Shown piece after piece: positions 1 to 64,000 of a DNA stretch of 64,000 nt. The translations under genes were made by a program, and so were the position numbers. The DNA comes from Paraglaciecola hydrolytica. Lineage in GTDB: Bacteria > Pseudomonadota > Gammaproteobacteria > Enterobacterales > Alteromonadaceae. Within the stretch, counting starts at the first letter, position 1. The number at the start of each line of letters is the position of its first letter. The notes under the pieces were generated by a model that was not told the DNA's origin, made no database searches, and saw only the letters and a list, made by a program, of their open reading frames with translations. Location of the stretch: the NCBI RefSeq assembly GCF_001565895.1, contig NZ_LSNE01000003.1, positions 974,380 to 1,038,379 on the forward strand. The letters are read 5' to 3'.

Positions 1-277
1 TTTGCATTGTAATTCCTTAATGATATTGATTTAACGCCCCGTTAAAATTGCTGGTGCAGCAAGGGGTCGCACAACATAAAGGCAAAAGCTTATTAATAGG
101 TAATTAATTTTGGTTTACATATAACTAACAACTATAACAATAATTTATCTTTTGGTCTTATACCTTGATTTGTTAAAGTGTTTTAGAAAACCTAGGGTGC
201 AGATTACTACAGCATTTTTTGGTGATTCGGTCCCATAACGATATGGTTACTATGTGGAGTTGGCATAAAAGCCAATG
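1..277. other. Non-coding edge region
   Basis: No gene is recognised between the window edge and the stop codon of the leftward LytTR regulator. The stretch is AT-rich. The only structure seen is a short perfect palindrome at 30-46 (TTTAACG / CGTTAAA around three C residues) without a T-run, so a terminator role is uncertain. Confidence 0.4.
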
Positions 278-985
278 CTACAAACTTAGTCTTTTTTTAA
301 ACTCTGCAGCCTGCCTTCTCGACAGTTCAATTATTTTGCCGTTATCGAGAGTAATCATCAGATTACCGTTTAACGCCAGCTCAACTTGCCTGACAAATTG
401 CATATTGATCAGCTCAGAGCGGTTAGCGCGGAAAAATCCGTGGCTCGGTAAACGCTTTTCAATTTGACCGAGAGACTTATAGATCATCGGTTTATGCTGC
501 TCGAAATAGAGCCGAGTATAGTTACCTATCGATTCAAACAGTTGCACTTGTTGAAGGGTGACTAACCAACACTGTTCGCCATCTTTCACAAAAAACCGAC
601 TGTCAGCTGTGAGTTTATCGGTGTTTTCTGCGGTACTGACGTGTAATCTGGCTTTGTTAATCGCTTGTTGTAAACGCTCGGTTTTTATAGGCTTTAACAA
701 ATAATCAAGGGCATTAACCTCAAATGACTTAAGCGCGTACTGATCATAAGCCGTCGTAAAAATAACCTGAGGTACGTAGTTGAGTTGTTCTAACATGGCA
801 AAGCCATCCATGCCGGGTAAGTTTATATCTAAAAATAACAAGTCAGGTTGTAGTTGTTCGATTAAGGTGATGCCTTGTTCTGCGTTATCCGCTTCACCAA
901 TCACTTCAATATCGGCAAATGGCTTTAGTTGCTCTTTGAGTTCGAGTCTGGCCAAGCGGCTATCTTCAACTATAACAACTTGCAT
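278..985 (-). CDS. LytTR-family response regulator
   Basis: A 235-residue two-component response regulator of the LytR/AlgR type. Residues 1-120 form a receiver domain, with the acidic pair near E7/D8, phospho-acceptor D53 in the FLDINLPG motif and a conserved lysine in LLKPI. Residues about 130-235 match a LytTR DNA-binding domain (SIGNYTRLY, then SLGQIEKRLP and FFRANRSELIN). It overlaps the 3' end of the upstream histidine kinase by 16 bases and is cotranscribed with it, so the two are almost certainly partners. Family members bind direct repeats upstream of their targets. No target can be named from this sequence, though the hydrolase at the head of the operon is an obvious candidate. Confidence 0.93.
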   Translation of the reverse strand: MQVVIVEDSRLARLELKEQLKPFADIEVIGEADNAEQGITLIEQLQPDLLFLDINLPGMDGFAMLEQLNYVPQVIFTTAYDQYALKSFEVNALDYLLKPIKTERLQQAINKARLHVSTAENTDKLTADSRFFVKDGEQCWLVTLQQVQLFESIGNYTRLYFEQHKPMIYKSLGQIEKRLPSHGFFRANRSELINMQFVRQVELALNGNLMITLDNGKIIELSRRQAAEFKKRLSL

Positions 986-2019
986 GTCGCAACCTCTGTC
1001 ATGGGTATTAGCGTTGTTGCTACTACTTTATTGCCCTGTTGAATAATGTCAAAACGGGCCTCATCACCATAAAGCATTTTTAGGCGACTGCGAATATTTT
1101 GCAGGCCTATGCCTTGTCCGGTATGAGTTTGTAATAATCCATCGTTACTCACTTCAATACGTAATTGCTGTTGCTCGCAAGAGATATGCAAAATGACTTC
1201 GCCCCCTTGTGGTAAGTGGGCGATGCCATGTTTGACGGCGTTTTCTAATAACAACTGAATCAACATCCGTGGCACCAGAATTTGCAAATCGATTGTAGGC
1301 TGGATGTGTTGGCTAAAACACAGACGTTGTTCAAACTGAATAGATGCCAGTTGCATAAAGGCGTGGGCTATATCTAATTCAATCTTGAGCACTTCTTGAG
1401 CTTGCTGTTTGTCTTGTAAATTATATCGCAGCATATCGGCCATATGCGCCAGCATATCTCTGGCTTTATGGCTGTCCTCCAAAATCAAAGCTCGTATGTT
1501 GTTAATGCAGTTAAACATAAAATGCGGATTCAATTGGTTTAGTAGGGCATGTAGTTGCGATTGTTCTAAGTTGTTTTGTAACTCTTGGTGTTGTTGACTG
1601 AGATCATCTACCTGCCGTTGGCGGGTAATAAAGAGATATAAACCTGTCCAGATAAATAAAAATAACCACATTAAAAACAAGTTGTATTGAAATATCATGA
1701 TGGGCTGGGTAATTGGCTGAGCAAAAGCAGGGTGACCAAAGATGAACAATACCGCCATTAAGCCGCTAGTGGCTAAGAAGGCCGCTAACAGACTTAGTAG
1801 CAAAGACAGCGGCAATACCTTCCATATGGCTAAACCACGTAAATGATGTTTATACACATAGCGCAAACCATGGCTGGCAAACAAGCCATAGCCGTACAGT
1901 ACTATTACCGCCACCAATAAAGATGGTTGGAACATATTGGCAATAAATTTGCCCAAAAAATCTAAGCCTAACAGGGTTAGCCAGCCGGCCAGTTGATAGC
2001 GCCAGTAGTGTGTATGCAT
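970..2019 (-). CDS. LytS/YehU-type sensor histidine kinase
   Basis: A 349-residue membrane histidine kinase. The N-terminal 135 residues contain about four hydrophobic segments and no obvious extracellular sensor domain. A short coiled-coil linker (about 136-155) leads to the His_kinase domain with H166 in the HFMFN motif. A GHKL ATPase domain follows, with the N-box NAVKHG and the G-box GIGLQN. It lies one base downstream of the hydrolase gene and overlaps the regulator gene, so the three form a leftward operon. The family signals by phosphotransfer to a LytTR regulator. The stimulus is unknown and may be a membrane or small-molecule cue sensed by the transmembrane region. Confidence 0.92.
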   Translation of the reverse strand: MHTHYWRYQLAGWLTLLGLDFLGKFIANMFQPSLLVAVIVLYGYGLFASHGLRYVYKHHLRGLAIWKVLPLSLLLSLLAAFLATSGLMAVLFIFGHPAFAQPITQPIMIFQYNLFLMWLFLFIWTGLYLFITRQRQVDDLSQQHQELQNNLEQSQLHALLNQLNPHFMFNCINNIRALILEDSHKARDMLAHMADMLRYNLQDKQQAQEVLKIELDIAHAFMQLASIQFEQRLCFSQHIQPTIDLQILVPRMLIQLLLENAVKHGIAHLPQGGEVILHISCEQQQLRIEVSNDGLLQTHTGQGIGLQNIRSRLKMLYGDEARFDIIQQGNKVVATTLIPMTEVATCKLL

Positions 2020-2020
2020 G

Positions 2021-3418
2021 TTAAAATCTCGCGGCTAGCCAGTCGCTAATGTGAGCAAGCGCGGCTGGATTAAGGGTTTCGCTAATTTGTGCATATTCAG
2101 CCGGATGACCCGTTGGCGCCTGCTGAAACAAATGATTTAACTCAGGTAATGATAAAACAGTCACATCCTGATTGGCAGTGTTAGCCATGATTTGTTTGAT
2201 ACCAGTCAAATTGTCTTTGCTGGCAACTTGCATATCTCGTTCACCATTTAAAGCTAACAGCGGCATGTTTAATTTGATTAGGACAGCTTGTGGTTGATAA
2301 GCCATTAGTGAATGAGCCCAATCACTGCTTAGCATAGTAGCAAGGGTATTAATCATCTGCTCGTTAGCATTTGGTACTGCTGCAAACAAAGTCTTTATTT
2401 GCTCAAAATTGGCCCCTTGTGCAGATAAAGTGGCGGCCTTTAAGTGTAATTGATAAATCATGTCGCCGTCCTGCATGCCAGATGCTAAGCCAATATCTCG
2501 TTGTTGGGTGGCCCATAATTGATTGCCCGGCACACCTAAGCCTGCCAGCATAATGACAAAAGCAACTTTAGGTTGGCGCGCGGCAAATAGGGGGCCGGTG
2601 ACACCACCTTCACTGTGTCCGATTAAACCAATTTTGCTCGGATTGATGTCTTCACGGCTAAGTAAATATTCATACGCGGCTTGAACGTCAGTGGCAAAAT
2701 CTTCAATAGTTGCACCGCTAAAATTGCCTGCTGATTGGCCAGTACCACGATCATCACTACGCAGCACAGCAAACCCACGCCGCGTCAAAGTGTCGGCTAA
2801 TAATTTAAAGGGCTTGTGATTGGCCAGCGTTTCATCTCGATCCTGCGGGCCGGAACCGGTGATAAGTATTGCTGCACTAAAAGGGCCTTTGCCTTGGGGT
2901 AGAGTCAAGGTGCCAGCAAAATTAAAACCTGCTGATGGATGGGGATACCGCACTTGTTGTTCAATATAAGGATAGGGTGGAAGTGGTTCTTGGGGGCGTT
3001 GTTGGCTTGCTGTAATCGCCTCTTGCTGCGCAGTGCTCATTGGTGTTAATACCAGTGGAAATTGCTGCCCTGCTTGATAAAAAGTGCCTTGCAGTTGTTG
3101 TTCTTTTAGGTTTGCAACGTAACGGGCACTGATGGCTGCAAATTCGACAGTAAGTTCAGTATCCTTAGTGCTAACCTGACTGGCTGGTATGCCCATGGCG
3201 CCTTGATCTGGGCTATCTAGAGTGGCGCTTAGCTTACCATCCTGTTCTTGCAGATTCAGGATCAGGGTTAGTTGCATGCCCGCAGCAACCTCTAATTTTC
3301 CTTGCCATTTTTGCTGCCAAGGTGATTGTGCATTACTGTCAGTGATCCACAAAATCAAAAGCAATATGACTAAAAATCCATGACTATAACGTTGTTTACA
3401 AAAGGGTAAATTGAACAT
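2021..3418 (-). CDS. Secreted alpha/beta hydrolase
   Basis: A 465-residue exported hydrolase. The chosen ATG at 3418 has an AGGAGA ribosome site just upstream and is followed by a signal peptide (hydrophobic stretch about residues 15-30, ending SNA). An open frame continues further upstream to 3484, but that part lies in an interspersed repeat and lacks signal-peptide character. Residues about 35-125 form a small beta-rich domain seen in such esterases. The alpha/beta hydrolase fold starts near 160, with an oxyanion-type GSGPQDRDE, a DDRGTGQS motif, nucleophile S269 in GHSEG, and a C-terminal histidine in ELNHLF. The substrate is not predictable. It heads an operon with a LytS/LytTR pair, hinting that the pair may control it. 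Confidence 0.85.
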   Translation of the reverse strand: MFNLPFCKQRYSHGFLVILLLILWITDSNAQSPWQQKWQGKLEVAAGMQLTLILNLQEQDGKLSATLDSPDQGAMGIPASQVSTKDTELTVEFAAISARYVANLKEQQLQGTFYQAGQQFPLVLTPMSTAQQEAITASQQRPQEPLPPYPYIEQQVRYPHPSAGFNFAGTLTLPQGKGPFSAAILITGSGPQDRDETLANHKPFKLLADTLTRRGFAVLRSDDRGTGQSAGNFSGATIEDFATDVQAAYEYLLSREDINPSKIGLIGHSEGGVTGPLFAARQPKVAFVIMLAGLGVPGNQLWATQQRDIGLASGMQDGDMIYQLHLKAATLSAQGANFEQIKTLFAAVPNANEQMINTLATMLSSDWAHSLMAYQPQAVLIKLNMPLLALNGERDMQVASKDNLTGIKQIMANTANQDVTVLSLPELNHLFQQAPTGHPAEYAQISETLNPAALAHISDWLAARF

Positions 3419-3439
3419 GATGTCTCTCCTGTTGGTTGT

Positions 3440-3565
3440 TATACCTTTCATCCTTGAAACTACTCGTTTGTTGGCTGCACTCAATCTAATTACCTAATAA
3501 GACTAAGCTCATGGGGCTGAGTTCTTGTGCAGCCGCCGTGCAATTCCAATGATTTGGGGTGTGTA
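3440..3565. repeat. Interspersed MITE-like element, copy A
   Basis: This intergenic segment is clearly homologous to 10868-11015. Shared blocks include CGTTTGTTGGCTGC near the left end, a CATGG.GCTGAGTTC core and CCAATGAT near the right end. Copy A is about 20 bases shorter in the middle and its ends are more degenerate. It carries no gene. It sits directly upstream of the secreted hydrolase and supplies the spurious N-terminal extension of that reading frame. Confidence 0.7.
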
Positions 3566-3652
3566 CAGATTAACTATGAAAAAACCAATACAGGAAACTT
3601 TATGACAAACGTTAAAATAGGCGGATGAGTGGTAGTAAAGCGGAAAATTTCG

Positions 3653-3676
3653 AAAAAAAAGGAGCCAAGAGGCTCC
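3653..3676 (-). terminator. Rho-independent terminator of deaD
   Basis: A 6-bp stem GGAGCC/GGCTCC with a 4-base loop, followed on the minus strand by eight T residues. It lies 20 bases after the deaD stop codon. Confidence 0.9.
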
Positions 3677-3695
3677 CCGAATGGAAAGGTAAATC

Positions 3696-5492
3696 TTACT
3701 CTTTAAAACTAGGTTTTGCACGTGATTTGGGTGGCGTATCAGACCACTCACGCATACCTAAAGCTCGGCCGGCAACACGGGTTTTTTGTAATACATCCTG
3801 CGTGGCTTTTGGCATATTATTAGGTAAATCCACTGTGCTGAAATTGTCATAAATTTCAATCGCACCAATGTTTTTACTACTGATATTTGCTTCGTTGGCT
3901 ATCGCACCTACGATATTGCCAGGCTTAGCACCATGAGTATGGCCCACTTCGATGCGATAACGTTTCATGCCTTCGCTGGGTGGCGCAGATTTGCGTTCAC
4001 GTTTAGGACGGTCGCCGCCACGTTCAGCTCTATCACCACGCTCAGGACGATCACCACGGGAAGGTCTGTCACCACGTGCGGGTCTGTCACCAAAATCACG
4101 ACCACCGTCACGGCTCGGACGGTCTCCACGTTCACCACGAGGAGCACGTTCTTCAAGATTAGGGCGATCAGATTCTTTAAGGATTAATGGTTCATCGCCT
4201 TGAGCTATCTTCGCTAAGGCAGCCATCACAACTTCTGGTGATGCATCAGCTTCTTTCATAATTGATTCAACAATGGGGATCATGGTTTCGATGCTGGCAT
4301 CGTTCATGGCTTCCATTACGCTGGTTTTGAAACGAGTCAAACGTGTTTCATTCAATTGTGAAATAGACGGAATCGGCATGGCTTCGATAGATTGGTTAGT
4401 GGCCTTTTCAATCGAAAACAGCATGCGTTTTTCACGGTGTGAAATAAACAATATTGCATCACCTTGACGACCAGCACGACCGGTACGGCCGATACGGTGT
4501 ACATAGGATTCGGTATCATAAGGAATGTCATAGTTGATAACGTGGCTAACGCGTTCAACGTCTAAACCACGCGCCACTACGTCAGTTGCGACTAAAATAT
4601 CGATGTTACCTTTTTTCAGGCGGTCAACTGTACGTTCACGGGCGTTTTGCGGAATATCGCCATTGAGTGGTTCTACGTCATAACCTCGGGCAGATAATTT
4701 TTCTGCAAGTTCAAGTGTGGCAGTTTTAGTACGCACAAAAATGATTACGCCGTCAAAATCTTCAACTTCGAGGATACGTGTTAAGGCTTCTAATTTATGG
4801 TGGCCTGCGACTTGGCAATAACGCTGGGTAATTTGCGCAGCAGTAGTCACGTTAGAGGCAATTTTGACGTGTTTTGGATCTTTCAGATAACGCTGAGTGA
4901 TCTTGCGGATTGCGTCTGGCATGGTGGCAGAAAACAACGCAGTTTGGCGCTCTTTAGGTGCATGGCTCAAAATCCATTCAACGTCATCAATAAAGCCCAT
5001 ACGCAACATTTCGTCGGCTTCATCGAGTACTAAAAACTTAAGTTGATCAAGTTTTAAAGTGCCTTTGTTGATGTGGTCAATAACTCGGCCTGGTGTACCT
5101 ACAACAACCTGTACACCACGTTTTAACTGGCGAATTTGGTTTTCGTATGACGAACCGCCGTAAACGGGCAATACGCGAATTTTGCGGCTGAAGCTGGCAT
5201 AAACCTGAAAGGCTTCAGCTACCTGAATAGCTAATTCACGAGTCGGAGCCAGTACTAACAACTGAGTATAATCAGCATCAGGATCGATATTGGCCAACAT
5301 AGGTAAGGCGAATGCTGCAGTTTTTCCGGTTCCGGTTTGCGCTGTGCCTAGTATGTCATGTCCTTGAAGAATAAGAGGAATGGCTTCTGCTTGGATTGGA
5401 GAAGGTTTTTCATAACCTACTTTTTCCAAAGCCTTCAGGATTTCTTCAGGTAAGTTTAAGTCTTTAAATGTTAAATCAGATGTGGTGGTCAT
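3696..5492 (-). CDS. deaD: DEAD-box ATP-dependent RNA helicase DeaD/CsdA
   Basis: A 598-residue cold-shock type RNA helicase that unwinds structured RNA in ribosome assembly and mRNA decay. The motifs appear in order: Q-motif region, AQTGTGKT (I), PTRELA (Ia), GTPGR (Ib), DEAD (II), SAT (III) and HRIGRTGRAG (VI). After the RecA2 domain comes a helical dimerisation-like segment. Next is a low-complexity Arg/Gly/Asp tract of about 50 residues built from repeats such as RGDRP, and then a DbpA-type RNA-binding domain (YRIEVGHTHG) ending in a basic tail. The ATG at 5492 was chosen over a GTG at 5519 because it begins the conserved region. The gene is divergent from prsT across a 421-base spacer, and a strong terminator follows it. 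Confidence 0.95.
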   Translation of the reverse strand: MTTTSDLTFKDLNLPEEILKALEKVGYEKPSPIQAEAIPLILQGHDILGTAQTGTGKTAAFALPMLANIDPDADYTQLLVLAPTRELAIQVAEAFQVYASFSRKIRVLPVYGGSSYENQIRQLKRGVQVVVGTPGRVIDHINKGTLKLDQLKFLVLDEADEMLRMGFIDDVEWILSHAPKERQTALFSATMPDAIRKITQRYLKDPKHVKIASNVTTAAQITQRYCQVAGHHKLEALTRILEVEDFDGVIIFVRTKTATLELAEKLSARGYDVEPLNGDIPQNARERTVDRLKKGNIDILVATDVVARGLDVERVSHVINYDIPYDTESYVHRIGRTGRAGRQGDAILFISHREKRMLFSIEKATNQSIEAMPIPSISQLNETRLTRFKTSVMEAMNDASIETMIPIVESIMKEADASPEVVMAALAKIAQGDEPLILKESDRPNLEERAPRGERGDRPSRDGGRDFGDRPARGDRPSRGDRPERGDRAERGGDRPKRERKSAPPSEGMKRYRIEVGHTHGAKPGNIVGAIANEANISSKNIGAIEIYDNFSTVDLPNNMPKATQDVLQKTRVAGRALGMREWSDTPPKSRAKPSFKE

Positions 5493-5913
5493 CAATAGTC
5501 CCAGGGTACTAGCAGGCACAGCATAATTTGAATCGGTAAAACAATTTTTTTAGGCGAAGCCGGCTCGGTTTCAAAGGCTGAATTATATTCGATAACCTTA
5601 ATTTACTCCACGTAATGCTTTGTTTAATTGTCATTTTTTTGTACTTTTACAAAATATATACGCTGAAATTACACTTTATTGTCAATCTTGTTGCAAAAAT
5701 GTCATTGAATTGAATTGCTTAATTAACATACAGCCAATTTGTGGTATCTGGATGAAATTTCAGCTGCAGTTTAAAACAAGGTATTTACCCAAACGGAAAG
5801 TGGATATATTGTTAAATTCTTACGATAAAAGTCTGTAATTGCGACACAACTGTAAGTATCGTAGTGTCAGCAACTTGCTTATCTCCTACGCGACTCACTT
5901 AAGGATTGAGAAA
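5493..5913. other. Divergent deaD/prsT intergenic region
   Basis: A 421-base AT-rich spacer between two divergent genes that must hold both promoters. E. coli deaD has an unusually long 5' leader, and the length here would allow one, but no specific element was recognised. A 72-codon open frame at 5620-5838 has no recognisable features and is not called. An AAGGATTGAG ribosome site precedes the prsT start. Confidence 0.5.
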
Positions 5914-8679
5914 ATGAATAAAACAATGCCAACTTTGATTAAGTTGGGACTATTTAGTCTTGGTATCTCACTTTTATCTGCCTGTGGCCCTAAAACAGCC
6001 GATGAATATATCGCCCAAGCTGCACAGTTTATGAGCGAAGATAATAACCCGGCCGCTATTGTAGCATTGAAAAATGCTGTGCAGGCTGACCCTAAGTCGG
6101 CCTCTGCCCGTTTCGAATTAGGTAAAGCCTATTTGCAAACCAAGCAGTATGAAAGTGCCGAAAAAGAACTTAACCGTGCATTTGAATATGGCTATGGTCC
6201 GGCCAAAGTATTGCCTCTATTAACTCAGGCTTATAAACAAACCGGAGCCTATTCGGCTTTGAGTAAAATCGAACATAAACAAGAGGGCTTAACCTCTGTT
6301 GAGCGCGCTGAAATTGGTTATTTTAAAGTCTTGTCTTTAGTCAGATTGGAAAAAGCTGATGAAGCTCGGCTGTTAATCGAAGAACTTGCTGCCCTTGATA
6401 CTAATTCAATCTACAAAGGTTTAACTGCAGCCTATGTCTATGTATTAGATAAAGATTTTGATGCTGCTTTAGCCGCTATTTCTGAGTTACGTAAACAAGC
6501 ACCACAAGATGCTGAAGTATTAAAACTGCTAGCACAACTGCATTTGGCTTTGAACAATCCACAAGCGGCGGCAGAGGTATTTAAAGAATATGTGCAATTT
6601 TATCCAGCAGACAATCAGATAAGTTTTGTATTAGCTAAGTTATTGGTCGATTTGGGGCATCCTGAAGAAGCCGAACCCTTAGTGGATAAATTACTCCCGA
6701 TCAACCCCAAAAACCCTTTGTTAAATCAGCTTAAAGCCGTTGCAAGAGCGTCGCAAAAGGATTTCACTAAGGCTTTACAATACGCGGAAACAGCCATTAC
6801 CAATGGCGCGAATGATCCTGCTTTACGTTTAATAGCTGGTTACGCGGCCTACCAAATTGCTGATTATAACGGTGCTAATCGACATTTTTCCTTTGTCGCG
6901 AGTTTGTTGCCCGATAGTCATCCTGCCTTAAAATTACTGGCAGCCAGTCAGTTACAGTTAGGTTTGACCAATGAAGCAGGGGATGTGCTGGAACGTATCG
7001 ATGAATTGAGCGCGGGAGATGCGCCATTATTGTCTAAAGCCAGTTACCAGCTATTAAAAGAGGGTTACGAAAAAGATGCCCGTCATTTGGTCGAGAAGTC
7101 TTCTGATATCAGTGTTACAGCCGAAGATTTGACTCGTCTGGGTTTATTACAATTGTCGCTAAATAATCTCGAAGGCATTGTTAATTTAGAGGAGGCAGTC
7201 GAAAAATCACCTGATTTAGTCAGTGCGCAAACGACTTTAGCAACAGCGTATTTAGCGACAGGTCAGTTAGATAAAGCTTTAGAACTCGCTACTCGTTGGA
7301 AAACCAGTCACCCTAAGGAAATAAAAGCCTATATGCTCAAAGGTGAGACTCACCTTAAGCGCAAAGAATATGCAGAGGCCCAGAGCGAATTTGAGCAAGC
7401 CGCAAACTTAGATAATAAGGCACCAGAGCCGCCGATGGCTTTGATAAAACTGGATATATTGCAGCAAAAAATTGAGCCCGCTAGTGAAAAAATGCAGCAA
7501 CTGCTAACTAATCACGCTAGTTATTTACCGGCCCTTGCTACCAATTATTTATTGCAAAAGAAACAAGGCCAAGTTGCGCAGGCAATCGACAAAGTAAAAT
7601 CTGTACACAGTAAACAGCCTGACAATTTAGATTTACGTTTACTGTTAGCGCGGATTTACTTGGCTGAGACAAATTATCAAGAAGCCATTAATATCTTAGA
7701 TAGCGTAAAAGATGTGACTAACATGCCTGCTAGCTACTGGAAAATCAAAGGTCAGAGCTTGATTAATAGTAACCAACGTAGTGCTGCAGAAAAACATTAC
7801 GAAGCTTGGTTACAGGTCTATCCCAATGATAAAGATGCCACTCTAGGGCGTTTATTGTTACTTGACAGTGAAAACAAATTTGCCGACGGCATTAAGTTAT
7901 CAAAAAGCTATTTAGAAAATCGTGATGATCTGCAAATGCAATTGTTACTAACGCATTTTTTGATTATGAACGGCGATATCGTGCTAGCAAAAAAAGCATA
8001 CGAAAACTTGCCAGCAGAAAGTTTAAAACTGCCTTTGGTTAAAGGTTTTCAGGCTCGTTTACAGTTACTGGATAAAAAGCCTGCCGAGGCTCTCGAAAAC
8101 GCCAAGATAGCTTATCAGGCATCCCCTAATTATCGAAACTCAGTATTGTTGGTAGCCATTTTTGAGCAATTAAAACAAGCCGAACAAGCGGTGGCGTTTT
8201 TAAAACAGCATCTTGCTAATTATCCAGATGATATTCCCTCAAGAATGTTATTAGCTGAGCGTCAGATTGGTGATGATACTGACAATGCCATGCTCTCCTA
8301 TGAATATGCGATCAAGAAAAATCCGCAGAACTATATTGCGTTTAATAACTTAGCTTATCTGAATTTACAAAATGGCCAGTTAAAAAAGGCCAAAGAATAC
8401 GCTGATAAAGCGGTTGCGTTAAAACCAAACGATCCCGCCACCGTGGATACAATGGCGCAAATATTGGTAGCAGAAAAAGAGTATGACAAGGCCATCAAAC
8501 TTTATGACCGTGTTGTGGACGACAAAATGCAAATAGAAGAAGTTTACCTAAACTATGTCGAGGCATTGTTGTTAGCCAAACAAGATTTTTTAGCAAACCG
8601 TAAGTTAGAACAACGACAACTCAACGATCCTGAATCGATTAAACGCATTGCTGCGCTTAAAGCACGATTCCAATTTTAA
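5914..8679 (+). CDS. prsT: PEP-CTERM system TPR lipoprotein PrsT
   Basis: A 921-residue tetratricopeptide-repeat lipoprotein. The chosen ATG at 5914 has an AAGGA site upstream. It begins a lipoprotein signal peptide with lipobox LSAC and lipidated C24. The frame remains open upstream to 5839, but that part lacks signal features. The rest is TPR units almost end to end, with typical A..FE.A..LDP-like helices. Length, lipobox and TPR content match PrsT of the XrtA/PEP-CTERM exosortase system, which is thought to act in envelope sorting or exopolysaccharide export. The exosortase and prs glycan genes are not in this window. A PEP-CTERM-type substrate lies 42 kb away at 47851. A strong terminator follows. 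Confidence 0.82.
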   Translation: MNKTMPTLIKLGLFSLGISLLSACGPKTADEYIAQAAQFMSEDNNPAAIVALKNAVQADPKSASARFELGKAYLQTKQYESAEKELNRAFEYGYGPAKVLPLLTQAYKQTGAYSALSKIEHKQEGLTSVERAEIGYFKVLSLVRLEKADEARLLIEELAALDTNSIYKGLTAAYVYVLDKDFDAALAAISELRKQAPQDAEVLKLLAQLHLALNNPQAAAEVFKEYVQFYPADNQISFVLAKLLVDLGHPEEAEPLVDKLLPINPKNPLLNQLKAVARASQKDFTKALQYAETAITNGANDPALRLIAGYAAYQIADYNGANRHFSFVASLLPDSHPALKLLAASQLQLGLTNEAGDVLERIDELSAGDAPLLSKASYQLLKEGYEKDARHLVEKSSDISVTAEDLTRLGLLQLSLNNLEGIVNLEEAVEKSPDLVSAQTTLATAYLATGQLDKALELATRWKTSHPKEIKAYMLKGETHLKRKEYAEAQSEFEQAANLDNKAPEPPMALIKLDILQQKIEPASEKMQQLLTNHASYLPALATNYLLQKKQGQVAQAIDKVKSVHSKQPDNLDLRLLLARIYLAETNYQEAINILDSVKDVTNMPASYWKIKGQSLINSNQRSAAEKHYEAWLQVYPNDKDATLGRLLLLDSENKFADGIKLSKSYLENRDDLQMQLLLTHFLIMNGDIVLAKKAYENLPAESLKLPLVKGFQARLQLLDKKPAEALENAKIAYQASPNYRNSVLLVAIFEQLKQAEQAVAFLKQHLANYPDDIPSRMLLAERQIGDDTDNAMLSYEYAIKKNPQNYIAFNNLAYLNLQNGQLKKAKEYADKAVALKPNDPATVDTMAQILVAEKEYDKAIKLYDRVVDDKMQIEEVYLNYVEALLLAKQDFLANRKLEQRQLNDPESIKRIAALKARFQF

Positions 8680-8690
8680 TAGTAGCTAGA

Positions 8691-8720
8691 GCCTTGGTAA
8701 TGAATTGCCAAGGCCTTTTT
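8691..8720 (+). terminator. Rho-independent terminator of prsT
   Basis: A stem GCCTTGG/CCAAGGC with a 10-base loop, followed by TTTTT at 8716-8720, just after the prsT stop codon. Confidence 0.88.
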
Positions 8721-8722
8721 AT

Positions 8723-9538
8723 CTAATCTGCTTTAGCTATCTTCAATTGCTGAAGCTGTTTTTGTAATTCACTAATTTGTTGTGATATTTGTTTGAGTGA
8801 GGGTTCGCCTTCTTCTGCACTTGCTTCGGCTTTGACTTTGGCATTTTCTTCTTCCATCACGTTTACCACTATGCCGATCACCATATTTAAAAATGCAAAG
8901 GTGGTAAAAAAGATAAAGGTCAAATAAAACAGCCAGCTAAAGGGATAGACCTCCATGGTTTCGTACATCACATCGGTCCAATCTTCGAAGGTCATGACCC
9001 TGAATAAAGTCAGTAGAGATATAGTGATATCACCCCATAATGTTGGGTTGATCGTTTCAAACAAGGTGCTACCAATTGCCGCGTAAATATAAAAGATGAT
9101 AAACATCAGCAACATTACATAGCCCAGTTGTGGCATGGCTTTAACCAACGAAACTAACAAAATCCGTAATTCTGGGATGATGGAAATCATCCGTAGTACT
9201 CGGAAAACTCTGACTAACCTAGCGATTAAAGCTAACTCGGTATCATCTGCAGGGATCATGCTGATCACCACAATCAAAGTATCAAAAACATTCCAGAAAC
9301 TTTTGAAAAAATCCCGTTTACGTGGTTCAGCAACAAATCGGATACCGATTTCGGTCAAAAAGAAAATAGTGATAAACCAATCCAAAAAGTGCGCGATTTG
9401 CAGCATAGTGGAGGACATTTCATAGGTTTTTGCGCCAACTAATAAGGCAGAAAATATAATCACTGATACAACGAATATTTCGAAAAGTTTGTTGCTGCGA
9501 ATACGTACAAATTGGTCTTTGAGCTTGGCTGCTTGCAT
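8723..9538 (-). CDS. BacNav-like voltage-gated ion channel subunit
   Basis: A 271-residue single-repeat six-helix channel, the size and layout of NaChBac-type homotetrameric channels. S1-S3 span about residues 18-97. S4 carries four arginines at every third position (R107, R110, R113, R116). S5 is at about 138-160. The pore helix and filter at 180-189 read TFEDWTD, and S6 is at about 200-228. A C-terminal heptad-like coiled coil (about 247-266) fits tetramer assembly. Classical BacNav filters read TLESW. Here three acidic residues (E185, D186, D189) line the filter, so calcium permeation is possible, but this is inference. It stands alone between prsT (convergent) and the iron alcohol dehydrogenase (divergent). 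Confidence 0.85.
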   Translation of the reverse strand: MQAAKLKDQFVRIRSNKLFEIFVVSVIIFSALLVGAKTYEMSSTMLQIAHFLDWFITIFFLTEIGIRFVAEPRKRDFFKSFWNVFDTLIVVISMIPADDTELALIARLVRVFRVLRMISIIPELRILLVSLVKAMPQLGYVMLLMFIIFYIYAAIGSTLFETINPTLWGDITISLLTLFRVMTFEDWTDVMYETMEVYPFSWLFYLTFIFFTTFAFLNMVIGIVVNVMEEENAKVKAEASAEEGEPSLKQISQQISELQKQLQQLKIAKAD

Positions 9539-9710
9539 GGGTATAACAGATTAATAAAATGGCTCGCTAGGTTAGTGATTTAGCAGAAACTGTCAATCCT
9601 CAGCCAAGGCTATTTTTATATATCAATATTTATGATACCGCAGAATCTTTGGCTCGCTGGGTGAGTACGTTATAGTGTTTTAAGCTAATTATCAGGGCTT
9701 GGGATGATTT

Positions 9711-10862
9711 ATGGCACAACAGTTTAGCTTTCAAACGGTGGGTGATATCCGCTGCGGCGCTTATTGTAGTCAGCAACTTGGCGAAATACTAAAACAAAAG
9801 TTTAGCGTGACGCAGGTGCTGATCATTACCGACAGTATATTGCTCAAACTGGGGAAACTGGATGATGCTATATCATCCCTTAACGCTACTGGTATCAAAG
9901 TTAATGTTTTCGGCGAAGTCAAAGCTGATCCGCCCGAAGCAGTAATGTTAAAAGCGACTGAACAAGCCTTGGAAGCTGATGTGATTATAGGTTTTGGTGG
10001 TGGCAGTTCAATGGATACTGCCAAGTTAGTGGCGGTACTGGCTATGGAACAGCAGGCTTTGCCAGCGATGTATGGTGTCGATAATATTCGTTCCAAGCGC
10101 AAGCCCTTAGTACAAATCCCTACCACGGCAGGAACTGGCTCTGAGGTCACGCCTATAGCAGTGGTGACTACCGGTGAATTTACTAAGTCGGGTGTCGTGT
10201 CTCCGGTGCTCTATGCTGATTTGGTAATGCTGGATGCCACCTTGTTACTTGGCATGCCCGCCAGTATCACCGCTGAAACCGGAATTGATGCCATGGTGCA
10301 TGCTATTGAGGCTTATACCAGTAAGCTTAAAAAGAATCCTCTATCGGATAATCTTGCCAGACAGGCTTTACAATTGCTGAGCAAGGCTTTACCACTAGCT
10401 TACATCAATGGTAATGACCCCAGTTATCGTCAGGATACTATGTTGGGTGCGATGTTAGCTGGGCAGGCTTTTGCGAATGCACCGGTGGCCGGTGTGCATG
10501 CTTTAGCCTATCCCCTTGGTGGTATTTATCATCTGGCGCACGGCTTAACTAATGCCTTGATGTTGCCCCATATACTCAGGTTTAACTTAAGCGCTGCCGT
10601 AAATGACTATGCTGAGTTGGCTAGTTTATTACTAACTGACTTACCGGCTGATACTTTGTCTCGAGCGGAATGTTTTATCACTAAAATGCAAAGCTTGGCA
10701 CTCGAGGTCGGCTTAGATAAAAAACTCAGGGACTACGGGGTTAAGCAAGATGACTTACCATTGCTCGCCACAGAGGCTATGAAACAAACCCGCTTATTAC
10801 AAAATAACCCCAAGCCGATAAGTTATGAAGATGCACTGAGCTTATATCAAAGTGCCTGGTAG
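9711..10862 (+). CDS. Iron-containing alcohol dehydrogenase
   Basis: A 383-residue group III (Fe-dependent) alcohol dehydrogenase. It has the NAD(P)-binding loop GGGSSMDTAK near residue 100, the TTAGTGSEVT motif near residue 145, and the metal-binding histidine region HALAYPLGGIYHLAHG near residues 263-278, with a further histidine shortly downstream in LPH. The domain spans the whole protein at the usual length for the family (about 380). The family oxidises short alcohols or reduces aldehydes, lactaldehyde and similar compounds; the substrate cannot be assigned from sequence. It is followed by an interspersed repeat and then a thioesterase gene, and no operon partner is evident. Confidence 0.92.
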   Translation: MAQQFSFQTVGDIRCGAYCSQQLGEILKQKFSVTQVLIITDSILLKLGKLDDAISSLNATGIKVNVFGEVKADPPEAVMLKATEQALEADVIIGFGGGSSMDTAKLVAVLAMEQQALPAMYGVDNIRSKRKPLVQIPTTAGTGSEVTPIAVVTTGEFTKSGVVSPVLYADLVMLDATLLLGMPASITAETGIDAMVHAIEAYTSKLKKNPLSDNLARQALQLLSKALPLAYINGNDPSYRQDTMLGAMLAGQAFANAPVAGVHALAYPLGGIYHLAHGLTNALMLPHILRFNLSAAVNDYAELASLLLTDLPADTLSRAECFITKMQSLALEVGLDKKLRDYGVKQDDLPLLATEAMKQTRLLQNNPKPISYEDALSLYQSAW

Positions 10863-10867
10863 AAATG

Positions 10868-11015
10868 TATCCCCTTCATCCGTGAAACTGCACGTTTGTT
10901 GGCTGCTCTCACTCAACCTCACTCTATTCGGCGACCGCGTTACACTGAGTACGGCTAAGCACATGGAGCTGAGTTCCTTTACCGCCGTCGCGCAATCCCA
11001 ATGATAAGGGGGATA
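10868..11015. repeat. Interspersed MITE-like element, copy B
   Basis: A 148-base intergenic element with imperfect terminal inverted repeats (TATCCCCTTCATC at the left, GATAAGGGGGATA at the right). It is homologous over its whole length to 3440-3565, with an extra block of about 20 bases in the middle. No reading frame is present. Size, ends and intergenic position suggest a non-autonomous miniature element or a REP-like family. It lies between the alcohol dehydrogenase and the thioesterase, in the same orientation as copy A. Confidence 0.75.
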
Positions 11016-11044
11016 GACCTACTGGATAACCAAACGGATAAGCT

Positions 11045-11479
11045 ATGAACACTGAAATTTGCAACAAAAGTGACTACCCATATTTCGAAACTCTGCCAAC
11101 ACGCTGGGCGGATAACGACATGTATGGCCATGTTAATAACGTGGTGTACTACGCCTATTGTGATACTGTGGTGAATCGTTTATTAATTAATAAAGGCTGG
11201 CTTAATCCTTTAGAAGATAAGGTAATTGCCGTGGTGGCTGAAACTCAGTGCCGCTTTTTTGCCTCGGTGGCTTATCCACAGATTTTGGAAATAGGTCTAT
11301 TGGTGGAGCGAGTAGGTAATAGTTCGGTGACTTATCGTTTAGGGGTATTTAAGCAAGACAGTGTTGAGCCTGCGGCACAAGGGCGTTTTGTACATGTGTA
11401 TGTGGATAGTCAAACGCGTCAGCCAGTGGCTATTCCTGCGGCAGTGCGTCAGGGGTTGTTGGCATTGACAGCTGTATAG
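11045..11479 (+). CDS. Acyl-CoA thioesterase, YbgC/FadM type
   Basis: A 144-residue single hotdog-fold 4HBT thioesterase. The hallmark RWADNDMYGHVNN near residues 19-31 holds the catalytic aspartate typical of 4-hydroxybenzoyl-CoA thioesterase relatives and the HVNN loop. The length matches the family. It probably hydrolyses acyl-CoA thioesters in the cytoplasm; chain-length preference is unknown. It is a single gene, convergent with tolC, and shares a bidirectional terminator with it. Confidence 0.9.
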   Translation: MNTEICNKSDYPYFETLPTRWADNDMYGHVNNVVYYAYCDTVVNRLLINKGWLNPLEDKVIAVVAETQCRFFASVAYPQILEIGLLVERVGNSSVTYRLGVFKQDSVEPAAQGRFVHVYVDSQTRQPVAIPAAVRQGLLALTAV

Positions 11480-11480
11480 T

Positions 11481-11504
11481 AAAAAGGCAGCCGTAGCTGC
11501 CTTT
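11481..11504. terminator. Bidirectional terminator
   Basis: A stem GGCAGC/GCTGCC with loop CGTA, flanked by five A on the left and TTT on the right. It can serve the rightward thioesterase gene and, more strongly, the leftward tolC gene ending at 11522. Confidence 0.8.
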
Positions 11505-11521
11505 AGATCTAATACTTTTGC

Positions 11522-12841
11522 TTATTTAACTTGAGCAGTTAAACCCATATCAATGTCTTTAACATCTTGTTCTGACAAAGTACCTGCGGCTAATTTCAGG
11601 TTCATCATGCTAGTCACGTAACCGTATCTAACCCGTGATAAATTACGGCGGGCATCAAACAAGTTACGGGTACTGTTAAGTACATCGACTATGGTACGAG
11701 TACCTACATCAAAGCCTGCTTCAGTGGCTTTTAAAGCACTTTCGGCTGATACCACGGCTTGCTCAAAAGCTTTAATACGAGAAATCGCGGCTTTTACGTC
11801 GTTGTAGTTTGAACGTACGCTACGGATCACTGAGCGATGAATTCTTTCGCGCTCTTCACTGTTAGCAATAAAACTGTATTTAGCTGAGTCAACGTTAGCC
11901 GTGGTACGGCCACCACTATATAGAGGTATGGATACCGACAAACCTATGCCATAAGTATTGTAACGATCATCTGAGGATGAAAGACCGTCCTCAGTTATCA
12001 CCGGCGTATTACCGTTATCTGACGAGTTCGCATTTGCCGTTAAACTTACCGTTGGATAATGACCTGCTCTGGCGCTTTTAATATCAAACTTGGCAATGTC
12101 TACACTGGTATTAGAAGCTAATAATTGTAAATTTCGCTCTTCAGCCAATTTTAACCAATCATTGATATCATTTGGGCTAGGCATGCTGGCCGAAAAAGTT
12201 TGCGTGTTTAGTACATTAAGCTGTTGATAATACGCACCGGTAATTTCACGTAGTGCTTCTAGATTAGTTTCAACGGCATTTTCTGCGCTTATTTCAGCAG
12301 CCACTGACGTATCGTATTGAGCTTGGGCTTCATGTACGTCGGTAATGGCAGTCAAACCTACTTCAAAACGTTGTTTGGTTTGCTCTAACTGACGTTCGAT
12401 GGCGCGTTTTTCTGCTTGGGCAAACTCCAAATCATCCTGAGCTTGTAAAGTGTTGAAATAACTACTTACTGCTCTCACAATCAAGTTTTGCATGGCGCTG
12501 GCGTAGTTTGTATCGGCACGACTAGCAACAAGTTCTGCTCGATCAAGGGCTATCCAATTGGAATGGTCGTAAATACTTTGGCTTAAATTTATTCTAGCGC
12601 TGTTACTCGAGCCGTCACTGTCACCGTAGGTTTTGCTGGCTGATAATGCTAACGATACTTGGGGTAACAAACTTGCACGGCTTTTATCGATATCAATGAA
12701 AGCCGCTTCTTTAGTCGCTTTAGACTGTAAGGTGGCTGGATCGTTTTGTAATGCTTGCTGGTAAACATCAAACAATGAATCAGCGTAAGCTGATGAGGTT
12801 ATGCTTATCCCTATCAGTAGCGACAAAAGTGTTTTTTTCAT
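11522..12841 (-). CDS. tolC: Outer membrane efflux channel TolC
   Basis: A 439-residue TolC-family outer membrane protein with a signal peptide (residues 1-20, ending AYA) followed by the mature start DSLFDVYQQAL. Two homologous helical/beta halves are visible, each with N/D-P and alanine-rich helical segments and the VDVLNSTRNLFDARRNL motif in the second half. TolC trimers form the outer channel of tripartite efflux pumps and type I secretion. The assignment is strengthened by context: as in E. coli, it is divergent from nudF-yqiB-cpdA-yqiA-parE. It is shorter than E. coli TolC, lacking an extended C-terminal tail. Confidence 0.93.
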   Translation of the reverse strand: MKKTLLSLLIGISITSSAYADSLFDVYQQALQNDPATLQSKATKEAAFIDIDKSRASLLPQVSLALSASKTYGDSDGSSNSARINLSQSIYDHSNWIALDRAELVASRADTNYASAMQNLIVRAVSSYFNTLQAQDDLEFAQAEKRAIERQLEQTKQRFEVGLTAITDVHEAQAQYDTSVAAEISAENAVETNLEALREITGAYYQQLNVLNTQTFSASMPSPNDINDWLKLAEERNLQLLASNTSVDIAKFDIKSARAGHYPTVSLTANANSSDNGNTPVITEDGLSSSDDRYNTYGIGLSVSIPLYSGGRTTANVDSAKYSFIANSEERERIHRSVIRSVRSNYNDVKAAISRIKAFEQAVVSAESALKATEAGFDVGTRTIVDVLNSTRNLFDARRNLSRVRYGYVTSMMNLKLAAGTLSEQDVKDIDMGLTAQVK

Positions 12842-13088
12842 TAGTTTTCCTATGGTAGTTCCTGATCCGATCTTAGCTGAACAGACGCTTTAGCCGAATA
12901 TGCGATTATTTGTGTAAAGTGTAAGCAAATCAAGCGATAAGCGAAAACGCTTAGTGGTAACACTTAAGGTTCAAGTGTAACAGAATATTTTGTAATAAGA
13001 CCACTCGTACGGTTAGCCGAATTTAAACGATTATATGCTAGGATAATGACTCAAGTATTTTAAAAAACCAGCTGTTAAAGGAACTGTT

Positions 13089-13721
13089 TTGTCGAAGATC
13101 CAACAATTTTCTGCGCAAGATGTAGAAATCATTAAAAAAGACTCTCTTTATAATGGTTTTTTCAAGATGGTTAAATATGCTTTCAGGTATCGTCTGTTTC
13201 AAGGTGGCTGGAGCGAGGTGATTGAGCGGGAAATTTTTGAGCGTGGCCATGCCGTAGCGGTATTACTCTATGATCCAGCATTAGCCGAGTTTGTCTTGAT
13301 TGAACAGATACGTATAGGTGCTTTAGCCACCTCGAATTCACCCTGGTTAGTTGAGATCGTCGCGGGCATTATTGATCCCGGTGAAGCGCCAGCAGAAGTG
13401 TGTAAACGTGAAGCCTTAGAAGAAGCTGGTGTTGAGATAAGCCATTTACGTAAAGCACTAAGTTATTTAGCAAGTCCTGGCGGCACTACCGAAAGATTAC
13501 ATATTTATGTGGCTAAAGTAGATGCGCGCAAAGCCCAAGGTGTACATGGCTTAGATTACGAAAGTGAAGATATTTTGGTACATAGAGTAGCAGAGCAGCA
13601 AGCGATGGTTTGGCTCGAAAATGGTGTAGTTGAAAATGCGGCAACCTTAATCGCCTTACAATGGTTTGCCCTAAACAAACAACAGGTATTACAAGAGTGG
13701 GAACAACAAGACAATGAATAA
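13089..13721 (+). CDS. nudF: ADP-ribose pyrophosphatase NudF
   Basis: A 210-residue Nudix hydrolase that cleaves ADP-ribose to AMP and ribose 5-phosphate. The Nudix box has the pattern G-x5-E-x7-RE-x2-EE-x-G around GIIDPGEAPAE and REALEEAGV, near residues 97-119. A TTG start at 13089 is used, with GGAAC about eight bases upstream; no ATG lies early enough to keep the conserved N-terminus. It overlaps yqiB by 8 bases and begins the nudF-yqiB-cpdA-yqiA-parE cluster. Confidence 0.93.
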   Translation: MSKIQQFSAQDVEIIKKDSLYNGFFKMVKYAFRYRLFQGGWSEVIEREIFERGHAVAVLLYDPALAEFVLIEQIRIGALATSNSPWLVEIVAGIIDPGEAPAEVCKREALEEAGVEISHLRKALSYLASPGGTTERLHIYVAKVDARKAQGVHGLDYESEDILVHRVAEQQAMVWLENGVVENAATLIALQWFALNKQQVLQEWEQQDNE

Positions 13722-14148
13722 AACGCGGTATGTGCCTAAGTTAGCCAACATGCACAAGGTGTGTGAGCATAACTACGCGCGTTTATTATCCTTGTTACCC
13801 GATTGTGATACCGAGTCGCTCGAATATCATTTTACAGTGAATGCTTCGCTGAGTTATCAAATGAAAATTATCGATAGTAGTCGCTATACCAGTACGGTTG
13901 AAATGTCACAACGATGCATGGAAGGCCCTGACTTTTTAAAACCAGTGGTGGTGGTGCGACTTTATCATGATGCCCAAATGGCCGAGGTCTTGAGCTCGCA
14001 ACATATTGCCGCACTCAAACCAAGCTACGAATACCCCAACAATAAAATGTATCAACGTAATGAAAAAGAGTTGGTTAACTTATTTCTTGGCGAATGGTTA
14101 GTGTTTTGTTTGAAACACAGTGATCAATTGCAATCAACTAGTGTTTGA
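13714..14148 (+). CDS. yqiB: DUF1249 family protein YqiB
   Basis: A 144-residue cytoplasmic protein of the DUF1249 (YqiB) family, always short and without a known biochemical role. It starts inside the end of nudF, indicating translational coupling, and is followed 34 bases later by cpdA. Recognition rests on size, composition (MCEHNYARLL-like N-terminal region, YPNNKMYQRNEK near the C-terminus) and conserved position between nudF and cpdA. Confidence 0.88.
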   Translation: MNKTRYVPKLANMHKVCEHNYARLLSLLPDCDTESLEYHFTVNASLSYQMKIIDSSRYTSTVEMSQRCMEGPDFLKPVVVVRLYHDAQMAEVLSSQHIAALKPSYEYPNNKMYQRNEKELVNLFLGEWLVFCLKHSDQLQSTSV

Positions 14149-14182
14149 TTCGCCAATGCCAAGCAAAGGTTAAAGTTTAGTT

Positions 14183-14935
14183 GTGATACAGCTTGCACAA
14201 ATCTCTGACTGCCACCTGTTTGCGGATATGCAACAAAGCGCTTATGGGCACATCAATCCTTATCAAAGTCTCGGCAAAGTATTAGTTGAATTGGTCCAGC
14301 ATAAACTTGATTTATTGCTTGTCACCGGTGATTTAAGTGCCGATGGCAGTGCCCAAAGTTACCAGCATTTTAAACAGCTTGTCGATGCGAGTGGTATCAC
14401 GTGCCCCTATGTGATTTTGCCGGGTAATCATGATGATATCGCCAATTTACAGCAGCAGTTTGAGCTTGAACAATTATGGCTAAACTATCCATGTGAGTCT
14501 CCGTTGACGCTGGCGAATTGGCAGTTCCATTTGCTCAATACCAAAACGACTACCAGCAATGGTGCTTTGTCGATACAAACTTTAGTAAAGCTAGAGCGGG
14601 CTTTGGCTAACGCTTCTGATCACTTTCATGTGATCGCGGCTCATCATCATCCCCTGCCATGTAATGGGTGGATGGATAAACATCACTGGCATAACGCCAT
14701 TGATTTTGTTGCCACCCTAAGCCGTTATCCAGCAGTTAAAGCCATGGTTCATGGACACATCCATCATGCTAGCGAGCAACAAATTGACAACTGCAATTAT
14801 ATGGCCTGCCCCAGTACTTGTTGGCAATGGGCAATGCAGGCACAATTTGATATAAGCTCACAAGTAGCGGGTTATCGTTTGTTACAACTGACTACTAACG
14901 GACAAGTCGCAACACAAATCTTCAGGGTGGAATAA
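14183..14935 (+). CDS. cpdA: 3',5'-cyclic AMP phosphodiesterase CpdA
   Basis: A 250-residue class III metallophosphoesterase that hydrolyses cAMP and so tunes CRP signalling. The dimetal motifs appear in order: D-x-H in ISDCHLF, GD in VTGDLS, GNHD, the AHHHP histidine and GHIHH near residue 193. A GTG start at 14183 begins directly with the first motif strand, as in the family. It sits in the conserved nudF-parE cluster with yqiA 7 bases downstream. Confidence 0.93.
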   Translation: MIQLAQISDCHLFADMQQSAYGHINPYQSLGKVLVELVQHKLDLLLVTGDLSADGSAQSYQHFKQLVDASGITCPYVILPGNHDDIANLQQQFELEQLWLNYPCESPLTLANWQFHLLNTKTTTSNGALSIQTLVKLERALANASDHFHVIAAHHHPLPCNGWMDKHHWHNAIDFVATLSRYPAVKAMVHGHIHHASEQQIDNCNYMACPSTCWQWAMQAQFDISSQVAGYRLLQLTTNGQVATQIFRVE

Positions 14936-14942
14936 AGCCAAT

Positions 14943-15521
14943 ATGGAAAAAGTTGTTATATATCTACATGGATTTTTAAGCTCTCCACAATCGTTAAAAG
15001 CCCAACAGACTTTGGCATTTGTTAATACTCACTATCCTAATTTAACTCTAGAAATACCAAATCTAGCTAACTATCCCGCCGAGGCTCACACCATTATCGA
15101 AACAGTCATTAAAGAGCATGCAGATAAACAGTGTTGTTTTATCGGCAGTTCAATGGGCGGTTATTTCTCGACTTATATGCAGCAAAAGTTTGGTGGCAAG
15201 GCGGTATTGATCAATCCAGCGGTGAAACCCTATGAATTACTAGTGGACTATTTAGGTGAACATGTTAACCCCTACACCCAGCAGCACTTTACGCTGCAAC
15301 ACAGTCATATTGACGAGTTGATTGGCTTAGATGTGCCTCTGGTTAAATGCTGTGAAAATATTTGGGTACTATTACAAACTGGCGATGAAACCTTGGATTA
15401 TCGCCAGGCTGAATATAAGTATCAGGGGGCAAAAATGACCATAGAGCAGGGCGGCGATCACAGTTTTCAAGATTTTGAGCGATTCTTGCCAGAAATTTTT
15501 AGGTTTCTACTGCAAGACTAA
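14943..15521 (+). CDS. yqiA: Esterase YqiA
   Basis: A 192-residue small alpha/beta hydrolase of the UPF0227/YqiA family. It shows HGFLSSPQS near the N-terminus and the nucleophile in GSSMGG (about residues 68-73). The acid is probably in TGDETLD and the histidine in GGDHSF. E. coli YqiA hydrolyses palmitoyl-CoA and p-nitrophenyl esters in vitro; the physiological substrate is unclear. It follows cpdA closely and precedes parE by 84 bases. Confidence 0.9.
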   Translation: MEKVVIYLHGFLSSPQSLKAQQTLAFVNTHYPNLTLEIPNLANYPAEAHTIIETVIKEHADKQCCFIGSSMGGYFSTYMQQKFGGKAVLINPAVKPYELLVDYLGEHVNPYTQQHFTLQHSHIDELIGLDVPLVKCCENIWVLLQTGDETLDYRQAEYKYQGAKMTIEQGGDHSFQDFERFLPEIFRFLLQD

Positions 15522-15605
15522 ATGAAGCTTGGTATAACATGAACTAGACCGACAACCGCTGTTGTCAACATTCTGTGCTTACTCAACTGATAAATAATAA
15601 GAACT

Positions 15606-17495
15606 ATGTCAAATCAATATAATGCAGATGCCATCGAAGTACTTAACGGTTTAGAACCTGTTAAGCGCCGTCCCGGTATGTATACCGATACTACCCGTCC
15701 TAATCACTTGAGTCAGGAAGTCATCGACAACAGTGTGGATGAAGCCTTAGGTGGATACGCTACCTCGATTAAAGTGGTACTGCATGAAGATCAGTCATTA
15801 TCGGTAACCGATGATGGCCGTGGTATGCCAGTGGATATTCACCCTGAAGAAAAAATTTCTGGGGTGGAATTGATCATGACCAAGCTCCATGCCGGCGGTA
15901 AATTTTCCAATAAAAATTATCAGTTTTCCGGTGGTTTGCACGGTGTGGGGATTTCTGTAGTTAACGCCCTATCAAAACGGGTTGAAGTCAGCATCCGCCG
16001 TGATGGTAATGTGTACCAGATGGCCTTTGAAAACGGCGATAAAGTTGAAGAGCTTAAAGTTGTTGATACCTGCGGTAAACGCAATACCGGTACCAAGGTG
16101 CATTTTTGGCCTGACCCCCAATATTTTGATTCAGCGAAATTTTCGGTTACTAAACTTTTACATATTCTGCGGGCTAAGGCGGTATTGTGCCCCGGTTTAC
16201 GGATTCGTTTTGACAATAAAATCAGCAACGAAAGTCAGGAATGGTATTTTGAAGATGGCCTCCGCGACTATCTTATTCAGGCGGTCAAAGATTCGATTAC
16301 TCTGCCAGACGATGCGCCTTTTGTCGGCTCTTTTTCGGGGAATAATGAAGCTGCTGATTGGGCAGTAATATGGTTGCCTGAAGGTGGTGAGTTAACGACC
16401 GAAAGCTATGTTAATCTTATCCCGACTGCGCAAGGTGGTACTCATGTCAACGGCTTACGCCAAGGTTTGCTGGAGTCGATGCGCGAGTTTTGTGAGTTCC
16501 GTAATTTGTTGCCCAGAGGGGTTAAATTAACCCCCGAAGATATCTGGGATCGTTGCAGTTATATCCTTTCCACAAAAATGCAAGACCCCCAGTTTGCCGG
16601 GCAGATCAAAGAGCGGTTATCCTCTCGCCAAGCGGCGGCATTTGTCTCGGGTGTGGTGAAAGATGCCTTTAGTTTATGGCTTAATCGCCATACAGATATT
16701 GCCGAATTACTGGCAGATATGTGTATTAACAATGCCCAGAGTCGTTTGCGTCAAAGCAAAAAAGTCGCCCGTAAAAAGGTTACCCAAGGCCCTGCTTTAC
16801 CAGGTAAATTAACCGATTGCTCAACTCAAGATACCAGTCGTTCAGAATTATTTTTGGTTGAAGGTGATTCGGCAGGTGGCTCGGCTAAACAAGCTCGAGA
16901 TCGTGATTTTCAGGCGATCATGCCGCTGCGCGGAAAAATATTAAACAGTTGGGAGGTGGATTCATCGCAAGTATTAGCATCGCAAGAAATCCACGACATT
17001 TCGGTGGCATTGGGCATCGATCCTGATTCCACCGATTTAAGTGGTTTGCGCTACAACAAGATATGTATCTTGGCCGATGCCGACTCAGACGGATTACACA
17101 TTGCCACCTTGTTGTGTGCCTTATTTGTCAAACATTTCCGCACCTTAGTTAATGAAGGTCATGTGTATGTGGCTATGCCTCCCCTATTTAGAATCGATGT
17201 GGGTAAAGACGTGTATTACGCCCTCGATGAAGGTGAAAAACAAGGTGTACTCGATCGCATTGCCGCCGAAAACAAACGTGGCAAAATAAACGTGCAGCGC
17301 TTTAAAGGTTTGGGTGAAATGAATCCCCTGCAACTGCGAGAAACCACTATGGATCCTAATACTCGGCGTTTAGTGCAACTTACGGTAGACGATGCTGAAG
17401 GTATGTTGGAAATGATGGATATGCTGTTATCTAAAAAACGCGCACCTGATCGTAAAGAATGGCTTGAGTCAAAAGGTAATATGGCTGAAGTATAA
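15606..17495 (+). CDS. parE: DNA topoisomerase IV subunit B
   Basis: A 629-residue type IIA topoisomerase ATPase subunit, which with ParC decatenates daughter chromosomes. The GHKL ATPase domain has DNSVDEALGG, DDGRGMP and GLHGVG. The transducer domain follows. The TOPRIM domain carries EGDSAGGSAKQ and the metal-binding DADSDG, and the C-terminal segment contains RFKGLGEMNP. The length equals the usual ParE (about 630), shorter than GyrB because it lacks the GyrB insertion. The position after yqiA matches the enterobacterial order. Confidence 0.97.
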   Translation: MSNQYNADAIEVLNGLEPVKRRPGMYTDTTRPNHLSQEVIDNSVDEALGGYATSIKVVLHEDQSLSVTDDGRGMPVDIHPEEKISGVELIMTKLHAGGKFSNKNYQFSGGLHGVGISVVNALSKRVEVSIRRDGNVYQMAFENGDKVEELKVVDTCGKRNTGTKVHFWPDPQYFDSAKFSVTKLLHILRAKAVLCPGLRIRFDNKISNESQEWYFEDGLRDYLIQAVKDSITLPDDAPFVGSFSGNNEAADWAVIWLPEGGELTTESYVNLIPTAQGGTHVNGLRQGLLESMREFCEFRNLLPRGVKLTPEDIWDRCSYILSTKMQDPQFAGQIKERLSSRQAAAFVSGVVKDAFSLWLNRHTDIAELLADMCINNAQSRLRQSKKVARKKVTQGPALPGKLTDCSTQDTSRSELFLVEGDSAGGSAKQARDRDFQAIMPLRGKILNSWEVDSSQVLASQEIHDISVALGIDPDSTDLSGLRYNKICILADADSDGLHIATLLCALFVKHFRTLVNEGHVYVAMPPLFRIDVGKDVYYALDEGEKQGVLDRIAAENKRGKINVQRFKGLGEMNPLQLRETTMDPNTRRLVQLTVDDAEGMLEMMDMLLSKKRAPDRKEWLESKGNMAEV

Positions 17496-17539
17496 GCTGT
17501 TTATTACTAAGGAAATTATTGTGTTAAAGGAGAAGCCAG

Positions 17540-18820
17540 GTGTTTAAGTTAATTAAGTTTTTATTCATTTTAATGTTTTTGTTGCTTGTGGGCATAGCGG
17601 GTTTGTTATGGATGTCTGTTGAACCCACTCCTTTGGTGGTCGAAAACAGCAGTCAGCAAGTTGAAGATGCAGATTCGGTAAAAGAGTTGATGCGTCAAAT
17701 CAGTGATAGCTTAAAAAATCGCTCTACTAGTCAGCGTATCGACCTCACTCAAAATCAATTAAGTAGTTTGGTGGGTTTTGCTCAACGTGCCCGCAAAAAC
17801 TTTAACGGTAAAGTGACTATTTCCGAAGCTGGCACAGGCTTTTATGCCACTTATAAGCTACCTGCCAATCCCCTAGGCCCTTATATCAACTTGGATATAT
17901 TGTTATTGCCGGCCGATGGCATAGCCCTTGAGCATGTCAAAGTCGGTACCATGGCTATTCCGGGGCAATGGGCTATTTCGATGATCACTACACTAACCGA
18001 TTGGTATACGGGTAGTGATATTGCCACACAGTTTATTGGTCAAGTTGAAAACATTGCCATGACTGAGCAGAAAATGACTATCAGTATTAGGCCGATTGAT
18101 GACTTTTTACGAGAACTCAATACCGTAAAAGAAGGTCTGAGTCGCGCTGGAGATGAAGAATTAACCTTGCGTACGGCTTTCTATCTTAATTATCTCAATG
18201 AACTTGAAGTGGGCAAAAAATCCAGCGCTCAATCATTGGCTAAATTTATCGGTCCTGTATTTGCTCAGGCGCAAAAACGCTCTAATTATGACACTGCTGC
18301 TAAAGAAAATGAGGCTGCGATCATGGCATTGGCCATTTATGCAGGTCACTATCGTTTTGCAAATTTTGTTGGTGATGTGCAGCCCGCTGCTAACAAACTT
18401 GCCATGCCTAAAACGCCACCAGTATTAGCTAAACGTGGTGACTTAAATCAACACTTTATCTTTTCAGCGGGGATAAAAATCCTGTCTGAACAAGGTTTAA
18501 GTATCGCCATTGGCGAATTCAAAGAGTTGATGGATAGAGGTAATGGTGGCAGTGGTTACAGTTTTGTGGATTTAAGTGCCGACTTTGCAGGTGTTAAATT
18601 TGCCCAGAGCGCAACTGAGCCTGAAAAAGCCCAAAAAATCCAAGCTTTATTGGCAAACTCGACAGATGAAGCCTTGTTTTTCCCTAATATCAAAGGCTTA
18701 CCAGAAGGATTAAATAAGGCTGCATTTACTAAACAGTTTAAAAAAGTCGATAGTCCCGAATATCAAACTATGGTGCAAGAGATCCACCGCCGCGTGGATG
18801 CTTTAGCTATACATCAATAA
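17540..18820 (+). CDS. Membrane-anchored conserved hypothetical protein
   Basis: A 426-residue protein of unknown function. A GTG start is preceded by a strong AAAGGAG site at 17526. Residues about 5-27 form one hydrophobic N-terminal helix, most likely an uncleaved anchor; the rest is soluble and probably periplasmic. No catalytic motif is recognised. It has a central alpha-helical, charged region and a C-terminal third resembling a structural domain with LSADFAGVKFA. It follows parE by 44 bases and may be cotranscribed. It ends before a long perfect hairpin. Confidence 0.75.
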   Translation: MFKLIKFLFILMFLLLVGIAGLLWMSVEPTPLVVENSSQQVEDADSVKELMRQISDSLKNRSTSQRIDLTQNQLSSLVGFAQRARKNFNGKVTISEAGTGFYATYKLPANPLGPYINLDILLLPADGIALEHVKVGTMAIPGQWAISMITTLTDWYTGSDIATQFIGQVENIAMTEQKMTISIRPIDDFLRELNTVKEGLSRAGDEELTLRTAFYLNYLNELEVGKKSSAQSLAKFIGPVFAQAQKRSNYDTAAKENEAAIMALAIYAGHYRFANFVGDVQPAANKLAMPKTPPVLAKRGDLNQHFIFSAGIKILSEQGLSIAIGEFKELMDRGNGGSGYSFVDLSADFAGVKFAQSATEPEKAQKIQALLANSTDEALFFPNIKGLPEGLNKAAFTKQFKKVDSPEYQTMVQEIHRRVDALAIHQ

Positions 18821-18844
18821 AGCCCTGCCGGGTAAGCGAGCTGA

Positions 18845-18886
18845 GAACTAAAGGCCGACAATGAGTTAATTGTCGGCCTTTAGTTC
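18845..18886. terminator. 18-bp perfect inverted repeat, likely bidirectional terminator
   Basis: The arms 18845-18862 and 18869-18886 are exact reverse complements around a 6-base loop. The hairpin separates two convergent genes. It lacks a T-run on either side, so termination may depend on the long stem itself, or it may be a processing or retroregulatory site. Confidence 0.65.
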
Positions 18887-18939
18887 GTGATAATACTATG
18901 TTGACGTGTTGAGCACGACTGACACAAGTGCTATTTCAC

Positions 18940-19248
18940 TTAGCGTACGCTGCGTTGAAACTGCCCTAAGGTCGAAAGTAACAATTCCATTTTTTTAACT
19001 ATGGGAGCCAGCGCGGTTTTTTGCGTTTCATCGTCTAGTTCGGTTAGTTGTTTGATGTCGCTGGCCAGTTCTTCAACATAGGCTTTAAAAAACTTTCCCT
19101 GATGACTAAAACCTGAATCAGAGGGGAAAATGGCTGTGAACTTGCCCTTTCCATCAGTGCGTAAGCGGCTGATTGCTTCATCTGCATCAATGGCTTTGCG
19201 GTAAATAAGCTGCATATTTTCAGTTAATTTTTCAATAATGATATTCAT
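18940..19248 (-). CDS. Small hypothetical helical protein
   Basis: A 102-residue, probably cytoplasmic, mostly helical protein. An ATG at 19248 is chosen because it begins a coherent helix (MNIIIEKLTE); the frame is open upstream to 19374, but that part would overlap the divergent gene at 19341. No family is recognised with certainty. The C-terminal half is a heptad-like amphipathic segment (about residues 53-98) ending in basic residues. It is divergent from a YjfB-like gene, 92 bases apart. Confidence 0.55.
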   Translation of the reverse strand: MNIIIEKLTENMQLIYRKAIDADEAISRLRTDGKGKFTAIFPSDSGFSHQGKFFKAYVEELASDIKQLTELDDETQKTALAPIVKKMELLLSTLGQFQRSVR

Positions 19249-19340
19249 GGCTAAAGTTTTTCTATAGTTGGTCGATAACGTAGCGAGGCGGGCAATTCTG
19301 CCCGTTTTTAAACCTTGCGACAAGCAATAGGGGAGTTGGT

Positions 19341-19529
19341 ATGGATATTCAAGGGGCTGGTTCCTCTGGTGCATCCGGTGCGGCGCTTGAAGTAAAAGCT
19401 TTGCAACTTGCTAAATCACAGCAAGAACGTGAAGGTAAAGCGACGCTTCAACTGCTGGATTCAGCAGCTGACGTGCCAAAAATATCGGCCAATGGGACAT
19501 TAGGATCTAACGTGGATACTTTTGCCTGA
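19341..19529 (+). CDS. YjfB-like putative motility protein
   Basis: A 62-residue protein. The region about residues 14-42 (AALEVKALQLAKSQQER...TLQLLDSA) has the helical pattern of YjfB-family (PF14070) small proteins, often called putative motility proteins. These share the V..A.DLQ..QG..LL.LL.SA layout. The C-terminus NTLGSNVDT-like tail also fits. Function in the family is essentially unknown; it is sometimes linked to flagellar regulons. It is a single gene followed by a strong stem-loop. Confidence 0.6.
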   Translation: MDIQGAGSSGASGAALEVKALQLAKSQQEREGKATLQLLDSAADVPKISANGTLGSNVDTFA

Positions 19530-19545
19530 TATTGACCTCATGGCT

Positions 19546-19600
19546 CTTCATATTCTTAATGGCTGGTTTTACTAGCTAAGAGTATGAAGGGTTATTTTTT
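19546..19600 (+). terminator. Stem-loop terminator
   Basis: A 13-bp stem (19546-19558 with 19577-19589, one mismatch) and an 18-base loop, followed shortly by TTTTTT at 19595-19600. It ends the YjfB-like gene before convergent epmB. Confidence 0.75.
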
Positions 19601-19607
19601 GTAAACC

Positions 19608-20633
19608 CTAAGGCTGTAACAACAAATCCAGTGGTGTTTTACCTGGTTGTCCTGCGATTTCTCTCACTAATTTAGGTACTAGATAGCCTGGTAGCCGTTT
19701 GATCAAACCTGCCATTAATAATCTTGCCTCTTGCTCGTCTGTATCAAAATGACTGGCACCCTGTACTTTATCTAACAGATGCAAGTAATAAGGCAGTATG
19801 CCGCCTTCAAACAAGGCCTCGCTTAAGGCGACTTGTTGTTCAACCTCATCATTAATGCCTTTGAGTAACACTGTCTGATTCAGCAAAGTGACTCCAGCTT
19901 GCTTGAGCTTTGCCATGGCGCGCTTGACAGATTCATCTATTTCATTGGCGTGATTAATATGCAGTACCATGACAGGTTTGAGTCGGGTATTGGTCAGCCA
20001 ACTGATTAACTCGTTGGTAATGCGAGAGGGGATCACGACCGGTAAACGAGTATGAATGCGTAAACGGGTAATATGGGGGATAGTGGCAATTTCTTGAGTT
20101 AACCACGCTAAAAAATCATCTTTGGCCATCAAAGGATCGCCACCAGAATAAATGACTTCATTGAGTTGGGTATCTGCTCTTATGTAGTCCAAAGCTGTCA
20201 CCCATTCAGCGCGATTTAAATGGTTGTCGGCATAAGGAAAGTGCCGTCTGAAACAATATCGGCAATTTACCGCGCAGCCTCCACGGATCAACATTAACAG
20301 ACGGCTTTGGTATTTATGTAGGATACCGGGTTGACTGTTTTGATGCTCACCTAGAGGATCGGTGCTGTAGTTATCGTTGTTATTAAATTCTAACTGGCTG
20401 GTAAAAACCTGTTTAAACAAAGGATCATGGCGATCATTTTTAGCCATACGTGCAGCAAAAGGACGCGGTATGCGCAAGGGAAATAAGGCCCTAGCTTTGA
20501 TGTCTTCATCAAACTCTGCCAGCGGAAGTTGCAGGTAGTTAAGTAGCTCAACGGGGTCAGAAAAGGCCATTGCCAGTTCTTTTTGCCAGTTATGCTCTAC
20601 AGCGATGATTTTTTTAGGTATTATTGCCAACAA
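19608..20633 (-). CDS. epmB: EF-P lysine 2,3-aminomutase EpmB
   Basis: A 341-residue radical SAM enzyme that isomerises (S)-alpha-lysine to (R)-beta-lysine for EF-P modification. The 4Fe-4S cluster motif is C120-x3-C124-x2-C127 in CAVNCRYC, followed by RRHFPY. The SAM site GGDPLMAKD and PLP-binding features of the aminomutase family follow. It is shorter than clostridial lysine aminomutases, as usual for EpmB (about 340). It is divergent from efp by 35 bases, and epmA lies just downstream of efp, so the whole pathway is clustered. Confidence 0.95.
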   Translation of the reverse strand: MLAIIPKKIIAVEHNWQKELAMAFSDPVELLNYLQLPLAEFDEDIKARALFPLRIPRPFAARMAKNDRHDPLFKQVFTSQLEFNNNDNYSTDPLGEHQNSQPGILHKYQSRLLMLIRGGCAVNCRYCFRRHFPYADNHLNRAEWVTALDYIRADTQLNEVIYSGGDPLMAKDDFLAWLTQEIATIPHITRLRIHTRLPVVIPSRITNELISWLTNTRLKPVMVLHINHANEIDESVKRAMAKLKQAGVTLLNQTVLLKGINDEVEQQVALSEALFEGGILPYYLHLLDKVQGASHFDTDEQEARLLMAGLIKRLPGYLVPKLVREIAGQPGKTPLDLLLQP

Positions 20634-20668
20634 TTAGAGACTCAGCATAGTTATATTTACGAGGATAC

Positions 20669-21238
20669 ATGGCTACTATAGGTACAAACGAATTTAAAGC
20701 GGGCCTTAAAATAATGCTCGACGGCGAGCCTACTAACATTCTTGAAAACGAATTTGTTAAGCCAGGTAAAGGACAAGCCTTTAGTCGGGTTAGGTTACGT
20801 AAACTAATTTCCAACAAAGTGCTTGAAAAAACCTTTAAATCCAATGAAACATTTGAAACTGCCGACGTCATGGACGTTGAACTCGCTTATTTATATTCAG
20901 ATGGCGAATTCTGGCACTTCATGAACAATGATACGTTTGAGCAAATCGCTGCTGATTCTAAAGCATTGGGCGACAATCTTAAATGGTTGGTTGAAAACAA
21001 TCTTTGTACTATTACTTTATGGAATGGTATTCCGATTACAGTATATCCCCCTAACTTTGTTGAATTAGAAATTGTGCAAACCGATCCAGGTTTGAAAGGT
21101 GATACCGCTGGCACAGGTGGCAAACCAGCTACATTATCTACCGGAGCTGTGGTACGTGTACCTTTGTTTGTGCAACAAGGTGAAATCGTTAAGGTTGATA
21201 CCCGTAGTGGCGAATATGTGTCACGAGCGCAAAAGTAA
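20669..21238 (+). CDS. efp: Translation elongation factor P
   Basis: A 189-residue EF-P, which relieves ribosome stalling at polyproline motifs. Three beta-barrel domains are present at full length. The modifiable K34 lies in the loop PGKGQA (residues 32-37), the form that is beta-lysylated by EpmA. C-terminal signature motifs include [13 protein letters not shown] and [10 protein letters not shown]. It is divergent from epmB and followed by its own terminator before epmA. Confidence 0.97.
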
Positions 21239-21258
21239 TTTTAAGAGTTAACTTTTAG

Positions 21259-21283
21259 AAAGCTCACTTAGGTGAGCTTTTTT
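21259..21283 (+). terminator. Rho-independent terminator of efp
   Basis: A stem AAGCTCAC/GTGAGCTT with a 4-base loop and a run of six T (21278-21283), between efp and epmA. Confidence 0.9.
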
Positions 21284-21315
21284 GTTACTGGCAACTTTCG
21301 AGTGTAAACAACTCT

Positions 21316-22293
21316 ATGACACATACTATTGATTGGCGCCCTTCGGCCAGTATAGAAACCTTACAGCAGCGCGCTAACATTATCCGTCAGATAAGAGATT
21401 TTTTTTATCAGCGAGAGGTATTGGAAGTAGACACCCCTGCCTTAAGTCATGCCAGTGTGACTGACTTACATTTACGGGCTTTTAGTACCCAGTTCAATGA
21501 TCCCGGTGCACCAAAGGCATCAACACTTTATCTGCAAACCTCACCTGAGTTTGCCATGAAACGGCTATTGTGTGCAGGCAGTGGAGCGATTTTTCAGCTC
21601 AGTAAAGCCTTTCGTAATGAAGAAGCGGGACGTTGGCATAATCCCGAATTTACGATGCTCGAATGGTACAGACCGGATTTTGACCATTTTATGCTAATGG
21701 ATGAAATGGACGACTTGGTAATGCCCATATTGGCTACAGGTAAGGCTCAAAGGCTGACTTACCAACAAGCCTTTATGCAAGTGCTGGCTTGTGATCCTAT
21801 TGCTACAGATTTGGTCGAACTACAAAGATTATGTGTGGAATTGGGTTATGCAGAGCTAGCTGTTAAGGAAGACGACAAGGATGTATTGCTCAATTTATTG
21901 TTTAGCCAACATATTGAACCAGCGATCAGTCAGCAGCAGCCGTGTTTTGTTTATGACTTCCCGGCTAGTCAGGCGGCTCTAGCCAAGCTTAATCCTGAAG
22001 ATCCCAGAGTCGCACAGCGCTTTGAGCTGTATTATAAGGGAGTCGAACTCGCCAATGGTTTTCATGAATTGTCTGATCCACAGGAACAGCGCCAGCGCTT
22101 TTTGCAAGACAATATCAAAAGGCAGCAGCATGGCTTACCCATAATTGCGGTAGACGAATATTTTTTGGCCGCGCTGGAAAATGGTTTGCCGCCCTGTGCT
22201 GGCGTAGCATTAGGCGTTGATCGATTGCTTATGTTGGCTTTGGATTGCAAACGAGTATCCCAAGTCTTGGCTTTTAGTCATACAAACGCTTAA
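21316..22293 (+). CDS. epmA: EF-P--(R)-beta-lysine ligase EpmA
   Basis: A 325-residue class II lysyl-tRNA-synthetase paralogue lacking the anticodon-binding domain (PoxA/GenX/YjeA). It activates (R)-beta-lysine and attaches it to K34 of EF-P. Motif 2 is seen as [14 protein letters not shown] and motif 3 as [12 protein letters not shown] near the C-terminus. The length equals the family norm. It is 78 bases after efp, separated by a terminator, so it may have its own promoter or depend on read-through. Confidence 0.95.
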
Positions 22294-22337
22294 AGTAGGT
22301 AATGCATTGCTTCTTCATCAATTTTTAAAGGTTAATT

Positions 22338-22772
22338 ATGCAAAACGATTCAATCCAGCTTTATCAACAAGAATGGACAACTCTGCAAAATCAATTTGAT
22401 AGCTACGAGAAGTTTTCGTTAGTGATCAAATTACTGAATATTTCTCTCAGTTCACTGTTGCTATTTTATTGGCAGGCAGGGCTGTGGACGGTACTCGTTA
22501 CCGGCATGTTATGGTTACAAGATGCTATCTGGAAGACTTTTCAGGATCGTATTAATCAACGTTTACTGTTAATAGAAGAGGCACTGAAACAAGCTTTGAC
22601 TAACAACGAAAGCGAGGAAGTTTTGCCCTTGCAGTTTAATCAAAGCTGGTCTTTGTCACGTTCCAGTGTCACATCATTATTTAATGAATATCTGACTCAG
22701 GCTTTAAAACCCACAGTCGCTTATCCTCATGTGGCGTTGATAGCCTTAAGTCTATTATTTGGTATTTTTTAG
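22338..22772 (+). CDS. Conserved small membrane protein, unknown function
   Basis: A 144-residue protein with two hydrophobic segments close together (about residues 28-62) and one at the C-terminal end (about 130-144). A charged helical region between them (about 65-100) contains RINQRLLLIEEALKQAL. No family is recognised. A TTAAAGGTTAATT stretch gives a moderate ribosome site. It lies 44 bases after epmA and 21 bases before an acetyltransferase, possibly as part of one transcript. Confidence 0.65.
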   Translation: MQNDSIQLYQQEWTTLQNQFDSYEKFSLVIKLLNISLSSLLLFYWQAGLWTVLVTGMLWLQDAIWKTFQDRINQRLLLIEEALKQALTNNESEEVLPLQFNQSWSLSRSSVTSLFNEYLTQALKPTVAYPHVALIALSLLFGIF

Positions 22773-22793
22773 TTTTTTCATGTTGAGAAAAAA

Positions 22794-23309
22794 ATGGAAG
22801 ACTTATTTACCAGCAGATTAAAACTCAGAGCTTTAACACTGAAAGATGCGCCTTTTATATATGAGCTAGTGACAGATCCAGACTGGCTGACCTACATAGG
22901 CGACAAAGGTGTGCATAATATTGATGATGCCAAAAGCTATATTATCAATGGCCCGCAAACAATGTATCAACAATATGGTTTTGGTTTGCTGGTGGTTGAA
23001 ACCATTGAGCACAAAAAGCCGCTAGGTTTATGTGGTTTATTGCAGCGCGACAATCTAACAATGCCAGATATTGGTTTTGCTTATCTACCCGCAGCTAGAG
23101 GTCAAGGTTTTGCCACAGAAGCCGCGCAAGCAGTGATTGATTATGCTTTTAAGCAACTGAATGTTGAGCACTTAGCAGGCATCACCACCCCGCATAATCA
23201 GGCATCAATTAAACTATTACAAAAACTGGGATTTGTTTTTGTGGGTAGCCACCAAATGAGTCAAGATTCAGCGCACAGCAATCTGTATCAACGGACTAAA
23301 ACTGCATAG
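22794..23309 (+). CDS. GNAT N-acetyltransferase, RimJ/RimL-like
   Basis: A 171-residue GNAT acetyltransferase of the RimJ/RimL subgroup. It opens with TSRLKLRALTLKDAPFI. The acetyl-CoA pyrophosphate loop is ARGQGFATEA (about residues 102-111), and the C-terminal part contains NQASIKLLQKLGF, the usual motif B. The substrate is unknown: it could be an N-terminal amine of a ribosomal protein or a small molecule. Its 3' end overlaps the end of the convergent cyclophilin gene by 14 bases. Confidence 0.88.
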   Translation: MEDLFTSRLKLRALTLKDAPFIYELVTDPDWLTYIGDKGVHNIDDAKSYIINGPQTMYQQYGFGLLVVETIEHKKPLGLCGLLQRDNLTMPDIGFAYLPAARGQGFATEAAQAVIDYAFKQLNVEHLAGITTPHNQASIKLLQKLGFVFVGSHQMSQDSAHSNLYQRTKTA

Positions 23310-23898
23310 GCAGAATAGTTACTTTGTTTAAAATAACCTTTTCGACAGGAACATCGGGCCAGCCATAGGTTGGGTCGATATCAGTGGGTGTTAAGGATAT
23401 TTTATCCAGCACTTCATAACCTTCTACTACCGAACCAAAAACGGTATAACCCCAATCTCGGCCTGGATCTAAGCTGACATTGTCTTCCATATTAAAAAAG
23501 AACTGTCGATTTGCCGAGTGAGGATCGTTTTGCCGTGCCATGGCCAGACTATATTTCTGGTTTTTTAAACCATTACCTGACTCATTGATGATATTACCGT
23601 AGGAGCCTAAGGTCGCAAATTTCTCATCATAACCGCCGCCCTGCACCACAAAATCGGCAATTACTCGATGAAAGATCGTACCTTCATAACCGCGCTTAAG
23701 GGCATAACGTAAAAAATTGTTCACAGCCAGCGGTGCCTTTGAGCGGTTGAGTTCAACGATAATGTCGCCCATGGTGGTTTCAAATTTTACTCTGGGATAA
23801 TAATTATCGGCTTGAATTTGCGAACCATCGTCTTTGACTGCGGCCCAACTTACACTCGAAACCAATAACAGAATAGATATAAAGATGCTGCGAAACAT
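23296..23898 (-). CDS. Periplasmic cyclophilin-type peptidyl-prolyl isomerase
   Basis: A 200-residue exported cyclophilin. A signal peptide occupies residues 1-19 (ending SWA). The domain starts near residue 35 with KFETTMGDIIVEL and contains the catalytic-site motif IFHRVIADFVVQGG and the RQNDPHSANRQFFFN segment. A late GRDWGYTVFG strand is typical of PpiA/PpiB. It isomerises X-Pro bonds in envelope proteins. It is probably a single gene; the 3' end overlaps the acetyltransferase gene. Confidence 0.92.
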   Translation of the reverse strand: MFRSIFISILLLVSSVSWAAVKDDGSQIQADNYYPRVKFETTMGDIIVELNRSKAPLAVNNFLRYALKRGYEGTIFHRVIADFVVQGGGYDEKFATLGSYGNIINESGNGLKNQKYSLAMARQNDPHSANRQFFFNMEDNVSLDPGRDWGYTVFGSVVEGYEVLDKISLTPTDIDPTYGWPDVPVEKVILNKVTILPMQF

Positions 23899-24139
23899 GA
23901 GAAAGCCTTTTTAAATTCAAAGTAGTGGTGACATTACGGGGCTGAAACTAGCAAATTTCCACACTTTCTAAAAGTGAAAATAATATTTTACTCATTTTGT
24001 TGAACGCTTGATGATATTCGTTGGTGAGACGGATTGACATGCTCATCGCCGCTTTTTTTGTAGAACTGAGTCGGCGGTTTTTGGCACTAAGTCGTATTAA
24101 ACTAGTTAATAAGGGGTTGCTAAAGAAAGTGCATAAAAG

Positions 24140-24165
24140 GCAACACATGTTTCAATATGTGTTGC
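24140..24165. terminator. Stem-loop terminator after the Pro/Gly-rich protein gene
   Basis: An inverted repeat GCAACACAT / ATGTGTTGC with a loop of about eight bases, lying just after the stop at 24178 on the minus strand and followed there by CTTTTAT. On the plus strand TTTATTT follows, so it could work in both directions. The surrounding 23899-24177 stretch holds no convincing gene. Confidence 0.7.
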
Positions 24166-24177
24166 TTTATTTAATCA

Positions 24178-24531
24178 TTAAGCAAAAACATCAATAATAT
24201 TTTGACTATTTGATTGACTTGAATTTCCTGAGACACTTTTTAGAGCGCTCAAAAACGATTTGCCCAACTCTTCGTCAGACATGGATGACGCACTGCTTTT
24301 GAGCTCATTTAAGATACTTTTTAGTTCATCTTGTTGCTCTTTGCTCAAGGATTCCAAGGTGGCAGAAACGCTATCTTGTTCATCCTCAGATAACGTTGAT
24401 ACCGCACTTTCTAAACCAGGTGGAGGCCCGCCAGGAGGTGGCCCACCATTTGGTGGAGGGGGACGCTGACCGCTTTGAACGGCAGTGTTGGCAGCCGTAA
24501 ATATTTGGCTACTTGCACCATCTATTTGCAT
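24178..24531 (-). CDS. Small Pro/Gly-rich hypothetical protein
   Basis: A 117-residue protein without a signal peptide. Residues 1-20 (MQIDGASSQIFTAANTA) resemble the start of small motility-type proteins. Residues 22-39 are a Pro/Gly-rich linker (PPPPNGG, PPPGGPPPG). Residues 40-105 form acidic helices with ESLSKEQQDELKSIL and a helix of SDEELGKSFLSALK type, possibly an EF-hand-like helix pair without the calcium loop. No family is recognised. A terminator follows, and it starts 71 bases downstream of the next secreted-protein gene. Confidence 0.6.
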   Translation of the reverse strand: MQIDGASSQIFTAANTAVQSGQRPPPPNGGPPPGGPPPGLESAVSTLSEDEQDSVSATLESLSKEQQDELKSILNELKSSASSMSDEELGKSFLSALKSVSGNSSQSNSQNIIDVFA

Positions 24532-24602
24532 ATTAAGTACTCCGATTGATTTTAAATTTATGTGTAAGACTCAGCTTGCACAAGATGCTACCTCACTACT
24601 TC

Positions 24603-24863
24603 CTAGTCTTTTTTAGGGCCTTGGCGTCCGCCATTCGCGGGCACAGCCACAAGTTGCTCTTCAATTTTTTTGCAGGTGCCTTCAAGTGTATCGCCACGGC
24701 GAGTTTCAAAACTTACTGTGTCTCCTTCAGACTTTCCTTCACAGGCTTTGATGGCCTCAGGGGGAGGCGTATTACCACGTTTTTGACTGTCTTGCTGGGC
24801 TAGTGCATTACCTGTTAGCAAGGTAAAAGCGGCGCATAAAATAACGATATTAAATTTTTTCAT
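24603..24863 (-). CDS. Small secreted protein with one cysteine pair
   Basis: An 86-residue exported protein with signal peptide 1-22 (ending ALA). The mature part follows the pattern A-C-x2-K-x3-D-x-V-x-F ... G-x-C-K-x5-L-x-A-V. The pattern aligns without gaps around each cysteine with the neighbouring 97-residue protein at 24990-25283, where V and A are replaced by cysteines. It therefore looks like a divergent paralogue that has lost one disulfide. Such short proteins often accompany YHYH lipoproteins, but the role is unknown. Confidence 0.65.
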   Translation of the reverse strand: MKKFNIVILCAAFTLLTGNALAQQDSQKRGNTPPPEAIKACEGKSEGDTVSFETRRGDTLEGTCKKIEEQLVAVPANGGRQGPKKD

Positions 24864-24989
24864 ATTGTTTCCAATTAGCGGGTTGATTCAAGTTCAAATA
24901 TGCCAAAAGAGTGTGCAGAACCTGTGCAGGTTTTATGGATAAATAGGGGATTATGCATATTATGAGATGCCACTTTTTAGCAAATAGTT

Positions 24990-25283
24990 TCATTGAATTG
25001 TTTTGCTAGTTTCAAGCTGATGTTGATGACTCAAAAGAGGTTCGGATATTTGATGAAATATACTGTTTGAACGCTCTATTGGCTGGTTACGTACACACAT
25101 CATGGCTTCCAAAATTAAGCGGCAATTGCCTTTATAACGATCGGCCACTTGGTTTTGATATTCACAGGCATCATTCACTTGTTTATCTGTGCAGGCAAGC
25201 ATTGCCGCATCTTCGATATGGCCTTGATGGGCAAGGGCAGTACTACTAAGTAACATAGCCAAAATTAAATAAATTGATTTCAT
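24990..25283 (-). CDS. Small secreted four-cysteine protein
   Basis: A 97-residue exported protein. The ATG at 25283 begins a signal peptide (MKSIYLILAMLLSSTALA). An upstream extension of the frame lies inside the YHYH gene and is rejected. The mature part has four cysteines in the pattern AC-x3-K-x3-D-x-C-x-Y ... G-x-CR-x6-MC-V, plus histidines at both ends (HQGH near the N-terminus, HQHQ near the C-terminus) that could bind metal. Its start overlaps the stop of the upstream YHYH lipoprotein gene (TAATG), so the two are translationally coupled. Confidence 0.7.
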   Translation of the reverse strand: MKSIYLILAMLLSSTALAHQGHIEDAAMLACTDKQVNDACEYQNQVADRYKGNCRLILEAMMCVRNQPIERSNSIFHQISEPLLSHQHQLETSKTIQ

Positions 25284-26263
25284 TATTGCGTCTCGCTGAT
25301 CGAGCCTTGAGCGCCATGAAAACAGCCAATAAACATATTTTCTCCGGCACTGGCTGAATGATAATGATAACCACGTATTTCGTCGCTGTGACCACGACAC
25401 TCATCTAAGTCTGTTTCTTCAAACCCACTAGCATCTAACATGGCAAAAATACCGTAGCCGTCTAAGGCAAAACCCAATAAACTCGCGTGACCGTCTATTT
25501 GTGAACTCAGTTCTGTACAGCCAGTTGAGGCATGATAGTGATAACCTTCAAATGGATTTATGTGTCCCCCACAGTCATCAAAAGCAGCAATCGTGTAGTT
25601 TGCTAGTATGGCGTTGACGGGGGCGGCTGGTGCGAAGACTACTCCATCAAGGCTGACCCCAAGGTCACTATTGATATTGGCGGGGTTATTTAATACAACA
25701 GGAGACGTTGGGATCAAAAAGGTTTGTGATATGCCGCCACGAACATAGTCTAAAGAACATTGCACACAGTAATTTTGATAGGCGGGATCAACATTGGGTC
25801 TTGCTGCTGCTTCACAGGCTGCCTGAGTATTAGTGATATTAACCAAACCTGTTTCTACATTATACAACTGCCAACCGCTACCGTATAAGCTATCGAGTTT
25901 AAGGATAAAGTCACCGTCAATATCATAGACTTCACCGCTACCATCAAACCAAATACCACCTTCAGAGGCATCGGAAGTAATACTGGGGGGACAAAACGGA
26001 CCAACCTCGCGGTTAGCTGGTTTTCCTGCAATCACCACTTTATAACAGGTGCTTACCGTACCATTGGATAAGGTACAAGATTGAGTGCTGATGTCTTCAA
26101 GTAGGGCATCAGCAATAAAAAATTCTGGGTCAAAAAAACTACTGGTGGTTGTGGTTGGACTCGCATCTTCTATTGCTGAGTCACTACCGCTACCACATGC
26201 ACTTAACACACAAGCCAGCATGCTGCTTACGATAAGGGGATAACAATTTAGCAATTTTAGCAT
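25283..26263 (-). CDS. YHYH-domain lipoprotein
   Basis: A 326-residue lipoprotein with lipobox LSAC (C23). The C-terminal half contains two copies of the family signature, GYHYHASTG and GYHYHSASA, each preceded by an acidic H-containing stretch (DDCGGHINPFEG and DECRGHSDEIRG). This is the hallmark of the YHYH family (PF14240), suspected to bind metal. It has many cysteines for an envelope protein. It is coupled to the four-cysteine gene downstream. Function is not established for the family. Confidence 0.85.
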   Translation of the reverse strand: MLKLLNCYPLIVSSMLACVLSACGSGSDSAIEDASPTTTTSSFFDPEFFIADALLEDISTQSCTLSNGTVSTCYKVVIAGKPANREVGPFCPPSITSDASEGGIWFDGSGEVYDIDGDFILKLDSLYGSGWQLYNVETGLVNITNTQAACEAAARPNVDPAYQNYCVQCSLDYVRGGISQTFLIPTSPVVLNNPANINSDLGVSLDGVVFAPAAPVNAILANYTIAAFDDCGGHINPFEGYHYHASTGCTELSSQIDGHASLLGFALDGYGIFAMLDASGFEETDLDECRGHSDEIRGYHYHSASAGENMFIGCFHGAQGSISETQ

Positions 26264-26411
26264 CGCAACTATCCTAATCTCTAATAATCGGATGCTAAGG
26301 TTAACAATGAAAAGTGCAGTTTATGTGCAGATTGTGCACATCTTTGCGTGATTTTCGAATATTTTAAATTACTGATGGCAAACGGAATATTTGGCAGATA
26401 TCCACTAAATT

Positions 26412-27557
26412 TTATTTAGTGGCAGTGAAAATACTGAATTTTTGATTGGTCGCCGTTTGTTTAACTGCACGAAACATGCGTTTGAGTTTAACGGGATAGT
26501 CTAGATGGCGGTTACCCACTACGATTAATTCTCCACCATTGGCTAAAGCTTTTTTGGCGTCGCTAAACATTTGCAAGGCGATATGGTCGGTGATGGCATT
26601 TTGTTGATGAAAAGGTGGATTGCACAATACAAGATCAACGGCTTGGTGCTCAGCTTGATTGAGAAATTCATCCAGACAATTACTGACTTGGAATTCACAA
26701 CGTGGCAGAGCCTCTGGTAAATTGCGTTGGACATTTTCTTGCGCAGACGCAACCGCCATATAGGACTCATCCACAAAGATCACTTTTGACTCAGGGTATT
26801 TGTACAAGATACTTAAACCTAACACTCCATTGCCACAACCCAAGTCAATCAGGGTTTTACCATTAGCTTTAGGCAAATATTGCAGCATAAAACGGGCGCC
26901 GATGTCTAATTGCTGACGGGCAAAGACATTGGCATGATTACTTAATTCAAACTTAGGACTTTCACTAAACCAGTGGGTGGGATAAGGACTTTTATGTTTG
27001 GGTTTGCCTGTCGGTTGGCAAAAAATCAGTCTGGCCTTCTTTTTAGCCAGTGATGTGGTGGTAATGCCAAGATACTTTTCGAACAAGGCCAAAGTCGATT
27101 TTTGAATAGCATTGGCTTTAGCTGCGGCAATAATCAACGTTTGTGGGCCTACAGAATCCTGCAGATCGATTAATTGTTGTTCTAATAAAGCAGTGGTTTT
27201 AGGGATCTTGATCAAAACTAATTCAGTTGGCGAGATGATTTTATCCAAGGATGTGCGAAAGGTTACCAGTGCTGAATCAATATTATTAAGTGCGAGATTA
27301 TCCTGACACGAACGCAAAGCGACGTAAGAATCGCTGATCCATGTTGGTTTTTGATTGGCAAACCAACAGCTTAGCGCGCCAAAATCATCATTATAAATAC
27401 GCAGCCCTTTGGCTTTAGCTAGTTCAGGCCTTTCTTGGAGATATTCGATGATGTATTCATCAGCCGCATCCCATGCCTGCCAACTCGGGTGTTGTAGATG
27501 TTCAGGGTATCTGACTAGCTGTAGTGCTTGATCAAATAAGGTTAAACTGGCTTTCAT
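26412..27557 (-). CDS. rlmG: 23S rRNA (guanine-1835-N2)-methyltransferase RlmG
   Basis: A 381-residue SAM-dependent methyltransferase with two Rossmann-like halves, the N-terminal one degenerate, as in RlmG/RsmC. The C-terminal half carries DLGCGNG (residues 238-244) for SAM and the catalytic NPPF (313-316) used for N2-guanine methylation. The preceding region includes the HWF and EFELSNHANVF-type segments of this family. The ribosome site is AGAGG. The start codon interlocks with a possible ATG of the divergent AlkB-like gene (CATG). An inverted repeat at 26402-26422 overlaps the stop codon. Confidence 0.93.
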   Translation of the reverse strand: MKASLTLFDQALQLVRYPEHLQHPSWQAWDAADEYIIEYLQERPELAKAKGLRIYNDDFGALSCWFANQKPTWISDSYVALRSCQDNLALNNIDSALVTFRTSLDKIISPTELVLIKIPKTTALLEQQLIDLQDSVGPQTLIIAAAKANAIQKSTLALFEKYLGITTTSLAKKKARLIFCQPTGKPKHKSPYPTHWFSESPKFELSNHANVFARQQLDIGARFMLQYLPKANGKTLIDLGCGNGVLGLSILYKYPESKVIFVDESYMAVASAQENVQRNLPEALPRCEFQVSNCLDEFLNQAEHQAVDLVLCNPPFHQQNAITDHIALQMFSDAKKALANGGELIVVGNRHLDYPVKLKRMFRAVKQTATNQKFSIFTATK

Positions 27558-27588
27558 GTACGACTTTACCTCTGGTGGTTTAACGCTT

Positions 27589-28218
27589 ATGCAACAGGAT
27601 CTGTTTACTCATGGGGACGATCAACTTGAAACATGCATCAGGCTAGCTATGCCGGATGCTGACGTTTGCTATTATCCAGATTTTTTGAGTGCTGACCAAG
27701 CGCAACATTATTTTAATGTAATACAAGACTCATTGTTATGGCATCAAGAACAGATCTCCTTGTATGGAAAAACGTTTCAAATGCCGCGACTACAAGCCTG
27801 GTACGGTGACAAAGAGGCAAGATATTCTTATTCAAATTTAAATTTAACTCCCAATGTTTGGACAGCAGAATTATTAAGTTTAAAACAACGTTGTGAGCAA
27901 CAATGTGCTGCGGTTTTTAATTCGGTACTAGCGAATTTATATCGTGATGGTCAGGATAGCATGGGTAAACATGCCGATGATGAGGCTGAATTAGGCCAAC
28001 AACCTGTGATTGCTTCATTGAGTTTGGGGGCAACACGTACCTTGCTTTTTTCCCATAAAGAAACCAAACAAAGCATGAAACTGCCGTTGGCAGCAGGTAG
28101 TTTATTAGTGATGAAAGGCACAACTCAGCAGTTTTGGCTGCACGCTATAGCTAAACGTAAGACTGCCGTAGCGGGCAGAATTAATCTGACATTTCGTTAT
28201 ATTTACCCCGATATTTAA
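27589..28218 (+). CDS. AlkB-like 2-oxoglutarate/Fe(II) dioxygenase
   Basis: A 209-residue oxidative DNA/RNA demethylase-type protein. The Fe ligands H128-x-D130 (GKHADDE) and H185 are present, with 2-oxoglutarate-binding R197 and R203 (RINLTFR). The substrate-loop motif PRLQAWYGD is typical of AlkB homologues of the ALKBH2/AlkB2 group in gammaproteobacteria. It probably repairs N-alkylated bases. Start choice: ATG 27589 is preferred; an in-frame ATG at 27556 would overlap the rlmG start codon. Confidence 0.9.
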   Translation: MQQDLFTHGDDQLETCIRLAMPDADVCYYPDFLSADQAQHYFNVIQDSLLWHQEQISLYGKTFQMPRLQAWYGDKEARYSYSNLNLTPNVWTAELLSLKQRCEQQCAAVFNSVLANLYRDGQDSMGKHADDEAELGQQPVIASLSLGATRTLLFSHKETKQSMKLPLAAGSLLVMKGTTQQFWLHAIAKRKTAVAGRINLTFRYIYPDI

Positions 28219-28413
28219 ACATTCAGCTAATAATCGAGCTGCTAAAAAATAACTTACTATGGCTCAATGGTTTAGCTGTTTTTTGCGCCTAAATATAAAA
28301 AACAGATTTTTTTAGTGCGCATTTAAGGCTAAATTTAAGTTGTCGGCCACCCATAGCCAAAGACTCAAAATACCCGTTTGTGACATCAGCACAGAGGGAC
28401 TTGGAGAGAGAAT

Positions 28414-28734
28414 ATGAATATCCAAAACAACATTGAAATGAAACTGCTTGCCCATTTTGATCCAGCCCATTTGGAAGTGATCAACGAAAGCTTTATGCAC
28501 AATGTTCCAGCGGGTTCTGAAAGTCACTTCAAGGTGGTGCTGGTTACCCCTAAGTTTGCGGGTGAACGTTTAATTAATCGCCATCGTGCCGTTAATGCGG
28601 TACTGAAAGAAGAACTTGCCCTTCACATTCATGCTTTAGCATTACATACCTACACTCATGACGAGTGGCACCATCTTTATGGTGATGTACCAGACTCACC
28701 CAAGTGTCTCGGTGGTATGCAAAGACAAGCATGA
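28414..28734 (+). CDS. bolA: BolA family protein
   Basis: A 106-residue BolA/IbaG family protein, working with monothiol glutaredoxins in iron-sulfur trafficking and as a morphogene/transcription factor in E. coli. The motif VINESFMHNVPAGSESHFKVV and the signature RLINRHRAVNAVL are clear, with the conserved histidine in HALALH. GGAGAGAG just upstream is the ribosome site. It is a single gene. Confidence 0.93.
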   Translation: MNIQNNIEMKLLAHFDPAHLEVINESFMHNVPAGSESHFKVVLVTPKFAGERLINRHRAVNAVLKEELALHIHALALHTYTHDEWHHLYGDVPDSPKCLGGMQRQA

Positions 28735-28932
28735 AGTCTTTTACTTGTTCGGTTATCCCAGCATTGAGCGGATAACCGACAACCTAGCATTACATTATAT
28801 CCTTTCTTTTCACGATATTTTTGATATAAACAAACACTGCAATCTGTATCGGTTTCAGATGGTTAGTGTTTGAATATGAGCAAAATCGTTCTACCCTATC
28901 TCATTAAAAATTTGTTTAACAAGGATAACTAT

Positions 28933-29109
28933 ATGCAAAAAGTCGATCCACTTACCTTAATATTGGCCATTTTTTTACCACCTATTGGTGCGTTGCTAAA
29001 AGTCGGCTTAACGGCGCATTTTTTTATTAATGTATTATTAACCTTATTTGGGGTCTTACCTGGCACCATACACGCGGTGTGGTTAGTGCTGAGCGATAAA
29101 AAAGCCTAA
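28933..29109 (+). CDS. Pmp3/YqaE small membrane protein
   Basis: A 58-residue protein of the Pmp3/UPF0057 family with two transmembrane helices. The first helix carries ILAIFLPPIGALLKVG and the second LLTLFGVLPGTIHAVW, the family signature. The ATG at 28933 follows an AAGGATAAC ribosome site; the frame is open further upstream, but the protein family starts here. These peptides influence membrane potential or salt tolerance. Confidence 0.88.
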   Translation: MQKVDPLTLILAIFLPPIGALLKVGLTAHFFINVLLTLFGVLPGTIHAVWLVLSDKKA

Positions 29110-29217
29110 TAGCTTGATAAATCATCAATTTTAAAGCTGTTCAGATCTGTTTAACAGCGTGAAGCAAGTAGACTGCAGTAAGTAAACGAATGTTAAGTAT
29201 AAAATTAGGAAGACAAC

Positions 29218-30396
29218 ATGATTATTAAGCCCAAAATACGTGGCTTTATTTGTACTAATGCCCATCCAAAGGGATGTGCAGCAAGTGTGCAGCAACAAAT
29301 TGACTATGTGCAGTCACAAGGTGAATTACCTAATAAACCTAAAAATGTATTGGTGATTGGTTGTTCAACAGGTTACGGATTGGCGTCAAGAATTACCGCA
29401 GCTTTTGCTGGTGGCGCGAATACCCTAGGTGTGTGTTTTGAAAAACCACCCAGTGAAACCAAAACAGGAACGGCTGGTTGGTACAATACTGCCGCTTTTC
29501 ATCAAGCAGCAAAAGCTGCCGGTTTGTATGCGGATACCTTGAATGGTGATGCTTTTGGCAAGGAGATGAAACAGCAAGTTATCGATACCCTTAAAGCCAA
29601 TATGGGTAAAGTGGATTTGGTTATTTATAGTTTAGCCTCGCCACGTCGTACTGATCCTGAAACAGGAGAAATCTACAAATCGACGCTTAAACCTGTTGGG
29701 CAATCTTTTAAAACCAAAACCTATGACACAGATAAAAATCTGGTGCACGAGATTGCTTTAGAGCCCGCCAACGAAGACGAAATCCAGCAAACCATTAAAG
29801 TCATGGGCGGTGAGGATTGGGAGTTATGGCTCAATGCTCTAGCTGATGCAGATTTGTTGGCCGATGGTTGCAAAACCACGGCGTATACCTATGTTGGCAA
29901 AGAGTTAACTTGGCCGATTTATGGGCAAGCAACAATAGGCAAAGCCAAAGAAGATTTGGATCGCGCTGCTGCAGCGATTGTTAAGAGTAAGGCTGCGCTG
30001 AACGTGCAGGCTTATGTTTCTTCGCTTAAGGCTTTAGTGACCCAAGCGAGTTCAGCCATTCCGGTAATGCCGCTGTATATCTCACTTATCTATAAAGTGA
30101 TGAAAGACGAAGGCACTCATCAAGGTTGTATTGGACAAATCTATGATTTGTTTGCAGATAAACTTACCCAAACTCAGCCACAAACTGATGCCTTGGGGCG
30201 TTTGTATATGAACGACAAAGAAACCAATGATGCAACGCAGGCAAAAATCAAAACATTGTGGGATCAAGTTACTCAAGAAAACTTTCATGAGCTGAGTGAT
30301 TATGCTGGTTATCATCACGACTTTTTACAACTATTTGGTTTTGACGTGCAAGGTGTTGATTATGACGCCGAAGTTGAGCCTTTGGTTAGTTGGTAA
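29218..30396 (+). CDS. fabV: Enoyl-ACP/trans-2-enoyl-CoA reductase FabV
   Basis: A 392-residue reductase for the last step of the fatty-acid elongation cycle, NADH-dependent, and intrinsically insensitive to triclosan in characterised homologues. Its Rossmann motif GCSTGYG is near residues 48-54. The active-site pair Y235-x8-K244 (YGQATIGKAK) is at the exact spacing that distinguishes FabV from FabI. The C-terminus carries the FabV-specific extension. It is a single gene with its own terminator. Confidence 0.96.
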   Translation: MIIKPKIRGFICTNAHPKGCAASVQQQIDYVQSQGELPNKPKNVLVIGCSTGYGLASRITAAFAGGANTLGVCFEKPPSETKTGTAGWYNTAAFHQAAKAAGLYADTLNGDAFGKEMKQQVIDTLKANMGKVDLVIYSLASPRRTDPETGEIYKSTLKPVGQSFKTKTYDTDKNLVHEIALEPANEDEIQQTIKVMGGEDWELWLNALADADLLADGCKTTAYTYVGKELTWPIYGQATIGKAKEDLDRAAAAIVKSKAALNVQAYVSSLKALVTQASSAIPVMPLYISLIYKVMKDEGTHQGCIGQIYDLFADKLTQTQPQTDALGRLYMNDKETNDATQAKIKTLWDQVTQENFHELSDYAGYHHDFLQLFGFDVQGVDYDAEVEPLVSW

Positions 30397-30423
30397 GTCA
30401 AAAACGTAAGTCTATTGTTGTAT

Positions 30424-30452
30424 AAAAAAACCGCATTCAGTGCGGTTTTTTT
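30424..30452 (+). terminator. Rho-independent terminator of fabV
   Basis: Stem CCGCA/TGCGG with loop TTCAG, flanked by seven A on the left and seven T on the right, so the stem is extended by A-T pairs. Confidence 0.92.
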
Positions 30453-30788
30453 ATTTCTAGTTTTCAATGGGATAGAATTGCAGGACGAAATTAATCAGGA
30501 TTAACAAAAAAGTTCAAAAAAATGTGGTAAAAAAAGTGTTTAAACAATAATTTGCATGGCAGACAGCCTTAGGTTGATGCTAAAATTCCCCTGCTAAGTA
30601 CAAGGACTTTATTTTTACAGTTTTATTGGTAAAAACTAAAAGCCGGGCAACAAGTCAATATTCCACAGCTAGTTTCAGTGGATAGAACATACACAATACC
30701 CATCACGACTAGGTTTTTATTAAGACTCACAAGGGCTAATAACAAGAGTCTAATCGTGCTGTGTATTAATTAGAGTAGTGTATTGCTT
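30453..30788. other. Leader region of the nqr operon
   Basis: A 336-base non-coding stretch between the fabV terminator and nqrA. It must hold the nqr promoter and a leader. No riboswitch, operator or well-spaced -35/-10 pair could be recognised with confidence. Confidence 0.45.
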
Positions 30789-32132
30789 ATGATAAAAATC
30801 ACGAAAGGGCTAGATCTTCCCATCGAGGGAGTGCCGCAACAAACTATCCATGAGGGTAATCCGCTTAGCCGGGTTGCTATTTTGGGTGAAGAATATATTG
30901 GCATGCGTCCAACCATGCATGTCCAAGAAGGCGACGTGGTAAAAAAAGGCCAGATACTTTTTGAAGACAAAAAGAATCCTGGCGTAATGTTTACTGCACC
31001 AGCAGCCGGTAAGGTTGTCGAGATCAATCGCGGTGCAAAACGCGTATTGCAATCGGTCGTTATTGAAATAGCCGGTGAAGATAGTGAAACTTTTACTAAG
31101 TTCTCGCAAACTGAACTTGGCACACTGGAAAGCGCGCAGGTGCAGGACATTCTAGTTAAATCTGGAATGTGGACTGCCATCCGGACGCGGCCTTACAGTA
31201 AATCTCCTGCTTTAGATAGCAAACCTCATTCAATCTTTATCAGCGCGATGGATACCAATCCTTTGGCAGCAGACCCACAAATTATCATTGCTAAGCGCAG
31301 TGCTGATTTTGTTAATGGTTTGCAAGTACTGAGTCAATTGACTGAAGGCAAAGTGTTTGTTAACAAAGCGCCGGGTGCAGATATTGCTGTTGGTAGTGTG
31401 AGTAAAGTTGTTACTAACGAATTTGCTGGTCCGCATCCTGCAGGACTTGTTGGCACACACATTCACTTTCTTGATGGTGTAGGCCAAGGCAAAAAAGTCT
31501 GGCATGTCGGTTATCAAGATGTCATCGCTATAGGTCATTTGTTTACAACTGGTGAGTTAGATAGCAGTCGTATTGTGTCTTTGGCTGGTCCTGCGGTAAA
31601 AAATCCACGTTTAGTCTCAACCTTGTTAGGTGCTGATCTTGCTCAGTTGACAGCAAACGAAGTGAGCGATGGTGAACTGCGGGTTATCTCTGGCTCCGTA
31701 TTACTAGGTAATAAAGCCAGCGGTGTACACGGCTTTTTAGGTCGTTTTCATGTGCAGGTTTCAGTGTTACGTGAAGGCCGTGAAAAAGAGTTTTTGGGCT
31801 GGATCAAACCCGGTGCTAAGCAACACTCAGTGACTCGTGCTTATCTTGCACATTTAAGTCCTAAACGTTTGTTTAATATGACTACCACTACTAATGGTTC
31901 AGATCGTTCTATGGTGCCTATCGGTAACTACGAACGCATTATGCCTTTGGATATATTACCAACCTTATTGCTCAGAGATATGATCTCAGGTGATACCGAT
32001 GGTGCGCAAAGTTTAGGCTGTCTTGAACTGGACGAAGAAGATTTGGCGCTGTGTACCTATGTTTGCCCAGGCAAATATAGCTACGGTCCAATCTTACGTG
32101 ATTGTCTAGATAAGATAGAGAAAGAGGGTTAA
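30789..32132 (+). CDS. nqrA: Na+-NQR subunit A
   Basis: A 447-residue peripheral cytoplasmic subunit of the Na+-translocating NADH:ubiquinone reductase. The opening [14 protein letters not shown] is the family N-terminus, so the ATG at 30789 is used rather than a TTG six bases earlier. The subunit has barrel-sandwich (biotinyl-like) and RnfC-related domains and is linked to quinone binding. It is the first gene of nqrABCDEF, with nqrB 3 bases downstream. Confidence 0.96.
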
Positions 32133-32135
32133 GTC

Positions 32136-33344
32136 ATGGGTTTAAAAGCATATTTAGAAAAGATTGAACCTAATTTCGAAGCCGGTGGTAAGTACGAAAA
32201 GTTTTATGCTTTGTACGAAGCGGCTGCGACAATTTTTTATACACCTGGAAAAGTCAATAAATCCAATACTCATGTGCGTGACAGTATCGATCTGAAACGT
32301 ATTATGATCATGGTATGGATGGCAACCTTTCCTGCGATGTTTTACGGCATGTACAACATAGGTCATCAGGCCCATGATGCCATTTTAGCTGGTGCGGGTA
32401 CCTTACCTGACTTGTGGCAAGCTGCCTTATTTACTGCCTTAGGTGGTCAAATTGGTTTGGATGCAACCACTGGGCTGTCGATGTTTTTATACGGAGCGTG
32501 TTTCTTCATACCCGTATACGCCGTTACTTTTATAGTGGGTGGCTTTTGGGAAGTGTTGTTTGCCTCGGTGCGTAAACATGAAATTAATGAAGGATTTTTT
32601 GTTACTTCAGTACTGTTTGCCTTAACCCTGCCCGCGACAATTCCATTATGGCAAGTTGCTCTAGGTATTACCTTTGGTGTGGTTATCGCCAAAGAGGTAT
32701 TTGGTGGCACAGGTCGTAACTTCTTAAACCCTGCCTTATCAGGTCGTGCTTTCTTGTATTTCGCTTATCCAGCGCAAATTTCAGGTGATGCTATCTGGAC
32801 TGCAGTAGATGGTTTTTCTGGCGCAACATGGTTGAGCAAAGCCGCTGCTGAAGCACAAAGCTGGAGCTTAGATGCAAACTGGTGGGATGCCTTCTTTGGT
32901 AATATCCAAGGTTCCATGGGTGAAGTATCAACTCTGGCGATTATGCTAGGTGGCTTGTTTATCATTTATTTACGTATCGCTTCTTGGCGTATCGTGCTGG
33001 GTGTCTTATTGGGGGGCGCAGCGTTTAGTTTATTACTTAACTTTGTAGGTAGTGATACAAACCATATGTTTGCAATGCCTTGGTATTGGCATTTGGTTAC
33101 GGGTGGTTTTGCCTTTGGTATGTTTTTTATGGCGACCGATCCGGTATCAGCTTCTTTCACCAATCAAGGTAAATGGGCTTACGGTATTTTGATTGGCGCT
33201 ATGTGTGTCATGATCCGTGTACTCAACCCGGCCTTCCCTGAAGGTATGATGTTAGCAATATTGTTTGCGAATTTGTGGGCACCTTTGTTTGATTACTTTG
33301 TCGCTCAAAACAATATAAAACGGAGGATCGCTCGTGTCGGCTAA
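32136..33344 (+). CDS. nqrB: Na+-NQR subunit B
   Basis: A 402-residue polytopic subunit with about ten transmembrane helices. It forms the sodium path and carries covalent FMN on a threonine; the flavin site SGAT is at residues 228-231 (T231), within [11 protein letters not shown]. It also binds riboflavin in the assembled complex. It overlaps nqrC by 11 bases. Confidence 0.96.
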
Positions 33345-34089
33345 AAAAGAAACTTTAGGTAAAACACTAGGTGTTGTCGTCGCCGTTTGTTTGGTCTGTT
33401 CAATTATCGTGTCAGGTTCGGCAGTTGGTTTACGCAGCTTACAAGAAACTAACGCTAAATTAGATCAGCAGTCCAACATTATTGAAGCGGCTGGTTTGGT
33501 AGAAGTGGCCGCAGGAGATATTGCTGGTGCTTACGATAAATACGTAGAAGAACGTTTTATTGATTTGAGTACGGGTGAGTATGTTGAAGTGGCTAAAGAC
33601 TTTGATATGTACAAAGCGGCCAAACAAGATAAATACAGCGTTAAAGTTGAAAACAGCAATGTGGGTTTTCAATATCGTTCGAGCGTAGCTAATGTCTTTT
33701 TAGTTAAAGATGATGCTGGTCAAGTAACGCGTATTATCCTGCCGGTACATGGCAGCGGTTTGTGGGACATGATGTATGGTTATTTAGCCCTTGATGTTGA
33801 TGGCAATACCGTACGTGAACTTGTGTACTACAAACAAAAAGAAACCCCAGGATTAGGCGGCGAAATACAAAACCCAAGCTGGAAAAAGCAGTGGGATGGC
33901 AAAAAACTTTTCAATGATGGCGAAGTGGCTATTCAAGTTAAGAAAAATGCTGACTCATCCAGCGACTATGTGGTCGATGCATTATCAGGTGCAACCCTAA
34001 CCAGTAACGGTGTGCAAAACACCTTGAATTATTGGCTAGGTGATAATGGTTATGGACCTTTCCTCAAAAACCAGACTTGGAAATCATAA
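33334..34089 (+). CDS. nqrC: Na+-NQR subunit C
   Basis: A 251-residue subunit with one N-terminal transmembrane helix (about 8-32) and a periplasmic FMN-binding domain. The covalent FMN site is SGAT at residues 218-221 (T221), in [12 protein letters not shown]. The GTG start at 33334 is preceded by a GGAGG site. The flavin is attached by ApbE, encoded downstream in this window. Confidence 0.96.
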
Positions 34090-34101
34090 GGGCTTCGTAC
34101 A

Positions 34102-34734
34102 ATGGCTGAAACTAAAGAAATGAAAAAGGTACTGTTCGGGCCACTTCTGGACAATAACCCTATCGCATTGCAAGTTCTGGGCGTATGTTCGGCACTGGCA
34201 ATTACTACTAAATTAGAAACTGCTTTGGTCATGGGCTTGGCCTTGACCACAGTTACGGCGTTTTCTAACTTATTTATCTCCCTTATTCGTAAGCAAATTC
34301 CATCTAGTGTGCGGATTATTATCCAGATGACCATTATTGCGTCATTGGTAATCGTAGTAGACCAAATTTTGAAGGCCTATTCTTACGAAATATCCAAACA
34401 GTTATCGGTGTTTGTAGGTTTGATTATTACTAACTGTATCGTAATGGGTCGAGCTGAGGCTTACGCCATGAAGAGTCCACCCTTTATGTCGTTTCTAGAC
34501 GGTATCGGTAACGGCCTTGGTTATTCTTTGGTATTGATCATTATCGGTACTATTAAAGAATTGGCTGGTTTCGGTACACTGTTGGGTTTTGAAATTCTGC
34601 CTCTTGTGCAAAATGGTGGCTGGTACCAAGGTAATGGTTTATTGATATTACCTTTCAGCTCATTCTTTTTGATTGCTGGTTTAATTTGGGTGATCCGTAC
34701 TATTCGTCCAGCACAAGTCGAGCCAAAGGGGTAA
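34102..34734 (+). CDS. nqrD: Na+-NQR subunit D
   Basis: A 210-residue membrane subunit with six transmembrane helices. Cys29 (LGVCSA) and the cysteine in ITNCIVMGR match the residues that, with two of NqrE, hold an intramembrane iron-sulfur centre in characterised NQR. It lies between nqrC and nqrE, 3 bases from nqrE. Confidence 0.95.
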
Positions 34735-34737
34735 CAC

Positions 34738-35346
34738 ATGGAACATTACATTAGTATATTCGTAAAATCCGTGTTCATTGAGAACATGGCTCTGTCATTG
34801 TTTTTGGGTATGTGTACCTTTCTGGCCGTATCGAAAAAAGTCAAAACTGCCATGGGTTTAGGTGTAGCAGTTGTCGTAGTTTTGGGGATTTCAGTACCGG
34901 TTAACCAAGTCATCTACGTTAATATCTTGGCACCTGGCGCTTTAGCATGGGCAGGTTTTCCAGAAGCTGATTTAAGCTTTTTGAATTTCTTGACTTTCAT
35001 TGGCGTCATTGCTGCGTTAGTACAAGTATTGGAAATGACTTTAGACAAGTTTTTCCCTGCGCTTTACAACGCTTTAGGTATCTTCTTGCCATTGATTACG
35101 GTTAACTGCGCCATTTTTGGTGGTGTGGCTTTTGCGGTTCAACGTGAATACAACTTTAGTGAAAGCATAGTTTATGGCATTGGTAGTGGTCTAGGTTGGG
35201 CTATTGCCATTACCTTAATGGCTGCTGTGCGTGAAAAACTTAAGTACGCTGATATGCCTGAGGGTATCAGAGGACTGGGTTCGGTGTTTATGATCGCGGG
35301 TTTAATGGCCCTTGGTTTTCAATCGTTCACCGGCATTTCGCTGTAA
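34738..35346 (+). CDS. nqrE: Na+-NQR subunit E
   Basis: A 202-residue membrane subunit paralogous to NqrD with inverted topology. Cys26 (LGMCTFLA) and the cysteine in TVNCAIFGG provide the other two ligands of the intramembrane cluster. It is fifth in the operon, with nqrF 27 bases downstream. Confidence 0.95.
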
Positions 35347-35373
35347 CCCACACTGAGTAGGAGTATTTAATAA

Positions 35374-36606
35374 ATGAATCCATCTGAAATATATCTTGGT
35401 GTTGGCATGTTTATCATCATCGTACTGGCTTTGGTAGCGATCATTATGTTCGCTAAATCCAAGTTGGTGCCTGAAGGTGAAATTACCATCACCATTAATG
35501 GTGACCCCAATAAACGTATTACTGCACAGCCCGGTGACAAATTACTTGGCGCCTTAGCAAATAACGGTATTTTTGTATCGTCTGCTTGTGGCGGCGGTGG
35601 TTCTTGTGGTCAGTGTCGTGTTGATGTTAAGTCAGGCGGCGGCGAAATTTTGCCAACTGAGCTTGATCATATTAGTAAAAAAGAAGCCAAACACGGTTGT
35701 CGTTTATCTTGCCAATTATCCATTAAACAAGACATGGAAATTGAGCTAGAAGAAGAGATCTTTGGTATTAAAAAATGGGATTGTGAAGTTATCTCTAATG
35801 ATAACAAAGCAACTTTCATCAAAGAACTTAAACTGAAAATTCCAAATGGTGAAAGTGTACCTTTCAAAGCTGGCGGTTATATTCAAATTGAAGCCCCTGC
35901 TCACCATGTTAAATATAAAGAATTTGAAGTTCCAGATAAGTATCGTGGCGATTGGGAGCGTTTTGGATTTTTCAACATTGAATCTAAAGTCGATGAAGAA
36001 ACGATCCGCGCCTATTCAATGGCTAACTACCCAGAAGAAGAAGGCATTATTATGTTGAACGTGCGTATTGCTACGCCGCCACCTAATAACCTGACTTTGC
36101 CAGCGGGTAAAATGTCATCTTATATTTGGAGTTTGAAAAAAGGCGATAAAGCGACTATTTCTGGTCCATTTGGTGAGTTCTTTGCTAAAGAAACTAAAGC
36201 AGAAATGGTCTTTGTGGGTGGTGGTGCAGGTATGGCACCCATGCGTTCGCACATATTTGACCAATTACGTCGTCTTAAAACCGATCGTAAGATAACGTTC
36301 TGGTACGGTGCTCGTTCATTACGCGAAATGTTCTATGTTGAAGATTTCGATATGTTAGCTAAAGAAAATGACAACTTTACTTGGCATGTGGCCTTGTCTG
36401 ATCCTCAACCAGAAGATAATTGGACTGGGTATACAGGCTTTATCCATCAGGTATTGCTGAAAAACTATCTGAAAGATCACCCAGCACCAGAAGATTGTGA
36501 GTTCTATATGTGTGGACCTCCTATGATGAATGCGGCCGTTATTAACATGCTCAAAGAAATGGGTGTGGAAGACGAAAACATTATGCTTGATGATTTTGGT
36601 GGTTAA
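35374..36606 (+). CDS. nqrF: Na+-NQR subunit F (NADH dehydrogenase)
   Basis: A 410-residue electron-entry subunit. It has one N-terminal transmembrane helix (about 5-27). A plant-type 2Fe-2S ferredoxin domain follows with C72-x5-C78-x2-C81 in [10 protein letters not shown] and a fourth cysteine in HGCRL. The FAD site is RAYSMANYP, and an NADH-binding ferredoxin-reductase domain ([16 protein letters not shown]) completes the protein. It ends with the usual LDDFGG. A terminator follows before apbE. Confidence 0.97.
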
Positions 36607-36646
36607 GTAAGTTTAATCAAAGTGTATACCCTGATTATCAGGACAC

Positions 36647-36672
36647 AAAAAAGGGGCTAAGGCCCCTTTTTT
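36647..36672 (+). terminator. Terminator after nqrF
   Basis: Stem GGGGC/GCCCC with a 4-base loop, flanked by six A and six T. It lies between nqrF and apbE, so apbE-nqrM expression may be lower than nqrA-F or use its own promoter. Confidence 0.9.
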
Positions 36673-36712
36673 ATTATTCGACCTTTAGCTGACAATTTTT
36701 AGCGGAACAATT

Positions 36713-37729
36713 ATGCAAAGCTGTTTAAGATTATTGATAAGCGCACTATTTCTGACTTTAGTGCTGGCTTGTAGCCCCCCACCAGAATCTGAATTTCATT
36801 TAAGTGGCCCCACAATGGGCACAACCTACAACGTTAAGTTTATAAATTCAGCCGACATTAAGCCAGCTGACTTACAGGAAAAAATCGATGTGGTATTAGT
36901 TGAAGTTAACCAACTAATGTCGACTTATATCAAAGATTCTGAGCTTTCACGTTTCAACCAATGGCATAGTACGGATGTATTTGAATTGTCTCCTCAGACT
37001 TTGCTGGTCATGCAAGAAGCTAAAAGATTAGGTGAGTTAAGTGAGGGTTTACTCGATGTGACTGTGGGCCCATTAGTTAATCTATGGGGTTTTGGTCCAC
37101 AAGCTAGACCGGAAAAAGTACCGACACAAGAGCAGGTCGATGCAGCAAAAGCACATATTGGCTTGGATAAACTTACTTTAGGTGAAAGTTGGGCACAAAA
37201 AACCGATCCCATGTTGTACGTTGACTTATCGACCATAGCTAAAGGTTATGGCGTTGATCGTGTAGCGCAAGTACTGGAAGAGCAGCACATCACTAACTAT
37301 TTGGTGGAAATAGGCGGTGAAATGCGTTTGTCTGGCCAAAAAGCCAGTGGCAAAGACTGGCGTGTCGCGATTGAAAAACCTGTGACGACTGAGCGCGCGG
37401 TTGAACGGATTATCAGTGTAGGTAATAACGCGGTTGCTACTTCAGGTGATTACCGTATTTATTTTGAAAACGATGGTAAACGATATTCTCATTTGATTAA
37501 TCCAGAAACGGGTTCGCCTATTACCCATAACCTAGTCTCGGTAACCGTGGTGCACCCTTCGTCGATGACAGCTGATGGACTTGCTACGGCACTTAGTATC
37601 ATGGGTAAGGATAAGGCTCTGGCAGTAGCAGAACTAAATCAACTTGCGGTTTTACTGATAACCAAAGAAGCCGATAGTTTTAAAGAGTATACTAGTAGCC
37701 AGTTTAGCCAAATAGTTACCATTCATTAA
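36713..37729 (+). CDS. apbE: FAD:protein FMN transferase ApbE
   Basis: A 338-residue flavin transferase lipoprotein, with signal peptide and lipobox LVLAC (C20). It attaches FMN to threonines of NqrB and NqrC. Conserved motifs are GPTMGTTYNV near the N-terminus, the DLSTIAKGYGVD segment, the EIGGEMR strand, and SHLINPETGSP with the C-terminal STADGLATAL-like motif (here MTADGLATAL). Its position after nqrF fits the maturation role. Confidence 0.95.
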   Translation: MQSCLRLLISALFLTLVLACSPPPESEFHLSGPTMGTTYNVKFINSADIKPADLQEKIDVVLVEVNQLMSTYIKDSELSRFNQWHSTDVFELSPQTLLVMQEAKRLGELSEGLLDVTVGPLVNLWGFGPQARPEKVPTQEQVDAAKAHIGLDKLTLGESWAQKTDPMLYVDLSTIAKGYGVDRVAQVLEEQHITNYLVEIGGEMRLSGQKASGKDWRVAIEKPVTTERAVERIISVGNNAVATSGDYRIYFENDGKRYSHLINPETGSPITHNLVSVTVVHPSSMTADGLATALSIMGKDKALAVAELNQLAVLLITKEADSFKEYTSSQFSQIVTIH

Positions 37730-37743
37730 GTAGGAGTCATAGT

Positions 37744-37977
37744 GTGAGTACCTTTATTCTCGCTTTTATATTTTTTGTGGTTGTCGTTGGCGCCATGTCG
37801 GTAGGTTATTGGATGCAAAAAAAAACCATTAGCGGAAGTTGTGGTGGACTTGGGGCTTTGGGTATAGCTAAAGCCTGTGATTGCCCTGAACCCTGTGATC
37901 GCAAAAAAGCGCGTCTAGAACGTGAAGAGCTGCGCCAAGACAAGCTGAATGAATGGAAGAAAAACCAGATCCTCTAA
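37744..37977 (+). CDS. nqrM: Na+-NQR maturation protein NqrM
   Basis: A 77-residue protein of the DUF539 family with one N-terminal transmembrane helix. The cysteine motif CGGLGALGIAKACDCPEPC is diagnostic. NqrM is needed to deliver iron for the NqrD/NqrE cluster. A GTG start at 37744 follows a TAGGAG site. It is 14 bases after apbE and the last gene of the cluster. Confidence 0.93.
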   Translation: MSTFILAFIFFVVVVGAMSVGYWMQKKTISGSCGGLGALGIAKACDCPEPCDRKKARLEREELRQDKLNEWKKNQIL

Positions 37978-38012
37978 GTCCCGACTTATAAGCCTTTTTG
38001 TTAACGCTTTAG

Positions 38013-39518
38013 CTAGTTACTCAGGAGCTCGTTGTGGCTCTTAAAGTTTAAGCCACAACGTCTAATAAAATCATTCAAGGCATCGATCTCGTGTTGATGC
38101 ATTGAATAATCAATCGAAGGGTCACTGCTTGTTGGCGGAAATACACCGTAACCGGCAAGCATGCAGGCCCATGATTTAGCTTGATAACTCCCCATCAACT
38201 TAGACCTTTGCATATCACCAGCAAAATCAGGGCTGTGCTGCCACAGCTGGATGATTCTATTTAGGGTGTCTGATATTTTGTTATTGGCCGCATTATCGCG
38301 CCAATAGGCAGTGTCCCTGCGTTGATTGGTTTTGTAGTGACACACCACATAGTCTTTGATGCCATCAAATCTGCTATTAATATCTTGGTTAAAAGCATCT
38401 TCAAATTGATTGCTAAACTGACCTTGCTGAAAATACTGCATAAATTGCGCAATGGTATTAAAGGACAAGGCAATTGCGGTTGCTTCCAAAGGTTCGATAA
38501 AACCTTGTGCTAGCCCAACGGCCAGACAATTTTTGTACCAATGCTTTTCAACTCGCCCTACTTGCATTTTTAAATGGCGAGCTTCAACGTCGCTGTGCAA
38601 TAAGCCCAAATGTTGCCTCAGCTCTGTCTCAGCTTGATTTGCATCAATGTAGTCACTGCTGAACACATAACCATTGCCAAAACGATTTCTAAGCGGAATT
38701 TGCCAGGCCCAACCGTTAGACAAGGCAGTAGCTTTGGTTTCTACTGGTAGCTCTTGGGAAATGACACTTGGCATCACTACAGCTGCATCATTGAACAAAC
38801 ACTCTTTAAAACTCCGATAGCCGACCTTCAAGGTTTTTTGTATCAATAAAGAATTAAAACCCGAACAATCGATGAAAAAGTCTGCCTCCATCATGGTGCC
38901 ATCGCTGAGTATTGCCGCGTTTAGCTCGCCATGATTGTTCTGACTTACCTTAGTGACGGTGCCATATACTCTTTTAACACCAAGGCTTTGAGCATGTTCT
39001 GCTAAAAATTGCCCAAGCAGAGCGGAATCAAAGTGATAGCCATAAGCAAGCCCAAAAGGAAAAGTGTCATTTGGCAACGGGCCTAGTTTGTTTGCGGCTA
39101 AATAGCTTTCTAAAAAGTACTTATCGGGGTGGGCATCAACTTTATAACCTTGCATGCGCGCTTGAATATTTTTGAAAAAAAGCGGTACGGTGAATACATC
39201 GTCAGTTTGCGCTGCAAAGGGATGAAAGTAAGACTCAAAACCCTTCACTGTTGACCAACCATCAAAAGTAATACCATTTTTGTAAGTCGCGTTACAGCGT
39301 GGCATCCACTGAGAGTCCGCCACATTAATGGCATCAAAAAACAACTTTAAGTGAGGAGTACTACCTTCTCCGACGCCAATAATGCCGATGTCTTTTGACT
39401 CCACTAAACAAATCTCAGTGTCTTGCCACTTAGTTGCCAACAAGTTAGCTGCCATCCAACCTGCGGTGCCACCGCCCACAATCAGGATTTTTTTAGGTTT
39501 GCCCTTACTTTCTAACAT
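38013..39518 (-). CDS. Flavin-dependent halogenase homologue (first)
   Basis: A 501-residue protein of the tryptophan halogenase family. It has the FAD motif GGGTAG (15-20), the lysine equivalent to PrnA K79 (K80 in ATYKNG), the halogenase motif WAWQIP (270-275), and the EPLEATA segment holding the catalytic glutamate. The chemistry residues are therefore intact, suggesting a real halogenase or an FAD monooxygenase. It is the last gene of a leftward operon with a JmjC/cupin gene and a second paralogue, next to a TonB receptor. Such clusters are common in polysaccharide-utilising Alteromonadales and Caulobacterales, with unknown substrates. Confidence 0.85.
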   Translation of the reverse strand: MLESKGKPKKILIVGGGTAGWMAANLLATKWQDTEICLVESKDIGIIGVGEGSTPHLKLFFDAINVADSQWMPRCNATYKNGITFDGWSTVKGFESYFHPFAAQTDDVFTVPLFFKNIQARMQGYKVDAHPDKYFLESYLAANKLGPLPNDTFPFGLAYGYHFDSALLGQFLAEHAQSLGVKRVYGTVTKVSQNNHGELNAAILSDGTMMEADFFIDCSGFNSLLIQKTLKVGYRSFKECLFNDAAVVMPSVISQELPVETKATALSNGWAWQIPLRNRFGNGYVFSSDYIDANQAETELRQHLGLLHSDVEARHLKMQVGRVEKHWYKNCLAVGLAQGFIEPLEATAIALSFNTIAQFMQYFQQGQFSNQFEDAFNQDINSRFDGIKDYVVCHYKTNQRRDTAYWRDNAANNKISDTLNRIIQLWQHSPDFAGDMQRSKLMGSYQAKSWACMLAGYGVFPPTSSDPSIDYSMHQHEIDALNDFIRRCGLNFKSHNELLSN

Positions 39519-39547
39519 AGGTATTTACCATTAATAATTTCTCATCT

Positions 39548-40576
39548 TTACTTTTGAAGCTTTTTTATAAAGTAGTCTTTGACGGTTTTTGCGTAGTCAT
39601 CTGATATTTCACCGAGTAAATGCAGTTGATGTTCGGGAATGTAAGCCTTCGGATGTGATGTCGAGTCTGGGTTTTGCTGAAATAAATAGTGATCAAACAT
39701 ATTGCGCCAGGCATTGCGTTGTAAAGGGCTTAGATCTCGCATGGCCAGCAATGCCAAGTTCAAACTATCAATGGGACTCGGCGACATTGAGTTTGGTGCT
39801 GATGAGCCTGTCCACCAGTAATTCATTAAGGCGTTCACTTTTTCCAAGGATTCAACATGATGCCACCACAACATAGGAATAAAAATCCCATCACCAGGGC
39901 CTAATTCAACACTGTAGGCTTCAGCCAGGGCATGTTTGAACAGTGGAAAGCGGTCAAAATCAGGCTTGTTTAAATCAACCAAACTGGTAGGTGCACCGGC
40001 TGGGGTAAAGTTAAGTGGACCGGGGTATAAATGGCCAGTTTGCTCGGGTGGAAACAGCACAAAACGTCGACGCCCGGCGATAACACAAGCCACATTATCC
40101 GAACCATCATAATGGGCGCTAACAATGCCCTCGTTGCCTACCCATAAACGAGGCTCTAATTCTGGGAAAAATGCCGAGCGATTTTCATCCACTAAACCCG
40201 GTAATATCTCACTCGTGAGGGTGTTTTGCATGGAAATAGCTGGATAAACTTCTCTATCGATTAGCTCTAACAAGCGACCTAAAAACAAATCTATACGCTC
40301 TTCCCCACTCAAATAATTTACATCTGTCATCTCATCGTTGTAATAAAAACGTTTGTTGGCAGAGGGCGGCGCCACCACCATTTTGGTTTTTTTACCTGTA
40401 TAAAACTGATTAAGATAGGCAACAAAATCAGCTGGCGATTGTTGCGCAGCAGCGACTAATGGCCAATTACTCGCAAATCCACGTATCACTATCGGTAGTT
40501 GTGCCGGCGCAATCTCTGCAAAAAATTGCTGAGGACTTAATGTGGCATATTCTGCAATAGTTTTGTATGTCGTCAT
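39548..40576 (-). CDS. Cupin-like (JmjC/cupin_8) Fe(II) dioxygenase
   Basis: A 342-residue protein with a cupin_8/JmjC fold. The Fe(II) ligands H-x-D lie in SAHYDGSDN, and a distal histidine is in GIFIPMLWWHHVES; the strand GRRRFVLFPPEQ between them is typical. The family hydroxylates proteins or small molecules using 2-oxoglutarate. It lies between two halogenase-like genes, 29 and 10 bases away, clearly in one operon, suggesting the three proteins act on a common substrate or modify secreted or TonB-associated proteins. Confidence 0.85.
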   Translation of the reverse strand: MTTYKTIAEYATLSPQQFFAEIAPAQLPIVIRGFASNWPLVAAAQQSPADFVAYLNQFYTGKKTKMVVAPPSANKRFYYNDEMTDVNYLSGEERIDLFLGRLLELIDREVYPAISMQNTLTSEILPGLVDENRSAFFPELEPRLWVGNEGIVSAHYDGSDNVACVIAGRRRFVLFPPEQTGHLYPGPLNFTPAGAPTSLVDLNKPDFDRFPLFKHALAEAYSVELGPGDGIFIPMLWWHHVESLEKVNALMNYWWTGSSAPNSMSPSPIDSLNLALLAMRDLSPLQRNAWRNMFDHYLFQQNPDSTSHPKAYIPEHQLHLLGEISDDYAKTVKDYFIKKLQK

Positions 40577-40586
40577 GGCTCGGTTA

Positions 40587-42104
40587 TCACGTCTTCATAT
40601 TTGAATTTGCAGAGCAGTGCGCCTGAATATAATCATGGTGATTGGGCATTTTTAGCACTGCCGTTTGGATATCTTGCACATTTTTATTGAGTGTCGTAGC
40701 TAAACTTTGGCTATCAAAAGCGTCGAGCAAGGGATGATATTTTTGTGGGCGTATTTTCATGCCTTCTAAAATAGAACACCAACTATCACTGCTAAAAAAC
40801 TGACCTTGAGTATGATCTAACAATCCTCTTTGTTTAAATAGACGGATCTTTTCACTTAAGGATTCAGGCACAGGCATCGTTTGGCACCAACGCCAAAACT
40901 CAGTATCGTCACGGCCTGCAGTAGAATAATGCAAAATAATAAAATCGCGGATCTCTAGGTAATCGGCATCGATTAGTTGGTTAAAGCGTTGTTCGTTATC
41001 AGTGTCAAAATCCCTATCAGGAAAATGTTTAATAAAATGCACTAGGGTTTTATACACTAAATGAATCGCGGTAGATTCCAAGGGCTCTAAAAAACCGCTG
41101 GCAAGTCCTAAGGTTAAACAGTTGTTATGCCAGATTTTTTTCCGCTTACCGGTAGTAAAAGGAATGATCCTTGGTTCATTAAGCAAGGTACCACTCACAC
41201 TTTTTAGTAAGGTATTGATAGCTTCTTCATCACTGCAAAAACGGCTAGCATATACATAACCGTTACCAGTACGGTTTTGCAAAGGGATTTTCCATGTCCA
41301 GCCTGCTTCACGAGCGGTTGCTACAGTATAGGGGACGGGATTAGCCGTATTAGTTGTTTGTAGCGCTACAGCGCGATCACAAGGTAAATAGTCAGACCAA
41401 TCCTCAAAGCCCACCTTTAAGGATTTTTCAATCAAAAGCCCAGAGTAGCCAGTACAATCAATAAAAAACTCACTTTCCACCGTCGCCCCGTTATCCAACT
41501 TTACGCTGCGAATAAAGGCTTTTTTATCGACAATAACGTTTTTTACTGTTGCTTCAATTCTTGTTACCCCACGTTGCTGGCAAAGTTCGCGCAGATACCT
41601 TGCAACGAGCACCGCATCTAAGTGAAAGGCATGGGCATAGCTGGCTAATACCCAATCTTGAGATTGTTGGGGCCGCAACATAAAGCGCTCATGTTCGGCC
41701 ATTACCGCAGCCGGGGAATAAGCAAGCCAAGGTATTGTTTGCCCGTCAGCCTGCGACTTTAACCAGGCCTGATAGAAATCAAAACCATTAATATCTTTGC
41801 CCACTTTACCAAAAGGATGAAAGTAGCTTTGGTTAGGTGCGTGCCAATCGTCGAAGCGAATACCTAATTTAAATGTGGCAGAGGTAGCTTGGATAAATTC
41901 TTTAAGGTTAATTTGACTAGCTTGGATAAACTCCAGTATGGACGGTACGGTAGACTCACCTACACCAATGGTGGCGATATCTGGGGATTCAATCACCGTG
42001 ATCTGGATCTTGCTGCCCCTTAGGATACTCGATAATAAGGTTGCGGCCATCCAACCCGCGGTGCCACCACCAACAATACAGAGTGATTTTAGTGTGTTTT
42101 GCAT
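40587..42104 (-). CDS. Flavin-dependent halogenase homologue (second)
   Basis: A 505-residue member of the tryptophan halogenase family, a distant paralogue of the one at 38013. The FAD motif GGGTAG (12-17), K79 (ATFKLG), WTWKIP (269-274) and EPLESTA are all present. It follows the TonB receptor gene, separated by a stem-loop, and precedes the cupin gene. In characterised halogenases the motif WxWxIP prevents a monooxygenase reaction, so halide chemistry is plausible, but tryptophan is not necessarily the substrate. Confidence 0.85.
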   Translation of the reverse strand: MQNTLKSLCIVGGGTAGWMAATLLSSILRGSKIQITVIESPDIATIGVGESTVPSILEFIQASQINLKEFIQATSATFKLGIRFDDWHAPNQSYFHPFGKVGKDINGFDFYQAWLKSQADGQTIPWLAYSPAAVMAEHERFMLRPQQSQDWVLASYAHAFHLDAVLVARYLRELCQQRGVTRIEATVKNVIVDKKAFIRSVKLDNGATVESEFFIDCTGYSGLLIEKSLKVGFEDWSDYLPCDRAVALQTTNTANPVPYTVATAREAGWTWKIPLQNRTGNGYVYASRFCSDEEAINTLLKSVSGTLLNEPRIIPFTTGKRKKIWHNNCLTLGLASGFLEPLESTAIHLVYKTLVHFIKHFPDRDFDTDNEQRFNQLIDADYLEIRDFIILHYSTAGRDDTEFWRWCQTMPVPESLSEKIRLFKQRGLLDHTQGQFFSSDSWCSILEGMKIRPQKYHPLLDAFDSQSLATTLNKNVQDIQTAVLKMPNHHDYIQAHCSANSNMKT

Positions 42105-42200
42105 CGTGAAACTGTCGTTAGTTTAATCATCATCTCATCGTGCCAGACTAACATTTAGTTGTTGGTTTAAAGTACAAAATTGGTGCTTAAAAACAAAGAA

Positions 42201-42230
42201 AAACTGCGTAGCATTGCTACTACGCAGTTT
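42201..42230. terminator. Stem-loop after the TonB receptor gene
   Basis: An 11-bp perfect stem (42201-42211 with 42220-42230) with an 8-base loop. On the minus strand it is followed by TTTTTC, so it probably attenuates the receptor transcript before the halogenase genes. Confidence 0.82.
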
Positions 42231-42258
42231 CTATTTTTGCATTCACTATGTTTAACGA

Positions 42259-45200
42259 TTAAAAAGTCGCTCTAACCGTTAAGGCATAACGACGGTCTGT
42301 CATGAAAGTAAATGCATCAGTTAAGGTGCCTTCCTGATTTTGTTGGTATTGGGTTTGGGTATCTGTACCCAGTACGTTATTAACTTGTAAGCCGACTTTT
42401 AGTTGCTCGTTTATCGCATAAAAGAAGCTTGCATCCATCATGCCCTGGGCCTTTGAATAGGCCGGCACAAACTCTTCCGACTCACGTAAGGTCAACAAGT
42501 ATTCTGACCGCCATGTATAAGCTAAACGGAACGAAATGTCGTTTTTCTCATACATGCCTACAATATTAAAGTTTTGGTCTGAATAACCCTGTAATGGCAA
42601 GTCAGTAAACTGTCTAAAGGTATTACGATTGTCTAGGATCGGCACACCAGCACCGTTAAATTGCAGTGCTTGAGTAGGATTGGTATTAGGATCTTCCAGC
42701 CCGTTTTGGTCGATGTAGGTATAGTTAAACTGTGTACCTAAACCACTCCATAAACCGGGTAACATATCGTAAAACTGAGTATACGAAAGCTCGAAACCAC
42801 GAATGGTGCCCGAACCTGTGTTATCTGGACCATAAGCAGACACAGGGAAGCTAGTGCCATCCACTTCGACTTCAGTGGCAAATTGTTTATTACGAATGAT
42901 GTTCGACAGTTTTTTATGGAACAAACCAAGGGTCAACGAACCGGCAGGCGCAAAGTACCATTCAGCGGTTAAATCCAAGTTAACCGATTCTTCTGGCTCT
43001 AAGAAAGCGTTACGGGCATTAGCACTGATTTCAATGTTTTTTAGATCAATAACGGGGTTAGTGGTGTCATCTCTGGCTTCATTAGGATCCTGTAGTACCT
43101 GTTGATAATCCAGGTTCAGCACCATTTTGTTAGCCGAATCAACCAGACTTGGATAATAAAGCCCTTTAGACGCGCCAAATCTCACCACAAACTCGTCAGT
43201 AAGGCCGAAGCTCAGGTTTAAGCTAGGCAGTACAGTTGTATAATCTGTCCCATCTATGGTGCTAGAGATAGCTTCGCCTGAAGCGAAGGCAAAAATACTC
43301 GGGTATTGATTCAACATAACTTGGTAAAGCGAACCTGCTTCATCGGTGCCACGTCTAGCCGTTGAGGGGAAATTGATCCCTCCAGTCGATTCAAGCTGGT
43401 AACTAACATAACGTAAGCCAAAATTACCTTTGACTAGTACATCAGACATCTCAACATCAAAATCGGCACGTACATAAAACTCATTACGTTCAGTGCTACT
43501 TGAACTAATATGACGCGGCGCAAAATGACTGAAAGTACGATCAGCTAAGTCTGCATAGGGCACCGCACAAGTGCCGCTGCCATCCATTGCATTTCCCACG
43601 GCATTCCATGTACCACAACCATCTCGTAAGGATTGTGCGTAATTTTGTACCAAATCCATACGCGGAAACAAAAAGCTGTTATAAGCTCCCATTAGCGTAC
43701 TGCCATCATTGTGGTCAGCAAAACTAATACGTTCAAATAATTCGGGCACCACTTGTGGAGACGCATTGTAGGAGTTTTGTGCAACCCATGGCGTACCTAA
43801 GGCTTGCCATCCTTCGTATTCAGTATTACGTACGGTCAACTCTTTCTTGGAAAGATAGAGTCCGGTTTTAATGGCGGTAAACGCTCCATCTAGTTTGTAC
43901 TCTAGATCTAACTTAAAGGTATTAGCCTTAGCTTCATTAAACTCTTCTTGTTGCATGCCGCTACCTAATCGCAGAATAGGGGCGGTATTGGCTTCGACGT
44001 CTGGCGGAGTAGAAGTATTGGCACTTAAATACTCAAGAGTTGGATTTGAACCGCGTAAATCCAAGAAAAACGGCGCATTTATAGCGGTTTGATTGCCATT
44101 CATGATGGAAGTCATGCCGTTGTTGTGCACAGTTTGATCAGAATCAACATACTGATAATCCACTACCGCGGTTAAACGATCGGTAGGTTTAAACACGACA
44201 TTTAATGAAGTGTCTTGAACAGTGTTTTCATTGAAGTTGTAACGAGAGCGGAACTGCAGAGGAACATTTGGCTCATTTGCACGGCCTACACCTGAGGTGA
44301 CATAGCCGTTACTATCTACTGTTAATGGACGGCCTTCATCACTTTCATCAAACCATTGAATAGTATTAGGTGTGAAGGACAAAAAGCCACGATCACCAGA
44401 GGCAACGACACGTTCACGCCAATCTAGAGATGCTTTAGAACTAATATGTTCTAAGGTAGCGGTAATCTTTTCATCCACACTCTGCCATTGTAATGACGCG
44501 GTAAAACCTTGGCGTTTACGATCATTTTCTGCAGATGTCATGGTATAACTCGCTGGTGCAAACCAAGTTACGCCATCGGGTTGGCCTTCAAGGGCTTGTC
44601 CATCAAATTCAGGAACATAATTGGCGGCGTCAGTGGCAGTATACTGAACCGTATCTTCAAAACCGGGACCACAAGCGCGCCAACCTGGATCCCCAGGAAT
44701 ACAAGGATTAGAATATTGGCCAGCGTTAACGCCTGGGCTGGGCGTGCCCCATTCATCGTAGGAAAAAGTATCAACCGGACCACGGCTGTGGTAATTGCCT
44801 AAACCAAAACCATCACCACGAGTTTTAAATTCAGACTGAGACGCCGCAACCAATAAACCAAACTTACCCGCATCGGTATCCCAATTATCAGAAAAAAGTG
44901 CAGAAAACGAGGGAGTGGTTTCTTCGCGGTAATCACCGTAATTGGCTTGTGCACTTACAGAAATTAAACGTTTATCAGAATCAAAAGGTTTACGCGTAAT
45001 TAAATTAACGGTACCCGAAATACCACCAGAAATAAGATCAGCAGTTTGGTTTTTTACCACTTCTACTGCACCTAACAATTCAGCAGGAAAATCTTCATAA
45101 CTGAGTCCGCCCCATGGATTAGCACTGAAAGAGTCACGGCCATTAATTTCACTGCGCACCCGATCCAAACCACGCACCAACACGCTAGTACCTTCATCGG

Positions 45201-45525
45201 CATAATGTTTAGGATCATCAGATGAAGCAAAACGCTCAATGGTTACACCCGGCACACGTTGTAGTGCTTCTGTAACAGAGCTATCTGGCAGTGCGCCAAT
45301 GTCTGAGGCAGTAATAACGTCTTTTACTGTATCAGCTAATTTTTTCAAATCTTGCGCTGTTTGAATGCTGTTACGCATACCGCGAATTTCGATTGTTTCT
45401 GTAGAGTCATCTAAATTTTGCGTTGCAGAGGCTGTTTCTTGTGCAAAAACTGATGCCGAGAATGCACAAGAAATAGCCGCAGATACTGCAATGACTAGAC
45501 GTTTTTTCTTAAAATTGTTAGACAT
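42259..45525 (-). CDS. TonB-dependent receptor, carbohydrate-type
   Basis: A 1088-residue outer membrane receptor. Signal peptide about residues 1-28 (ending VFA). A TonB-box-like region near TETIEIRG is followed by the plug domain, with VTEALQRVPGVTIER, VLVRGLDRVR and SGGISGTVNLITRKPF. The beta-barrel runs to the C-terminal phenylalanine (LTVRATF). Size and plug type match the TonB receptors of marine polysaccharide loci rather than siderophore receptors. It is divergent from a GH16/GH18 gene and probably imports glucan or chitin oligosaccharides. A LacI-type palindrome lies 68 bases upstream. Confidence 0.93.
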   Translation of the reverse strand: MSNNFKKKRLVIAVSAAISCAFSASVFAQETASATQNLDDSTETIEIRGMRNSIQTAQDLKKLADTVKDVITASDIGALPDSSVTEALQRVPGVTIERFASSDDPKHYADEGTSVLVRGLDRVRSEINGRDSFSANPWGGLSYEDFPAELLGAVEVVKNQTADLISGGISGTVNLITRKPFDSDKRLISVSAQANYGDYREETTPSFSALFSDNWDTDAGKFGLLVAASQSEFKTRGDGFGLGNYHSRGPVDTFSYDEWGTPSPGVNAGQYSNPCIPGDPGWRACGPGFEDTVQYTATDAANYVPEFDGQALEGQPDGVTWFAPASYTMTSAENDRKRQGFTASLQWQSVDEKITATLEHISSKASLDWRERVVASGDRGFLSFTPNTIQWFDESDEGRPLTVDSNGYVTSGVGRANEPNVPLQFRSRYNFNENTVQDTSLNVVFKPTDRLTAVVDYQYVDSDQTVHNNGMTSIMNGNQTAINAPFFLDLRGSNPTLEYLSANTSTPPDVEANTAPILRLGSGMQQEEFNEAKANTFKLDLEYKLDGAFTAIKTGLYLSKKELTVRNTEYEGWQALGTPWVAQNSYNASPQVVPELFERISFADHNDGSTLMGAYNSFLFPRMDLVQNYAQSLRDGCGTWNAVGNAMDGSGTCAVPYADLADRTFSHFAPRHISSSSTERNEFYVRADFDVEMSDVLVKGNFGLRYVSYQLESTGGINFPSTARRGTDEAGSLYQVMLNQYPSIFAFASGEAISSTIDGTDYTTVLPSLNLSFGLTDEFVVRFGASKGLYYPSLVDSANKMVLNLDYQQVLQDPNEARDDTTNPVIDLKNIEISANARNAFLEPEESVNLDLTAEWYFAPAGSLTLGLFHKKLSNIIRNKQFATEVEVDGTSFPVSAYGPDNTGSGTIRGFELSYTQFYDMLPGLWSGLGTQFNYTYIDQNGLEDPNTNPTQALQFNGAGVPILDNRNTFRQFTDLPLQGYSDQNFNIVGMYEKNDISFRLAYTWRSEYLLTLRESEEFVPAYSKAQGMMDASFFYAINEQLKVGLQVNNVLGTDTQTQYQQNQEGTLTDAFTFMTDRRYALTVRATF

Positions 45526-45593
45526 GTTTCACCCTCAGTATTTTTTATATATTTTGGTTTTCTATTAATAATAATATTCGTAAAGTGTTCGTC

Positions 45594-45607
45594 TGACACC
45601 GTTGTCA
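45594..45607. promoter_or_regulatory. LacI-family-like operator, receptor side
   Basis: TGACACCGTTGTCA, a palindrome with one mismatched pair and a central CG, lies 68 bases upstream of the TonB receptor start. It is almost identical to the site at 45892-45905. LacI-type sugar repressors bind such even palindromes. Confidence 0.6.
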
Positions 45608-45891
45608 TTTTTGGTTAAAACGACGACTTGCATCAACAAGTTTACCTAAAGAATAATTTTAAAAGTTACTAACTAACACTAATAAAGTTGAGATAATGTT
45701 ATTTTTTAACACTGATGTGCTTATTAAATCAACAACTTTTTGCACATGTGGCGTTTTTATTTTGATAATTACCAATAATTGAAAAGGTAATTAGGTACTA
45801 AAGGACTTATAGCAAATAAATCCAAATGCCATCCTTAACGGATGGCCCTTACGGTTTTATATTGTTGAATTATTTTTATCAGTAAATAATT

Positions 45892-45905
45892 TGACAGCGT
45901 TGTCA
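45892..45905. promoter_or_regulatory. LacI-family-like operator, GH16-GH18 side
   Basis: TGACAGCGTTGTCA, differing by one base from the site at 45594, lies 133 bases upstream of the GH16-GH18 lipoprotein start. The two sites suggest that one sugar-responsive regulator controls both divergent genes. No regulator gene is in this window. Confidence 0.6.
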
Positions 45906-46038
45906 TCGGCTTCTAATGTGGTTCACAAATATTCTAGTGCAGTGTGACTTAGGCAATTTTTTTGCAGGGGATGTATTAAGTTTTTATATCTTGCATAACG
46001 GCACCGCGATTAACTTTTTTGCACAATTTGAGAACCAA

Positions 46039-47442
46039 ATGAAAATATTTTTGATTTTAGTTTTAGCGACATTATTGATTTCCTGTGGTGGAACCTCATC
46101 AGATATACCACTTCAGAGACCAGCTCAGCAGCCTAGTCCTCAAACCAATCTGGTGCCCGAAGTATGCCGTCCTGCGGAACAAAATAGTCAAATTAGCCAA
46201 GGTGGTAAATGGCAACTCGTGTGGGCCGATGAATTTGATGGTAAGGCAATCGATGGGAGTAAATGGCAATACGAAACTAACTGTGCTGGCGGAGGTAATA
46301 ATGAATTGCAATGTTATGTCGAAGACGATGCTAATGCCTTTGTTGCAGAGGGCCAGTTACATATAGTTGCGTTAAATCAGCCTGTTACAGGAGATTCTGG
46401 TTGGTTTGGTAATTCAGGCAATGTGGTGTCCCGTGATTATTCATCAGCACGGTTACATACGCTTGAAACTGCTACCAAACCACGTGTAGTGGGTTACTTA
46501 CCAGGTTATAAGGGACTAACTGAAAGTATTAAAAATGTGGATTTGCATAATCTAACTCACCTTAATTTATCTTTTGCTAATCCCAATGCCGAGGGGGATT
46601 TTCTACTTAATGAAAATTTATTGTGTATGCCTGGATACAGCACAGAGCATGTCAAAGGTGATGAAATACGTGAGGTGGTAGAACGTGCCCATCAAGCAGG
46701 AGTTCAAGTATTGATGTCGTTGGCGGGCGGGGTGATCCCTAGTTGTTCAGGGGATTGGCACCGCTTATTACAGAGTGAAAATCGCCCACAACTGGTCAGC
46801 AAATTAATCAACTTGATGACAGACTTAAACCTTGATGGTTTGGATATAGATCTTGAAGGGATTTTGCTGACTCAAATTGATAATGCAGGTAATTACACGC
46901 CTTTTATTCAGGCGCTGTCGGCCCAATTAAAACCTCAAGGTAAATTATTAACAAGTGCCACCGCCTCTTATGAGGGGGGCATGATCCCGATAGATTCGAT
47001 CTCTTATTTTGATTTTGTGAATATCATGTCGTATGACGCTATTGGTCCTAGTTGGGGGCAAGCTGGTATTGAACATTCTACGTATCAGCAAGCAGTGCAG
47101 GATGTGCAGCTATGGCTCCACCGAGGTTTAACTAAACAACAGTTAGTGTTGGGATTACCTTTTTACGGCTATGGCTTTGGCCAGTATCGGAGTGATTACG
47201 CTATTAAAGATCTGGTTGCTTTGTATGGTAGTGACATTTTGCAACAGGATGTCATGGGTAATTTGTGTGCAGGTTGTGACTACATTACTTACAACGGTTT
47301 AGTTACTTTACAAGCCAAAACTGAATTGGCACTTAAACATGGCTCAGGTGTGATGATTTGGGAGTTGTCTCACGACTCAAGTCGTACTTCAAATATTTTG
47401 GCAACTATTGCCTCTCAGGTCGCTGCCCCCAAAACTCTTTAA
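46039..47442 (+). CDS. Lipoprotein with truncated GH16 fused to GH18
   Basis: A 467-residue lipoprotein (lipobox LISC, C16). Residues about 58-141 match the N-terminal third of a bacterial GH16 laminarinase (WQLVWADEFDG, KWQYETNC, YSSARL). The match stops before the catalytic EIDIFE strand. From about residue 146 (KPRVVGYLPGYKG) an entire GH18 barrel follows, with the catalytic DGLDIDLE at 266-273 (E273 the proton donor) and the later strands FDFVNIMSYD and VLGLPFYGYGF. The open frame is continuous. The GH16 part alone cannot be catalytic; it may act as a binding or structural module, or be a relic of recombination. GH18 members hydrolyse chitin or related GlcNAc polymers. Confidence 0.85.
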   Translation: MKIFLILVLATLLISCGGTSSDIPLQRPAQQPSPQTNLVPEVCRPAEQNSQISQGGKWQLVWADEFDGKAIDGSKWQYETNCAGGGNNELQCYVEDDANAFVAEGQLHIVALNQPVTGDSGWFGNSGNVVSRDYSSARLHTLETATKPRVVGYLPGYKGLTESIKNVDLHNLTHLNLSFANPNAEGDFLLNENLLCMPGYSTEHVKGDEIREVVERAHQAGVQVLMSLAGGVIPSCSGDWHRLLQSENRPQLVSKLINLMTDLNLDGLDIDLEGILLTQIDNAGNYTPFIQALSAQLKPQGKLLTSATASYEGGMIPIDSISYFDFVNIMSYDAIGPSWGQAGIEHSTYQQAVQDVQLWLHRGLTKQQLVLGLPFYGYGFGQYRSDYAIKDLVALYGSDILQQDVMGNLCAGCDYITYNGLVTLQAKTELALKHGSGVMIWELSHDSSRTSNILATIASQVAAPKTL

Positions 47443-47467
47443 GAGTTTTGGTGCAGTAGTTTTTTTA
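47429..47467 (+). terminator. Terminator overlapping the GH16-GH18 stop codon
   Basis: A 9-bp perfect stem (47429-47437 with 47443-47451) whose 5-base loop contains the TAA stop, followed after about nine bases by a T-run near 47460-47466. Separates this gene from the next operon. Confidence 0.6.
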
Positions 47468-47850
47468 TACGTTTATGTATTTCCATGGCCAACTACGTAG
47501 ATATCCCGCTCGTAAATTAATTTATTAACAATATAAGATATTTATTAACATGATAAGCAACTTTGATTTATTAACATTTCAATCAAGATTGAAATTTTTA
47601 TGTTGATAAAAAACAATAGCTTAATTTATTGTCTTCAAGTTATTTCGACTGTTTTTGTTCACCTTAATGCGTTTTTAGAGTGGAAAACAAAGCATTGATT
47701 ATTTTTTGAACTTCGCATAGTCTCTGTTTGTTAAAAATATGTAAGCGCTTTCAATAGAAATGTAAGCGCTTACAATTTTGATTTGATAGGGCTTCGCAAA
47801 ATGCAAACAGCGTTTTGCATACATAAAAAGATATGTCAGGAGATACATAA
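47468..47850. other. Promoter region of the PEP-CTERM/laminarinase operon
   Basis: An AT-rich non-coding spacer. It contains a tandem pair of LacI-type operators (listed separately) and a small inverted repeat at about 47801-47820 (ATGCAAA / TTTGCAT) in the probable leader. No gene is recognised. Confidence 0.55.
47740..47774. promoter_or_regulatory. Tandem pair of LacI-family-like operators
   Basis: Two copies, TGTAAGCGCTTTCA at 47740-47753 and the perfect palindrome TGTAAGCGCTTACA at 47761-47774. Their centres are 21 bases apart, two helical turns, on the same face of the helix. The AAGCGCTT core is typical of LacI/GalR-type regulators. The pair differs from the TGACA..TGTCA sites at 45594 and 45892, implying a second regulator. 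The sites lie 77-110 bases upstream of the PEP-CTERM gene. Confidence 0.78.
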
Positions 47851-48540
47851 ATGAACAAATTGAAGGCAATGTTGGGCGGTTTAGTGGTTATTTTTATGAG
47901 TGGGTCTTTGTCTGCAGCGATGATTACCAATGGCGATTTTGCCAACTCATGTAGCTTAAACGGTTGGCAAACCGATACTGATGGCTTTGCGGGTGGAACA
48001 AATGACTTCACTCTTGATGGCAGTGCTCCCAATTGCGCAGCTTCAATCAATGTTGATTATGCCAATACCGATGTTTATTACGCAGCCAATACACTATTTC
48101 AAAATCTCGATCTTAGTGGTGCAAGTAGCAGTACTTTTTTACTGACTATGGATTTTAGTGTCTTTAGCGAATCGAACAGTAACGAACAGGATTTTATTGC
48201 AGATTATTTCATGATTGCTTTGTTTGATGGCAGTGACTATTACAATCAACATGGCGATTTTGGGTTTTTGGTATCACCCACCGATATCGATGGTAGTCAA
48301 AACTACAACTTGTCTTTTGAGCTTGATAGCTCCTTTGCTAACCAAACTAACTGGAGTTTGGATTTTCAGGTGTTACTAGGCATTGCAGGGTTTGATACTG
48401 ACTTTTTTGGTTCCACCCTGTCTATCAGTAGTGTCAGCTTAACTGAGCAAAAAGCCGTGGTGGGTGCATCGACTCCCGCATCTTTGGCACTGTTTGCACT
48501 TGGCTTATTTGGTCTAGCTGTTCGTCGCAAAACATTTTAA
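47851..48540 (+). CDS. PEP-CTERM sorting-signal protein
   Basis: A 229-residue secreted protein. Signal peptide about 1-23 (MNKLKAMLGG...SLSA), then a beta-rich jelly-roll-like body with a few cysteines, and a C-terminal sorting signal: a TPAS motif, a hydrophobic helix (LALFALGLFGLAV) and a terminal RRK. This is the tripartite layout of PEP-CTERM substrates, with TPAS in place of canonical PEP. The body may bind glucan, since it is 14 bases upstream of, and cotranscribed with, the giant laminarinase gene. The exosortase is not in this window. Confidence 0.8.
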   Translation: MNKLKAMLGGLVVIFMSGSLSAAMITNGDFANSCSLNGWQTDTDGFAGGTNDFTLDGSAPNCAASINVDYANTDVYYAANTLFQNLDLSGASSSTFLLTMDFSVFSESNSNEQDFIADYFMIALFDGSDYYNQHGDFGFLVSPTDIDGSQNYNLSFELDSSFANQTNWSLDFQVLLGIAGFDTDFFGSTLSISSVSLTEQKAVVGASTPASLALFALGLFGLAVRRKTF

Positions 48541-48554
48541 ACAAGGATGTCAGT

Positions 48555-51500
48555 ATGAAAACCTTTAATTTATTAAGAGGTCTCGTTTGTGGCCTCTGTT
48601 TTATTTGGTCTGTTCCTTCGTTAGCAGATTGGAGCCCCATTGACGCGGGGCTTGATTTAAGCTCCTCTCGTCCAGTACTTGATCGAGTAACTCGCACCAA
48701 CAAAGTATTGGTGACCATCAAAAATACGTCTGCAACAGCCTTAGCTGGACCTTTTCACTTAGTCATTGGTAATACCTCTGTGCCTGTGGTCAATGCTGAC
48801 GGACAAACCACCGAAGAACAACCTTATCTGTTAGTGAACAAAGAACAACTTGCTGCCGGTGAGTCTTTTAACATTAATGTTGCTTTTGAGCTTACCCGTG
48901 GTGCCATCACTTTTGATTTAAGCCTACAGAATAACGCTTCAGACTGGACTATGGTGTGGAACGATGAATTTGATGGCAGCAACATTGACCTGAATAAGTG
49001 GAGCTACGCCTTAGATTGTAACGGTGGTGGCAATGCTGAAAAACAATGTTATACCGACAATGCTGAAAATGCTTATTTGGATAATGGCGTGCTCAAGATT
49101 GTGGCTAAGCCACAAGCGGGACAACCATTGCCTTATAGCTCAGCTAAATTGCTGACCAAAGGTAAAGCGGATTGGACTTACGGCCGTTTTGAAATTCGTG
49201 CCAAGGCGCCTAGAGGTCAAGGTTCATGGCCAGCAATTTGGATGTTACCGACTGAGCAAGTTTATGGTGGTTGGCCACATTCTGGTGAAATAGATATTTT
49301 TGAAGCAGTTAACCTCGGTGCGCCTTTATCTGCTGGTTCTGCCGAGGTGCAAACTGATGTATATGGCACATTGCATTATGGTAAAAGCTGGCCGAATAAC
49401 GATCATTCCGGTCATAACTATGTATTAGCGAATAAAGAAAACCCAGCGGATGCTTTTCATGTTTATGCCCTTGAATGGGAAGAGGGAGAGATGCGTTGGT
49501 ATATGGACGGCGTGTTGTATGCAACCCAGCGCCAGTCTGAAGTAACAGTAAACGGGCAAGGGCAGCCTGATGGTTTGTCACACAAAGGCTGGTATACCGA
49601 AATCAATGGTGAAGTAGTGTGGAATGCCGCTCCCTTTGATGAAAAATTTCATTTGATCTTAAATTTTGCAGTGGGTGGTAGTTGGCCTGAAAACGTTAAT
49701 ACTGGCGGTGTTGATCCCAGTGCTTTTCATCAAAATAATATCTTTGAAGTGGATTATGTGCGTGTTTATGAATGTTCAATCTCTCCGCTTAATGGCCAAG
49801 GCTGTGCCACGGTGACCCCCGGCTATGATGAGCTAATTCAAAATGGCGGCACCCTAAAACAAGGTCAAGCGCCTACGCCGGTGCCACCTTCTGATGGTAT
49901 TGCCCGCGAGTTGGTGATATTTGCCGATGAGATGCATGAAAGCTGGCCAGCTTGGGATTGTTGTGGTGGTTCAACACCAGCAGTAGTGTTAGAGGACGGA
50001 GAGCACGGCGGTGTGGTGGAGTTTGCCATCGGCTCAACACCTACCGTAGTGGGTTTTAATACCAATGTTTCTAATCTACCTAAACCCTATGATGGTTCGC
50101 CGATGTTAAATAACGGCGTATTAGAATTTGATCTTAAACTGGTCAGCGCGCCTACCAATACCAGCGCTAGTTGGAATCTTAAAGTAGAGCAAGCAGGTGC
50201 TACCACTGAGGCTGTTGTCACTATTAAAACCCCTACGACTGAATGGCAGCATTATGCTATTCCGCTACGTAATCTTGCAGGGGGTGGACTTAACCTAAAC
50301 GGTATCGACGTGGTGATGATTTTTCCTGATTGGGGACAAGGTGAAGGTGCAGTATTCAGAGTCGATAATGTGGCTTTTGTCGAAGGTGAGGTAGCTCCGC
50401 CGGGTAATGGCCTGGATAAACAGGTATTAGTGGATTTTGAACAAACTCAGGCAAGTTATGGTTTTAACAATTTTGATGGTGGGGTTTCTACTGTCATTGC
50501 CAATCCACACAGTAGCAGTGCTAATTCCAGTGCCCAAGTCGTGCAAATGCAGAAGTTTGCCGCCCAATCTTGGGGTGGTACTACTTTCAATCTAGCTGCG
50601 CCCATCGATGTAGATAATAGTTTGTTTAGCATGAAGGTGTGGTCTGATCGAGCAGTCAATGTGCTGTTTAAACTAGAGGGCATGAATGTTGAGCGCAATG
50701 TGGCTCATAGTGGTTCTGGCTGGGAAGAACTGACCTTTGACTTTAGCGGTGCAGTAGGCACAGGTGTAACAAAAATCACGGTTATTTTTGATTTAGGTAT
50801 CATGGGTAATGCTGCAGGTAATCCGAGCAACTGGACCTTTTTCTACGACGATGTTGCCTTCTATGTGGAGCCACAAAACGAGGTGCTGGATTTTGAACAA
50901 GCGGTTAACTCTTATGGGTTTAATAACTTTGATGGTGGTGTTTCTACTGTCATAGCTAACCCACATAGCACAGATATCAATATCAGTGCACAAGTGGTGC
51001 AAATGCAAAAATTTGCCGCGCAATCTTGGGGTGGTTCTACCTTAGATTTGCCTGCGCCTATTGATGTTGATGGTACAGTGTTCAAGATGAAAGTCTGGTC
51101 GAACCGAGTGGTCAATGTGTTGTTTAAGCTTGAAGGCATGAATGTCGAACGTAACGTGGCACACAGCGGTTCGGGTTGGGAAGAACTCATTTTTGACTTT
51201 GCCGGCGCAGTGGGTACTAACGTCAGTAAAATAACCATCATCTTTGATTTAGGTGTGATGGGTGATGCCAATAACAATCCAGATAATTGGACCTTCTACT
51301 ACGACGACATTACTTATCCCAAGGCTGAGGAAGTGGTTGAGCCACCACCGCCAGCCTCTGGTTTTAAAGTGGATTTTGAGTCTGCGCCCTCAAGTTACGT
51401 TTTTGTCAATTTTGATGGTGGTGTATCCACAGTTGTTGCTAACCCTCATAGTGGTGCAGGTAATAGCAGTGCCCAAGTGGTAAAAATGCAAAAATATGCT

Positions 51501-54500
51501 GGGCAGCATTGGGGTGGCTCTACCTTGAATTTGAGCTCAGCCATCAATGTTGATAATTCAGTGTTTAGCCTTAAAGTCTGGTCAGACCGAGCCGTTGATG
51601 TGCTGTTTAAACTTGAAGGCATGAATGTTGAACGCATCGTTGCTCATAGTGGTTCTGGCTGGGAGCTATTAAATTTTGATTTTGCTGGAGCAGTGGGTAG
51701 TGGTGTCAGCCAAATTACCTTGATTTTTGATTTGGGCACTTTGGGTAATGCTGATTCTGATCCGGCTAACTGGACCTTTTATTACGACGATATGGGCTTT
51801 GCAACTGACGAGGAAGCCGACTCATCTACCTTGTTAGTTGATTTTGAAGCAAGCCCTGCCAGTTATACTTTCACCAACTTTGATGGCGGCGTGGCAACGG
51901 TTATCGCCAATCCACAAAATAGTGCGGCCAATACCAGTGTGCAAGTAGCACAAATGCAAAAATTTGCAGCTCAACATTGGGGGGGCACGACGCTAAATCT
52001 GGATTCACCTGTGGATATTGATAACACTATCTTCACGATGAAAGTCTGGTCGGCACGGGCAGTTAACGTACTGTTTAAACTCGAAGGATTAAATCAAGAA
52101 CGCAACGTGGCCCATAGCGGCAGCGGCTGGGAGGTCTTGCCCTTTGATTTTACGGGAGTTACCGGCAGTCTTAGTCAAATTACCCTTATTTATGATCTGG
52201 GTATAATGGGCGATGCCGCCGGTAATGCTGCGGCTTGGACTTTTTATTTTGACGATATAGCCTATTTAGGTTCTTCAGCAGCAACAGATACCGACGGTGA
52301 TGGGGTGTTAGACGGTGATGATTTATGCCCTAATACTCCCGCGGGTACTGCAGTCGATGAAAACGGCTGTACCCTTGTGGCCAATGTTGATAGCGATGGT
52401 GACGGTGTGTATGACAATGTTGATGCCTGTCCAGGTACACCTGCAGGTACACCAGTGAATGCCGCAGGTTGTGCCATTGTTACTGGCAGTGTCACAGGTA
52501 TAGAGCAATTTAGTGCCAATGCAGTGGTATTTTATGTGAATACTGTGGGTTGGGCCGATGTGCATTATCGCCTTAACGGAGGTGGTCAACAAAATCTGCG
52601 TATGCAAAATGCTGGCTCACGCAATACCTATAACCTTGGCAATCTGACCAGTGGTGATGTGATCAGCTACAACTTTACCTATTTACAAGATAGTGGCCCG
52701 GTAATTGATTCTCCTATCGCTACTTATATTGTAGGTAATGATTTGTCTGCTGATACCGATGGTGATGGAGTGGGAGATCCTTTTGATAATTGCCCTAATA
52801 CACCAGCAGGTGATGAAGTTGATGCCAACGGCTGTACCATTGTAGTTATCGGCGACAGTGATAATGATGGTGTACTGGATGATGTTGATCTTTGCCCCAA
52901 TACCGCACCTGGTGTTGATGTAGATGCTGATGGTTGTGCCTTAATCCCCATTGACGATGCTGATAATGATGGCGTGGCTGATGAGTTTGACCAATGCCCA
53001 GCAACCCCTGCTAACAGCTTAGTTGATGCGCAAGGCTGCCCCATAGTGCAATCGGTCAGCGAAGTATCGTCGATTAATGATATTTTAGTGGGTGGTTACG
53101 GCTCTCCGCGCGCAGGTTTTGCTCTCTACGTGTTTGACAATGATTTACCCATTGTTGACGGCAGTATTTGTAATGATGGCTGCGCCACCAACTGGCCGCC
53201 GCTATTAGTGGCTGACGGTGTAGCTTCTGGTGTAGCGGGTTTAAGCACAATTACTCGTGACGATGGCAGCATCCAAGCTACCCATAACGACCGTCCTTTG
53301 TATTTTTACAGTGGTGATTTGGCCGCTGGCGATACCAACGGCGATGGTTTAGGTGGTGTGTGGCATCTGGTTGCTTACAGTATCAATATTGGCGACATTA
53401 CGCCCTTATATAGTGGTAGCACAACGTTAGAGCAACCTATCTCCTTTGACCGGGGTGATGCTTTAGTCACACGCTTTGCCGACCGTGGCCGAGATCGTCA
53501 TGCCAAAGAAGATCAGTTCCAAATTTACGATCATTACCTTTCACATTATTGGACTCACCGTACTGCACAATTTGAATTTGTCGATTATGTGGCTAAAGGT
53601 GGCTCCACCATCGAGGTTAATTTTATTACTGAATGGAAACTAGGCGCTCGTGAGTTCAGAGCTTGGTACCGCGGTTTAGGCACAGTAGCCGAATATCACG
53701 GTAACTACTTTGGTGGCGGCGCGGTAGTAGAGGTTGATAACGGTAGTTACGATTTTAACTTTAATAAAATCAGTAATGTTGGGGATCAATACCGTTACCG
53801 TGTAGTGATTGAGGATTATCGCCCGCTAAACTGGAGTGCTTCAAACGGAATGTTGCCTTTAGAGGTAGGTCAACGTATGGAAGTGGAAGTCAGCCAGTTC
53901 CTTGATGCGCCGCCTGAAGGTCGCGAAAACTACTACGGTACTACCTACTTGTACATTGTAGGGCAAGGTATGGTGCCGTGGAAAACTGTCGGTACTTTTG
54001 GTGATTTAGCCTCAGAGCGTGAAGACTCTTATCCTATTGATCAGTCTGCCTGGTTAGGCGGTAAAACCACTTTGCCTTATAACTACACCAATGAGCCAGA
54101 CAATCACTTTATGCAAATGGCCACTAACTTGTCGAATGTAAATGGTCAGGTATTTGTAGAAGGTCGTCGGGTGCATCACAGCAGTTTTATTAATGGACAA
54201 CATGATGAACACGGTGGTGAGAATGGCATATTTAATGAAGTTGTAGGCAAAGCAGGTACTCACTACGTTAATGAGAGCTGTGCAGGTTGCCACGTCCGTA
54301 ATGGTCGCGCTGCACCAGTTGCTATTGGTGAGTCATTAGATAAGTGGGTGTTCAAAGTCGGTGATATTAGCGGCGCGCCGGATGCTAATATTGGTCGTAT
54401 CTTGCAACCCAAAAATGTCGGTATTGATAACAACACCCAAGGAGAAGGCAATGTATCTATTGCTTCGTGGACCGAGAACAACGGTTTACGCTCACCAAAT

Positions 54501-55367
54501 TACCAATTCAGTAAAGCTACACCTGCACAGTTTTCGGCACGTATAGCGCCACAACTGGTGGGTTTAGGTTTGTTAGAAGCCATTCCTGAATCGGCCATCA
54601 TCGCCATGGAAGACGCTGATGATCTAGATGATGATGGGATCTCAGGTCGCGCCCAACGCACATTAGATCCACAGACTGGTGAAACCCGTTTAGGCCGCTT
54701 TGGTTATAAAGCTGCGGCTTTTAGTATCAAACATCAGGTAGCCACTGCCTTTAACAATGATATGGGTGTTATGAATAGCATATTGCCTGAGCCAGATTGT
54801 GGTTCTGCGCAAACGACTTGTGGAGTTGCAGGTTCAGAAGTTTCCGACAAACACCTGGATGAACTGAGTAAATATATTTCATTGTTGGGCGTGCGCGCAC
54901 AACGTGATATTGATAGTACGCAAGTTCAACAAGGTAAAGCCCTGTTCTCCAACATTGGTTGTGTGGGTTGTCATACTGATACTTTACAAACCAGTGAATT
55001 CCATCCTTTATCGGAGTTAAGAAGTCAAACCATCCATCCTTATACTGACTTGCTATTGCATGATATGGGGGAAGGTTTAGCTGATTCCTTGGCTGAAGGG
55101 CAGGCCAGTGGTGCCGAATGGCGTACTGCGCCGTTATGGGGTTTAGGGTTGTCAGCTTGTGTGACGGCCGGCGTAACCAATCCTATCGGAGGCCAAGGCA
55201 ATGAAATATGCACACCGGAACATAGTTATTTGCATGATGGTCGTGCACGTACTATTGAAGAAGCTGTGTTGTGGCATGGTGGCGAATCTGCGGCATCAAG
55301 AGTCGCTTTTGAAAGCCTTAACTCAGGTGATAAAGCCGCAGTTTTGGCGTTTTTAAACTCTTTATAA
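48555..55367 (+). CDS. Multidomain laminarinase-di-haem oxidoreductase fusion
   Basis: A 2270-residue secreted protein. Order, with approximate residues: signal peptide 1-24; Ig-like domain 25-128; GH16 endo-beta-1,3-glucanase 131-406 with catalytic E245-I-D247-I-F-E250; a galactose-binding-like carbohydrate module 449-613; four tandem beta-sandwich repeats of about 150 residues (626-1238); calcium-binding thrombospondin-3 repeats (1245-1300, 1398-1496) around a CBM56-like beta-1,3-glucan module (1313-1393); a PF03640-like 'secreted repeat' 1506-1607; and a DHOR/DUF1111 di-haem cytochrome c oxidoreductase 1620-2270 with haem sites C1909-x2-C1912-H1913 and C2136-x2-C2139-H2140. It should be exported by Sec and need Ccm haem attachment. 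No sorting signal is seen at the C-terminus. One open frame supports a real fusion; the redox role is unknown. Confidence 0.88.
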   Translation: MKTFNLLRGLVCGLCFIWSVPSLADWSPIDAGLDLSSSRPVLDRVTRTNKVLVTIKNTSATALAGPFHLVIGNTSVPVVNADGQTTEEQPYLLVNKEQLAAGESFNINVAFELTRGAITFDLSLQNNASDWTMVWNDEFDGSNIDLNKWSYALDCNGGGNAEKQCYTDNAENAYLDNGVLKIVAKPQAGQPLPYSSAKLLTKGKADWTYGRFEIRAKAPRGQGSWPAIWMLPTEQVYGGWPHSGEIDIFEAVNLGAPLSAGSAEVQTDVYGTLHYGKSWPNNDHSGHNYVLANKENPADAFHVYALEWEEGEMRWYMDGVLYATQRQSEVTVNGQGQPDGLSHKGWYTEINGEVVWNAAPFDEKFHLILNFAVGGSWPENVNTGGVDPSAFHQNNIFEVDYVRVYECSISPLNGQGCATVTPGYDELIQNGGTLKQGQAPTPVPPSDGIARELVIFADEMHESWPAWDCCGGSTPAVVLEDGEHGGVVEFAIGSTPTVVGFNTNVSNLPKPYDGSPMLNNGVLEFDLKLVSAPTNTSASWNLKVEQAGATTEAVVTIKTPTTEWQHYAIPLRNLAGGGLNLNGIDVVMIFPDWGQGEGAVFRVDNVAFVEGEVAPPGNGLDKQVLVDFEQTQASYGFNNFDGGVSTVIANPHSSSANSSAQVVQMQKFAAQSWGGTTFNLAAPIDVDNSLFSMKVWSDRAVNVLFKLEGMNVERNVAHSGSGWEELTFDFSGAVGTGVTKITVIFDLGIMGNAAGNPSNWTFFYDDVAFYVEPQNEVLDFEQAVNSYGFNNFDGGVSTVIANPHSTDINISAQVVQMQKFAAQSWGGSTLDLPAPIDVDGTVFKMKVWSNRVVNVLFKLEGMNVERNVAHSGSGWEELIFDFAGAVGTNVSKITIIFDLGVMGDANNNPDNWTFYYDDITYPKAEEVVEPPPPASGFKVDFESAPSSYVFVNFDGGVSTVVANPHSGAGNSSAQVVKMQKYAGQHWGGSTLNLSSAINVDNSVFSLKVWSDRAVDVLFKLEGMNVERIVAHSGSGWELLNFDFAGAVGSGVSQITLIFDLGTLGNADSDPANWTFYYDDMGFATDEEADSSTLLVDFEASPASYTFTNFDGGVATVIANPQNSAANTSVQVAQMQKFAAQHWGGTTLNLDSPVDIDNTIFTMKVWSARAVNVLFKLEGLNQERNVAHSGSGWEVLPFDFTGVTGSLSQITLIYDLGIMGDAAGNAAAWTFYFDDIAYLGSSAATDTDGDGVLDGDDLCPNTPAGTAVDENGCTLVANVDSDGDGVYDNVDACPGTPAGTPVNAAGCAIVTGSVTGIEQFSANAVVFYVNTVGWADVHYRLNGGGQQNLRMQNAGSRNTYNLGNLTSGDVISYNFTYLQDSGPVIDSPIATYIVGNDLSADTDGDGVGDPFDNCPNTPAGDEVDANGCTIVVIGDSDNDGVLDDVDLCPNTAPGVDVDADGCALIPIDDADNDGVADEFDQCPATPANSLVDAQGCPIVQSVSEVSSINDILVGGYGSPRAGFALYVFDNDLPIVDGSICNDGCATNWPPLLVADGVASGVAGLSTITRDDGSIQATHNDRPLYFYSGDLAAGDTNGDGLGGVWHLVAYSINIGDITPLYSGSTTLEQPISFDRGDALVTRFADRGRDRHAKEDQFQIYDHYLSHYWTHRTAQFEFVDYVAKGGSTIEVNFITEWKLGAREFRAWYRGLGTVAEYHGNYFGGGAVVEVDNGSYDFNFNKISNVGDQYRYRVVIEDYRPLNWSASNGMLPLEVGQRMEVEVSQFLDAPPEGRENYYGTTYLYIVGQGMVPWKTVGTFGDLASEREDSYPIDQSAWLGGKTTLPYNYTNEPDNHFMQMATNLSNVNGQVFVEGRRVHHSSFINGQHDEHGGENGIFNEVVGKAGTHYVNESCAGCHVRNGRAAPVAIGESLDKWVFKVGDISGAPDANIGRILQPKNVGIDNNTQGEGNVSIASWTENNGLRSPNYQFSKATPAQFSARIAPQLVGLGLLEAIPESAIIAMEDADDLDDDGISGRAQRTLDPQTGETRLGRFGYKAAAFSIKHQVATAFNNDMGVMNSILPEPDCGSAQTTCGVAGSEVSDKHLDELSKYISLLGVRAQRDIDSTQVQQGKALFSNIGCVGCHTDTLQTSEFHPLSELRSQTIHPYTDLLLHDMGEGLADSLAEGQASGAEWRTAPLWGLGLSACVTAGVTNPIGGQGNEICTPEHSYLHDGRARTIEEAVLWHGGESAASRVAFESLNSGDKAAVLAFLNSL
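50431..52267 (+). repeat. Four tandem intragenic repeats of about 450-480 bases
   Basis: Coding repeats starting near 50431, 50884, 51368 and 51838, each encoding a module with VDFE..., NNFDGGVSTVIANPHS, MKVWS.R.VNVLFKLEG and NWTFYYDD. Similarity is high at the DNA level between units 1 and 2. They are likely carbohydrate-binding beta-sandwiches. They can recombine or collapse in assembly. Confidence 0.85.
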
Positions 55368-55395
55368 ACGTTAGATTCTGATAATCAATAATAAG

Positions 55396-55429
55396 GCCCT
55401 AAGCTGTTAAACCAGCTTAGGGGCTTTTT
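55396..55429 (+). terminator. Terminator of the laminarinase operon
   Basis: Stem CCCTAAGCTG/CAGCTTAGGG with a 6-base loop, followed by TTTTT, 29 bases after the stop codon. Confidence 0.9.
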
Positions 55430-55465
55430 GTTATTTACCTTTCATCAAATTTTAAATTGACTAAG

Positions 55466-55485
55466 TATACAGTGGTTTATACAGT
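55466..55485. promoter_or_regulatory. Possible LexA-like half-sites upstream of dinB
   Basis: Two direct copies of TATACAGT at 55466-55473 and 55478-55485, the second continuing as TATACAGTATA. The arrangement lacks the CTGT-N8-ACAG inverted repeat of gammaproteobacterial LexA sites, so SOS control is plausible for dinB but not shown. Confidence 0.3.
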
Positions 55486-55538
55486 ATATTTATTCAGTCT
55501 TTCTGCACACAGAGCTAAGGCTCTTCGATGTTTTCAAC

Positions 55539-56609
55539 ATGCGTAAAATAATACATATCGACATGGACTGCTTTTACGCAGCGGTAGAAATGCGCGACAA
55601 CCCCGCTTTGCGAGAAGTGCCTTTAGCCATTGGCGGCAGTAGTGACAGGCGTGGAGTGATTTCTACCTGTAATTATATTGCCCGTCAATTTGGCGTGCGT
55701 TCTGCCATGGCCACAGCTCATGCGTTTAAACTCTGTCCTAATTTAGTTTTGGCTCCTGGGCGTATGGAAGTTTACAGTGATATTTCTAAACAAATCCGTG
55801 AAATTTTTGCCCGCTATACCGATAAAATCGAACCATTGTCACTCGACGAAGCCTACTTGGATGTGAGTGATTCAGAGTTGTTTGCTGGCAGTGCCACTTT
55901 GATCGCTCAGGATATTCGCAAGGCAATTTTTGCCGAAACTGGCTTGACGGCCTCAGCAGGCGTAGCACCCTGTAAATTTGTCGCCAAAATTGCCAGCGAC
56001 GAAAACAAGCCAGATGGTATTTGTGTGATAACCCCAGACAAGTTGGATGCTTTTGTCTTAAAACAGCCTCTACGTAAAATTCCTGGTGTAGGTAAAGTTA
56101 CCTGTGAAAAACTCAATACTATGGGTTTGCACACGTGTGCGGATGTAAGACAGTTTCCTTTTGATGAATTGATTAAACGTTTTGGTAAATTTGGTGCGGT
56201 GATTTGGGCCCGAAGCCACGGTGAAGATGAACGAGAGCTGCAAACCGACAGACTACGTAAATCGGTCGGTGTGGAGCGCACTATGGCCCAAGACATTAGC
56301 AGTAAAACCGAGTGCCAGCAAATGGTTGAAGCCTTGTTTCCTATGTTAAAAAAACGTTTGCTCAAAGCCAGCCCCGATCTGCATATTCAAAGTCAGGGGA
56401 TCAAATTAAAATTCAGTGATTTTCAACAAACTACCGTTGAACACCGTTGCAAGGTACTAACTAAAAGCTATTTTGCAGAGCTACTGAAGCAAGCCCTTGA
56501 ACGCCAGCAAAACCGTGGCATCCGCTTAGTCGGCTTACATGTGGGTTTAATGCCAGAGCGCACAGAGCAACAACTGAGTTTTGATTTTAACCATCAAATG
56601 TCGAGCTAA
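55539..56609 (+). CDS. dinB: DNA polymerase IV
   Basis: A 356-residue Y-family translesion polymerase. Catalytic carboxylates are D8 in HIDMDCF and the DE of SLDEAYLD. Further motifs are [36 protein letters not shown] (the core of palm and fingers) and the helix-hairpin-helix [12 protein letters not shown]. The little-finger domain completes the normal length of about 350. It has its own promoter after a strong terminator. It bypasses N2-guanine and other lesions and is SOS-induced in relatives. Confidence 0.96.
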
Positions 56610-56648
56610 TAAAGCCCTTACATGGCAGATGCAGATCATATTGCTTAG

Positions 56649-57128
56649 TTATTGAATCTTTAGTAGCTCCATATCAAACATCAGTGCTTCATCATAACCA
56701 GCGTTGGATGGCTGGGATTTACAGCCATAAGCGAGTTTTGCTGGTACATAAACAAGCCATGAATCACCTACCACCATTTCGCTTAAGGCCAGTTTCCAGC
56801 CTTCAATGACTTTAGAAACGGGCAGAGCTGCACGGATGCCACTATCAATGACCGTTCCATCCAAGCGGCGGGTAATATAATTGACTAACACGGTATCGCC
56901 TGATTTGGGATGTTGAGTGCCCTTACCTTGCTGGACTATTTTGTATTGATAACCCAGCGGCGATTTTTGTACACCTTGTTGTTTGGCGTTTTTGATAAAA
57001 AACATTTGTGCATTTACCTGATTTAAAGCCGCGCCAGGTTTAGTGCACACCTCTGAAGTTGAACTACAACTGGTTAAAATAACCATGGTTAAAGAGGCTA
57101 TAAGAGGCCGAGCAAAAATCTTGTTCAT
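56649..57128 (-). CDS. FKBP-type peptidyl-prolyl isomerase lipoprotein
   Basis: A 159-residue lipoprotein with lipobox ILTSC (C21). An FKBP domain (about residues 55-157) has GYQYKIVQQGKGTQHPKSGDTVLVNY, the usual start of an FKBP, followed by GTVIDSG and the loop PAKLAYG. An N-terminal helical linker (NQVNAQMFFIKNAKQQGV) resembles the dimerisation helix of FkpA/Mip-like proteins, shortened. It assists envelope protein folding. It is convergent with dinB. Confidence 0.9.
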   Translation of the reverse strand: MNKIFARPLIASLTMVILTSCSSTSEVCTKPGAALNQVNAQMFFIKNAKQQGVQKSPLGYQYKIVQQGKGTQHPKSGDTVLVNYITRRLDGTVIDSGIRAALPVSKVIEGWKLALSEMVVGDSWLVYVPAKLAYGCKSQPSNAGYDEALMFDMELLKIQ

Positions 57129-57194
57129 GTTGAATTCTATCTATTTATACTATGTCGCCAAATAGTAAATAATTCAGCGGCTTATAGATAGGGA

Positions 57195-57253
57195 TGTAAG
57201 CCCTGTTTGCTTGTATTTTCTAGGTCTTACAGCTCCTGTAAACATTGCTTACA
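57195..57253. promoter_or_regulatory. Inverted repeats upstream of the MFS gene
   Basis: TGTAA-N7-TTACA at 57237-57253, and a wider TGTAAG ... CTTACA pair at 57195-57231. They lie 75-135 bases upstream of the MFS transporter and may bind a transcription regulator. The family is not assigned. Confidence 0.4.
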
Positions 57254-57328
57254 ACAAAAGCTTGTGGGCTTTAACTATATGGGTAGACTATTTTTTCATA
57301 CTTAATTTTTAAACTAGGTAATAAGGTT

Positions 57329-58519
57329 ATGCGCGCCATGCCGGCTAATGTTTGGTTATTAACCCTGATTCAGGCACTGGTGATGTGTGTTGGTACTATG
57401 ATGGTATTGTCGGGCGGCGTATTAGGTGCCCAGCTTGCCCCTGATCCTAAGTGGGCAACTTTACCCTTAGCCATGATGATTGTTGGAGTTGCTACCGGTG
57501 TATTGCCCCTTACCCGCTTGATGCAACACTTTGGGCGTAAACCTGTGTTTAGTGCTCTGGCACTATCATCGTGTGTGGCCTGTATTTTTGCGGCGTGGAG
57601 CATTACTCAACAAAACTTTAGTGCCTTTACCTTGAGTGGTTTTATGTTGGGGATCAGCACAGCAGGGTTTCAGCAAATTCGTTTTGCTGCGATGGAATCT
57701 GTCAGTCCTGAATTGATGCCCAAGGCTGCGTCCACTGTACTTTTGGGTGGTTTGCTGGCGGCTTTTATCGGGCCAGAGCTGGTTATGTTGGGTAATCGAT
57801 TAGTCACAACGGAATTTATTGGCGGTTTTTATTTGATGGCCGGTATTTTGGTACTTGCCTGTCTATTATTCACTGCAACCAATAATACTCATGTTGCAAT
57901 CAACAAGCAGGACGGCACTGGGCGGCCCTTAAGGATTATCATCAAACAACCGGTGTTTATCTTAGCGGTATCGGCTTCAGTAGTGGGTTATGCGCTGATG
58001 AGTTTTATTATGACCGCTACACCCGTGCATATGCATGTGATAGAGCATCACAGTTTGCAACATACCAAATGGGTGATCCAAAGCCATATCTTTGCGATGT
58101 TTTTCCCGTCTTTATTCAGTGGCTGGCTGATGACTAAGATAGGCGTGAATCGTGTGATTATGCTGGGCATTGCCGCCTATATACTGACCATAGTTGCAGG
58201 CTTAAGTGGTGGGCATTTGCTTAACTACTGGGTCGCACTAGTATTATTAGGTATTGGTTGGAATTTTTTGTTTGTAGGTGGCACCGTGTTATTAGCTAAA
58301 AGCTACTTAACGGCAGAAAAATTTAAAGTACAGGGCCTTAATGAGTTTATGGTCTTTGGATGTCAGGCGCTTGCTTCACTCAGTGCAGGATTACTGCTCA
58401 ACCTCTTAGGCTGGCAAGGTCTGTTAGTGTTTAGTTTAGCGATTGTGGCCTTGTTAGTGGTAGTTGTAGGCATACAAGGCAGTAAAGGATTATTTAGTTT
58501 AAAGCGGGGAGTGAGTTAA
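57329..58519 (+). CDS. Major facilitator superfamily transporter
   Basis: A 396-residue protein with about twelve transmembrane helices and the interrupted helix pattern of MFS drug or metabolite transporters. Motif A-like residues LMQHFGRKPVF lie between helices 2 and 3. The substrate is unknown. It is followed by a DUF1653 gene at 2 bases, in one transcript. Start: ATG at 57329 begins a hydrophilic leader of only a few residues. Confidence 0.88.
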   Translation: MRAMPANVWLLTLIQALVMCVGTMMVLSGGVLGAQLAPDPKWATLPLAMMIVGVATGVLPLTRLMQHFGRKPVFSALALSSCVACIFAAWSITQQNFSAFTLSGFMLGISTAGFQQIRFAAMESVSPELMPKAASTVLLGGLLAAFIGPELVMLGNRLVTTEFIGGFYLMAGILVLACLLFTATNNTHVAINKQDGTGRPLRIIIKQPVFILAVSASVVGYALMSFIMTATPVHMHVIEHHSLQHTKWVIQSHIFAMFFPSLFSGWLMTKIGVNRVIMLGIAAYILTIVAGLSGGHLLNYWVALVLLGIGWNFLFVGGTVLLAKSYLTAEKFKVQGLNEFMVFGCQALASLSAGLLLNLLGWQGLLVFSLAIVALLVVVVGIQGSKGLFSLKRGVS

Positions 58520-58521
58520 TT

Positions 58522-58737
58522 ATGACTATAGTTGCAGGCAAGTATCGCCATTATAAAGGCAACGATTATCAAGTAATTGGTATTGCCAAACATTCTGAAG
58601 ATGAGTCTGAATTGGTCGTTTATCGGCCACTTTACGGTGAACAAGGCTTATGGGTTAGACCTTTAGCCATGTTCAGTGAAAGGGTGATGGTTGATGACAT
58701 TGATATGCCACGTTTTAGCTTGATAGAGGCCGATTAA
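58522..58737 (+). CDS. DUF1653 family protein
   Basis: A 71-residue soluble protein with the DUF1653 pattern: GKYRHYKGNDYQVIGIAKHSED near the N-terminus, the VVYRPLYGEQGLWVRPL core and a final acidic tail with MPRFSLIE. The family is widespread and uncharacterised. It is cotranscribed with the MFS transporter. Confidence 0.9.
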   Translation: MTIVAGKYRHYKGNDYQVIGIAKHSEDESELVVYRPLYGEQGLWVRPLAMFSERVMVDDIDMPRFSLIEAD

Positions 58738-58851
58738 TTACTATCGTTGATGAAATAAACGGTAGGTTAGCCTTGAGGCCGCTTATAACAACATCTCTAT
58801 TTTGAAGGGCTAAAGCCGCTATCTACAACAAGCCAAGATAATTCCAAACGA

Positions 58852-60606
58852 TCAGGCAAAAAACACGACAGTCAGCGTCCAACATAGTGCCGCTAATGTG
58901 GCGGCATAAGTTGCAGGGATAATCTGGCTTTTAACATGATCCATCAAGTCACAGCCTGTCGTCATCGAACTTAAAATCGTGGTATCTGAGATAGGCGAAC
59001 ACTGATCGCCATATACACTGCCATTAAGCACAGTGGCAAAACACACCATTAAATACAATTCTGGATGGGCCAATCCTTGCGTTTGGGCGATAGTCCAAGC
59101 CAAAGGCAGTGCCAGCGGAAAAGCGATGGCATAAGTGCCCCAACTGGTACCGGTAGAAAAGGCAATTAGCATGGTCATTAATTGCAAGATAACCGGCAGG
59201 CACCAAAAAGGAATTTGAGCGCCTAAGGATTCTACCAAATATATTCCACCACCAAGCTGTTTGCTTAACATGCCAATAGTGAGTGCTAACATTAAAATTA
59301 CCGATGCGACGACCACGCCTTTTAAACCATTGCCAAAACCATCTAATACCGCACTTAAGCCGATGCCCTTATACAGCGCGATAATAATCGAGAGTAATAA
59401 AGCACTGGCAAAAGCCCAATGAATTTGCGGTGAGCCCATCACAAAGTGAGAAACAATAGCGACTAAAATTAAGCTGACTAAAGGCAAAATAAATTCAAGC
59501 ACATGGGCTTTATATCCTGGTGCTGATTGGGCGCTGTGTAATTCTTTGGCGGCGATTGGGGATGCATTGGGCGCATCTAGTTCACCGGTTGTGCTAGCTC
59601 GCAGATTGGCTCTTTTCAATAAAGGACCACTAAAAGTGGTGATATTCAAACTGAGTAATAAGGTGCCAATAATCGCAAAAATGGCGTAAAAACTCAGGGG
59701 CACGCTGGCAAAAAAGAAGGCGATACGATCACTCTCGGTGGCTAAAAAAGCCACGCCGGGTATAAACAAAAAGCCCTGAATATAAGCAGGCCAAGCGTTA
59801 AATGCGATAAGCGACGCGACTGGAGAGGCGGTGGAATCAACCACATAACTGAGTTCTTCATGGCTCACTCCTGCTTTATCTGCGAGGGGTTTAACTGTGG
59901 TGCCCACTAGTACCGTGCTCATGGTGCCACCTTGAAAAAAGATAATACCTAAAAACCAAGTGACGACTTTGGCCGAGCGTGGACCTTTAACATAATGAAG
60001 GCTCATATAGTCTGCAAACGCTTGGGCTGCACCGGTTTTAGCCCAAATGCCCATCAATCCACCTAACAACCATAAATATAAAATCAGGATGGAGGCGGCG
60101 TTTGTGGTGCCAATGGTAGGGATCAAAACAAGATTTAATATGTCAAATTGCCCTAGCATTATGGCGCCTACCACTATGCCACTTGCGAGGGCAACCAGTG
60201 GCTCTCGGGTTAACAAACATAAAACGATGGCGATAAAAGCAGGTAATAGCGACCAGATGCCAAAATGAAAATCGGCCTTAAGCAACACCAGATTTGCAGC
60301 GACTTCCTCAGCTGTTATGTTTGCGTCGGTCGGCAAGCTAACCCACTGTTGTTTAATGCTAGGCGCTCCACTCAGTTTATCTAAGGCTTGCTGACTCAGT
60401 TCGGAATCTTGATAAGCCACGATATTATCGATAGCAATAGTTTTACCGGCCGCTCTATACATCCAATTACCCTCTGCATCCGTATAGGTTTGGTAGCGTA
60501 ATTGGGATTCAACCCAAGTGGCAGGAATGTTGAAGTTGATATAAAAAGCGCTGGCGATACAAATTAAAAATAAAATTAAGGTAAACTGTTTGTTGAGCTT
60601 CGACAT
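58852..60606 (-). CDS. NhaC-type Na+/H+ antiporter
   Basis: A 584-residue polytopic membrane protein of the NhaC antiporter family with about eleven to thirteen helices. TM1 is at about residues 8-24; then a polar segment of about 85 residues with W- and Y-rich stretches (about 25-115) precedes TM2, an uncommon periplasmic insertion. Signature motifs are VDSTASPVASLIAF and FFQGGTMSTVLVG, and GTSWGTYAIAFPLALPLA near the C-terminus, with VLNGSVYGDQCSPISDTT in the last third. It probably extrudes sodium for protons. Its neighbours give no further hint. Confidence 0.88.
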   Translation of the reverse strand: MSKLNKQFTLILFLICIASAFYINFNIPATWVESQLRYQTYTDAEGNWMYRAAGKTIAIDNIVAYQDSELSQQALDKLSGAPSIKQQWVSLPTDANITAEEVAANLVLLKADFHFGIWSLLPAFIAIVLCLLTREPLVALASGIVVGAIMLGQFDILNLVLIPTIGTTNAASILILYLWLLGGLMGIWAKTGAAQAFADYMSLHYVKGPRSAKVVTWFLGIIFFQGGTMSTVLVGTTVKPLADKAGVSHEELSYVVDSTASPVASLIAFNAWPAYIQGFLFIPGVAFLATESDRIAFFFASVPLSFYAIFAIIGTLLLSLNITTFSGPLLKRANLRASTTGELDAPNASPIAAKELHSAQSAPGYKAHVLEFILPLVSLILVAIVSHFVMGSPQIHWAFASALLLSIIIALYKGIGLSAVLDGFGNGLKGVVVASVILMLALTIGMLSKQLGGGIYLVESLGAQIPFWCLPVILQLMTMLIAFSTGTSWGTYAIAFPLALPLAWTIAQTQGLAHPELYLMVCFATVLNGSVYGDQCSPISDTTILSSMTTGCDLMDHVKSQIIPATYAATLAALCWTLTVVFFA

Positions 60607-60704
60607 GCTGTATTCTTTTATTTTATTGTTAGCATTAATAACTCAATCTAACATTTACTTTCCATTTTTACTTTTACTTTTCAAATAAAAAAGGGCTAAA
60701 AACA

Positions 60705-61568
60705 ATGTCTATAAAGGTACTGACTCTGGCAAGCATTTTTGCTTCATTAGGGATTTTTTCGGCGCAGGCACAAGATGCCTTTGCAACCGCTAAAATAACG
60801 GCTCAGCATGTGAGTGAATCAGTCCACATGTTAACTGGCATGGGCGGTAACATTGGTGTATCAGCCGGTAGTGATGGTTTGTTGGTGATTGATGATCAAT
60901 ACGTACCCATGGCAGAAAAGATTGCCGAAGCTTTAGGTACCTTGGATAAATCTAAGGTCAAATACTTGATCAACACTCACTATCATGGCGATCACACCGG
61001 CTCAAATGCCTATTTCAAAGATACGCAAGACAGCACTATTTTTGCTCATGAAAATGTACGTAATCGTTTGGCCGAAGATGCAGAATTAAGTACCTCAGCT
61101 TTGCCTATGGTCACTTATGAAGAAGGGCTTACTTTTCACTTTAATAGTGAAACCATTCAGGTGATGCATTTGCCAGCCGGTCATACCGATAGCGATAGCG
61201 TGATTTGGTTTAAAGAGGCTAATGTATTACACGCTGGCGATTTGTTTTTTGAAGGGCGTTTTCCTTATGTTGATTTGAATGGCGGCGGCACGGTAGCGGG
61301 TTATATCAAGAATGTGCAAAGCTTGTTAACTATGCTCAATAGTGACAGTCGTATTATTCCGGGCCATGGCAAATTAGCCACTAAAGCAGATTATCAAACC
61401 TTGCTGGATATGATGATTGAAACGGCCGCTTTTGTTAAAACCAAAAAAAATCAGGGTGTGAGCCTCGATGATTTAATCGCTGTGGGTTTGGGTGATAAGT
61501 GGAAAGGCTGGTCTTGGCAATTTATTACTGAAGAAAAGTGGATCAGCACTTTATATAATGGGCAGTAA
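60705..61568 (+). CDS. Secreted metallo-beta-lactamase-fold hydrolase
   Basis: A 287-residue exported protein with signal peptide about 1-22 (ending AQA). The MBL motifs are H92-x-H94-x-D96-H97 (THYHGDHTG), a third histidine in PAGHTDSD, the bridging aspartate in HAGDLFF, and PGHGK. The family includes class B3-like enzymes, SoxH-type proteins and quinoprotein-associated hydrolases; a drug-resistance role is not implied. It is followed by a GNAT gene 4 bases downstream. Confidence 0.9.
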   Translation: MSIKVLTLASIFASLGIFSAQAQDAFATAKITAQHVSESVHMLTGMGGNIGVSAGSDGLLVIDDQYVPMAEKIAEALGTLDKSKVKYLINTHYHGDHTGSNAYFKDTQDSTIFAHENVRNRLAEDAELSTSALPMVTYEEGLTFHFNSETIQVMHLPAGHTDSDSVIWFKEANVLHAGDLFFEGRFPYVDLNGGGTVAGYIKNVQSLLTMLNSDSRIIPGHGKLATKADYQTLLDMMIETAAFVKTKKNQGVSLDDLIAVGLGDKWKGWSWQFITEEKWISTLYNGQ

Positions 61569-61571
61569 ATA

Positions 61572-62090
61572 ATGCAACAAAGCAGTCGCGAAAACTATCA
61601 ACTGGTTAACGCTACTGAGCAGCACTTGCTCAGTGTTAAAACCTGGTTTAACAGCACTGCACAAATATTTACTTGGGGTGGGCCGAATATGGTTTACCCC
61701 ATGGCTGACAATGACTTTTTAGATTTAATGCAAGCTGAGCATCTTAATTCTTATGTATTAACAGACAATTCTCAGCAGATGCTGGCCTTTGGCCAGTTTT
61801 ATATGCGCTTGGGGCGCCACCATCTAGGACGTTTAGGGGTAAATCCATCGTTCAGAGGGCAGGGGCTTGCTAAACCTTTGATAAAAAAACTGTTGGCCCT
61901 TGCCCATAAACAACAAAACGCCCAAGGGGCGTCATTGTTTGTATTTGCCGATAATCTAGTCGCTTTGCAATGTTACGCCTCACTGGGATTTGAGCTAGCT
62001 AACTATCCCGATCCTATGCCTGGCAATATGCAAAACTGTTTGTATATGGTTCTTGAGCAAACCTCTTTATTAGCTTTGATTACAAATTAG
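61572..62090 (+). CDS. GNAT acetyltransferase
   Basis: A 172-residue acetyltransferase. The acetyl-CoA loop is PSFRGQGLAKPLI (about residues 97-109), and FADNLVALQCYASLGFEL gives the final motif. It overlaps nothing, is 4 bases after the hydrolase, and is convergent with the amidohydrolase (2-base gap). The substrate is unknown. Confidence 0.85.
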   Translation: MQQSSRENYQLVNATEQHLLSVKTWFNSTAQIFTWGGPNMVYPMADNDFLDLMQAEHLNSYVLTDNSQQMLAFGQFYMRLGRHHLGRLGVNPSFRGQGLAKPLIKKLLALAHKQQNAQGASLFVFADNLVALQCYASLGFELANYPDPMPGNMQNCLYMVLEQTSLLALITN

Positions 62091-62091
62091 C

Positions 62092-63753
62092 TTATTTATT
62101 CTCGGCATCGGCTAAAACGTAACGTTGTTCACCCGCAATCCAGGTTTCGATTACTTGAGTTTTCCAGATATCTTGCGCTTTAATCTTAAAAATATCCTGA
62201 TCAACCAATATAAAATCGGCCCACTTACCCACCGTCAATCCACCTAAGATATTTTCTTGATGGGCGGCATAGGCTGCATCAAGGGTAAAAGCCCGAAATG
62301 CTTGTTGAATGCTTAACGCTTCTTCAGGGATCCAACCAGCAACTGGCTGATTGTCACGATCTTGCCGCGTTACTGCCGCATGTAAACCGTAAAATGGATT
62401 GGCGAGTTCTACCGGAAAATCTGAACCAAAGGCCAGTGGTGAGCCTTGTTTTAAAAAGGTATGCCAAGCGTAAGCGCCTTTTAAACGTTCTGCGCCAATG
62501 CGATCTTCGGCCATGTTTTTGTCGCTGGTGGCGTGAGTGGGTTGCATGGAAGGAATGATGTTTAAACTGAGGAAGCGAGGAATATCTTCCACCGCTACCA
62601 CTTGGGCATGTTCAACTCGGTTACGAAGGTCTTGACCACCAATTCGTTTAAAGCTGTCGGCAAATTGATCTAATACCATGCGGTTCGCTCGGTCACCGAT
62701 GGCATGAAAGTTAAGTTGAAAGCCATGACTTAGGACAAGATCAAAAAGGGGTTTAAAATCTGCTTCACGGGTGAGCAATAAACCACTATTGTCTGGTGCA
62801 TCTGAATAAGGTGCTAATAATGCAGCACCTCGGCTGCCTAAAGCCCCGTCACCATAAGCTTTTACACTGCGAATAGATAAGTAGTCATACTGGTCTTGTA
62901 CAAAGCCTCTTTTAAGCATAGCGCTTAGATGGGGGTCACTAGCCGACAGCATTGGGTAGATACGTACAGGTAAAGAATGCTCTGCTTGGCGCTTTATATA
63001 ATAATCATAAATATCTTCACCAATACCAGCATCATGAACACTAGTAATCCCTAGTGATAGCAGGTGCTCACCTGCGACATCTAGTTTGTTTTTTGTACTG
63101 GCTTCTGAGGATTGAGGTAGGTGCTGCCAAACTAAACTATCTGCTTTATCTATCAGTACGCCAGTGGGGTTGCCCTTGGCATCACGAATAATTTTGCCAC
63201 CCGGTGGATCTAAGGTTTCTTTAGTAATGCCAGCTAATTCTAAAGCCTTGCTATTTACCCAACTGGCGTGTCCATCTACCCGAGATAATATGACAGGCCT
63301 ATCTTGAATATATTCATCCAACAACTGGGCGCTTGGAAATTGTTTGTCGGGCCACAATACTTGATTCCAACCACCGCCAGTAATCCACTGTAATTCAGGA
63401 TGTTTTTTTGCGTAATCACTGACTTGTTGGGCCGCAATACTGGCTGAGCCAACACCACGTAAGTCAACTTCAAGTAAGGATTCACCTAAACCCATAACAT
63501 GACCATGGGCATCAATTAATCCAGGTAGTAGTACCTTATTGTGACCGTCAAGCTGGGTGGCATGAGGGTATTTTTTGGATAGCTCGCTCCCACCAATGGC
63601 GATTACTTTGCCACCATCAAATACCAAATTACTAAAGCTTAATAATTTGCCATCGTTGTCGAGTGTGTAACCTTTCACGTTAAATAGTTGGCTAGGGGCA
63701 GCCTGCACGGCAGTACTCAACAGCATAAGTACAGTGATTAACAACGTTTTCAT
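62092..63753 (-). CDS. Exported amidohydrolase, YtcJ-like
   Basis: A 553-residue amidohydrolase (Amidohydro_3 family) with signal peptide 1-18 (ending VQA). The metal motif H83-x-H85 lies in DAHGHVMG. Further metal ligands lie near NFHAIGDR and RVEHAQVV, with an aspartate in FGSDFPVE. The TIM-barrel enzyme is of the predicted-amidohydrolase/YtcJ group, which often cleaves cyclic amides or imides; the substrate is not known. Periplasmic location fits scavenging. Confidence 0.9.
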   Translation of the reverse strand: MKTLLITVLMLLSTAVQAAPSQLFNVKGYTLDNDGKLLSFSNLVFDGGKVIAIGGSELSKKYPHATQLDGHNKVLLPGLIDAHGHVMGLGESLLEVDLRGVGSASIAAQQVSDYAKKHPELQWITGGGWNQVLWPDKQFPSAQLLDEYIQDRPVILSRVDGHASWVNSKALELAGITKETLDPPGGKIIRDAKGNPTGVLIDKADSLVWQHLPQSSEASTKNKLDVAGEHLLSLGITSVHDAGIGEDIYDYYIKRQAEHSLPVRIYPMLSASDPHLSAMLKRGFVQDQYDYLSIRSVKAYGDGALGSRGAALLAPYSDAPDNSGLLLTREADFKPLFDLVLSHGFQLNFHAIGDRANRMVLDQFADSFKRIGGQDLRNRVEHAQVVAVEDIPRFLSLNIIPSMQPTHATSDKNMAEDRIGAERLKGAYAWHTFLKQGSPLAFGSDFPVELANPFYGLHAAVTRQDRDNQPVAGWIPEEALSIQQAFRAFTLDAAYAAHQENILGGLTVGKWADFILVDQDIFKIKAQDIWKTQVIETWIAGEQRYVLADAENK

Positions 63754-63838
63754 GGGTACTTCCTAGAAATCAGCTGGATAAGTACTGATAACTTGCCTTA
63801 AGCAAGACAGACAAGCAAGAGTTTGCCTTGTTTAAATA

Positions 63839-64000
63839 TCACTCAGGACAGGCAAGTACCAAAGTAACAAGGGTGACTGAGCCAGTGTGTCTACTGATTT
63901 CAAAACCCTTTGAGTCGAGCACCACTGCTTGATTGGTGTTGGCGGGCAGTTGATAGCGTTCCCGCAACAAACTACGTTCGCGGCCAGTCACACTAAGGTA
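63839..64000 (-). CDS. Partial 3' end of an unidentified gene
   Basis: The last 53 codons of a leftward gene that starts beyond the window. The peptide contains VTGRERSLLRER, VVLDSKGFEI and ends LVLACPE before a TGA stop. No family is recognised from this fragment. A small inverted-repeat region (CTTGC/GCAAG arms near 63793-63806) lies downstream of its stop. Confidence 0.5.
   Translation of the reverse strand, partial: YLSVTGRERSLLRERYQLPANTNQAVVLDSKGFEISRHTGSVTLVTLVLACPE

Follow-up and report, generated by a model that had tools for sequence, protein, structure and literature searches.

A laminarinase of Paraglaciecola hydrolytica is fused to a predicted di-haem domain resembling cytochrome c peroxidases and MauG

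In a 64,000-nucleotide stretch of the Paraglaciecola hydrolytica genome, called the window below, one open reading frame joins a GH16 laminarinase domain and putative glucan-binding modules to a di-haem DHOR domain. Our preferred reading, which we hold at about an even chance, is that the product acts as a secreted, multimodular beta-1,3-glucanase and brings a di-haem peroxidase-type enzyme of its own, related to cytochrome c peroxidase (CCP) and MauG, to the glucan surface. The breakdown of laminarin is usually described as hydrolysis, and a di-haem enzyme within or beside several catalytic kinds of beta-glucan hydrolase would point to a redox step in this process. Laminarin is a major marine carbon pool, as stated in the excerpted text of PMC7104365. 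The fusion would also allow haem-loaded and haem-free forms of one polypeptide to be compared.

The frame runs on the plus strand from the ATG to the stop codon at 48555..55367 and encodes 2270 amino acids with no internal stop. From the ORF, its translation and Pfam, the module order was assigned as GH16, repeats, a CBM56 module between two TSP3 spacers, two PF03640 stretches, a beta-sandwich and the di-haem DHOR domain, all on the plus strand. Residues 1-24 (48555..48626) form a signal-peptide-like N-terminus as judged by eye. The GH16 domain (residues 130-406, 48942..49772) matches Pfam PF00722 (2e-16, 60.4 bits against a cut-off of 22) and the PDB laminarinase 3iln (E=6.6e-48), and its catalytic ExDxxE motif is intact, reading EIDIFE at residue 245 (49287-49304). 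It is followed by a weak CBM30-like module (residues 450-612, 49902..50390; PF21582, E=8.1e-4, under the Pfam cut-off), which also occurs in loci L096-L098 described below. Four putatively glucan-binding repeats of about 150 residues were then found by phmmer (620-775, 776-926, 935-1088 and 1089-1241; 50412..52277), the first of which matches PDB 8qx6, a 'PKD domain-containing protein' (E=9.7e-11), which we take to be a module by which a protein of a marine Bacteroidota binds laminarin. A TSP3 spacer with approximate limits 52284..52484 (PF02412, three stretches; TSP_3 at 1.1e-8, over the cut-off) leads to the CBM56 module (PF22184; residues 1315-1386, 52497..52712; 80.4 bits against a cut-off of 27, E=1.2e-22), and a second TSP3 spacer (about residues 1394-1502, 52734..53060; Pfam and NCBIfam scan) leads to the PF03640 pair (about residues 1503-1607, 53061..53375; Pfam at 1e-18, over the cut-off, NCBIfam scan and sequence). 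The pair carries CxxxC and WPP motifs directly ahead of the haem module. Additional PF03640 copies are present in L055, which has four stretches, and in L062; short phmmer matches of the PF03640 query correspond to its trailing linker. The open-licence PMC literature on PF03640 offered little of use.

These results bear out the earlier note, which had read the 2270-codon frame as a laminarinase-DHOR fusion with two CxxCH sites and with CBM56, TSP3 and PF03640 in between, each of which exceeds its Pfam cut-off; the CBM56 and PF06537 matches for which it proposed a search lie at residues 1315-1386 and 1993-2270. It had also proposed a search for homologues of the same order, and the order is nearly the same in Alteromonadaceae BrNp21-10 (L096), Alteromonas antoniana (L097) and Aliiglaciecola lipolytica (L098). 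Three repeats were seen in L096 and L097 compared with four in the window protein, and CBM56 was not seen in the L098 fusion by Pfam or phmmer. Because these three other species keep almost the same order, preceded at 13-20 bp by a related PEP-CTERM gene, misassembly is unlikely, and the possibility that the frame arose from a frameshift or an assembly fusion was rejected.

The C-terminal domain (residues 1835-2270, 54057..55364) was delimited by Pfam, Foldseek and hhalign. PF06537 (DHOR) matches residues 1993-2270 with E=8.6e-63 and 212.9 bits against a cut-off of 22, a partial match that covers only positions 212-499 of the 499 in the profile. The two haem-c motifs, CAGCH at residues 1909-1913 (54279..54293) and CVGCH at residues 2136-2140 (54960..54974), are invariant in all 75 rows of the alignment, as are H1913, H2140, H2169 and H2227, and exactly two CxxCH motifs were counted in each of 82 proteins including that of the window. 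Between the PF03640 pair and this domain, about residues 1635-1834 (53457..54056) are mostly beta in the AlphaFold model (mean pLDDT 86.6) and were delimited from the model, Foldseek and the alignment as a beta-sandwich for which no Pfam match was found; its H1649 and H1660 are likewise invariant in the 75 rows.

The DHOR half folds with a pLDDT of 88.5 in the predicted model, and its Foldseek matches at ranks 1-40 are all hydrazine synthase gamma, bacterial CCP, MauG, MauG-like 6e1c, MacA or YhjA. The best E-value was 2.3e-5 and 14 matches had E <= 0.001, with low TM-scores of 0.20-0.39 by query within ranks 1-40. By hhalign, the domain matched nine CCP/MauG homologues from related genomes at 97.4%, covering the second haem domain only. 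The whole module gave zero Foldseek matches at E <= 0.001; hydrazine synthase gamma ranked first (E=2.2e-3), and beta-sandwich proteins, copper chaperone/SOD-like ones among them, came next. PF03150 (CCP_MauG) is absent among the Pfam matches of the window protein at E <= 0.1, and the NCBIfam scan of the C-terminal half found little. The 75-row profile matched cytochrome c551 peroxidase (E=0.14) and hydrazine synthase gamma (E=0.15) weakly in the PDB, and phmmer with the C-terminal part gave a single PDB match, cytochrome c555 (E=0.043). Taken from the predicted model and the profile comparison, the DHOR domain resembles enzymes of the CCP/MauG superfamily. For DHOR proteins of about 490-580 amino acids in genomes of the same family, the alignment with the module is confined to its C-terminal part (for example L004, query 417-710), and this type of about 500 amino acids, which is linked with imelysin-like proteins in print, was rejected as the counterpart of the module.

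A simple lipobox pattern was found in none of 27 proteins fused to a glycoside hydrolase (GH), the window's included, and in 19 of 54 unfused proteins, a count that omits L161, the 343-aa fragment of L136 and L105 and rests on a crude pattern that missed some lipoproteins evident by eye. Therefore the fused forms look freely secreted and many of the unfused ones look like lipoproteins. The fusion protein would cross the inner membrane by Sec, receive two covalently attached haems c in the periplasm and then be exported in its haem-loaded form. CBM56 and the repeats would bind glucan, GH16 would cut the bound glucan, and the di-haem domain would thus be held at the particle surface, where it may use or remove peroxide. 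Such peroxide use could either oxidise a component of the glucan-rich matrix or protect the enzyme and the cell from peroxide. Peroxide handling, which the earlier note had suggested as one option, is possible and lies close to this preferred reading, in which serving as a reductase of lytic polysaccharide monooxygenases (LPMOs) would not be the main role of the domain in P. hydrolytica.

The module was then followed across other genomes. A scan of 84,980 species genomes with a 21-row alignment and two peptide patterns found 166 relatives, and because only the best 80 were kept, the kept loci are biased to close kin. Most belong to Gammaproteobacteria, namely Alteromonas, Colwellia, Pseudoalteromonas, Rheinheimera, Cellvibrio, Microbulbifer, Gilvimarinus, Reinekea and others; outside this class are two Planctomycetota records and one Mariprofundus metagenome-assembled genome (MAG). 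In 26 of these best 80 of 166 relatives the module is fused to a glycoside hydrolase: 3 laminarinase-type GH16, 21 KRE6-type GH16 and 2 GH3, typed by Pfam on representatives and by phmmer with single sequences on the rest. ExDxxE is present in all 24 GH16 cases. Four further genomes, all from a single other genus, carry GH81 fusions (by Pfam for L065 and L083, by phmmer for all four). The earlier note had linked glucan cleavage to a redox domain on the basis of one gene; this link recurs across many genomes, and judged from these sequences the module behaves as a mobile part that has been paired repeatedly with GH16, GH81 and GH3 enzymes.

With the window protein included and L161 and the L136 fragment omitted, a GH is present in 27 of 82 proteins, CBM56 in 45, either of the two in 50 and F5/8-type domains in 23, while eight match none of the six GH, CBM56, CBM6 and F5/8 queries; these domain calls come from single-sequence phmmer or small profiles (7 GH16 and 3 GH3 sequences). 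A 99-row tree required 10 changes for five states (four GH kinds and none) and 8 for GH versus none; it is of a quick kind, omits L161, L176, L055, L060, L062, L074, L086 and the L136 fragment, and a change on it may be either a gain or a loss. Two changes are needed for the laminarinase-type fusions, since three KRE6-type proteins of Pseudoalteromonas branch among them. Loci L076-L080 encode short forms of 716-753 aa with little beyond the module and a lipoprotein-like start by eye; therefore the module also exists without glucan modules.

Matches at E <= 1e-100 occur in 40 of 295 genomes at the family level, in 42 places, own genome included. In the class sample, 33 of 369 genomes match the profile at E <= 1e-60, and only three, the window's own included, match beyond the DHOR half. 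Within the genus, 6 of 22 genomes have a match at E <= 0.001, and the long form is present besides the window only in Paraglaciecola sp. MB-3u-78 (G012). The latter strain also has incomplete or degraded DHOR-type gene copies (L095:956-2445 and L136:6350-7381). The genus and the family of G555 gave three matches in 18 and 21 genomes, and the module protein of G555 carries, by eye from the sequence, a KRE6-type GH16 and not GH26.

Genes next to the unfused modules were compared for GH content in 50 loci, a count that omits L105, L124, L161 and L163. With the small profile, GH16 is the next same-strand gene in 13 of the 50, at a distance of 10-327 bp; six of these cases are from Colwellia, six from Microbulbifer and one from a Cellvibrionales MAG, and they are not independent because the two genera contribute 12 of the 13. 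Of the 96 ORFs at rank 1, 14 are GH16, compared with none of the 102 at ranks 5-8. Either GH16 or GH3 lies within four genes in 21 of the 50 loci. Pfam confirmed GH16 in all three of the 13 adjacent genes that were submitted to it and in the large one of L166; ten neighbours from four loci were assigned by Pfam as GH16, GH3, a TonB receptor, a sugar MFS transporter and an unrelated DNA glycosylase-like gene. Since 29 of the 50 loci have zero GH16 or GH3 within the ORFs ranked and eight of the 82 proteins match none of the queries, glucan enzymes are not a universal partner.

The window contains further genes upstream of the fusion. At 38013-45525 on the minus strand lie two Trp-halogenase-family genes, a cupin_8-like gene and a TonB receptor, which are common to L096 at 77-85% identity; among the loci compared, halogenase relatives occur in 14, TonB receptor relatives in 13 and cupin relatives in 7. 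The gene at 45916-47442 on the plus strand is a GH18 by Pfam, and a stretch at about residues 98-182 resembles the N-terminal region of GH16 enzymes, with 49% identity to a neighbour in L155 and 50% to one in L169. No GH16 catalytic motif was seen in this stretch, which is joined in frame to GH18; the gene is chimeric, perhaps as the result of a deletion. Elsewhere in the genome, contig C5 holds 6 of its 8 GH16 matches at 166-231 kb.

The di-haem domain might instead supply electrons to another oxidase outside the cell, for instance an LPMO, in the way that X183 of Cbp2D serves AA10 enzymes, and the earlier note had drawn on Cbp2D as an analogy and suggested a search for LPMOs. Cbp2D likewise links a c-type haem to a CBM, and in the excerpted text of PMC8981238 CjX183 from Cellvibrio japonicus Cbp2D reduces LPMOs in vitro. 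Among genomes that have the module, 14 of 39 contain LPMO_10 (PF03067), compared with 1 of 21 among those that lack the module. This pattern follows genus lines, and LPMO_10 is present in all four GH81-fusion genomes and all four genomes of genus g17, which have KRE6-type GH16 fusions; an LPMO partnership is therefore possible elsewhere but not needed. Against this, PF03067 has no match in the genome of P. hydrolytica, in 15 other genomes of its genus (0/16 counting its own) or in G043 and G212, the two other laminarinase-type fusion genomes tested, and in fold the domain comes closest to di-haem peroxidases and MauG. Since the haem domain is CCP/MauG-like and the genome has no LPMO_10 match, the LPMO-helper reading is unsupported here and was rejected as the main one for this genome, and the analogy of the earlier note does not carry over as a mechanism; we consider electron transfer to a separate oxidase quite unlikely. 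We also regard as unlikely, if somewhat less so, a new oxidative route beside hydrolysis in which the di-haem domain acts directly on beta-1,3-linked polysaccharide, oxidising it or loosening its triple helix. RoxA-type di-haem rubber oxygenases show that such folds can attack polymers. The module is attached to several GH kinds and CBM56, and the published GH26 case targets 1,3-xylan, also 1,3-linked (excerpted text of PMC9638140); the nearest Foldseek matches are nevertheless peroxidases, MauG and hydrazine synthase gamma.

A role like that of MauG or MbnH, in which the domain would oxidise a residue of a partner protein, of its own modules or of a PEP-CTERM neighbour, seems improbable to us. 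It draws on MauG and a MauG-like protein among the nearest folds and on a gene for a PEP-CTERM/THxN-like protein (47851..48540, plus strand; Pfam and NCBIfam, both below curated cut-offs) that lies 14 bp upstream of the fusion. Related genes precede the L096, L097 and L098 fusions by 13, 13 and 20 bp, so that such a gene accompanies all four laminarinase-type fusions seen; identity to the window's PEP-CTERM protein is 46% for L098 and a loose 35% and 32% for the other two. Yet none was found beside the other fusion types in L096-L175, the weak matches in Rheinheimera loci (E 4.5e-5 and 9.3e-5) being kilobases distant, and in G043 the adjacent copy resembles the window's PEP-CTERM protein less (42%, E=9.6e-16) than does a second copy elsewhere (48%, E=1.6e-48). 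A redox-dead spacer or carbohydrate-binding domain retained for structure, an option raised by the Xyn65 authors in the excerpted text of PMC9638140, is very improbable given the two CxxCH motifs intact in 82 of 82 proteins and the four histidines invariant in 75 of 75 rows.

Beyond the preferred reading, a glucanase that carries a peroxidase-type enzyme to its substrate, we advance a broader proposal only tentatively. A CCP/MauG-type di-haem enzyme may have been recruited repeatedly to beta-1,3-polysaccharide hydrolases (two GH16 kinds, GH81 and GH3, and GH26 in print) because polysaccharides that are beta-1,3-linked, triple-helical or matrix-bound are degraded with the help of an LPMO-independent oxidative step. 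Its recurrence with different sugar-cutting enzymes hints that such a step in beta-glucan degradation has been overlooked.

Several known systems share features with the window protein. Cbp2D and Cbp2E of Cellvibrio japonicus are carbohydrate-binding redox proteins required for polysaccharide use (excerpted text of PMC8981238 and PMC12542752); they differ in having an LPMO partner reached through the small c-type cytochrome X183, whereas the window protein has a predicted two-haem, peroxidase-like fold in a genome with no LPMO_10 match. Bacterial CCP, MauG, MauG-like 6e1c and hydrazine synthase gamma share the predicted fold of the DHOR half, including the hhalign match to the second haem domain, and differ from the window protein in its fused GH and CBMs, its additional beta-sandwich and PF03640 and its lack of a PF03150 match. 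DUF1111/DHOR proteins linked with imelysin-like proteins have PF06537/DUF1111 in common with it (excerpted text of PMC3143127). The earlier note had stated that glycoside hydrolases are not normally tethered to c-type cytochromes; besides the 26 of 80 related loci, an exception is Xyn65 of Gilvimarinus xylanilyticus (WP_253968372.1), published in 2022, and no other glucanase-DHOR work was among the matches listed in open-licence PMC. According to the excerpted text of PMC9638140, Xyn65 has the order GH26-CBM31-CBM6-Big-DHOR, accounted for 82.3% of the strain's secreted 1,3-xylanase spectra and cleaved 1,3-xylan by ordinary hydrolysis in assays without an added redox step; its authors wrote that DHOR had previously not been found in GHs and proposed that it either acts as an oxidoreductase or has a novel function in binding or stabilisation. 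Xyn65 is a GH26 xylanase and the window protein a GH16 enzyme, and as far as its published description allows the comparison, both combine GH, CBMs and DHOR in a single, in our case putatively secreted, polypeptide directed at a 1,3-linked marine polysaccharide.
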